Made by a program: the position numbers and the translations under genes. From an uncultured Bacteroidota bacterium (GTDB lineage: Bacteria > Bacteroidota > Bacteroidia > Bacteroidales > GWA2-32-17), in contig CAIQJL010000102.1 in NCBI GenBank assembly GCA_903872185.1, forward strand, positions 1 through 37,588: a DNA stretch of 37,588 nucleotides, given 5' to 3'. The notes beneath the pieces are model-generated. The model saw only the letters and a program-made list of their open reading frames with translations, ran no database searches and was not told the DNA's origin. This document shows, in pieces, positions 1 through 37,588 of the stretch; the first letter of the stretch is position 1, and every line of letters begins with the position of its first letter.

Positions 1-65
1 ATAATACAATAAACAATTTACTATATATTTATAACATAGTAAAAAGTGTTTCAAAAATATAAACT

Positions 66-1217
66 TTATTTTTCTATCAATACTTTTTTCGAATAATTAA
101 TGCCATCTCCATTAATTTTTAAAAAATAAATACCAGCCTTAACCTCTTTGTTATCTAGTATTAACGAGTATTCGTTGCCAGAAAAAGTTTTTGATATAAC
201 AGTTTGCCCATAAATATTTATGAGTTTAATGTTATAATTATTTCCTATGCATGATTGTGGAAGGTTAATGTTAATTACATCTTTTGCTGGATTAGGATAA
301 ACAGAAATATTTGTATTGTTTTTGGTTGTTGAAATCTGGCTAGTTGCAAGTTGATGTTTCATGAAAAATTTCCAAATTTCTATAGTATATGAAATATCAT
401 TTGCTGGTGGGTAAAGCCATTGGTGGTCGGCACCGTTTGCTTTAAAATGTTCAACTACCGAATTTTGTTGTCCGTTAGCGTAAACATAATGATCTACAGT
501 AAAACCATCGGCAACTAAATCAGGAAATGAAGTCATAGTTGGAGTAGTATTGCAAAGGTTGTTATCAACCCAGAAATTAATAAGTGAATCAACGTTTAAT
601 CCGTAAGAATTGGCTGTATAAGAAACAGTTCCATCTGCTGTGCCATGAAAATGAGCTATTGGAATGGCACGACCCGGATTGCATTGTGTTAAACCAATTC
701 CAATAGTTCCAGCAACAGATGCAAAAGCCGCAATTCTAGTATTCGACTCGCATGCCATACGTTCGGTCATAAAACCTCCCATAGAAAAACCACAAATGTA
801 AATGCGACTTTGATTAACAGAATAATTTGTAATAGCTGTATCAATCAAAGTGTTTAAAAATGCAACATCATTAATAGTTGAATTTGGAAAATACCCAGAC
901 ATTCCTGCACCTGAGTTCCATGCAGTACCTGCAAAAGCATCGGTATATGCCTGAGGAACTATTACAATAATATTCGCGGTGTCAGCAATATAGTTCATTC
1001 CAATTCCGCTAAAATTAGTCATGTTATCACCTAATCCATGTAAGGTTAAAATTAAAGAAGCAGGATTTGCTGCATTATAACCTGCAGGTATATAAATTCT
1101 GTATTGTCTTACTTTTGTTTGAAAAGTAAATGTTTTATTAATCCATTGTGCTTTAGTTGTAACTGAAAGAATAATTGAAAAAGCTAAAACAAGTAAAATT
1201 TTTGTTTTCATAATCAT
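66..1217 (-). CDS. Secreted PHB-depolymerase/feruloyl-esterase-like hydrolase with T9SS C-terminal sorting domain
   Basis: Predicted extracellular serine esterase of the alpha/beta-hydrolase fold, LpqC/polyhydroxybutyrate-depolymerase type. An N-terminal signal peptide occupies about residues 1-23 (cleavage near TKA-Q). The nucleophile elbow G-F-S-M-G places Ser145, HGTADG supplies Asp195 and GADHQW supplies His265, so a full catalytic triad is visible. The tail from about residue 305 (VYPNPAKD, then KAGIYFLKI and a final KKVLIEK) is a type A sorting domain of the type IX secretion system, so the enzyme should cross the outer membrane and be released or anchored to the surface. The substrate cannot be read from sequence; polyesters and feruloylated xylan are both possible. 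Two in-frame ATGs lie two codons apart at 1217 and 1211, and either could be the start. The gene is separate from the next minus-strand gene by 160 bases. Confidence 0.85.
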   Translation of the reverse strand: MIMKTKILLVLAFSIILSVTTKAQWINKTFTFQTKVRQYRIYIPAGYNAANPASLILTLHGLGDNMTNFSGIGMNYIADTANIIVIVPQAYTDAFAGTAWNSGAGMSGYFPNSTINDVAFLNTLIDTAITNYSVNQSRIYICGFSMGGFMTERMACESNTRIAAFASVAGTIGIGLTQCNPGRAIPIAHFHGTADGTVSYTANSYGLNVDSLINFWVDNNLCNTTPTMTSFPDLVADGFTVDHYVYANGQQNSVVEHFKANGADHQWLYPPANDISYTIEIWKFFMKHQLATSQISTTKNNTNISVYPNPAKDVININLPQSCIGNNYNIKLINIYGQTVISKTFSGNEYSLILDNKEVKAGIYFLKINGDGINYSKKVLIEK

Positions 1218-1245
1218 GATTTTTTATTGATTAGTAAAAATATGA

Positions 1246-1262
1246 AATAGTTTGAAACTATT
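1246..1262. promoter_or_regulatory. 17-base palindrome upstream of the esterase gene
   Basis: AATAGTTT-G-AAACTATT is a perfect dyad with 8-base arms, about 30-45 bases upstream of the minus-strand start at 1217. Its position would suit an operator or a leader hairpin. It is entirely A/T-rich apart from the centre and one pair per arm, so chance is a real alternative, and no clear -7/-33 promoter could be fixed beside it. Confidence 0.25.
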
Positions 1263-1286
1263 ATTATAATATTAACCTTTTCTTTG

Positions 1287-1363
1287 TTTTTCTCATCTTT
1301 TTCTCATCTTAGTTTGCAATTAAGGTGAGTTATTATTCAATCAGAAACTTTGTTTGCAACTAA
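1287..1363. repeat. Short direct repeats between the esterase and SUMF1 genes
   Basis: TTTTTCTCATC occurs twice in perfect tandem (1287-1297 and 1298-1308). GTTTGCAAYTAA occurs at 1312-1323 and 1352-1363, exactly 40 bases apart. Both lie in the 160-base gap upstream of the minus-strand esterase. They could be regulator sites or slipped-strand products; nothing in the sequence decides. Confidence 0.3.
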
Positions 1364-1377
1364 ACTAAAAATATATT

Positions 1378-2259
1378 CTAATTAGATCTGTAACTTCGTA
1401 CAATTCTAAATCCAATATTATTAGTTTTAGAATCTTTATCTAGAATAAAACGGTTATTAAAATCTAAATTATCTTTCCAAGAGCCTCCAAGCACTACATT
1501 AGAATTATTTAATTTCATATTAGAATTTGTGCTTGTCCATTCCGAAACATTATCAGAAAAATGCAATAATCCGTTTTTTCTTTTTATTCCAGATAAAGAC
1601 TTTTGTAAAATTCTATCATTTGTTTTTGACTTTAACATTGGCATAGATGCAGCATAATACCATTCTTCTTCAACTGGCAAACGATAATCGTTTAATGTAG
1701 GATTTTTACCTTCTTGTTTTATTTTTTCAACTTCAGTTTTTGTTTTCCATATACAATACAGCATCGCACCTTTATTTGAAACACCAACAACTGGAAAATC
1801 ATCAAATTCTTTATTAGTAAAATAGTTGTGGTATTTAATATCATCATTTTTAAAAACTGATGTATCAATTATATTTTTTGAAGCATCTGAATATCTGGTG
1901 CAAACATCATATTTTTTGCTTTTTATTTCTGCTTTACCTGCATTCTCACTTATTGCTTTATTGTAATCTATCCAGCACAAGCTATCATTTGGCTCAAGCA
2001 ATAAAGAAGTTGTAAATTCTCTAAATTCTTTATTAGTAATTTCATTACTCATCCAAAATGGTGCAACAGATTCATTTAAAAATACAGTGTCATTTTTTAC
2101 AATAATTGTTCTTTTATAATTACCCTGACCAATAAATGACATTCCTTTGGGCTGTGGTTCATACCAAACTTCCCTGTTATTTGTTTTTATGTTTTCCTTT
2201 TGAGCAAAAAGATTAATGCTAAAAAATAAACCTAAAATAGTAATAGTTAATAATTTCAT
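1378..2259 (-). CDS. Exported SUMF1/formylglycine-generating-enzyme-fold protein, GldK/GldJ-like
   Basis: A 293-residue protein when started at the ATG at 2259 (MKLLTITIL...), which gives a clean signal peptide ending FSINLFA-Q; the reading frame is open 12 codons further upstream, but that part would precede the signal peptide and is rejected. Family landmarks in order are PKGMSFI, NEITNKEFREF, YHNYFTNKEFDDFPVVGVS, RLPVEEEWYYAAS, DNVSEWTS, VLGGSW and the terminal GFRIVRS. The HNYF...DDFPVVGVS block resembles the gliding/T9SS proteins GldK and GldJ more than sulfatase-maturing enzymes. No cysteine pair is seen near the C-terminus where true formylglycine-generating enzymes bind copper, so a structural role is more likely than an oxidase. 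There is no lipobox cysteine, unlike GldK/GldJ. No gldL, gldM or gldN neighbours are present, so it is called GldK/J-like only. Confidence 0.7.
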   Translation of the reverse strand: MKLLTITILGLFFSINLFAQKENIKTNNREVWYEPQPKGMSFIGQGNYKRTIIVKNDTVFLNESVAPFWMSNEITNKEFREFTTSLLLEPNDSLCWIDYNKAISENAGKAEIKSKKYDVCTRYSDASKNIIDTSVFKNDDIKYHNYFTNKEFDDFPVVGVSNKGAMLYCIWKTKTEVEKIKQEGKNPTLNDYRLPVEEEWYYAASMPMLKSKTNDRILQKSLSGIKRKNGLLHFSDNVSEWTSTNSNMKLNNSNVVLGGSWKDNLDFNNRFILDKDSKTNNIGFRIVRSYRSN

Positions 2260-2415
2260 AATAGTCTTATTAAAGTATATTTTATAAAAGTACAAAATAA
2301 TATAAAATAAACTATCCTCTTTTCGTCAACGATTGTAACAAAGATGCTTTCTTTTACTGTGAAAAATGACATACTAACTACAGGTTTCAGTATTCTCTCA
2401 GAGTCTCTATTTACA

Positions 2416-2438
2416 GTGGTCTGTGACACACAGACCAC
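2416..2438. repeat. GGTCTGTG palindrome, copy 1
   Basis: GTGGTCTGTG / CACAGACCAC form perfect 10-base arms around a 3-base loop (ACA). The core GGTCTGTGnnnCACAGACC recurs at 2503-2525 and twice at 35638-35700, all intergenic, so it belongs to a dispersed family. On RNA it would fold into a very stable hairpin in either direction. No U-tract follows on either strand, so it is not a standard intrinsic terminator. Confidence 0.75.
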
Positions 2439-2448
2439 CAGTTTTCAA

Positions 2449-2474
2449 TCAGAGTCTCCTGAAAGGGACTCTGA
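2449..2474. repeat. TCAGAGTC...GACTCTGA hairpin
   Basis: Arms TCAGAGTC (2449-2456) and GACTCTGA (2467-2474), with an inner CCT/AGG pairing after a one-base bulge and a GAA loop. The left arm is also repeated directly at 2398-2407 (TCAGAGTCTC), so three related units sit within 77 bases. It lies between the two GGTCTGTG palindromes. Read from the plus strand it is followed by a run of A; on the minus strand no T-tract follows, so terminator function is doubtful. Confidence 0.6.
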
Positions 2475-2502
2475 GAAAAAAATTCCAGGTTTGAAATTAA
2501 TT

Positions 2503-2525
2503 GGCCTGTGACCCACAGACCATGG
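2503..2525. repeat. GGTCTGTG palindrome, copy 2 (inverted relative to the 35.6-kb copies)
   Basis: GGCCTGTG-acc-CACAGACC with one mismatch between the arms, followed by ATGG. The reverse complement begins CCATGGTCTGTG, the same 12 bases that open both copies near 35.65 kb. So this copy is the same element in the opposite orientation, 33 kb away. Confidence 0.7.
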
Positions 2526-2541
2526 TGTGTGAAATAAACAA

Positions 2542-2571
2542 AAAAAGTCGTTCCAACCGGAACGACTTTTT
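2542..2571 (-). terminator. Intrinsic terminator of the EF-G paralogue gene
   Basis: GTCGTTCC (2547-2554) pairs with GGAACGAC (2559-2566) around an AACC loop; flanking A5/T5 extends the stem to 13 pairs. Read on the minus strand the stem is followed by a run of T, 20 bases after the stop codon at 2591. This is a classical rho-independent terminator that ends the minus-strand fusA2-type gene. Confidence 0.85.
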
Positions 2572-2590
2572 AATATTGTTAAGAAAAAGG

Positions 2591-4750
2591 TTAATCTTCT
2601 TCGCTTTCTTGTGCTTCGTATTCTTTAAGAAGTTTGTCTTGTAATTCTCCAGGAACCTGAGCATACTCGGCATATTTCATTGTGTAAATAGCACGACCGC
2701 TTGTAATAGAACTTAAAGAAGTTGAGTATTTATTCATTTCTGCCAAAGGAACTTTAGCTTTAATTACTTCAAAGCCTTTTTCGCTGCTCATACCTTGAAC
2801 AATTGCACGACGGGTTTGTAAATCACTCATAACATCACCCATTTTCTCACTTGGTACCCATACTTCAACATCATAAACAGGTTCCATAATTCTTGGGCCA
2901 GCATTTTTAAAAGCTTCTCTAAATGCATTTCTACCAGCAAGACGGAATGAGATTTCGTTTGAATCAACTGGGTGCATCTTTCCGTCGTAAACAGCTACGC
3001 GGATATCACGAGCATAAGAACCAGTTAATGGACCTTCTTCCATTTTTTCCATTATACCTTTTAATATAGCTGGTAAGAAACGAGCTTCAATTGATCCTCC
3101 AACAATACAATTCAAGTATACTAATTTACCACCCCAAGCTAAATCATGCTCTTCTTTTCCTCTTACAGAAATATTAATTTCTTTTGTTCCAAATTTATAT
3201 TTGGTTGGATTAGCCATTCCTTCAGTATAAGGTTCAACTACAATATGAACTTCGCCAAATTGTCCAGCACCACCTGATTGTTTTTTATGTCTGTAATCTG
3301 CCTGAGCTGGTTTAGTAATTGTTTCGCGATATGGAATTTTAGGAGATAAAAATTCTGTAGGAATTTTATAAATATTATCTAAATGCCATTTCATGATATT
3401 TAAATGATATTCGCCCTGACCGGAAATAATAATCTGTTTTAATTCTTTTGAATATTCAATCTGAATACTTGGATCTTCAACATGTAATCTGTTTAATGCT
3501 TCACCTAATTTCTCATCATCATTTTCGCTGGCGGCTTTAATTGCAGTGCGGAAGCGTGGCTCTGAAAAAGGAATAGGTTCAAATGTGAAATCATTATTTG
3601 AAGCAGATAAAGTTTGATTAAACTTTGTGTTTTTTAATTTAACTGTTGCTCCGATATCTCCGGCAACAATTTTTTCGATTTTATTTCTTGTTTTTCCAGC
3701 AACTGTTAAAAGTTGAGCTATTCTTTCTTTGCTTAATGAATTATTGTTTACTAAGTCAGTACTTTCACCTAATTCGCCTGACATTACTTTAAAATAGTTG
3801 ATTTCACCAATATGTTGCTCAATAGAAGTTTTAAATACAAAAATAGAAATTGGTCCTTTTGAATCAATTTTAACTTCTTTTCCTTCCGTTGTTTTTGGAG
3901 CAGGAACATCTGTTGGTGCTGGACCACTCATTCCAATAAATTCCATTAATCTGCCAACACCCATATTCTTTTTAGCTGATGTGCAAAAAACTGGATATAG
4001 AGAACGATTTACGATTCCAAGTTTAATTCCACGAGCAATTTCTGTTTCGTCTAAAGTGCCTGTTTCGAAGAATTTTTCCATTAATGCTTCTTCGTTTTCA
4101 GCAGCTGTTTCAATTAATTTATTACGTAGTTCTTCTGCCTGATCCATATGTTCTGCCGGTATGTCAAGCAATTCTGCTTTTCCACCATCAGCACCATATT
4201 TCAACATTTTCATTTTTAACACGTCAATAATTGCATTAAAACCACTTCCGGTTACAACAGGAAATTGTACTAATGCTGCTTTATTACCAAAGAATGCTTT
4301 TATTCCTTCAGTAGTTTTCTCAATATTTGCTTTATCGTGATCGAGTTGGTTTATTACTATAATAAGAGGTTTCTCCATTTTCTCAACATAACGCATTTGT
4401 ATTTGAGTACCAACTTCAATACTGTTTTGCGCATTTATTAATATTACAGCTGTGTCTGCAACTTTAAATGAAGAGAAAATAGCATTATTAAAATCGTCAA
4501 AGCCTGGAGTGTCTAAAATATTAATTTTTTTATCTAAATACTCTGTTTGAAGTAATGAAGAATAAATTGAACAACCATTATGATGTTCTATTTCGTAATA
4601 ATCTGAAACAGTACTTTTATTACTTATATCGCCACGTCGGCTAATAATACCACCTTCAAATAGCATAGCTTCTCCAAGTGTGGTCTTTCCTGAAGAAGAA
4701 TTACCAACAAATACAATATTCCTGATCTGCTCCGTTTGATAAACTTTCAT
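2591..4750 (-). CDS. fusA2: EF-G paralogue (EF-G2/FusA2 type) with degenerate GTPase motifs
   Basis: A 719-residue translational GTPase homologue with the full EF-G layout: G domain, domains II/III, domain IV (around GEVHIVVEPY and DGKMHPVDSNEISF) and domain V. G1 is intact (G16-N-S-S-S-G-K-T23). The switch I motif RGIT is replaced by NGCS (58-61). G3 reads DTPGFDDF (80-87), so the catalytic histidine is phenylalanine (F84). G4 is NQLD (133-136) instead of NKMD. The canonical EF-G, with DTPGHVDF and NKMD, is encoded at 6011-8122. The protein should therefore bind GTP but hydrolyse it poorly or not at all. Bacteroides is reported to carry an EF-G2 that supports translation without GTP hydrolysis during starvation and gut colonisation; equating this gene with it is inference. 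It has its own promoter and terminator and diverges from the str operon. Confidence 0.9.
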   Translation of the reverse strand: MKVYQTEQIRNIVFVGNSSSGKTTLGEAMLFEGGIISRRGDISNKSTVSDYYEIEHHNGCSIYSSLLQTEYLDKKINILDTPGFDDFNNAIFSSFKVADTAVILINAQNSIEVGTQIQMRYVEKMEKPLIIVINQLDHDKANIEKTTEGIKAFFGNKAALVQFPVVTGSGFNAIIDVLKMKMLKYGADGGKAELLDIPAEHMDQAEELRNKLIETAAENEEALMEKFFETGTLDETEIARGIKLGIVNRSLYPVFCTSAKKNMGVGRLMEFIGMSGPAPTDVPAPKTTEGKEVKIDSKGPISIFVFKTSIEQHIGEINYFKVMSGELGESTDLVNNNSLSKERIAQLLTVAGKTRNKIEKIVAGDIGATVKLKNTKFNQTLSASNNDFTFEPIPFSEPRFRTAIKAASENDDEKLGEALNRLHVEDPSIQIEYSKELKQIIISGQGEYHLNIMKWHLDNIYKIPTEFLSPKIPYRETITKPAQADYRHKKQSGGAGQFGEVHIVVEPYTEGMANPTKYKFGTKEINISVRGKEEHDLAWGGKLVYLNCIVGGSIEARFLPAILKGIMEKMEEGPLTGSYARDIRVAVYDGKMHPVDSNEISFRLAGRNAFREAFKNAGPRIMEPVYDVEVWVPSEKMGDVMSDLQTRRAIVQGMSSEKGFEVIKAKVPLAEMNKYSTSLSSITSGRAIYTMKYAEYAQVPGELQDKLLKEYEAQESEED

Positions 4751-4802
4751 TTTCTATTTAATTAAATTAATTGTTTTACGCGCATTACTTTTAAAAAGGA
4801 TA

Positions 4803-4834
4803 CAAACCTAATTTAATTTTAGAAAAAATACAAA
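4803..4834 (-). promoter_or_regulatory. Promoter for the EF-G paralogue
   Basis: On the minus strand TTTG (4834-4831) is followed after 20 bases by TAGGTTTG (4810-4803), an exact match to the Bacteroidota primary-sigma pattern TTTG-N19..21-TAnnTTTG. Transcription would begin near 4796, giving a leader of roughly 45 bases to the ATG at 4750. Confidence 0.75.
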
Positions 4835-4860
4835 AAACAGTGAAAATTAATTTTAAGGAA

Positions 4861-4913
4861 TTTCTAATCAAAATATAATAGAATTACAGTTTCTAATCAA
4901 TATATTATTAGAA
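4861..4913. repeat. Two tandem TTCTAAT dyads between the divergent promoters
   Basis: The unit TTTCTAATCAA begins at 4861 and again at 4890, 29 bases apart. The second is a clean inverted repeat, TTCTAAT (4891-4897), 9 bases, ATTAGAA (4907-4913). The first has a decayed right arm (ATAGAA). They lie just upstream of the fusA2 -33 box (about -65 to -115 from its likely start) and 130 bases or more upstream of the rpsL promoter, a position that suits activator sites for fusA2. The A/T bias makes chance dyads possible; the direct duplication argues against that. Confidence 0.45.
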
Positions 4914-5040
4914 TATTAATATTATTTTTTTTCTAGTTAAATGAAACTTAATAAGGTCATTAAAACATATTTTATAACATGTAAAATGGAGATTGAGGTA
5001 AATGTTTACACTTTTGTAGATATTTTTTCTTTGTACATCG

Positions 5041-5070
5041 TTGTTTTAAATAAATATTGTTTTACCTTTG
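5041..5070 (+). promoter_or_regulatory. Promoter of the str-S10-spc-alpha superoperon
   Basis: TTG (5041-5043), a 19-base spacer, then TACCTTTG (5063-5070): a full TAnnTTTG -7 box with a one-base-short -33 element. The expected start is around 5077, about 37 bases before the rpsL ATG at 5114. No long leader or ribosomal-protein autoregulatory structure is visible, so autogenous control by this leader is unlikely. Confidence 0.7.
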
Positions 5071-5113
5071 CAAACCATTTTGGAAAACTTTATTTAATTA
5101 AAAGTGAGTATTT

Positions 5114-5494
5114 ATGCCGACTGTAGAGCAATTGGTTAGAAAAGGCCGAAAAAAAATCGTAGAAAAAAGTAAGTCAAGAGCACTTGATTCATGCCCGCAA
5201 CGTCGTGGCGTTTGTACCCGTGTATACACAACAACACCTAAAAAGCCTAACTCTGCTATGCGCAAAGTGGCTAAAGTTCGTATTACAAACGGACAGGAAG
5301 TTATTGCTTATATACCAGGTGAAGGTCATAACTTACAAGAGCACTCAATAGTACTTATCCGTGGTGGTCGTGTAAAAGACTTACCAGGTGTACGTTATCA
5401 TATTATTCGTGGAGCTTTAGATACAGCCGGAGTTGAAGGCCGTAAACAAAGAAGATCAAAATACGGAACAAAAAGACCAAAAGTTAAAAAATAA
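5114..5494 (+). CDS. rpsL: 30S ribosomal protein S12 (uS12)
   Basis: Decoding-centre protein of the small subunit. At 126 residues it matches the family. The two streptomycin-relevant loops are [10 protein letters not shown] with Lys43 and [12 protein letters not shown] with Lys88, both the usual sensitive-type residues; Asp89 corresponds to the residue that is methylthiolated in E. coli. It is the first gene of the superoperon, 12 bases ahead of rpsG. The start region is A/T-rich with no Shine-Dalgarno sequence, as usual in this phylum. Confidence 0.98.
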
Positions 5495-5506
5495 TTATAA
5501 GACACA

Positions 5507-5983
5507 ATGAGAAAGTCGAGACCAAAAAAACGCATCATTCTTCCCGATCCAAAATTTAATGATGTTCTGGTTACCAGATTTGTTAATGACCTTATGTATG
5601 AAGGCAAAAAAAGCGTTGCATTAGCAGCGTTTTATGAAGCTATGGAGGTTGTTGCTAAAAAAACAAAAGAATCCGGATTAGAACCATTAGAATATTGGAA
5701 GAGAGCATTAGAAAATATTACTCCTAACGTTGAAGTAAAAAGCCGTAGAGTTGGTGGAGCTACTTTTCAAGTACCTACCGAAATTCGTCAGGATCGTAAA
5801 GTTGCAATTAGCATTAAAAACTTGATAGAGTTTGCACGCAAACGCAGCGGAAGATCAATGAGCGAAAAACTAGCAGCAGAAATTGTTGCAGCTTATAATT
5901 CAGAAGGTGGAGCATTTAAAAGAAAAGAAGATACTCATAGAATGGCAGACGCTAATAAAGCTTTCTCGCATTTTAGATTTTAA
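5507..5983 (+). CDS. rpsG: 30S ribosomal protein S7 (uS7)
   Basis: Primary 16S rRNA-binding protein that nucleates assembly of the 30S head and contacts tRNA at the E site. 158 residues, close to the usual 155-158. Family segments include [15 protein letters not shown] and [11 protein letters not shown], and the C-terminal [15 protein letters not shown] is typical. It lies between rpsL (12 bases) and fusA (27 bases) as in the classical str operon. Confidence 0.97.
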
Positions 5984-6010
5984 AAGAAGTTCTTTGACTG
6001 TAGTGGATTA

Positions 6011-8122
6011 ATGGCAAAAGATTTAAAATATACCAGAAACATTGGCATCATGGCTCACATTGATGCAGGTAAAACCACTACCACTGAGCGTATATTATAT
6101 TATACCGGTATTAACCATAGAATGGGTGAAGTACATGAAGGTTCTGCAACTATGGACTGGATGGTACAAGAGCAGGAGAGAGGTATAACAATTACTTCTG
6201 CAGCTACAACAACCTTTTGGAAATACCTTGATGAAGATTACAAAATAAACATTATTGATACCCCTGGACACGTTGACTTTACCGTTGAAGTAGAGCGTTC
6301 TCTTCGTGTACTTGATGGTGCAGTTGCAGTTTTTTGTGCGGTTGGTGGTGTTGAACCTCAATCGGAAACTGTGTGGCGCCAAGCTACTAAATATCATGTT
6401 CCTCGTATTGCATTTGTAAATAAAATGGATAGACCGGGAGCTGATTTTTATAGCGTAATTACACAAATACAAAAGAAATTAAAAGCAAATCCAATTCCTG
6501 TTCAAATTCCAATTGGAAATGAAGATAGCTTTAAAGGTGTTATCGACCTTATTAATAATAAAGCAATCGTTTGGAATAACGAATCATTAGGTTCAACATA
6601 TGAAACTCTTCCTGTTCCTGAAGATATGAACGAAATAGTAGAAGAGTGGAGAGAGTTTATGCTTGAAAAATTAGCTGAACATGATGATGTTATTTTAGAA
6701 AAATTCCTAAACGATAAAAGTTTAATTACTGCTGAAGAAATTTATAGCGCAGTTCGTAAGGCTACAATTAAAATGATGATTGTACCAATGTTTTGCGGAG
6801 CCGCTTTTAAAAATAAAGGAATTCAGTGTTTACTTGATGGTATTATTTCTTATTTGCCAAGTCCAATTGACATTGGAAGTGTAAATGGAATTGATCCTAA
6901 AACAGAAAAAGCAATTACTAGAAAACCTGAGAATGATGAGTCATTTTCAGCTTTAGCATTTAAAATTGCTACCGATTCTTATGTTGGTAGATTAACATAT
7001 TTAAGAGTTTATTCTGGAGTTTTAAAAGTTGGTGCAATGATTTATAACGTTCGCACTGGAAAAAAAGAAAGACTTACCAGATTATTCCAAATGCATGCAA
7101 ACAAACAAATACCAAAAGAAGAAATAGAAGCTGGTGATATTTGTGCTGCAGTGGGATTAAAAGAAGTAAAAACTGGAGATACTCTTTGTGATGATAATCA
7201 TCCAATAGTTCTTGAGACTATGATTTTTCCTGAGCCAGTTATTGGAGTAGCTGTTGAACCAGTTAGTCAGGCAGATATTGATAAGCTAGTTATTTCTCTT
7301 CAGAAACTTTCTGATGAAGACCCTACATTTACTGTAAAAATTGATGAAAATACCGGACAAACTACAATTAACGGTATGGGTGAACTTCATTTGGAAATTT
7401 TAATTGACAGATTAAAAAGAGAACATAACGTTCAAATAAATCAAGGTGTTCCAATGGTAGCTTATAAAGAAACTTTAACTACCGAAACCGAACATCACGA
7501 AATATTTAAAAAACAAACAGGTGGAAAAGGCAAATTTGCCGAAATCACTGTTAAAATTGGCCCAGCTGATAAAGGTGTATCTGGATTACAATTTATTAAC
7601 GAGCTTAAGGGAAATAATCTTCCAAAAGAATATATTTTAGCTGTAGAAAAAGGATTTAAAATGGCTATGAATAATGGCCCACTTGCAGGATATACTTTAG
7701 AGAATTTAAAAGTTGTATTAATTGATGCCTCTTTTCATCCTGTAGATTCTGATTCTGTTTCTTTTGAAATAGCAGCAAATTTATCTTATCGAAATGCTTC
7801 TATGAGTGCAAATCCAACACTTTTAGAACCAATAATGAATGTTGAAATAGTTACTCCAGAAGAATATATGGGCGATGTAATGAGCGATTTAAATCGTCGC
7901 CGCGGTCAGATTCTTGGAATGGATAACAAATTAGGAGCAAGAGTAGTAAAAGCTCAGGTTCCATTAGCTGAAGTTTTTGGATACGTAACAATTTTGCGTA
8001 CTATCACTTCTGGCAGAGCTTCTTCTTCAATGGAGTTTTTTCAATATCAGAAAATGCCATTTGAATTAGCGGCAGAAATTATAAAACGAGTTACAGGAAA
8101 GCAAATTTTCATTAATCAATAA
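6011..8122 (+). CDS. fusA: Elongation factor G (canonical translocase)
   Basis: Ribosomal translocation GTPase, 703 residues. All GTPase motifs are intact: G1 AHIDAGKTT (15-23), switch I QERGITI, G3 DTPGHVDF with the catalytic His87, and G4 NKMD (137-140). Domains II-V follow, with [16 protein letters not shown] opening domain IV and [16 protein letters not shown] near its tip. It serves as the in-window reference against which the degenerate paralogue at 2591-4750 can be judged. The stop codon is one base from the rpsJ start; tuf, which follows fusA in E. coli, is absent. Confidence 0.98.
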
Positions 8123-8123
8123 T

Positions 8124-8429
8124 ATGAGCCAAAGAATTAGAATAAAACTAAAATCTTATGATCACAACTTGGTTGACAAGTCAGCTGAGAAAATCGTAAA
8201 GACTGTTAAATCAACTGGCGCAGTTGTAAACGGACCAATACCTTTGCCAACACATAAAAGGGTATTTACTGTTTTAAAATCGCCTTTTGTAAACAAAAAA
8301 TCTAGAGAACAATTTCAATTAAGTTCACACAAAAGATTATTGGATATTTATAGCTCAACATCCAAAACTATTGATGCGCTTATGAAATTAGAACTTCCTA
8401 GCGGAGTAGAAGTAGAAATTAAAGTGTAA
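8124..8429 (+). CDS. rpsJ: 30S ribosomal protein S10 (uS10)
   Basis: Head protein of the 30S subunit and, in E. coli, the NusE partner of NusB in antitermination. 101 residues, starting [14 protein letters not shown], with the signature [18 protein letters not shown]. It starts one base after the fusA stop, so the str and S10 units are fused here with no room for an S10 promoter or leader. Confidence 0.97.
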
Positions 8430-8450
8430 TTTATTAAATAATAATTAACA

Positions 8451-9068
8451 ATGGCCGGACTAATAGGTAAAAAAATCGGAATGACTTCGATTTTCAGCGC
8501 CGAGGGAAAAAATATTCCATGCACTGTTTTACAAGTTGGTCCCTGTGTAGTAACACAGGTGAAAACCGTAGAAAAAGACGGTTACAATGCTATTCAAATA
8601 GCATTTGACGAAAGAAAAGAAAAGAATACCCCAAAACCATTAATTGGGCATTTCAAAAAAACTGGAACAACTCCAAAAAGAATTGTTCGAGAGTTTAAAG
8701 ACTTTACTTTTGAAATAAAAGAAGGTGATGTTTTAACTGCAGATCTTTATAAAGAAGATAATTTTGTTGACGTTACTGGTATATCAAAAGGAAAAGGATT
8801 TCAGGGCGTAATTAAACGTCATGGATTTAGTGGTGTTGGTGGTACAACTCACGGACAACATAACAGATTAAGAGCTCCTGGTTCACTTGGTGCAAGTTCT
8901 TATCCATCACGCGTATTCAAAGGTATGCGCATGGGAGGTCATGCAGGCTCAGTAAAAGTAAAACAAATGAATCTAGAAATTGTAAAGCTTATAACTGATC
9001 AAAATATTTTAGTAGTTAAAGGCTCGGTTCCCGGGTCAAATGGATCATATATAATAGTTGAGAAGTAA
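8451..9068 (+). CDS. rplC: 50S ribosomal protein L3 (uL3)
   Basis: Early-assembly 23S rRNA-binding protein near the peptidyl transferase centre. 205 residues; the loop [18 protein letters not shown] contains the glutamine that is N5-methylated in E. coli. The stop codon overlaps the rplD start in a TAATG arrangement, so the two genes are probably translationally coupled. Confidence 0.97.
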
Positions 9069-9697
9069 TGGAACTATCAGTAATAAATATATCTGGACAA
9101 GATTCTGGCCGTAAGGTAGCCCTTAATGATGCCATTTTCGGAATCGAACCGAACGATCATGCTATTTATTTAGATGTGAAACAATTTATGGCAAATAATC
9201 GCCAGGGTACTCACAAATCTAAACAACGCGCTGAAATTAGAGGAAGTTCGAAAAAAATTAAAAAACAAAAAGGTACTGGTGGCGCTCGCGCTGGAAACAT
9301 TAAATCACCTACTATCGTTGGTGGTGGACGTGCTTTTGGTCCTATGCCTCGCGACTATAGTATTAAATTAAATAAAAAGGTAAAGCAATTAGCTAGAAAA
9401 TCAGCATTGTCAACTAAAGCTAAAAATAATAATATTATTATTTTAGAAGACTTTGATTTTGAATTGCCTAAGACAAAGAATTTCGTTGATCTAAGAAAAA
9501 ACTTAAAAATAGATGATAAAAAATCTTTAATAGTGTTAGCAGATCAAAAGAAAAACGTATATTTGTCATCTCGAAATTTAAAAGACTCTAAGGTCATAAG
9601 TATTTCAGAATTAACTACATATGAAATTGTTAAGGCTTCGGCTTTAGTTCTAGTAGAGAGTTCACTTGCGGTTTTAGAGAATAATATGCTTAAATAA
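9068..9697 (+). CDS. rplD: 50S ribosomal protein L4 (uL4)
   Basis: Lines the peptide exit tunnel. 209 residues; the extended loop with [16 protein letters not shown] followed by GGGRAFGP is the family hallmark. In E. coli L4 represses the S10 operon through the S10 leader, but that leader is missing here because rpsJ follows fusA directly, so the mechanism cannot operate in the same way. Confidence 0.97.
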
Positions 9698-9707
9698 AAA
9701 TAGAGTA

Positions 9708-9998
9708 ATGGATATCATTATCAGGCCAATAGTAACAGAAAAGATGAATCGTCAGGGCGATTCACTTGGCAAGTACGGATTTATGGTTTCAACGGTTGCA
9801 AATAAACTTCAAGTTAAAAATGCAATCGAAAAACTGTATAGCGTAAACGTAGCTTCTATAAATACTATAAGTTATAGTGGCAAAAGTAAAACCAGAAATA
9901 CACGTTCCGGTTTATTACGAGGAAAAGCGAGTGCTTTTAAGAAAGCAATCGTTACATTGGCAAAAGGAGAAAAAATTGATTTTTACAGCAACATTTAA
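9708..9998 (+). CDS. rplW: 50S ribosomal protein L23 (uL23)
   Basis: Exit-port protein that forms the docking site for trigger factor, SRP and the Sec channel. 96 residues beginning MDIIIRPIVTEKM, the typical N-terminus. The segment GKSKTRNTRSGLLRGKASAFKKAIVTL forms the rRNA-binding loop. Spaced 10 bases from rplD and 6 from rplB. Confidence 0.95.
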   Translation: MDIIIRPIVTEKMNRQGDSLGKYGFMVSTVANKLQVKNAIEKLYSVNVASINTISYSGKSKTRNTRSGLLRGKASAFKKAIVTLAKGEKIDFYSNI

Positions 9999-10004
9999 TA
10001 TACA

Positions 10005-10829
10005 ATGGCCGTTAAAAAATTTAAACCTGTAACCCCGGGTCAGAGAAGAAAAGTAATAAGCTCATTTGAGGAAATTACTTTTGGTTCACCTGAGAAAACA
10101 TTATTGTCACCAGTAAGAAATTCTGGCGGAAGAAATAATTCTGGTAAAATGACAATGCGTTATATTGGTGGTGGACACAAAAAGAAATATCGTGAGATTG
10201 ATTTTTTACGTGAAAAAGACGGAATTCCTGCTACAGTTAAAACTGTAGAATATGATCCAAACCGTAGCGCACGTATTGCATTAGTTTATTATGCTGATGG
10301 TGAAAAAAGATATATTATTGCTCCAAACGGTATTAAAGTTGGTCAAGTAATTTTATCTGGAAAAGATGCAGCTCCTGAAATTGGAAATACTCTTTTTCTA
10401 TCAGATATCCCTTTAGGAACAAACATTCATAATATCGAGCTTTATCCTAGTCAAGGTGCTGCTATAGCTAGAAGCGCTGGTTGTTATGCGTCATTAACTT
10501 CTCGTGAAGGTCGCCATGCAATTATTAAAATGCCTTCAGGTGAAACAAGAAAAATTCTTGTTACATGTAAAGCTACAGTTGGTATGACATCTAATCCTGA
10601 TCATTTTCTAGAAGTATCTGGAAAAGCTGGTCGTTCACGTTGGTTAGGTCGCAGACCAAGAAACCGTGGAGTTGCAATGAATCCAGTAGATCACCCAATG
10701 GGTGGTGGTGAAGGTAAAGCTTCAGGAGGTCATCCTCGTTCACGTAAAGGTATTCCAGCTAAAGGTTACAAAACCCGTAAGCCAAAGAATGCTTCAAATA
10801 AGTTGATCATAGAACGTAGAAAAAAATAA
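10005..10829 (+). CDS. rplB: 50S ribosomal protein L2 (uL2)
   Basis: Large-subunit core protein needed for subunit association and peptidyl transferase activity. 274 residues, the normal length. The C-terminal block [13 protein letters not shown] contains His230, the counterpart of the conserved E. coli His229. The signature region [17 protein letters not shown] is intact. Confidence 0.98.
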
Positions 10830-10846
10830 TTATTAAGTAAATCGTT

Positions 10847-11110
10847 ATGAGCCGATCCATAAAAAAGGGACCATATATTCACTTCAAACTTGAGAGTAAG
10901 GTGACAAAAATGATTGCTTCTGGCAAACGTCAACCAATTAAAACTTGGTCAAGAGCATCAATGATTTCACCAGAATTCGTTGGAATGACAATAGCAGTAC
11001 ATAATGGAAATAAATTTATTCCTGTATATGTAACTGAGAATATGGTTGGACATAAATTAGGTGAGTTTTCACCTACCCGTACATATAGGGGTCATGCAGG
11101 TAGAAAATAA
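10847..11110 (+). CDS. rpsS: 30S ribosomal protein S19 (uS19)
   Basis: 30S head protein that partners S13 at the A site and subunit bridge. 87 residues starting [15 protein letters not shown], with the signature [19 protein letters not shown] near the C-terminus. Confidence 0.96.
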
Positions 11111-11136
11111 TAAATAAAGAAAAAGAATATAATAAT

Positions 11137-11556
11137 ATGGGTGCCAGAAAAAGACTTAGTGCCGATAAGTTAAAAGAAGAAAAGAAGCAAATTTCATTTG
11201 CTCACCTTCATAACTGCCCAAGCTCACCGCGTAAAATGCGTTTGGTAGCAGACTTGGTTAGAGGAGTTGAAGTAAAGAAAGCTCTTGATTTGTTAAAATT
11301 TTCAGCTAAACAGCCTTCAAATACTTTAGAAAAACTTTTACTTTCTGCAATTGCAAATTGGCAGAGTAAAAACGAAGGAGTTCGTATCGAAGACAGCAAT
11401 CTTTTTATAAAAGAAGTTTTTGTTGATTCAGCTGTAGCTTTAAAAAGACTTCGTCCTGCTCCACAAGGAAGAGCAAACAGAATTCGTAAAAGATCTAATC
11501 ACGTTACGATTATATTAGGAACTAATATTAATGAAACTCAAAATCAAGAAGCTTAA
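11137..11556 (+). CDS. rplV: 50S ribosomal protein L22 (uL22), N-terminally extended
   Basis: Exit-tunnel protein. 139 residues against about 110 in E. coli: some 20 charged N-terminal residues ([20 protein letters not shown]) precede the usual start of the fold at [14 protein letters not shown]. The tunnel hairpin region [20 protein letters not shown] is intact. The stop overlaps the rpsC start as TAATG. Extensions of this type are common in the phylum. Confidence 0.95.
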
Positions 11557-12260
11557 TGGGAAATAAAGTTAATCCAATTAGCAGTAGGCTAGGAATCATC
11601 AAAGGTTGGGATTCAAATTGGTTTGGTGGACGCAATTTTGGCGATAAACTTGTTGAAGATAACAGAATTAGGAAATATTTGAATGCCAGACTTGCAAAAG
11701 CCAGTGTTTCAAAAATTATTATAGAGCGTACTTTAAAACTTATAACTATTACTGTTAACACAGCTCGTCCTGGAATTATTATTGGAAAAGGCGGACAAGA
11801 AGTTGATAAGTTAAAAGAAGAACTCAAGAAAATTACAAGTAAAGAGGTTCAAATAAATATCTTCGAAATTAAAAGACCAGAACTTGACGCTATGCTTGTA
11901 GCTGCTAATGTTGCTCGTCAGATTGAAGGTAAAATTGCACATCGCCGCGCTGTTAAAATGGCAATTGCTTCTGCAATGAGAATGGGAGCAGAAGGAATTA
12001 AAGTTGGAATCGCAGGTAGAATTAACGGAGCTGAAATGGCTCGTAGCGAAACATATAAAGAAGGAAGAATACCTTTACATACTTTCCGCGCTGACATTGA
12101 TTATGCTTTAGGTGAAGCATTAACAAAAGTTGGTAAAATTGGTGTAAAAGTATGGATTTGTAAAGGCGAAGTTTACGGTAAACGTGACCTTAGCCCAAAT
12201 ATTGAAGCTAAAACTTCAAAAGCAAAACCAAAAGGATTTGCAAAAAGAAGAAGAAATTAA
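11556..12260 (+). CDS. rpsC: 30S ribosomal protein S3 (uS3)
   Basis: mRNA-entry protein with helicase contribution at the 30S entry tunnel. 234 residues. A KH domain is visible around [20 protein letters not shown] (about 69-88), and the C-terminal domain contains [20 protein letters not shown]. It starts inside the rplV stop codon (TAATG). Confidence 0.97.
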
Positions 12261-12279
12261 TAAATAATATTTTCAAGAA

Positions 12280-12708
12280 ATGTTACAGCCGAAAAAAACC
12301 AAATTCAGAAGGCAGCAAAAAGGCCGCATGAAAGGAAATGCACAGCGTGGAAACCAGCTAGCATTTGGATCTTTTGGTATAAAAACCTTAGAGAAAGAAT
12401 GGATTACTGGCCGTCAGATAGAAGCTGCTCGTCAGGCCGTTACACGTTATATGAAACGTGAAGGTCAAATTTGGATTAGAATATTTCCAGATAAACCTAT
12501 AACTAAAAAACCTGCCGAAGTACGTATGGGTAAAGGAAAAGGAGCACCAGAAGGTTTTGTTGCACCTATTACTCCTGGTAGAATAATTATTGAAGTTGAA
12601 GGCGTTTCGTTAGAAATTGCTCGTGAAGCATGTCGTCTTGCAGCTCAAAAATTACCTGTAGCTACTAAGTTTATTATAAGAAGAGATTTTGTTGAAAACA
12701 CTATTTAA
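12280..12708 (+). CDS. rplP: 50S ribosomal protein L16 (uL16)
   Basis: Late-assembly 50S protein at the A-site tRNA elbow. 142 residues starting [19 protein letters not shown]; the signature [20 protein letters not shown] is complete. Lies between rpsC and rpmC, in the invariant S10-cluster position. Confidence 0.97.
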
Positions 12709-12716
12709 TAGCACAC

Positions 12717-12920
12717 ATGAAAACTGCAGAAGTAAAAGAATTATCTACAAAGGAACTTAAAGAGCGTATCGAAGACGAAAAAAGTATGCTCGTTAAAATG
12801 AAATTGAATCATCATATTTCACCTTTGGATAATCCATTAAAAATAAGAGGAACAAGAAGATTAGTAGCCACAATGGTTACAGAACTTCGTTCAAGAGAAT
12901 TAAAAGAAAAAAATAAATAG
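12717..12920 (+). CDS. rpmC: 50S ribosomal protein L29 (uL29)
   Basis: Small two-helix protein near the exit port. 67 residues; the signature [20 protein letters not shown] is in the second half. The position between rplP and rpsQ, 8 and 11 bases from its neighbours, confirms the call. Confidence 0.95.
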
Positions 12921-12931
12921 CATCCAACTAC

Positions 12932-13189
12932 ATGGAAACGAGAAATTTTAGAAAAGAACGCGTTGGGGTTGTTGTAAGCAGCAAGATGGAGAAATCTATC
13001 GTAGTTGCCGAAAAGAGAAAAGTAAAACACCCTAAGTACGGAAAGTTTATTAATAAAACTTCCAAATACTACGTTCACGACGAGAAAAATGAAAGTAACG
13101 TTGGCGATAAAGTACGTATTATGGAAACACGTCCTCTAAGCAAAAATAAATGTTGGAGATTAGTGGAAATAATAGAAAGAGCTAAATAA
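12932..13189 (+). CDS. rpsQ: 30S ribosomal protein S17 (uS17)
   Basis: Primary 16S rRNA-binding OB-fold protein. 85 residues; recognised by [16 protein letters not shown] and the C-terminal [20 protein letters not shown]. Two bases separate it from rplN. Confidence 0.96.
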
Positions 13190-13191
13190 CA

Positions 13192-13560
13192 ATGATACAG
13201 CAAGAATCAAGATTAATCGTAGCCGATAATAGCGGAGCAAAAGAAGTACTTTGCATTCGCGTATTAGGTGGTACAGGAAGAAAATATGCTTCTGTAGGAG
13301 ACAAAATAATTGTTGCTATTAAAACTGCAATCCCTTCTTCAGATGCAAAAAAAGGAACTGTATCGAAAGCTGTTATAGTAAGAACAAGCAAAGAAATTAG
13401 AAGAACTGATGGATCTTATATTCGTTTCGACGATAACGCAGTAGTTCTTTTAACCGAATCAGATGAACTTAGAGGAACACGTATATTTGGTCCGGTTGCA
13501 AGAGAATTGCGCGAAAAACAATATATGAAAATTGTTTCACTGGCTCCTGAAGTGTTATAA
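13192..13560 (+). CDS. rplN: 50S ribosomal protein L14 (uL14)
   Basis: Subunit-interface protein that contacts 16S helix 14 and is the RsfS docking site. 122 residues, the standard length. It begins [20 protein letters not shown] and contains [20 protein letters not shown] and [19 protein letters not shown], all family hallmarks. First gene of the spc section. Confidence 0.98.
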
Positions 13561-13577
13561 TTTGTAAATAATAAGTT

Positions 13578-13901
13578 ATGCCAAAGAAATTCAATATTAA
13601 AAAAGGGGATACGGTAATAGTTCTTACCGGTGATTCTAAAGGACAACAGGGCCGAGTATTAAGCTTAAATAAAGAAAAAGACACCGCAATTGTAGAAGGT
13701 GTAAATCTTATTTCAAAGCACACTAAACCAAATGCAAAAAGTCCACAAGGTGGAATTCTTAAAAAAGAAGCATCAATTCATGTTTCAAACTTAATGATGG
13801 TTGATCCTTCAACAGGAAAACCAACTAGAGTTGGACGCAAATTGAATGATAAAAACAAACTTGTGCGTTTTGCCAAAAAATCAGGAGAGGAGATTAAATA
13901 A
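13578..13901 (+). CDS. rplX: 50S ribosomal protein L24 (uL24)
   Basis: Assembly-initiator protein of the large subunit. 107 residues with a KOW motif near the N-terminus ([20 protein letters not shown]). The last codon overlaps the rplE start as TAATG. The A/G-rich end of this gene (AGGAGAGGAG) lies 9-18 bases upstream of the rplE ATG and looks like a Shine-Dalgarno sequence, but it is also coding sequence for SGEE and need not be functional. Confidence 0.96.
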
Positions 13902-14458
13902 TGGAATATATTACATCCCTAAAGAAAAAATATACTGCAGAAGTATTACCAGCTCTTTTAAAAGAGTTTAGTTACAAAAATGTAATGCAGGTACCAAAGT
14001 TGCAGAAAATAGTAATTAATCAAGGTTTGGGCGATGCTATTGCTGACAAAAAACTTGTTGATGCTTCTGTAACAGAAATTACTAATATCTCTGGACAAAA
14101 GCCTATTACTACAATGTCTAAGAAAGATATTTCTAACTTTAAGTTAAGAAAAGGAATGCCTATTGGTATAAAGGTAACTTTACGCCGCGAGAAAATGTAC
14201 GAATTCCTTGAAAGACTTATTAGTATATCACTTCCTCGTATTCGCGACTTTAGAGGCGTAGAATTTAAATTCGACGGAAGAGGTAACTATACATTAGGAA
14301 TTACAGAACAAATTATTTTTCCTGAAATTGATATTGACAAAATATCTAAAATGAAAGGAATGGAAATAACTTTTGTTACTTCTGCTAAAACAGATGAAGA
14401 AGCTTATGCATTATTAAGAGAATTTGGAATGCCTTTTAAAAACAATAAAAAGAATTAA
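13901..14458 (+). CDS. rplE: 50S ribosomal protein L5 (uL5)
   Basis: 5S rRNA-binding protein of the central protuberance. 185 residues with [18 protein letters not shown], the [21 protein letters not shown] block and the C-terminal [20 protein letters not shown]. Starts within the rplX stop codon. Confidence 0.97.
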
Positions 14459-14460
14459 TT

Positions 14461-14730
14461 ATGGCTAAGGAATCAATGAAAGCCCGCGAAAGAAAGCGGA
14501 AAAAAATGTACGAAAAATTTGAACCAAAAAGAGCCAAATTAAAAGCTGAAGGAGATTATGTAGGATTACAAAAACTTCCTAAAAACTCATCTAAAGTAAG
14601 ATTACATAATAGCTGTAGTCTAACCGGACGTTCAAAAGGATATATGCGCGTTTTTGGAATAAGTCGTATTACTTTCCGTGAAATGGCATCTAATGGTTTA
14701 ATTCCAGGCGTTAAAAAAGCAAGTTGGTAA
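14461..14730 (+). CDS. rpsN: 30S ribosomal protein S14 (uS14), zinc-free form
   Basis: 89 residues, the long form of uS14, which lacks zinc. Only one cysteine is present (in [12 protein letters not shown]), so the two CxxC knuckles of the short zinc form are absent. Signature region [21 protein letters not shown] and the C-terminal [11 protein letters not shown] are intact. The form matters because it needs no zinc. Confidence 0.96.
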
Positions 14731-14752
14731 TAATTCAAAATTATATAAAAAA

Positions 14753-15148
14753 ATGACTGATCCAATAGCAGATTATCTTACACGAGTTAGAAATGCCGTA
14801 ATGGCACAACATCGGGTAGTTGAAATTCCAGCTTCCAATATTAAAAAGGAAATAACAAAGGTGTTATTCGAAAAAGGATATATCCTTAATTATAAATTTG
14901 AAGAAGATGCGTATCAAGGAATAATTAAGATAGCTCTTAAGTATGACCCTGAAACCCGTAAACCGGCTATAAAAAATATTCAGCGAGTTAGTCGCCCAGG
15001 ACATCGCAAATACGTAGGAGTAAAAGATCTTCCACGCGTATTAAATGGATTAGGTATTGCTGTTATGTCGACACCACAAGGTATTATTACCGACAAAGAA
15101 GCAAAAGTTCGCAAATTGGGCGGAGAAGTTTTATGTTACATCTACTAA
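14753..15148 (+). CDS. rpsH: 30S ribosomal protein S8 (uS8)
   Basis: Central-domain 16S rRNA-binding protein. 131 residues; starts MTDPIADYLTRVRNA and ends with LGGEVLCYIY, with the signature STPQGIITDKEAKVRKLGGE. In E. coli it autoregulates the spc operon by binding mRNA near rplE; no copy of that site was recognised here. Confidence 0.97.
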   Translation: MTDPIADYLTRVRNAVMAQHRVVEIPASNIKKEITKVLFEKGYILNYKFEEDAYQGIIKIALKYDPETRKPAIKNIQRVSRPGHRKYVGVKDLPRVLNGLGIAVMSTPQGIITDKEAKVRKLGGEVLCYIY

Positions 15149-15160
15149 ACAGATAAGATA

Positions 15161-15715
15161 ATGTCACGAGTTGGAAAATTACCCATAAACATACCTTCAG
15201 GAGTTAAAATTAATTTTAACGACGGAATCGTAGTTGTTAAAGGTCCTCTTGGAGAACTAAAACAAGTTATTGATAGTGAATTTATATTAAACATTAACGA
15301 TACTACTTTAGTTGTTGAAAGACCATCTGAACAAAAACAACACAAAGCTCTTCATGGATTATATAGAGCTCTTATTAATAACATGGTTGTTGGAGTATCC
15401 ACAGGATTTACACTAAAACAAGAAGTTGTTGGAGTAGGTTACAAAGCCGAATCTGTTGGACAATTACTTAATATGACTCTTGGTTATTCACACGAAATTG
15501 TATTTGAAATGCCTAAAGAAGTTACAGCTACCGCTGTTACTGAACGTAGAGCAAATCCAATAATAACATTAACAAGTATTGACAAGCAATTGCTTGGCCA
15601 GGTTGCTGCAAAAATTCGTTCATTACGCAAACCAGAACCATACAAAGGTAAAGGTATTAAGTTTGTTGGCGAAAAATTACGCAAGAAAGCTGGTAAATCA
15701 GCAAGTGCTAAATAA
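15161..15715 (+). CDS. rplF: 50S ribosomal protein L6 (uL6)
   Basis: Large-subunit protein near the factor-binding site. 184 residues. MSRVGKLPINIPSGVKI opens it and the C-terminal signature RKPEPYKGKGIKFVGEKLRKKAGKS is complete. Confidence 0.97.
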   Translation: MSRVGKLPINIPSGVKINFNDGIVVVKGPLGELKQVIDSEFILNINDTTLVVERPSEQKQHKALHGLYRALINNMVVGVSTGFTLKQEVVGVGYKAESVGQLLNMTLGYSHEIVFEMPKEVTATAVTERRANPIITLTSIDKQLLGQVAAKIRSLRKPEPYKGKGIKFVGEKLRKKAGKSASAK

Positions 15716-15731
15716 TTGAATAAAAAGAACT

Positions 15732-16088
15732 ATGGCACAAACTAAATTAGGCAGGAGATTAAAAATAAAGTTACGTGTACGTAAAAAAGTAAACGGAACA
15801 AGCGAAACTCCAAGATTATCAGTTTTTAGAAGTAATAAGCAGATTTCAGTTCAAGTAATTGACGATCTAAGTAAGAAAACTCTTGCTTCTGCTTCATCAC
15901 TTGTAAAAGAATTAAGTGATAAAAAAGGTAATAAAACAGAGATGGCTGTAATGGTAGGTAAGCTTATTGCTGAACGCGCTATTGAAGCCGGAATTACAAA
16001 AGTAGTTTTTGATCGTAACGGCTATCTGTTTCATGGCAGAGTTAAAGCATTGGCCGATGCAGCTAGAGAAGGTGGACTTAAATTTTAA
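15732..16088 (+). CDS. rplR: 50S ribosomal protein L18 (uL18)
   Basis: 5S rRNA-binding protein. 118 residues; [18 protein letters not shown] and the C-terminal [26 protein letters not shown] are diagnostic. Five bases precede rpsE. Confidence 0.97.
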
Positions 16089-16093
16089 AAAAT

Positions 16094-16609
16094 ATGTCAT
16101 CAAGCATTAGAAAAGTAAAAACAACCGACCTCGAATTAAAAGATCGTCTGGTTTCTATTAATAGAGTTACTAAAGTAACAAAAGGTGGACGTCATTTTAG
16201 TTTTGCAGCAATAGTTGTAGTTGGAAATGAAAATGGAATAGTAGGTTATGGTTTAGGTAAAGCTAACGAAGTAACAACTGCTATTGCTAAAGGCGTTGAA
16301 GATGCAAAGAAAAACCTTATTAAGGTACCAGTATTTAAAGGAACAGTTCCTCACGAACAAGTTTCTAAATTTGGTGGTGCTCAGGTATTTTTGAAACCGG
16401 CATCTGGTGGTACTGGCGTTAAAGCTGGTGGTGCTATGCGCGCTGTTTTAGAAAGCGTTGGTATTAAAGATGTACTTGCAAAATCTAAAGGAAGTTCAAA
16501 TCCTCATAATCTTGTAAAAGCAACTATGGTAGCTTTACTCGAAATGCGTGATGCTTATACTATCTCTAATCAAAGAGGCATCCCTATGGAAAAAGTATTT
16601 AACGGCTAG
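16094..16609 (+). CDS. rpsE: 30S ribosomal protein S5 (uS5)
   Basis: mRNA-entry and fidelity protein. 171 residues. The double-stranded RNA-binding-like N-domain carries [20 protein letters not shown] and [10 protein letters not shown]; the C-domain contains the glycine-rich [19 protein letters not shown]. The C-terminus ends MEKVFNG. Confidence 0.97.
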
Positions 16610-16620
16610 AAGAAAAAAAA

Positions 16621-16800
16621 ATGGCAAAAGTAATAGTTATTCAAACTGGTAGCAGAAGTGGCTGCACTCAAAGACAAAGAAAAACTCTTGATGCTTTGGG
16701 ATTAAAAAAAATGAATCAAAAAGTTGAACATGAAGCTACACCTCAAATTATGGGGATGATTAGAAAAGTTCTTCATTTGGTTAAATCAGAACAATTGTAA
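16621..16800 (+). CDS. rpmD: 50S ribosomal protein L30 (uL30)
   Basis: A 59-residue gene read directly from the sequence between rpsE and rplO. It translates as MAKVIVIQTGSRSGCTQRQR..., then TLDALGLKKMNQKVEH and a C-terminal MGMIRKVLHLVKSEQL. The LGLKKMN...MGMI.KV.HLV layout is typical of uL30, and the position matches the spc order. Confidence 0.95.
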   Translation: MAKVIVIQTGSRSGCTQRQRKTLDALGLKKMNQKVEHEATPQIMGMIRKVLHLVKSEQL

Positions 16801-16824
16801 AAAAAATATAATAGATTAAATGTT

Positions 16825-17274
16825 ATGGATTTAAGTAATCTAAAACCTGCAGAAGGATCTGTAAAAAACGAGAAAAAGAGATTGGGACGTGGACAGGGTT
16901 CTGGTAAAGGTGGAACAGCTACACGTGGTAATAAAGGAGCAAAATCTCGTTCTGGTTATAGTCGTAAACGTGGTTTTGAAGGAGGTCAAATGCCTATTCA
17001 AAGAACTTCACCTAAATTTGGATTTAAAAACTTTAACAGAGTTGAATATAAAGGTGTAAATCTTAAAGATATTCAACGTATTGCTGAAGAACATAAAATT
17101 ACTTCAATTGATCCAGAAACTCTTTATGAGTTTGGTTTGATTTCAAATAATTGCCTTGTTAAAATATTGGGTTTTGGAACACTTACTATAAAGGTTGAAG
17201 TAAAAGCTCATGCATTTAGTGCAACTGCTCAAAAAGCTATTGAAGCATTAGAAGGTACAGTTACTAAACTATAA
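16825..17274 (+). CDS. rplO: 50S ribosomal protein L15 (uL15)
   Basis: Late-assembly large-subunit protein. 149 residues with the basic glycine-rich N-terminal arm (GRGQGSGKGGTATRGNKGAKSRSG region) and FEGGQMPIQRTSPKFGF. Immediately precedes secY (13 bases) as in most bacteria. Confidence 0.97.
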   Translation: MDLSNLKPAEGSVKNEKKRLGRGQGSGKGGTATRGNKGAKSRSGYSRKRGFEGGQMPIQRTSPKFGFKNFNRVEYKGVNLKDIQRIAEEHKITSIDPETLYEFGLISNNCLVKILGFGTLTIKVEVKAHAFSATAQKAIEALEGTVTKL

Positions 17275-17287
17275 GAACTTTTGGTTA

Positions 17288-18622
17288 ATGAAAAGATTTT
17301 TCGAGACATTAAAGAATATATATAAGATAGAGGAACTTAGAACAAGAATCCTTTATACTTTAGGGATTTTACTTGTATACCGATTAGGTTCACATATCTC
17401 TCTACCGGGTATCGATCCAAATAAGCTCGCAAATCTTAGTAAACAAACTTCTGAAGGTATTCTTGGTTTACTCGATATGTTTTCTGGTGGTGCTTTTTCT
17501 CATGCATCTATTTTTGCGTTGGGAATTATGCCATACATTTCTGCTTCTATAGTCGTTCAATTAATGGGAATAGCAATTCCTTATTTTCAAAGGTTACAAC
17601 GTGAGGGTGAAAGTGGAAGAAAGAAAATTAATCAAATTACTAGATATCTAACTGTTATTATATTGTTTTTGCAAGGACCAAGTTATTTAACTAACCTACA
17701 CGCTCAATTACCAGCTGATGCTTTTGTAATTACTGGTACATTCTTTACTTTAAGTTCTATGTTGATATTAGCAGCTGGAACTATATTCGTAATGTGGTTG
17801 GGTGAAAAAATTACAGATAAAGGTATTGGTAATGGCATCTCATTAATTATTATGATTGGTATTATTGCTCGACTTCCTTTTGCTTTTGGTGCTGAATTCG
17901 CTTCACGTATCGAAGGTGGTGGAGGACTAGTAGTACTACTTGTGGAAATAGTAATTCTCTTATTAGTTATTGCTAGTAGTATACTTCTTGTTCAAGGTAC
18001 TCGTAGAATTCCAGTTCAATATGCAAAACGTATTGTTGGAAATAAACAATACGGTGGTGTTCGTCAGTATATCCCTTTAAAAGTTAATGCAGCTGGTGTA
18101 ATGCCAATTATTTTTGCTCAGGCTTTAATGTTTATTCCTACTATCGTTGTTGGATTTACTGATTCAGGTTCTGGCTTTGCCGCTTCATTCTCAAGATATA
18201 CTAGTTTCTGGTATAATTTTGTTTTCGGATTGTTAATTATTGTATTTACATATTTTTATACAGCTATCATTATGAACCCTGTTCAGATGGCAGATGATAT
18301 GAAGAAAAATGGTGGTTTCATTCCTGGGGTAAAACCTGGAAAGAAAACTTCAGAATTTATTGATTCAATAATGTCAAGAATTACACTTCCTGGTTCTATA
18401 TTCCTTGCATTTATAGCAATTATGCCAGCATTTGCAGGGTTATTAGGAGTTAATAATCAATTTGCTCAGTTCTTTGGTGGAACTTCCTTATTGATTTTAG
18501 TTGGTGTAGTTTTAGATACTTTGCAACAAATTGAAAGTCATTTGTTAATGCGTCATTATGATGGTTTGATGAAATCAGGCCGTATTAAAGGCCGTTCTCA
18601 AGGTGCTGGCGCTTCGATGTAG
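17288..18622 (+). CDS. secY: Sec translocase channel subunit SecY
   Basis: Inner-membrane protein-conducting channel that works with SecE/SecG and SecA. 444 residues with ten hydrophobic segments expected. Landmarks are GSHISLPGIDPNKLA after the first helix, the plug-region GAFSHASIFALGIMPYISASI, the charged cytosolic loop RRIPVQYAKRIVGNKQYGG, and NPVQMADDMKKNGGFIPGVKPG. It feeds all the exported proteins in the right arm, including the T9SS client at 66-1217. Confidence 0.98.
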   Translation: MKRFFETLKNIYKIEELRTRILYTLGILLVYRLGSHISLPGIDPNKLANLSKQTSEGILGLLDMFSGGAFSHASIFALGIMPYISASIVVQLMGIAIPYFQRLQREGESGRKKINQITRYLTVIILFLQGPSYLTNLHAQLPADAFVITGTFFTLSSMLILAAGTIFVMWLGEKITDKGIGNGISLIIMIGIIARLPFAFGAEFASRIEGGGGLVVLLVEIVILLLVIASSILLVQGTRRIPVQYAKRIVGNKQYGGVRQYIPLKVNAAGVMPIIFAQALMFIPTIVVGFTDSGSGFAASFSRYTSFWYNFVFGLLIIVFTYFYTAIIMNPVQMADDMKKNGGFIPGVKPGKKTSEFIDSIMSRITLPGSIFLAFIAIMPAFAGLLGVNNQFAQFFGGTSLLILVGVVLDTLQQIESHLLMRHYDGLMKSGRIKGRSQGAGASM

Positions 18623-18642
18623 TTGTAAAAAAACGTTCTTTG

Positions 18643-19410
18643 ATGGTCTTTTATAAAACTGATGAAGAGATAGAGCTTATTAAGCAAAGTTGTCAGTTGC
18701 TTTCAAAAACTCTAGGATACATTAAACCTTTAATTGTACCTGGAACTAAAACGATTGCAATAGATAAAAAAGCTGAAGAGTTTATTCTCGACAATGGAGC
18801 CAAACCTTCTTTTAAAGGTTACAGAGGCTTTCCTTATACACTTTGCATATCGGTAAACGATCAGATTGTACACGGATTTCCTTCTGAATACGAAATAAAA
18901 GATGGAGATATAGTTTCTGTTGATTGTGGTGTTTTTATGAATGGTTTTCATGGCGATTCTGCTTATACTTTTGAAGCAGGAGAAGTGAGCCCGGATAAAA
19001 AAACATTACTTAAAGTTACAAAGGAATCTCTTTACAAAGGGATTGCAATGGCTACTGAAGGAAACAGAATTGGCGACATTAGTAATGCAATTCAAACTCA
19101 TGCCGAAAATCATGGATACTCTTTAGTTAGAGAATTAATCGGACATGGAATAGGAAAGCAACTTCATGAAGAGCCAGAAGTTCCAAATTTTGGAAAAAAA
19201 GGCAGAGGCATGATGATTCGTCAGGGATTAGTTATAGCAATTGAACCTATGGTTAACATGGGTAAAAAGGAAATCAAACAATGGAAAGATGGTTGGACAA
19301 TCTCAACTCGAGATGCAAAACCTTCGGCACATTTTGAACATACAATTGCAATAGTTAATGGAAAGGCCGAAATATTAACCACTTTCGATTATATCGAAGG
19401 TAAAAAGTAA
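18643..19410 (+). CDS. map: Type I methionine aminopeptidase
   Basis: Removes the initiator methionine from nascent proteins at the ribosome. 255 residues. All five metal ligands are visible: Asp94 (VDCG), Asp105 (HGDSAYTF), His168 (GHGIG), Glu201 (IEPMV) and Glu232 (FEHTI). The ATG at 18643 is taken as the start; an in-frame TTG one codon earlier would add one residue only. Its position after secY, with no adk between, is common in Bacteroidota. Confidence 0.97.
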   Translation: MVFYKTDEEIELIKQSCQLLSKTLGYIKPLIVPGTKTIAIDKKAEEFILDNGAKPSFKGYRGFPYTLCISVNDQIVHGFPSEYEIKDGDIVSVDCGVFMNGFHGDSAYTFEAGEVSPDKKTLLKVTKESLYKGIAMATEGNRIGDISNAIQTHAENHGYSLVRELIGHGIGKQLHEEPEVPNFGKKGRGMMIRQGLVIAIEPMVNMGKKEIKQWKDGWTISTRDAKPSAHFEHTIAIVNGKAEILTTFDYIEGKK

Positions 19411-19427
19411 AAAATTAAAAAAATTAT

Positions 19428-19646
19428 ATGGCTAAACAGCCCTCTATTGAGCAAGATGGTACTATTATAGAAGCATTGTCAAATGCAATGTTTCGCGTTC
19501 AGTTGCAAAACGGACATATTATTACCGCTCATATTTCTGGAAAAATGAGAATGCATTACATTAAAATTCTTCCAGGAGATAAAGTTAGAGTCGAAATGTC
19601 ACCATATGATTTATCAAAAGGTAGAATAAGTTTCCGTTATAAATAA
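19428..19646 (+). CDS. infA: Translation initiation factor IF-1
   Basis: 72-residue S1-like OB-fold factor that occupies the A site during initiation. Starts [40 protein letters not shown] and the ending [13 protein letters not shown] are diagnostic. Confidence 0.97.
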
Positions 19647-19663
19647 TTGAAATACTGACTAAA

Positions 19664-19780
19664 ATGAAAGTTCGTACATCTGTAAAAAAGCGCAGTCCCG
19701 AATGTAAAATCGTTCGAAGAAAAGGACGTCTTTATGTTATTAATAAAAAAAATCCTAAATTCAAACAACGTCAAGGATAA
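19664..19780 (+). CDS. rpmJ: 50S ribosomal protein L36 (bL36), zinc-free form
   Basis: A 38-residue gene read directly from sequence. It translates as [20 protein letters not shown] followed by [18 protein letters not shown]. The zinc form has three cysteines and a histidine; here only Cys14 remains, so this is the zinc-independent form. It sits 17 bases after infA, the standard location. Confidence 0.95.
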
Positions 19781-19785
19781 TTACT

Positions 19786-19793
19786 TAACTTTG
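19786..19793 (+). promoter_or_regulatory. Candidate internal -7 box ahead of rpsM
   Basis: TAACTTTG matches TAnnTTTG and lies in the 41-base rpmJ-rpsM gap, the widest in the superoperon. No TTTG is found 19-21 bases upstream, where CAAAC is present instead. It may give extra transcription of the alpha section (rpsM-rplQ) but the missing -33 element lowers confidence. Confidence 0.35.
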
Positions 19794-19821
19794 TAACCTT
19801 TTAAAAAATTAAAAAAACAAT

Positions 19822-20199
19822 ATGGCACGTATCGCAGGAGTAGATATACCTGACAAGAAAAGAGGCGAAATTTCATTAACTTATATTTATGGAATTGGAC
19901 GTAGTACAGCTCATAAAATTTTGACAAAAGCAGGCATTGACTGCAATCTTCATGTCGAAAAATGGGATGATGATCAGGTTTCTAAAATCAGAAGTATAAT
20001 TTCTGAAAATTTGAAAATTGAAGGTGAACTTCGTTCAGAAACTCAATTGAACATAAAGAGACTTATGGATATTGGTTGTTATAGAGGAATTCGCCATAGA
20101 GGTGGATTACCAACTAGAGGACAACGTACCCGTACAAACGCCAGAACTCGTCGCGGAAAGAAAAAGACAGTTGCAAATAAGAAGAAAGCCACTAAATAA
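19822..20199 (+). CDS. rpsM: 30S ribosomal protein S13 (uS13)
   Basis: Head protein that contacts P-site tRNA and forms bridge B1. 125 residues. [20 protein letters not shown] opens it; [20 protein letters not shown] is the C-terminal signature, followed by a lysine-rich tail. Opens the alpha section. Confidence 0.97.
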
Positions 20200-20208
20200 T
20201 AAATAATT

Positions 20209-20601
20209 ATGGCAAAAAAGACAACAAAAGTTGCACGTAAAAGAAACGTTAAAGTAGAGGCTGTTGGACAGGTTCATGTTCATTCCTCATTTAACAATAT
20301 TATTATTACCATGACTAATGGCGAAGGTCAGGTTATTTCTTGGTCATCTGCTGGAAGAAAAGGTTTCAGAGGATCAAAAAAGAACACTCCTTATGCTGCT
20401 CAAGTTGCATCAGCAGATTGTGCTCAAACAGCATTTGATCTTGGACTAAGAAAAGTGAAAGCTTATGTTAAAGGACCAGGAGCAGGGCGTGAATCAGCAA
20501 TTCGTGCGGTAGCATCTGTTGGAATTGAAGTAACAGAAATTATTGACGTTACTCCATTACCACATAATGGTTGCAGACCACCAAAAAGAAGAAGAGTATA
20601 A
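20209..20601 (+). CDS. rpsK: 30S ribosomal protein S11 (uS11)
   Basis: Platform protein next to the E-site codon. 130 residues with the conserved [18 protein letters not shown], the [14 protein letters not shown] motif and the C-terminal [16 protein letters not shown]. Confidence 0.98.
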
Positions 20602-20629
20602 TTTTTAGAAAATAATAAATTAGTTATAA

Positions 20630-21235
20630 ATGGCAAGATACACAGGACCAAAGACCCGTATTGCAAGAAAATTTGGAGAAGCTATTTACGGACCAGATAA
20701 AGTTTTTGAAAGAAAAAGTTATTTACCTGGAATGCATGGTTTAAACAGACGTCGCAAAACTTCTGAATATGGCACTCAGTTAAAAGAAAAACAAAAAGCG
20801 AAATATACTTATGGAGTTCTTGAAAGACAATTCCGTAAATATTTTGAACATGCTCAAAGGAAAAAGGGTATTACTGGTGAAATTCTTATTCAATTACTTG
20901 AATCAAGACTTGACAATGTAGTATTCAGATTAGGTATTGCTCCAACACGTGATGCTGCAAGACAACTTGTTACTCATAGACATATAACTGTTAATAATAA
21001 AGTTGCAAGCATTCCTTCATTTCAGGTTAATCCTGGTGACGTTGTTTCAGTAAGAGAAAAATCTAAAAACCTTGAAGTAATTTCTAATTCTTTATCAAGT
21101 GGTAGAGTAAAAAGATATTCTTGGTTAGAATGGGAAAATGATACACTTTCAGGAAGATTTGTTACAATACCTGAGCGTTCAGATATCCCAGAAAATATCA
21201 AAGAACAACTTATAGTTGAATTGTATTCTAAATAA
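20630..21235 (+). CDS. rpsD: 30S ribosomal protein S4 (uS4)
   Basis: 16S assembly initiator and, in E. coli, translational repressor of the alpha operon. 201 residues, starting [17 protein letters not shown] with no CxxC zinc knuckle. The S4 RNA-binding domain is seen at [20 protein letters not shown] followed by [16 protein letters not shown]. Confidence 0.97.
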
Positions 21236-21254
21236 AAAAAGTAAGAAACAATAT

Positions 21255-22247
21255 ATGGCAATTTTAGCTTTTCAAAAACCCGATAAGGTTGTAATGCTCG
21301 AGTCAACCGACACGCACGGAAAATTTGAATTCCGTCCGTTGGAACCCGGGTATGGACTGACCGTAGGAAATGCCCTACGAAGGGTTCTTCTTTCTTCTCT
21401 CGAAGGTTTTGCTATTAATAATATCAAAATCGAAGGAGTTGAGCATGAATTTTCATCAATGAAAGGTATTGTTGAAGATGTTACTGAAATTGTTCTTAAT
21501 CTGAAACAAGTTCGTTTTAAAAGACAACTTGATGAGGTTGAAAATGAAACAGTATCAATTTCAATAACCGGACAAGATTCTTTTAAAGCAGGTGATATCA
21601 GTAAATTTCTTACAGGCTTTAAAGTTTTAAATCCTGACCTAGAAATTTGCCACATGGAGCACAATGTTAAACTTCATATGGTAATTAATATTAACAAAGG
21701 TAGAGGTTATGTGCCTGCTGAAGAAAACAAAACCGGCGAATTAGAAATCGGCGTAATACCAGTTAGTTCAATTTATACTCCAATTAAAAATGTAAAATTT
21801 GCAATTGAGAATATTCGCGTTGAGCAAAAAACTGACTTCGAAAAACTAATTCTCGAAATTGTTACAGATGGTTCAATTGCTCCAACTGATGCATTAAAAG
21901 AAGCAGCTAAAATTCTTATTTATCATTTCATGTTATTCTCTGACGAAAAAATTACTATCGACTCAGAAGAAAAACAAGAAAATGAAGAATTTGATGAAGA
22001 GATACTTCACATGCGTCAACTTCTTAAAAATAAGCTTATAGATCTCGACTTATCTGTTCGTGCTCTTAATTGCTTAAAAGCTGCAGATGTTGAAACATTA
22101 TCAGATTTAGTTGTTTTCAATCGTAGCGATTTACTCAAATTCCGTAATTTTGGAAAGAAATCTCTAACCGAGTTAGACGAGCTTCTTAGCAATATGAATT
22201 TGAGCTTTGGTATGGATATTTCAAAATACAAATTAGATAAGGATTAG
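21255..22247 (+). CDS. rpoA: RNA polymerase alpha subunit
   Basis: 330 residues from the ATG at 21255 ([15 protein letters not shown]). A frame open to a TTG at 21216 would overlap the end of rpsD and is not supported. The N-terminal assembly domain carries [22 protein letters not shown]; the linker around residues 240-255 is acidic ([12 protein letters not shown]); the C-terminal domain contains [20 protein letters not shown] and [19 protein letters not shown], the helix-hairpin fold that binds UP elements and activators. Confidence 0.97.
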
Positions 22248-22252
22248 TTCAA

Positions 22253-22780
22253 ATGAGACACAGGAAGAAATTTAATCATTTAAGCAGAACGAGCTCTCAT
22301 CGTAAAGCGTTATTCGCAAACATGGCATCTTCGCTTATTATGCATAAAGGTATTGTTACTACAGTAGCAAAAGCAAAAGCTTTAAAAGTTTTTATCGAAC
22401 CTTTAATTAGCCGTTCAAAAGAAGATACAACACATAATCGTCGTATTGTTTTCAGTTATATTAGTGATAAAAGCGCTGTATCTGAACTTTTCCGCGATGT
22501 TGCTGTTAAAGTTGCACAAAGACCAGGTGGTTATACAAGAATTCTAAGAATTGCTAACCGTAAAGGCGATAACGCTGAGTTATGCAGATTAGAGTTAGTT
22601 GACTATAACGAAAACATGTTAGCAGCTAAAACTGAAACTAAACAAAAATCAAAAACTACCCGTCGTGGTGCTGCAAAAAAAGCAGTAGAAGGTGAAGTTG
22701 TTGCTAAAGCTCCTAAAGCAGCTAAAGCTCCAAAAACAGAACCAAAAGCTGAAGATAAAACTACTGACGCTGCTGAATAA
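22253..22780 (+). CDS. rplQ: 50S ribosomal protein L17 (bL17) with Ala/Lys-rich tail
   Basis: 175 residues. The conserved core ends near residue 120 ([17 protein letters not shown]), and about 50 residues of low-complexity Ala/Lys/Glu sequence follow (repeated [10 protein letters not shown]-like units), against 127 residues in E. coli. The signature [20 protein letters not shown] is intact. It is the last gene of the superoperon, and a terminator follows 22 bases after the stop. Confidence 0.96.
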
Positions 22781-22802
22781 AATCAGTGTTAATTTTTTAA
22801 CT

Positions 22803-22834
22803 AAAGGGACAATGCTAAGCAATGTCCCTTTTTT
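22803..22834 (+). terminator. Intrinsic terminator of the ribosomal superoperon
   Basis: AAAGGGACA (22803-22811) pairs with TGTCCCTTT (22823-22831); inside, TGCT/AGCA can extend the stem past an A-A mismatch. A T-run continues to 22834. It sits directly after rplQ and is the only strong terminator on the plus strand since rpsL. Confidence 0.9.
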
Positions 22835-22935
22835 GTTTTATCTAAAAAACAGAAGAATAGACACTATATGATATATCTTTACAAAAGAAAATTGATGAAT
22901 TAAAAAGGATTATACAAAACCGTAAATATTTATAT

Positions 22936-23412
22936 GTGAAAAAGTTACTATTAATTATTGTTGTTATAGTAAATATAATTGCTGGATGTAGATATAAAGA
23001 AAATCCTATATTTCCTTCGGGAACTGTTAAAAAAAGATTGCAAGGCACTTGGGACGTGGTTGGTTTAACTTCTAACGGAGTTGACTCTTTGCAATATTAT
23101 AAAGATAGTTGTGGTGCTAGATTATTTGTAAATTTTTATTATCAAGATGGGAATCCTCTGGGTTATAACGAAATCGGGCTTATTGGTGGCAAAAAAGGGT
23201 TTAATGGAACTTTTACTTTTTCTAACAATAAAAAATTAATGTATGTTTGGTTTTCAGCACATAGCGGTCATTTAAATCCTGGACATGATATAATTGGACC
23301 TTTTGGTGCAGGTAAAACAAGTAAATGGAAAATATTAAAATTAACAAAAGAAGAGTTTAAAATAACCACCGATTATAACAACATAAATTATATTATTTCA
23401 TTTAAAAAATAA
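22936..23412 (+). CDS. Small lipoprotein, lipocalin-like, tandem paralogue 1
   Basis: 158 residues, not assigned to a named family. The start is a GTG (22936): an ATG two bases upstream is in another frame and runs straight into a stop (ATGTGA), while MKKLLLIIVVIVNIIAGC is a complete lipoprotein signal with the lipobox IIAGC. The mature part has LQGTWDVVGLTSNGVDSLQ, a central Gly-rich beta-like stretch, and WKILKLTKEEFKITTDYNNI. The G-T-W start plus W.I..L...F.I end resembles small lipocalin-like domains of Bacteroidota lipoproteins. It is clearly homologous to the next gene, three bases downstream, so the pair arose by tandem duplication. Function unknown; the likely place is the periplasmic side of a membrane. 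Confidence 0.75.
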   Translation: MKKLLLIIVVIVNIIAGCRYKENPIFPSGTVKKRLQGTWDVVGLTSNGVDSLQYYKDSCGARLFVNFYYQDGNPLGYNEIGLIGGKKGFNGTFTFSNNKKLMYVWFSAHSGHLNPGHDIIGPFGAGKTSKWKILKLTKEEFKITTDYNNINYIISFKK

Positions 23413-23415
23413 ACA

Positions 23416-23883
23416 ATGAAAAAGTTATTTTTAATTTTATTTGTTATAACAATTTTCTTCCCTAGTTGTCAAAAAGAATACCCAGAAGGACCAATGATAA
23501 GTTTTAGGTCGGTTTATAAGCGAATAAATGGGGAATGGAAAGTTGTAGAATTTACATCAAATGGGGCTGACTCTTTAAAAAATTTTAAAGATAGTTGTAG
23601 TAGCGGTGTTCATGTTGAAAATGTAGATAACGGAATGAGTACAAGCGACAAACGATATCATATGTTTTTTTATTTCGGAAAAACTAATGAATTTAGCACA
23701 CTATTAAAATTTTATAATAATGAAAAAAATATTTATGTCGATTTTGGCGAAAATGGACATACCGTTTTAGGACCAATTGGTAAAGGTAGAAGTAATTGGC
23801 AAATATTAAAATTAACTATGAAAGAGTTCAAAATATCAACAACATATAATGGTCTAAATTATATAATAAAGTTTGAACATTAA
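23416..23883 (+). CDS. Small lipoprotein, lipocalin-like, tandem paralogue 2
   Basis: 155 residues. Signal MKKLFLILFVITIFFPSC with the lipobox cysteine at 18. The mature sequence parallels the previous gene: INGEWKVVEFTSNGADSLKNF against LQGTWDVVGLTSNGVDSLQYY, then KDSC in both, GPIGKG against GPFGAG, and WQILKLTMKEFKISTTYNGLNYII against WKILKLTKEEFKITTDYNNINYII. The middles diverge more than the ends, which are the probable fold core. A conserved Cys in KDSC follows in each. Function unknown. Confidence 0.75.
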   Translation: MKKLFLILFVITIFFPSCQKEYPEGPMISFRSVYKRINGEWKVVEFTSNGADSLKNFKDSCSSGVHVENVDNGMSTSDKRYHMFFYFGKTNEFSTLLKFYNNEKNIYVDFGENGHTVLGPIGKGRSNWQILKLTMKEFKISTTYNGLNYIIKFEH

Positions 23884-23888
23884 AAAAG

Positions 23889-23987
23889 ATGAAGAAATTA
23901 AATTTATTGTTAATAGCATTAGCAAGCATTTGTATTAATGTTTTTACGTAATCTAATAATGAGAATATGCTAAAATACTTGTATTAA
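23889..23987 (+). pseudogene. Remnant of an exported-protein gene (signal peptide only)
   Basis: An ATG at 23889 encodes a good signal peptide (MKKLNLLLIALASICINVFT) and then TAA at 23949. The frame continues with SNNENMLKYLY to a second stop ending at 23987. A CAA-to-TAA change exactly at the usual signal-peptidase Gln position would explain the first stop. It is six bases downstream of the lipoprotein pair and lacks their lipobox. It could instead be a real 20-residue peptide, but the signal-peptide content without cargo favours decay. Confidence 0.4.
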
Positions 23988-24000
23988 TGTTATTTCAATA

Positions 24001-24032
24001 TTTTATACAGGCAAAGAATTTAAGTATCTTCG
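24001..24032 (+). promoter_or_regulatory. Candidate promoter of the UbiD-family gene
   Basis: TTTT (24001-24004), 20 bases, TATCTTCG (24025-24032): one mismatch to each of TTTG and TAnnTTTG at the right spacing, 33 bases ahead of the ATG at 24066. Confidence 0.45.
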
Positions 24033-24065
24033 TTAATTATTTCACTTGGTAAATCAATTTTTTAA

Positions 24066-25925
24066 ATGGCATATAACGGTTTAAATGAGTTTGTATTAGC
24101 TCTTGAGTCAAAAAATCAGCTAATACGAATTAAAGAATATGTAAACCCCGAACTTGAAATTACTGAGATTGCTGATAGAATTTCAAAAAGTAAATTACAA
24201 AATAAGGCTTTGTTATTTGAGAATAATGGAACAAATTTTCCACTTTTAATAAATGCTTACGGAAGCGAAGAAAGGGTTTGTTTCGCACTAAACGCTGATA
24301 AATTTTCAACTATCGAATCTGAGATAAATACCATAATTGACAGTTTGTTAGCTCCTGCAAATAGTTTAAAAGCAAAACTTAAGACTTTAGGATTACTAAA
24401 AAGAGTTTCTTCATATTTTCCAAAAATTTCTAAAAGAAAAGCTCCATGTCAAGAAGTAGTTTATAACAATCCTGATTTATCTATGTTGCCAATTTTAAAA
24501 TGTTGGCCTTTTGACGGAGGAAAATTTATTACCCTACCAGTCGTAAACACAAAGGATCCAGTGACGGGTGTTAGAAATGCAGGCATGTACAGAATGCAGG
24601 TTTTTAGTGCAAAAGAAACAGGTATGCATTGGCATTTACATAAAACAGGTGCTCGTCATTTTGCAGAATATTTAAAACAAAAAAAGAAAATTCCAATAGC
24701 AGTAATTTTAGGTGGCGATCCTGTATATGCATATTGCGCATCGGCACCATTACCCGATGGAATTGATGAGTATATGTTGGCAGGTTTTTTAAGAAAAAAA
24801 TCTGTAAAACTTGTAAAATGTCTGACTCAGGATATTGAAGTTCCAGCTGATGCTGATATTGTAATTGAAGGATACGTTGACCCTATGGAATCACTCGTTA
24901 ATGAAGGACCTTTTGGTGATCATACAGGTTTTTATTCTTTGCCTGATAATTATCCAAAGTTTCATATTACTTGTATAACAAGTCGCAAAAATGCAGTTTA
25001 TCCAACTACAATTGTTGGTGTTCCACCTCAGGAAGATTATTGGTTAATTAAAGCTTCCGAACGAATTTTTATGCCTTTAATGCAAAAAGCAAGTTTGCCC
25101 GAAGTAATTGATATTAGTATGCCCGATTATGGTGTTGCGCATAATCTGGTTATTGTTCAAATAAAAAACGAATATCCTGGGCAAGCTCAAAAAGTTGCGC
25201 ATTCGCTTTGGGGAATGGGGCAAATGATGTTAAATAAGGTTTTAATTATCACAGATAAAAACCCTCATAATGAAAATGAAGTTTATAAATCGATATTAGA
25301 AAATACTGATTTTTCTAAAAATATGTTTTTCTCTTCTGGACCTATGGATGCACTCGAACATGCAGGAAACACATTTGCGTACGGAGGAAAACTTGCAATT
25401 GATGATACTTGTAAATTAGTTTCGAGTAATGAAAAATGGACAATTGAACAACAACAAAAAACAATTGATTTTTGTAAAGCTTCAAATGACGTTTTTGAAA
25501 TTAATAAATTTTTGTTGGAATACAGGATTTTACTAATTGAAGTTGAGAGTTCAATAAACATCAATGTTAACGATTTCCTGAATAATTTTATAAGTATAAA
25601 TATTGTTCCAAGTTGTTTAATTCTTTGCGATAAAGGGTTGCCAATAACTAATAAAGATCTCATTTTATGGCATTGTTTGGCAAACATTGATCCGGTTAGG
25701 GATATAAAAAAACAAATGTTAAATTCATCATCTATTGTTATTATAGATGGCACCTCAAAACCGCATATTAAAAATCCATGGCCAAATCCAGTTTATTCCG
25801 ATAAAGAAACAATTGCCAGAATTGATTTAAAATGGAAGAATTACGGATTCTCTGATTTTGAAATATCACCTTCTCAAACTATTCATAATCTGGTTACAAA
25901 CGAAGGTTTTGAGAAACTCAAATAA
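24066..25925 (+). CDS. UbiD-family prenylated-FMN decarboxylase, probably menaquinone pathway
   Basis: 619 residues, longer than E. coli UbiD (497) owing to a C-terminal extension usual in Bacteroidota homologues. Core motifs are GMYRMQVFSAKETGMHWH followed by LHKTGARHF (prFMN-binding region), PIAVILGGDP, and NEGPFGDHTGFYS (about residues 279-291) with the active-site Glu/Asp cluster. UbiD enzymes need prenylated FMN made by UbiX and Mn(II)/K+. Bacteroidota normally use menaquinone, so the likely role is decarboxylation of a prenylated intermediate (MqnL-like step of the futalosine route) rather than ubiquinone synthesis; that is family-level inference, since no ubiX, ubiA or mqn genes are in the window. 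Monocistronic by spacing. Confidence 0.85.
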   Translation: MAYNGLNEFVLALESKNQLIRIKEYVNPELEITEIADRISKSKLQNKALLFENNGTNFPLLINAYGSEERVCFALNADKFSTIESEINTIIDSLLAPANSLKAKLKTLGLLKRVSSYFPKISKRKAPCQEVVYNNPDLSMLPILKCWPFDGGKFITLPVVNTKDPVTGVRNAGMYRMQVFSAKETGMHWHLHKTGARHFAEYLKQKKKIPIAVILGGDPVYAYCASAPLPDGIDEYMLAGFLRKKSVKLVKCLTQDIEVPADADIVIEGYVDPMESLVNEGPFGDHTGFYSLPDNYPKFHITCITSRKNAVYPTTIVGVPPQEDYWLIKASERIFMPLMQKASLPEVIDISMPDYGVAHNLVIVQIKNEYPGQAQKVAHSLWGMGQMMLNKVLIITDKNPHNENEVYKSILENTDFSKNMFFSSGPMDALEHAGNTFAYGGKLAIDDTCKLVSSNEKWTIEQQQKTIDFCKASNDVFEINKFLLEYRILLIEVESSININVNDFLNNFISINIVPSCLILCDKGLPITNKDLILWHCLANIDPVRDIKKQMLNSSSIVIIDGTSKPHIKNPWPNPVYSDKETIARIDLKWKNYGFSDFEISPSQTIHNLVTNEGFEKLK

Positions 25926-25944
25926 GTACTGATAAAATAGTTCG

Positions 25945-25996
25945 TAATATTTCTTAATTATTTATGCTGAATTATAAAGAAATATTAATTTAGCAT
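25945..25996 (+). promoter_or_regulatory. Interleaved inverted repeats in the leader of the propeller-phosphatase gene
   Basis: Arm A TAATATTTCTT (25945-25955) is perfectly complementary to A' AAGAAATATTA (25977-25987). Arm B ATGCTGAATTA (25964-25974) pairs with B' TAATTTAGCAT (25986-25996) at 10 of 11 positions. The order A-B-A'-B' means the two stems exclude each other as nested hairpins (A' and B' also share two bases) or form a pseudoknot-like fold. It ends 13 bases before the ATG at 26010. It could be a leader switch or a pair of operators; no clear -7 box could be fixed. Confidence 0.4.
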
Positions 25997-26009
25997 TAAT
26001 CGTATTTTA

Positions 26010-29000
26010 ATGAAATTACAGTCATTTAAACACATTATTGCGAGCTTATTGTTGGTTTTAATCAGCAGTTTAGGTCATGCACAAGTATCCGAAGCTTTTT
26101 TCGAACATTTTACTGTAGACGAAGGTTTGTCGCAAAGTTCAGTAAATTGTATGGTTCAAGGTAAGTTGGGTTTTCTATGGCTTGGTACTCAAGATGGTTT
26201 AAATAAATATGATGGTTATAAATTCAAACATTATCAACACAGCCCTTTAGATTCAAATTCCTTATCAAGTAACTGGATTTATGCTGTTGATGATGATACC
26301 TCTGGAATTATCTGGATTGGAACACAATATGGTTTAAATAAATTATATCAAAGATCTGATAAAATTGTTAGATATATACATAATCCAAAAGTGTCATCTT
26401 CGCTAAGTGAAAATGAAGTTTTTGGAGTATTGGTTGACCGATATGGAACTGTTTGGGCAAAAACAGAAAAAGCATTAAATAAACTTGATACAGCAACTGG
26501 AAAATTTACTCGTTTTGAGCATCCTATTAATTATTTTGTGTCGAATAAAAGCGATAAAGGATTTCCATTATTGGAAGATGAAGATGGTATATGGGTGGGA
26601 TCTGCAACAGGATTACATTTCTTTAATAGAAAAGTAGAGCAGTTTAAATCATATATTCATAATCCAAATGATATAAATTCAATTAGTGATGATTTTATTA
26701 CAGGTTTAGTTTTCGATGGCGATGGTAGTCTTTGGGTGGCAACACGCTATGGTCTAAATAAGTTTAATGAAAAAACTAAAAAATTCGAACATTATTTTCA
26801 TGATTTTACTGAAAATAACGGCATCTCTGCTAATAAAATAAATTCCATTTTTTATGGTCATGATGGTTATATTTGGGTTGCTACATATGGTGGTGGATTA
26901 AATAGGTTTGATCCCAAAACTGGAAAAGTTGTTGTGTTTGAAAATCAGCCAAATAATAAATATAGTTTATCCTCTCAATATTTGAATTTTGTTTTAGAAG
27001 ATAAGTCATATAATTTTTGGATAGGAACTGATGATCAAGGCCTAGATAAGTATGATCTAAAACCTAAAAAATTCCTTTTATATCGTGATTCGAAAGGAAT
27101 TAATTCTTTAAAACTTTCATCTAATATTATTGCTTCAATCTTTGAAGCAGATAATGGAGATTTATGGGTTGGTACATGGGAAAACGGACTTGATATTGTT
27201 AATAGGAAAACAGGAGTCGTAAAAAATTATTCTACAAATTCTCCTCCTGGTGAAAAAATAATAGGAGATAATGTTCACGTTATTATGCCCGATAGCAAAG
27301 GATTAATCTGGATTGGAACAAAAAAAGGGATCTCTATTTATGATAAGAAAACTAAAAAATTTACTGATTTAAATAAGTATTTTAAATTTAAGCAGTTCCC
27401 AAATCTTGAAGGTTATAGAATTTATTCCATACTTGAAGATTATAAAGGAAATGTTTGGGTTGGCACCACAAATGGTTTGAACCGGTTTAATATGAAAGAT
27501 TTAACCGTTAATACTTTTTGGAGTAGTTATGCAGATACTTTAAGCTTGTTCGATAATCAGATTATTTATTTGATGGGTGATAAAGATGGTTTTATCTGGA
27601 TTGGTACTAAAGCTGGATTAAATAGATTTGATTATAAAACAAATAAGTTTTTTAGAATAGGTTCTGCAAAAGATTTAAAGTTATATGCAGGAAAAAATAA
27701 ATATTATCAAATTAGTAATTCATACATCGAAGATATTTTAGAAGATTCAATTGACGGATCAATTTGGATAGGAACTGCTAGTGGTCTAAATCGCTACGAT
27801 AAAAGAACTGGTACTTTTCAGTACTTTACTGATAAAGAGGGTTTGCCAAATGAGACAGTTTATGAGCTTAAACAAGATAAGAATGGTAATATCTGGATGA
27901 GTACTAATCATGGAATTGCAATGCTTAATCATAAAACTTTAAAGATTAGGTCGTATGATAGGGCAGATGGATTGCAGGGATTAGAATTTAATAACGGTGC
28001 ATCATTTATCTCAAAAACCGGAGAAATATTTTTTGGAGGAACTAATGGTTTTAATAGTTTCAATCCTTTGAAGATGAACGATAATCAGTTTATTCCAAGG
28101 GTTGTGTTTACAACCTTTGAAAAAACTTCAAATGGAAAAAAAATTGTTATTAATATTGAAAAAGAAAACGAACTTGAGTTAGCATATACCGACCATTCAC
28201 TTACTTTTAATTTTGCTGCTTTAGAATTTACCAAGTCTTCCAAAAATACATACATGTACATGATGGAGGGACTTAATAATACATGGGTAAATATTGGAAA
28301 TAGAAATTTTCAGGACTTTGGAACTTTAGCTCCTGATGAATATATTTTAAGAGTTAAAGGAAGTAATAACGATTTAGTATGGAATGATAAAGAAATATCA
28401 ATTAAAATAATCGTTAATCCACCAATCTTTAAATCTATTTATGCTTATTTGACTTATATATTATTGTTACTTACTGTAATTTATCTTTATGTTAGAAGTA
28501 GAACTAAAAAATTACAAAAAGCTAATGATACACTTAGAATAAAGCAATTAGCTGCTCTCGAAATTGCAAAACAAAGAGAAGAGTTAGCGGTTAAAAATAA
28601 GAGTATTACAGATAGTATAAACTATGCTAAACGAATTCAGGAAGCAATGTTACCATCCGAGTATTTGTTTAGAAAACTATTGCCCGATTCATTTATTTTC
28701 TATAATCCAAAGGATATTGTTAGCGGCGATTTTTATTGGGTAACCGAAAAGGAAAGTAAAATCTTTATTGCAGCTGTTGATTGTACCGGTCATGGTGTTC
28801 CTGGAGCATTTATGAGTATTATTGGATTTGATTTATTAAGAAATATTACAAAAGAACAAGGTGTAGAAAATCCTGCTCAGATACTTAATCTTTTAAGTCT
28901 TGGTATTAGCGAAACATTTAGTAAACATGCTAACGAAACGGCAATAAAAGATGGAATGGATGTCTCTTTACTTGTTATTGATCGTAATAACAAAGTGCTT

Positions 29001-29357
29001 GAGTATGCAGGTGCATTTAATCCTCTATATATTGCTCGCGATAATAAAATTATTGAGGTAAAAGGAAATCGATTTGCAGTTGGTAAATTGGAAGGAAATG
29101 AAGATCTTAAATTTGATAATCATATTATTTCATATCGCGAAAACGATATGTTGTATATCTTCTCTGATGGTTATGCCGATCAGTTTGGTGGCCCACTTGG
29201 AAAGAAATTTAAATTCCGTCGTTTCCGTCATCTTTTATTAACAATAAATGGACTACCATTGATTAAACAAAAATCTTTCCTCGAAGAGAATTTTGATAGT
29301 TGGAAAGGTCAGCTAGAACAGGTTGATGATATACTTGTAATAGGAATAAAACTCTAA
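26010..29357 (+). CDS. Membrane sensor: two-component-type propeller repeats, Y_Y_Y domain and SpoIIE/PP2C phosphatase
   Basis: 1115 residues. Signal peptide about 1-24 (SSLGHAQ). Then fourteen propeller units of the form D..G..W.GT..GLN.FD (about residues 40-690), fitting two seven-bladed propellers, then a Y_Y_Y domain (about 725-800) and one membrane helix near 810-830. A short coiled segment (LQKANDTLRIKQLAALEIAKQ...) leads to a PP2C/SpoIIE catalytic domain from about 870, with SGDFYW (Asp907), AAVDCTGHG (Asp924), DGMD (981-984) and SDGYADQFGG (1053-1057), so metal ligands are intact. The periplasmic sensor of hybrid two-component systems is thus joined to a serine/threonine phosphatase instead of a histidine kinase. 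Substrate is probably an anti-sigma antagonist (STAS) or another phosphoprotein, none of which is in the window. Confidence 0.9.
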   Translation: MKLQSFKHIIASLLLVLISSLGHAQVSEAFFEHFTVDEGLSQSSVNCMVQGKLGFLWLGTQDGLNKYDGYKFKHYQHSPLDSNSLSSNWIYAVDDDTSGIIWIGTQYGLNKLYQRSDKIVRYIHNPKVSSSLSENEVFGVLVDRYGTVWAKTEKALNKLDTATGKFTRFEHPINYFVSNKSDKGFPLLEDEDGIWVGSATGLHFFNRKVEQFKSYIHNPNDINSISDDFITGLVFDGDGSLWVATRYGLNKFNEKTKKFEHYFHDFTENNGISANKINSIFYGHDGYIWVATYGGGLNRFDPKTGKVVVFENQPNNKYSLSSQYLNFVLEDKSYNFWIGTDDQGLDKYDLKPKKFLLYRDSKGINSLKLSSNIIASIFEADNGDLWVGTWENGLDIVNRKTGVVKNYSTNSPPGEKIIGDNVHVIMPDSKGLIWIGTKKGISIYDKKTKKFTDLNKYFKFKQFPNLEGYRIYSILEDYKGNVWVGTTNGLNRFNMKDLTVNTFWSSYADTLSLFDNQIIYLMGDKDGFIWIGTKAGLNRFDYKTNKFFRIGSAKDLKLYAGKNKYYQISNSYIEDILEDSIDGSIWIGTASGLNRYDKRTGTFQYFTDKEGLPNETVYELKQDKNGNIWMSTNHGIAMLNHKTLKIRSYDRADGLQGLEFNNGASFISKTGEIFFGGTNGFNSFNPLKMNDNQFIPRVVFTTFEKTSNGKKIVINIEKENELELAYTDHSLTFNFAALEFTKSSKNTYMYMMEGLNNTWVNIGNRNFQDFGTLAPDEYILRVKGSNNDLVWNDKEISIKIIVNPPIFKSIYAYLTYILLLLTVIYLYVRSRTKKLQKANDTLRIKQLAALEIAKQREELAVKNKSITDSINYAKRIQEAMLPSEYLFRKLLPDSFIFYNPKDIVSGDFYWVTEKESKIFIAAVDCTGHGVPGAFMSIIGFDLLRNITKEQGVENPAQILNLLSLGISETFSKHANETAIKDGMDVSLLVIDRNNKVLEYAGAFNPLYIARDNKIIEVKGNRFAVGKLEGNEDLKFDNHIISYRENDMLYIFSDGYADQFGGPLGKKFKFRRFRHLLLTINGLPLIKQKSFLEENFDSWKGQLEQVDDILVIGIKL

Positions 29358-29367
29358 TTATTTTGTG

Positions 29368-30045
29368 ATGAGAAATAGCTTAACGATAATTAAAAAGTTT
29401 TTTATCGCCCTTGAAGTTATATTATTGTTTAATGTTTTTGTTTGCCATGCCCAAACAGACACAATAGGAAAAGAACGCTATACGCCAGCCTATAAAATAA
29501 AAGAAGGTATTTTTATTTCATTTGATCAGGTACTTTTAAATAAACCTCTTTCTTTTGAGAGAATTATTACCGGAAATAAAAATGATGATAATTGGTTTGC
29601 TAATTTATTAAAAACTGAAAAAATATCATTTCTTGATGATTATGGAATTCAACAATTTGTTTTTACAAAACAAATTTGGGGCTATTGCAGAAAGGGCGCT
29701 TTGTATGTTTATTATATCAATGATTTTTATAGAATCCCATATATTGGAAAATTATCTCACTATGTAGCTACTCAAACTGTAAGGGTTGATAATGGTTACG
29801 ATCCATATAATAGACAGGGTATGATGCCAACTTATGAGACAAATAGCATAATTCAAAATGTTATTGATTTTGAAAATGGAAAAACATTTCCATTTAGACT
29901 TGAAATTGTTCAAACATTTCTTTCAAAAGACAGCCTGCTTTTTAATGAATTTAATGCCTTAAAAAAGAGTAAAAAGAAACAAATGATGTTTTTATATATC
30001 CGCCGTTATAATGAACGAAATCCATTATATTTACCTAAGCAATAA
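29368..30045 (+). CDS. Exported protein of unknown function
   Basis: 225 residues from the ATG at 29368; a GTG one codon earlier is in frame but unnecessary. N-terminal signal peptide of about 30 residues ending VFVCHA-Q. The mature part has no family I recognise: it is rich in aromatic residues (KQIWGYCRKGALYVYYINDFYRIPYIG), predicted mostly beta, with a basic end (KKSKKKQMMFLYIRRYNERN). It starts 10 bases after the phosphatase gene and ends 4 bases before the next exported protein, so all three should be co-transcribed. It may act with the periplasmic propellers or simply share their promoter. Confidence 0.7.
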   Translation: MRNSLTIIKKFFIALEVILLFNVFVCHAQTDTIGKERYTPAYKIKEGIFISFDQVLLNKPLSFERIITGNKNDDNWFANLLKTEKISFLDDYGIQQFVFTKQIWGYCRKGALYVYYINDFYRIPYIGKLSHYVATQTVRVDNGYDPYNRQGMMPTYETNSIIQNVIDFENGKTFPFRLEIVQTFLSKDSLLFNEFNALKKSKKKQMMFLYIRRYNERNPLYLPKQ

Positions 30046-30049
30046 AGCG

Positions 30050-30901
30050 ATGAAATATATTAATATTATAATATTTTTTATTTTCATATTTTCAGGCTCG
30101 TTTGCACAAAACACGGTTGGAACGCCCGAACAGTTAAAACAGTTTTTTAAAACAAAAACTCTTGTTGTTTTAGAAGAAGATCCTTTTAATGAATCAAATA
30201 TTCAACTTAAAACCGCCGTACAAAAAAACTGGAAGCTTACCGAATTCGAAATTATAACTGTAGAAGACTATGAAAAGAAAAAGAAAAATCCTGCTTTTTC
30301 ATTTCTAACAATAGATAAAGTATATTTCGAAGGTGATAAAGCTGCATCAAAATATAATTTTTTATGTATTGCATTAGGTGGTAATTATAAAAATGATAGC
30401 GAAATGCCTCAGTTGTGTACGGTTCCACTTTCTTATGCCGATGCCGACGAGTCAACTTTTAGTTATAAAATAGCAACAATGTTAAACTTTTTGCAGAACC
30501 ATTTACTTTTAACATCAAAAAATCAGGAATTAAAAAGCTCAAATATTATTGACTACTATCAGCAAAATCTTTCGGAATTAAAAAATAAAGTTTTGTATGT
30601 AACTAAAGATGAGTTAGAGTTACAGGTTAATACTGATGATAAATTCAGAAAAACCTATCCTTATAAGTTTAAAATTGTAACTCGTGATGAAATTGAGGAG
30701 GCTATTGACAATAATAACCCAGATGTTGTATTTTTGCATAAAGTAGGACCAGGAAATAAAAATCAGAAAGCAAGATGCTGGATTATTTTAATGGGTGCAG
30801 CTGATGCAAAATTGTATTTTTTCGATTATCATAAAATTGATGATAATCACCCTGATGCTCTTTTAGAATCTGAATTAAAAAAAATAGTAAATACTAAATA
30901 A
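30050..30901 (+). CDS. Exported protein of unknown function with internal duplication
   Basis: 283 residues from the ATG at 30050 (MKYINIIIFFIFIFSGSFAQ); an in-frame upstream ATG would add 13 residues before the signal peptide and overlap the previous gene. No named family recognised. Two similar halves are visible: TLVVLEEDPFNESN...WKLTEFEIITVEDYEKKKKN (about 21-70) against VLYVTKDELELQVNTDDKF...YKFKIVTRDEIEEAIDNN (about 182-225), each followed by hydrophobic strands (FLCIALGG; CWIILMGA). This suggests two tandem alpha/beta domains. It lies five bases before ettA. Confidence 0.7.
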   Translation: MKYINIIIFFIFIFSGSFAQNTVGTPEQLKQFFKTKTLVVLEEDPFNESNIQLKTAVQKNWKLTEFEIITVEDYEKKKKNPAFSFLTIDKVYFEGDKAASKYNFLCIALGGNYKNDSEMPQLCTVPLSYADADESTFSYKIATMLNFLQNHLLLTSKNQELKSSNIIDYYQQNLSELKNKVLYVTKDELELQVNTDDKFRKTYPYKFKIVTRDEIEEAIDNNNPDVVFLHKVGPGNKNQKARCWIILMGAADAKLYFFDYHKIDDNHPDALLESELKKIVNTK

Positions 30902-30906
30902 TAGTT

Positions 30907-32586
30907 ATGGCTGACGATAAAAAAATAATTTTTTCGATGGTTGGAGTGAGCAAAATTTATCCTCCACAAAAACAGGTATTAAAAAATATTTATCTTTCAT
31001 TTTATTATGGTGCTAAAATCGGAATTATAGGTTTAAATGGTTCTGGTAAGTCATCATTAATGAAGATAATTGCTGGCCTTGAAAAATCATTTCAGGGTGA
31101 AGTTGTTTTTTCTCCAGGATATACTGTTGGTTATTTAGAGCAGGATCCACAGCTAGATAAAACAAAAACTGTTCGCCAAATTGTTGAAGAAGGTGTTCAG
31201 GAAGTTGTTGATTTACTTAAAGAGTACGAAGAGGTAAATAATAAATTTGCCGAACCAATGAGCGATGATGAAATGAACAAACTCATTACCCGTCAGGGCG
31301 AACTTACCGAACTTATCGAACATCATAATGGATGGGAATTAGATAGTACGTTGGAACGTGCAATGGATGCACTTCGTTGCCCAGAAGGAAGCACTCCTAC
31401 ATTAAATCTATCTGGTGGTGAAGCACGACGTGTTGCTTTATGCAGACTTTTGTTAAAACAACCTGACGTATTATTACTCGATGAGCCAACCAATCACCTT
31501 GATGCTGAATCGGTACAATGGTTAGAAATTCATTTGCAGCAATACAAAGGAACTGTTATAGCTGTAACTCATGATAGATATTTCCTTGATAACGTTGCAG
31601 GCTGGATACTAGAGCTTGATCGTGGTGAAGGTATTCCTTGGAAAGGCAATTATTCTTCATGGTTAGAACAAAAGACAAAACGTTTGGCTCAGGAAGAAAA
31701 AACTGCTTCTAAACGAATGAAAACTCTTGAACGTGAGTTGGAATGGACACGCATGTCGCAAAAAGCACGTCAGGCAAGACCAAAAGCTCGTTTAGCCGCT
31801 TATGAAAAAATGATGAACGAAGATGTTAAGCAAAAAGAAGATCGTTTAGAGATTTTTATTCCTAATGGTCCGCGTCTTGGGTCAAATGTTATAGAATTTA
31901 ATGAAGTAACAAAAGCTTTTGGAGATAAATTACTTTTCGAAAATCTTAGCTTTAACCTTCCTCCTGCTGGTATAGTTGGTATTATCGGTCCTAATGGTGC
32001 TGGTAAAACAACGCTTTTTCGAATGATTATGGGTAAAGAAACTGCCGATTCTGGAACAATAAATATTGGCGAAACTGTAAAAACAGGATACGTTGATCAG
32101 GCTCACGCAGATATTGATCCCGATAAAACTGTTTATCAGGTAATCTCTGGTGATAGTGAGTTGATTTCGTTAGGAGGAAAACAAATAGTTGCTCGTGCTT
32201 ATGTTGCAAGGTTTAACTTTGGTGGTGCCGATCAGGAAAAGAAATGTGGTATACTTTCGGGCGGTGAACGCAACAGATTACATTTATCTTTAACTCTAAA
32301 ATCAGAGGCTAATGTTCTTTTGTTAGATGAGCCAACAAATGATATTGATGTTAATACCCTTAGAGCTTTAGAAGAAGGACTCGAAAGTTTTGCAGGATGT
32401 GCTGTAGTTATTTCGCATGATAGATGGTTCCTTGATAGAGTGGCAACACACATTTTAGCTTTTGAAGGTGATTCGCAGGTTATATATTTTGAAGGTTCTT
32501 ATTCAGATTATATGGAAAATCGTAAAAAACGTTTGGGCGACGTTGGACCACAACGTATAAAATATAGAAAATTAATAGCTGATTAA
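30907..32586 (+). CDS. ettA: Energy-dependent translational throttle protein EttA (ABC-F ATPase)
   Basis: 559 residues (E. coli 555). Two ABC cassettes: Walker A GLNGSGKS (42-49) and GPNGAGKT (361-368); signatures LSGGEARRV and LSGGERNR; Walker B with LLDEPTNHLD (D192-E193) and LLDEPTNDID (D474-E475). The linker between them (KRLAQEEKTASKRMKTLERE and the following RMSQKARQARPKARLAAYE) is the P-site tRNA-interaction motif region. EttA binds the ribosomal E site and gates the first elongation steps according to ATP/ADP. It has no membrane domain. It sits inside the phosphatase-hisS gene group, 10 bases before the ankyrin gene. Confidence 0.95.
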   Translation: MADDKKIIFSMVGVSKIYPPQKQVLKNIYLSFYYGAKIGIIGLNGSGKSSLMKIIAGLEKSFQGEVVFSPGYTVGYLEQDPQLDKTKTVRQIVEEGVQEVVDLLKEYEEVNNKFAEPMSDDEMNKLITRQGELTELIEHHNGWELDSTLERAMDALRCPEGSTPTLNLSGGEARRVALCRLLLKQPDVLLLDEPTNHLDAESVQWLEIHLQQYKGTVIAVTHDRYFLDNVAGWILELDRGEGIPWKGNYSSWLEQKTKRLAQEEKTASKRMKTLERELEWTRMSQKARQARPKARLAAYEKMMNEDVKQKEDRLEIFIPNGPRLGSNVIEFNEVTKAFGDKLLFENLSFNLPPAGIVGIIGPNGAGKTTLFRMIMGKETADSGTINIGETVKTGYVDQAHADIDPDKTVYQVISGDSELISLGGKQIVARAYVARFNFGGADQEKKCGILSGGERNRLHLSLTLKSEANVLLLDEPTNDIDVNTLRALEEGLESFAGCAVVISHDRWFLDRVATHILAFEGDSQVIYFEGSYSDYMENRKKRLGDVGPQRIKYRKLIAD

Positions 32587-32596
32587 TAAATTAATT

Positions 32597-33157
32597 ATGT
32601 TAAAAAGAAGTTTGTTTTTTGCAATATTATTTACAGTATTTACAATTAGCACATTTGCTGATGAAACTGTTGATAAGTACGTTACAGCTGCGGCTAAAGG
32701 TGAGTATTCTAAAGTTGTATCTTATGTTAAAAAAGGTGTAGCAGTTGATGGAAAAAATCAGGCTCGCTGGACAGCCTTAGCATATGCTTGTAAATATAAG
32801 CATGAAGATATTGTGAAATTTCTTATCGAAAATGGAGCAAATATTAACGAAACTGTAAATACAGGTTCAACTCCTTTAGCTGTTGCAATGCTTGCCGGAA
32901 ACTTTGAAATTGCCGATTATTTGATTCAAAAGAAAGCAGATATTAATAAAGCCGATATGATGGGAATGTCGCCTCTGATGTGGGCTGTAAAAGATGGGAA
33001 TTTAAAAGTTGTACAATATCTGGTAGATCGTGGTGCAAAAGTAAATGGGGTAAATTCAAATGGCCGCTCCGTAATAGAAATGGCAATGGCTGCAGATGTT
33101 AAAGATTATTTGAAATCTAAAGGTGCAAAAACCAGTGCAGAGCTCATGAAAGAATAA
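32597..33157 (+). CDS. Exported ankyrin-repeat protein
   Basis: 186 residues. Signal peptide about 1-21 (ending STFA-D). Then ankyrin repeats: a degenerate first unit ([20 protein letters not shown]), three good units with T/SPL..A...G...V..YL...GA.(I/V)N spacing ([60 protein letters not shown]) and a final partial unit (GRSVIEMAM...YLKSKGAKT). A periplasmic protein-binding scaffold is likely; the partner is unknown. It ends one base before hisS. Confidence 0.85.
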
Positions 33158-33158
33158 T

Positions 33159-34538
33159 ATGGCAGTAAATATTTCAATACCTAAAGGAACGCGTGATTTT
33201 TTGCCTGTTAACATGCAAAGACGAAATTATATTTTTTCTATTCTTCGTGATGTGTTTTGTTTGCATGGTTACCAGCCTATAGAAACTCCTGCTATGGAAG
33301 ACTTGTCTACGTTGTTAGGGAAATACGGAGATGAAGGAGATAAACTGTTATTTAGAATATTAAATTCTGGTGATTTTTTAAAAACAGTTACCGATGAAGA
33401 TATTAAATTAAAGAATTTAAATAAATTAGCTTCATTAATTTGCGAAAAAGGTTTGCGTTATGATTTAACTGTTCCGTTTGCGCGTTTTGTTGTGATGCAT
33501 CGTAACGAATTAACTTTTCCTTTTAAAAGATATCAGATACAACCTGTTTGGCGTGCCGATAGACCCCAAAAAGGTCGTTATCGTGAGTTTTTTCAGTGCG
33601 ATGTTGATGTAATTGGTAGCGATTCTTTGCTTAATGAATTAGAACTTTTGCAAATTATAGAAGATGTTTTTATTCGCTTAAATCTTGATGTTACAATAAT
33701 TCTTAACAATAGAAAAATATTGCATGGAATTGCTACATATCTTGATTGTGCCGATAAATTAACCGATATTACAGTAGCAATTGATAAACTCGATAAAATA
33801 GGGCAGGAGGGAGTACTAAAAGAATTAAATGAAAAAGGCTTTTCCAGCGATACTATTAATAAATTAATTCCAATTCTTGAGTTTTCTTCTAAACAAAATT
33901 CAAATGAAGAAGTGATTGATTTTACCCGTAACATACTAACCGATGAAATTGGTAAAAAAGGAATAGAAGAAATGGAATTTGTTTTAAATTATGCAAAAGA
34001 TTCTGGTGTTTCTTCCAAAATTAAATTTGATATCTCTTTAGCTCGTGGGTTAAGTTATTATACAGGTACAATACTCGAGGTTAAAGCCGATAATGTTGAA
34101 ATGGGAAGCATTTGCGGTGGTGGTAGATATGATAATTTAACAGGTATTTTTGGCATGCCCGGAGTCTCGGGTGTTGGTATGTCATTTGGTGCCGATAGAA
34201 TTTATGACGTATTGGAAAGTTTAGGAAAGTTTCCTGCAGAAGTTAGTTCATCAACTAAAGTGTTATTTGTTAATTTTGGTGCAACCGAAGAAAAATATTG
34301 CTTACAGGTTCTTAGAAAACTTCATAAACGTGGTATCTCTGCAGAATTATTCCCAGATGCCGGAGCTAAAATGAAAAAGCAAATGGGATATGCCGATGCA
34401 AAAAAAATTCCTTATGTTGTTATAGTTGGCGAAAACGAAATAAAATCAGGAAAGCTTAGTCTTAAAAATATGCTAACCGGCGAACAAAAGGAATTAACAA
34501 TTGACGAACTTTTAATTAATAACTTAATAACCCAATAA
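33159..34538 (+). CDS. hisS: Histidyl-tRNA synthetase
   Basis: Class II aminoacyl-tRNA synthetase, 459 residues. N-terminal [10 protein letters not shown], motif 2 region [20 protein letters not shown] followed by QCDVD, histidine-A motif [15 protein letters not shown], and CGGGRYDNL are intact. The C-terminal anticodon-binding domain holds [12 protein letters not shown] and [12 protein letters not shown]. Its last six codons (NNLITQ) lie within an 8-base repeat array that continues past the stop. It is the last gene of the phosphatase-ettA-hisS group. Confidence 0.96.
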
Positions 34539-34572
34539 CTTAGTAACTTAATAACCTAGTAACTTAATAACC
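34521..34572 (+). repeat. 8-base tandem repeat array overlapping the hisS stop
   Basis: Six successive 8-base units follow the pattern AACYYARt, the type unit being AACTTAAT (at 34521, 34545 and 34561), with variants AACCCAAT, AACTTAGT and AACCTAGT between them, then a decaying tail (AACCTTTTTAACTTTT...) to about 34605. The stop codon of hisS is formed by the second and third units. Every frame of the array contains TAA or TAG, so copy-number change would alter only the last residues of HisS. Confidence 0.75.
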
Positions 34573-34611
34573 TTTTTAACTTTTAAAACTTTATAAACTT
34601 TCAACTTATAT

Positions 34612-35613
34612 ATGATGAAAACGGTAATCCTTATATTTGTAATAACATTATTTTCTGCTAGTCTTTGGGCTCAGCAAACCGAATTAAAATGGTATTCGTT
34701 AAAAGAAGCCATAGAATTATCAAAAAAGAATCCTAAAAAGATTTTTATTGATATGTATACCGACTGGTGTGGCTGGTGTAAAAAAATGGATGCCGAAACA
34801 TTTAATAATCCATCTATTTCAAAATATTTATCAGATAATTTTTACCTTGTTAAATTTAATGCAGAAACCCGCGATACATTAGTTTTTAAAGAAAAAACAT
34901 ATGTTAATAAAGGTACTGGACCAAAATCTGTAAATGAACTTGCTGCTGAATTATTAAATGGAAAAATGTCGTATCCTACAATTGTTTATTTAGATGAAAA
35001 CTTAAACCCTTTAAGCGCTGTTCCTGGTTATATGACCCCATCTGATATTGAACCTGTACTTATATTCTTTGCCCGCGATATTTTTAAAGTAGCTCCTTTT
35101 AATGAGTTTAAAGATAATTTTACAAAATCATTTAAAGATACTGTGCCTTTTGTTGAAAGAGTTAAATGGGTTGGTCTGGAACAAGCTGAAAAATTAAATC
35201 AGAAAAAACCTAAGAAAATAATAATTTTTCTATATCATGATTGGTGTATTGATTGCAAGATGATGATAAATACTACTTTTAATCAAGAAGTTATTGCAAA
35301 ATATTTAAATGAAAATTATTATCCTGTTAAGTTTGATATTACAACAAAAGATACAGTTAATTTTAATGGGGCTGTATTTGTAAACGAACAAAAAGAACAT
35401 CCATATCACCAATTTGCTGTTTCGCTTTTAGGTGGAAAAATGAATGTGCCGCAAATGGTTTTAATAAACGGACAAAACCAACTCATTTCTTTAGTTCCTG
35501 GTTACTTTCTTCCAAAAAATGTTGAACCTGTTTTGCATTTTTTTAAAGATGATTCGTACTTAAACAAAAAGTGGGAAGAATATGTTAAAACCTTTGTAGG
35601 AGAAGTTAAGTAG
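34612..35613 (+). CDS. Periplasmic protein with two thioredoxin-like domains
   Basis: 333 residues. Signal peptide about 1-20 (ASLWA-Q). Domain 1 begins KWYSLKEAIELSKKNPKKIFIDM and carries the redox motif W-C53-G-W-C56-K. Domain 2 begins KWVGLEQAEKLNQKKPKKIIIFL and carries W-C212-I-D-C215-K. Both share T.N...I.KYL..N(F/Y)Y.VKF, a KGTGPKSVNELA/KEHPYHQFAVSL segment, GGKM..P..V, L.....VPGY..P...EPVL.FF, so the protein is a tandem duplication of one DsbD-gamma/DUF255-like thioredoxin fold. Both motifs keep two cysteines and should be redox-active or reductase-linked. Two adjacent ATGs start it; either serves. 73 bases after hisS. Confidence 0.85.
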   Translation: MMKTVILIFVITLFSASLWAQQTELKWYSLKEAIELSKKNPKKIFIDMYTDWCGWCKKMDAETFNNPSISKYLSDNFYLVKFNAETRDTLVFKEKTYVNKGTGPKSVNELAAELLNGKMSYPTIVYLDENLNPLSAVPGYMTPSDIEPVLIFFARDIFKVAPFNEFKDNFTKSFKDTVPFVERVKWVGLEQAEKLNQKKPKKIIIFLYHDWCIDCKMMINTTFNQEVIAKYLNENYYPVKFDITTKDTVNFNGAVFVNEQKEHPYHQFAVSLLGGKMNVPQMVLINGQNQLISLVPGYFLPKNVEPVLHFFKDDSYLNKKWEEYVKTFVGEVK

Positions 35614-35637
35614 TATTATCTAAACATCAACTCGTAC

Positions 35638-35700
35638 CCATGGTCTGTGACTCACAGATCAGTTCCAATCTCCATGGTCTGTGACTCACAGACCAGTTCC
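35638..35700. repeat. GGTCTGTG palindromes, copies 3 and 4 in direct tandem
   Basis: Two 29-base copies (35638-35666 and 35672-35700), differing at one base (AGATC against AGACC), separated by five bases (AATCT). Each is CCATGGTCTGTGACTCACAG, GAcC, then AGTTCC. The core is a palindrome GGTCTGTG-act-CACAGACC. The one-base change in copy 3 weakens its right arm. Same family as 2416-2438 and 2503-2525. Confidence 0.8.
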
Positions 35701-35702
35701 TT

Positions 35703-35728
35703 GCTGTAAGGTCTTTCGACCTGACAGC
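35703..35728. repeat. GCTGT-AGGTC / GACCT-ACAGC hairpin
   Basis: GCTGT-a-AGGTC (35703-35713), loop TTTC, GACCT-g-ACAGC (35718-35728): ten pairs and one mismatch. It begins two bases after palindrome copy 4. No T-run follows on the plus strand, so it is not a standard terminator; it may be part of a composite repeat with the preceding palindromes. Confidence 0.65.
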
Positions 35729-35797
35729 ATCATAAAACAAACTATAAATTTTTAATATCTAAAACCTATATTATAACCTTTTTAACTAAAAAAAACA

Positions 35798-35832
35798 TAT
35801 ATTTGATTAGCTCAAAATATAAAAAAGCTAAT
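35798..35832 (+). promoter_or_regulatory. Promoter -7 box and inverted repeat ahead of the CheB-CheR gene
   Basis: TATATTTG (35798-35805) matches TAnnTTTG; a -33 TTTG at the right distance is not evident. Directly after it ATTAGCT (35806-35812) and AGCTAAT (35826-35832) form a perfect 7-base inverted repeat with a 13-base loop, ending two bases before the ATG. It could be an operator over the start site or a leader hairpin covering the start codon region. Confidence 0.4.
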
Positions 35833-35834
35833 TC

Positions 35835-37588
35835 ATGAAAAAGAATATAATAAAGAAAGTTAAAACGATGAAAAGCCTTACCACACGTAAAGCTAATACT
35901 AACAATTTTCCAATTATTGGTATAGGAGCATCGGCTGGTGGCCTTGAAGCATTAGATCAGTTTTTTCAGAATATGCCGAAAGGCAATGGAATGGCGTTCG
36001 TAGTTATTCAACATCTCGACCCAGATTATGTGGGAATGATGCCCGAACTACTTCAACGTTCAACCACTATGAAAGTATTACAAGCAACCGACTGTTTGTT
36101 GGTTAAACCAGATCATGTTTATATAATTCCACCAAACAAATCTATGTCTGTTTTAAATGGTGCATTGTATTTATTTGAACCAATTGAATTACGTGGTTTA
36201 CGACTACCAATTGATTATTTCTTTAGATCATTAGCAGATGATAGACTTGACAAGAGTATTGGCATAATTCTTTCGGGCATGGGTTCCGATGGTTGTTTAG
36301 GTGTTAAAGCTATTAAAGAAAAAAACGGTCTTGTGCTTATTCAAGAGGCTTCTAGTTCAAAATTCGATGGAATGCCAAAAAGTGCGTCGAATGCTGTTAT
36401 TGCAGATATTATTGCAGCCGCAACCGAATTGCCATCTAAACTTATGGCCTTACTAAAATATAAACCTTCTGTAGTAGTTGATATCGAAAATGAGATTAAA
36501 ATTAAAAGCAACCTCGAAAAAATAATAATTTTACTTCGTACACATACAGGACAAGACTTTTCTTTATATAAAAAAAATACCTTATTTCGCCGTATCGAAA
36601 GGCGTATGACTATTCATCAAATAGATAAAATAGTTAACTATGTTCGATTCTTGCAAGAAAATCCAAAAGAACTAAATATACTTTTTAAAGAATTATTAAT
36701 AGGAGTAACCAGTTTTTTTAGAGATACTGCAGTGTGGCAAAATTTAAAAGATAAAATTTTTCCTGCCATGTTTAAAGAATTGCCTAATGGACATATTTTG
36801 CGTGCATGGGTTCCTGCATGTTCCACAGGCGAAGAAGCAATTTCACTGGCAATTGTTTTTAGAGAAGCATTAGAAAAAGAAAATAATAATAAAAATTTAA
36901 CATTGCAGATTTTTGCTACCGATTTAGATAGCGATGCAATTGAAATAGCACGTAAAAGTATTTATTCTGCAAACATTGTTGCCGATGTATCGCCAGAGCG
37001 AATAAGTAAATTTTTTACTAGTGCAGAAGACGGTTTTCGTGTAAATACAACTATTCGCGAAATGATTGTTTTTGCATCGCATAATGTTATTAAAGACCCC
37101 CCGTTTACTAAACTCGATTTTCTCTCGTGCCGAAATATGCTTATTTACATGGAAGCTGAATTGCAGAAAAAATTAATGGCTTTATTTCATTACAGCTTAA
37201 ATGCTGATGGTATAATGTTATTAGGAAGCGCCGAAAACGAAAACTCCAATAATTCTATTTTTACTTCTATTGATACAAAATTAAAATTATACAAACGCTC
37301 AGTACCTTCAGCAACCACTGAATTATTAGATTTTCCAAGTTCCTTTTCTCATAAAAAAATTCAATCAGCCGAAACGGTAAAAGCTATTAAAGCTAACGAT
37401 AGTATTCAGGCTCTTGCCGATGAACTATTGCTTCAACGTTTTGCGCCTGCTAGTGTGCTTATTAACGAACAAGGTGATATTTTATATATTACCGGACGCA
37501 CAGGAAAATATTTAGAACCTGCTGCCGGAAAAGCTAACATGAATATATACGCCATGGCACGTGAAGGCTTGAGTACCCACTTAATGGG
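35835..37588 (+). CDS. CheB-CheR hybrid signalling protein, cut by the window end
   Basis: 584 complete codons are in the window with no stop. No receiver domain precedes the CheB-type methylesterase, which shows Ser33 (GIGASAGGLEAL), His60 (VVIQHLDPD) and Asp152 (LSGMGSDG). A CheR-type methyltransferase follows from about residue 220: SFFRD, the SAM motif PACSTGEEAISLAI (from about 327), FATDLDSDAIEIAR and FTKLDFLSCRNMLIYM. The visible end (about 540-584) begins a PAS-like segment (PASVLINEQGDILYITGRTG). In this family PAS and histidine-kinase domains usually come next. Such proteins are hybrid sensory regulators, not necessarily chemotactic. An alternative start is the ATG encoding Met12, 33 bases downstream. 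Confidence 0.9.
   Translation, partial: MKKNIIKKVKTMKSLTTRKANTNNFPIIGIGASAGGLEALDQFFQNMPKGNGMAFVVIQHLDPDYVGMMPELLQRSTTMKVLQATDCLLVKPDHVYIIPPNKSMSVLNGALYLFEPIELRGLRLPIDYFFRSLADDRLDKSIGIILSGMGSDGCLGVKAIKEKNGLVLIQEASSSKFDGMPKSASNAVIADIIAAATELPSKLMALLKYKPSVVVDIENEIKIKSNLEKIIILLRTHTGQDFSLYKKNTLFRRIERRMTIHQIDKIVNYVRFLQENPKELNILFKELLIGVTSFFRDTAVWQNLKDKIFPAMFKELPNGHILRAWVPACSTGEEAISLAIVFREALEKENNNKNLTLQIFATDLDSDAIEIARKSIYSANIVADVSPERISKFFTSAEDGFRVNTTIREMIVFASHNVIKDPPFTKLDFLSCRNMLIYMEAELQKKLMALFHYSLNADGIMLLGSAENENSNNSIFTSIDTKLKLYKRSVPSATTELLDFPSSFSHKKIQSAETVKAIKANDSIQALADELLLQRFAPASVLINEQGDILYITGRTGKYLEPAAGKANMNIYAMAREGLSTHLM

Follow-up and report, generated by a model that had tools for sequence, protein, structure and literature searches.

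What becomes of an EF-G-like protein whose GTPase motifs have departed from the consensus when a canonical EF-G is encoded in the same stretch of DNA: is it still a translocase, does it still hydrolyse GTP, or is it a duplicate that has lost its function altogether? These questions are raised by a stretch of 37,588 nucleotides from an uncultured Bacteroidota bacterium (Bacteroidales, GWA2-32-17; GenBank assembly GCA_903872185.1, contig CAIQJL010000102.1, positions 1 to 37,588, forward strand), the whole of which is called “the window” here. A preliminary description, made by a model from the sequence alone, had proposed that one of its genes encodes an EF-G paralogue that binds GTP without hydrolysing it, i.e., the Bacteroides EF-G2 “system” in another lineage. 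As EF-G2 is reported to translocate without hydrolysis, it informs the old question of what GTP hydrolysis is good for in translocation.

The gene, its product and the altered motifs

The gene in question (2591–4750, minus strand) is an ORF with an ATG start and a product of 719 aa, identified as an EF-G2 (fusA2-type) gene by profile, PDB-sequence and fold matches. Pfam finds GTP_EFTU, EF-G_D2, EFG_III, EFG_IV and EFG_C in the protein in this order, which means that the ORF is no chance one; EFG_IV is split by Pfam into two stretches. Translation of the respective sub-ranges (all minus strand) returned every motif that the preliminary description had read from the letters: an intact G1/P-loop, GNSSSGKTTL (residues 16–25, 4676–4705), the G16 and L25 of which are listed as EFG II markers in PMC3150367; NGCS instead of RGIT in G2/switch I, with Ser61 at the Thr position (residues 58–61, 4568–4579); DTPGFDDF in G3 (residues 80–87, 4490–4513), where translation and alignment put Phe84 at the catalytic His column; and NQLD instead of NKMD in G4 (residues 134–137, 4340–4351). 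Beside the lost His lies Asp85 (codon 4496–4498). The canonical EF-G (fusA) that had been pointed out for comparison is indeed present at 6011–8122 on the plus strand (TIGR00484, 993.9 bits against a cut-off of 659.4), shows GHVDF, RGIT and NKMD, and is 32% identical to the window EF-G2 in an alignment. Phe84 falls in the column of His87 of Thermus thermophilus EF-G, where the fusA product has His.

The statement that domains II–V are intact stood as far as the presence and order of the EF-G Pfam domains are concerned, but overlooked an insertion of 28 residues in domain IV (residues 512–539, 3134–3217, minus strand), which canonical EF-G does not have and which the alignment shows to equal that of 7uvp_A in length. 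His573 of T. thermophilus EF-G domain IV is preserved as His593. Judging by the residues, the intact G1, Ser61, Asp80, Asn134 and Asp137 would fit a retained nucleotide binding.

Family membership

The NCBIfam model NF058620.1 (EFG2_Bacteroid) matches the window protein at 1205.1 bits (cut-off 1000) over positions 1–717 of its 717, whereas the actinobacterial model NF009377 reaches 466.2 bits, below its 890. Among PDB sequences, 7uvp_A matches best (E 1.3e-278, gapless across residues 1–718), and the best fold match found by Foldseek with the predicted window structure (mean pLDDT 83.8, pTM 0.73) is 8dmf (TM 0.93, 57% identity), which has the same sequence as 7uvp_A and is titled as the ribosome-bound EF-G2 of Bacteroides thetaiotaomicron. 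Among the EFG II markers of Margus et al. (PMC3150367), all six of type I (G16, L25, S61, T308, G352, K371) and five of the seven of type II are found, E220 and L563 being the deviating ones. An EF-G tree, the check that had been proposed beforehand, placed the protein inside the EF-G2 clade and not outside it: the window protein and 7uvp_A fall within one 14-row set (SH-aLRT 99), with the 9 EFG I rows lying well outside it, in an unrooted tree of 65 rows made by a quick method without bootstrap. Residues 84–85 and the insertion columns were excluded from it, half of the phylum-search rows were taken in (10/20 insertion-free, 21/42 others), and its EFG II rows all belong to the window's phylum.

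Judged by its sequence, therefore, the window gene is the orthologue of the Bacteroides fusA2 and encodes an EF-G2, and the initial guess at the family was right. The EF-G2 family itself, its structure, its phenotype and its biochemistry in Bacteroides have already been published, and Bacteroidetes EFG II proteins with an altered G2 have been known since 2011 (PMC3150367), which makes the window protein an additional member. What it does add is an extension of the family to a Bacteroidota lineage whose named relatives are, as far as is known here, metagenome assemblies only, and in which both the residue of the catalytic column and the surroundings of the gene are different.

Distribution

In the window's order, 106 of the 119 genomes sampled have an EF-G2 match above the cut-off, five have one below it (four of them in pieces) and eight have none, while a match of more than 880 bits was seen in 32 of the 198 genomes of the class sample, the window's own genome counted. 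With 111/119 genomes in the order against 32/198 in the class, EF-G2 is regular within the window's order and patchier outside, which suggests that it is widely used there and no gut speciality; the notion of “the same system in another lineage” thus survives for the family, and for the lineage only in a narrow sense. The eight genomes lacking a match (G201, G215, G241, G252, G262, G267, G283 and G287), each listed as 93–99% complete, are possible cases of EF-G2 loss.

The order sample consists of 106 of the 107 fetched or window rows, the dropped one (L159, genome G306) having an in-frame stop; the four genomes whose EF-G2 is present only as fragments at contig ends (G284, G295, G206 and G255) are left out of the rows, as are L001–L008, L094 and L126, which are window copies or other paralogues. 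An apparent middle group of seven class-search matches of about 480–504 bits was discarded, the loci fetched (L119–L125, i.e., five of those seven matches and two ranked between them, with similar unsplit matches of about 520–528 bits lying outside the set) being canonical EF-Gs with His. The window's genome also has a third EF-G outside the window (G000:C300:9429-11495, plus strand; L126:4430-6502), which carries RGIT, GHIDF and NKMD, is of the EFG I type (TIGR00484, 979.8 bits) and lies away from the str operon; of the 40 other genomes of the order searched, 14 have copies of it that are 64–75% identical.

The catalytic column, the insertion and a possible order of losses

The 215 EF-G2 rows never have His at residue 84 (Leu 74, Phe 47, Ser 38, Ala 36, Met 8, Pro 4, Tyr 3, Gly 2, Ile 2, Thr 1), nor do the 62 EFG II rows that the phylum search added (Tyr 44, Leu 7, Phe 5, Thr 5, Ala 1), whereas 56 of 56 canonical EF-Gs do; these 277 rows (215 + 62) are non-independent, L009, for example, sharing 99% identity with the window protein, and one genome may appear twice, once of these as a named record. 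As His is absent in 277/277 rows, its loss characterises the group as a whole and is no peculiarity of the window gene. Nor does a lost His prove inactivity, because the EF-G-2 of T. thermophilus, with Tyr in this column, is reported to be an active GTPase; the step from Phe84 to absent hydrolysis, as taken in the preliminary description, is accordingly insecure on its own.

Lys22 is preserved in 215/215 EF-G2 rows, which have either Ser (213) or Thr (two) as residue 61. Residue 85 is Asp in 203/215 EF-G2 rows and in 0/20 insertion-free EFG II rows, with Val in 56/56 canonical EF-Gs; the G4 Lys is retained in 20/20 insertion-free, 17/42 other phylum-search and 11/215 EF-G2 rows. Columns 505–547, which hold 43 residues in the window EF-G2 and 15 in the window's canonical EF-G, have 14 in all 20 insertion-free EFG II rows (picked by a profile match ending near residue 511), 34 in 40 of the 42 other phylum-search rows (35 and 36 in one each), and 43 in 146, 34 in 54, 59 in eight and other lengths in seven of the 215 EF-G2 rows.

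On the 65-row tree, the presence of the insertion and the presence of His require one change each, and the four insertion length classes require three; all 46 insertion-bearing rows group together (SH-aLRT 99), with the order within the insertion-free rows weakly supported (81, 84). The His being general in translational GTPases, a direction can be given to the losses even on an unrooted tree, and since the insertion-free EFG II rows are already devoid of it (17 Tyr, 2 Phe and 1 Leu; n = 20), the loss of His most simply predates the insertion. A fixed order might then be sketched, tentatively and with the odds somewhat against it: His would have gone first, mostly to Tyr, followed by a single insertion into domain IV, and then by drift of the Tyr, of the G4 Lys and of the insertion, which would have become longer, so that window-like proteins would have been silenced more than once. 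This order of losses may be new; no paper on it was found in a literature search, which covered few subscription papers.

In any case, the relatives make up an ordered series (no insertion and Tyr; a short insertion and Tyr; a short or long insertion and other residues) which would allow the contribution of the His to be separated from that of the insertion. Were the order true, living lineages at each step would be natural tests of which of the changes made a hydrolysis-free translocase out of a GTPase.

The upstream region and the question of starvation control

The EF-G2 gene points away from the neighbouring rpsL-rpsG-fusA genes, its start codon being separated by 363 bp (4751–5113) from that of the ORF at 5114–5494 (plus strand), which was used as rpsL in the neighbourhood search and which, by sequence and position, we take to be rpsL (ribosomal protein S12). 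Such a divergent rpsL is seen beside EF-G2 in 16 of the 97 assessable order-sample rows (9/106 lie too close to the end of their contig) and, among the named rows, in 57 of 73 assessable ones (7/80 too close to an end), the latter having been chosen for their similarity to the window protein.

A starvation role had been brought up for the window gene as well, and such a role has been shown in gut Bacteroides species: according to PMC6989115, fusA2 of B. thetaiotaomicron is induced under carbon limitation by BT4338 (Cur) through a 22-bp site, and this control also figures in PMC10294740 and PMC10994844. Before the window gene, the best BT4338/Cur-like site (4966–4981, at −231) has three mismatches and is equalled in 10.6% of shuffled upstream regions, and the whole window holds eight matches to the published consensus at three mismatches or fewer against 9.05 expected by chance. 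The scan does detect real Cur sites, since 12 of 135 EF-G2 upstream regions, the window's not among them, have one at two mismatches or fewer against 1.0% of shuffles (12/102 in the order sample, 11 of these at −90 to −240); B. thetaiotaomicron's own site, as printed in PMC6989115, has two mismatches to the consensus. The nearest relatives L010, L011 and L012 reach a best match with five mismatches, and L009 has the window's site. With no convincing Cur site and a divergent rpsL neighbourhood, starvation control is not to be assumed here, and control by BT4338/Cur in particular is not supported by the sequence upstream of the window EF-G2. A link between the missing site and the adjacency of rpsL was considered and rejected, as L149, L147 and L154 combine a divergent rpsL with a site of one or two mismatches.

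The promoter consensus of Bacteroidota is TTTG, 18–21 bases, TAnnTTTG; its sole exact match in the window (4803–4834, minus strand) does lie before EF-G2 and is without weight, because 2.25 such matches are expected by chance. Neither structured RNAs (at gathering thresholds) nor tRNAs were found in the window. On the other side of EF-G2, both on the minus strand, lie a polyhydroxyalkanoate depolymerase-like esterase with a type 9 secretion sorting tail (66–1217; 153 bits, cut-off 150) and an FGE-sulfatase domain protein (1378–2295), GldK-like although its 111.3 bits fall far short of the 350 required for GldK.

How EF-G2 would work on the ribosome

The explanation that we regard as highly probable is that the window gene, as a fusA2 orthologue, encodes a factor that would translocate without GTP hydrolysis. 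EF-G2 would bind the ribosome in the manner of EF-G, and its tRNA-like domains would promote translocation with no GTP hydrolysed, presumably at a lower speed and a lower cost than with the fusA product. The silencing of the GTPase would probably be layered, with contributions from the missing catalytic His, from the changes in switch I and G4, and from the domain IV insertion. The 28-residue insertion presumably matches, by its uniqueness and size, the 26-residue region unique to EF-G2 that Han et al. (EMBO J 2023) reportedly connect with the absent GTPase activity and also with ribosome release. Hydrolysis-free translocation is most likely for the window protein by analogy with B. thetaiotaomicron: translocation without GTP hydrolysis is stated for an EF-G paralog in PMC12775393, and PMC10294740 has GTP-independent translation enabled by the B. 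thetaiotaomicron EF-G2. What counts against this explanation is that the biochemistry comes from a single species with 57% identity, that two of the seven type II EFG II positions (E220 and L563) differ, and that residue 84 is Phe against Ser in 7uvp_A.

Missing motifs are, as a whole, no proof of inactivity, because T. thermophilus EF-G-2 has lost its His and is reported to possess intrinsic GTPase activity, even above that of EF-G-1 according to Margus et al. citing Connell et al. (PMC3150367). It is thus conceivable, albeit unlikely, that the window EF-G2 still hydrolyses GTP slowly or without control by the ribosome, its altered motifs tuning the activity rather than killing it: Lys22, Thr23, Asp80, Asn134 and Asp137 are preserved, the Ser61 at the Thr site is described as a working substitute by Margus et al. 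(PMC3150367), and the T. thermophilus protein, which is reported to be active, has its Tyr at the His column. The nearest tested relative, however, is the B. thetaiotaomicron EF-G2, which shares the insertion length and NQLD with the window protein and is reportedly non-hydrolysing (PMC12775393 and PMC10294740).

Quite improbable, too, is a main job in ribosome recycling, in rescue or in the holding of idle ribosomes, i.e., that of a ribosome-binding factor that does not hydrolyse GTP and is not there for translocation. EF-G does work in recycling as well (PMC6989115), and the B. thetaiotaomicron EF-G2 increases upon carbon exhaustion (PMC10294740, PMC10994844, PMC6989115), but the preserved domain IV histidine (His593 for His573) and a fold resembling whole ribosome-bound EF-Gs speak for translocation, which is also the activity reported for the B. 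thetaiotaomicron protein (PMC12775393). That the gene is a decaying duplicate without function, as several catalytic motifs off consensus and the in-frame TAG in the copy of one of the 119 genomes of the order (L159; G306:C36:10807-12948) might make one think, is very hard to reconcile with an EF-G2-type match in 111/119 of those genomes, with 719 open codons, and with Lys22 and Ser/Thr61 being kept in 215/215 rows each. A tetracycline ribosomal-protection protein, as which the molecule of 7uvp_A is named in the PDB sequence table (“Tetracycline resistance protein TetQ”), can practically be dismissed, as the title of 8dmf assigns the identical sequence to the EF-G2 of B. thetaiotaomicron and the window protein scores 279.1 bits with tet_protect (cut-off 775) and 140.4 with Tet(Q) (cut-off 1425). 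The TetQ label itself could misguide the annotation of the EF-G2 family.

Comparison with known systems

The hydrolysis-free translocase that we favour for the window gene has its closest counterpart in the EF-G2 of B. thetaiotaomicron (fusA2, BT2167; 8dmf, 7uvp), with a full-length gapless match and 57% identity (Foldseek), the same insertion length, NQLD, a Ser in switch I and a G3 without His. The two differ in residue 84 (Phe in the window EF-G2, Ser in 7uvp_A) and in switch I (NGCS against YGYS), and, unlike the B. thetaiotaomicron gene, that of the window is divergent to rpsL and has no convincing BT4338/Cur site upstream. The EFG II proteins of Margus, Remm and Tenson 2011 (PMC3150367) resemble it in the marker residues and in a G2 that is devoid of RGITI and has a Ser, although the Bacteroidetes G2 motif is given there as YGYSV, whereas that of the window EF-G2 is NGCSI.

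More distant is the T. thermophilus EF-G-2 (1wdt), which Margus et al. place in EFG II; it likewise has its G3 His replaced (by Tyr), is 28% identical (Foldseek rank 32) and reportedly has the higher intrinsic GTPase activity (PMC3150367). The EF-G2 of Mycobacterium smegmatis (9k0z) has Tyr instead of the G3 His as well, and its solved structure is titled as bound to the 70S ribosome, but its identity to the window EF-G2 is 29%. The window's own fusA product, finally, is a five-domain EF-G just as EF-G2 is, and differs from it by its His87, RGIT and NKMD and by having no insertion.
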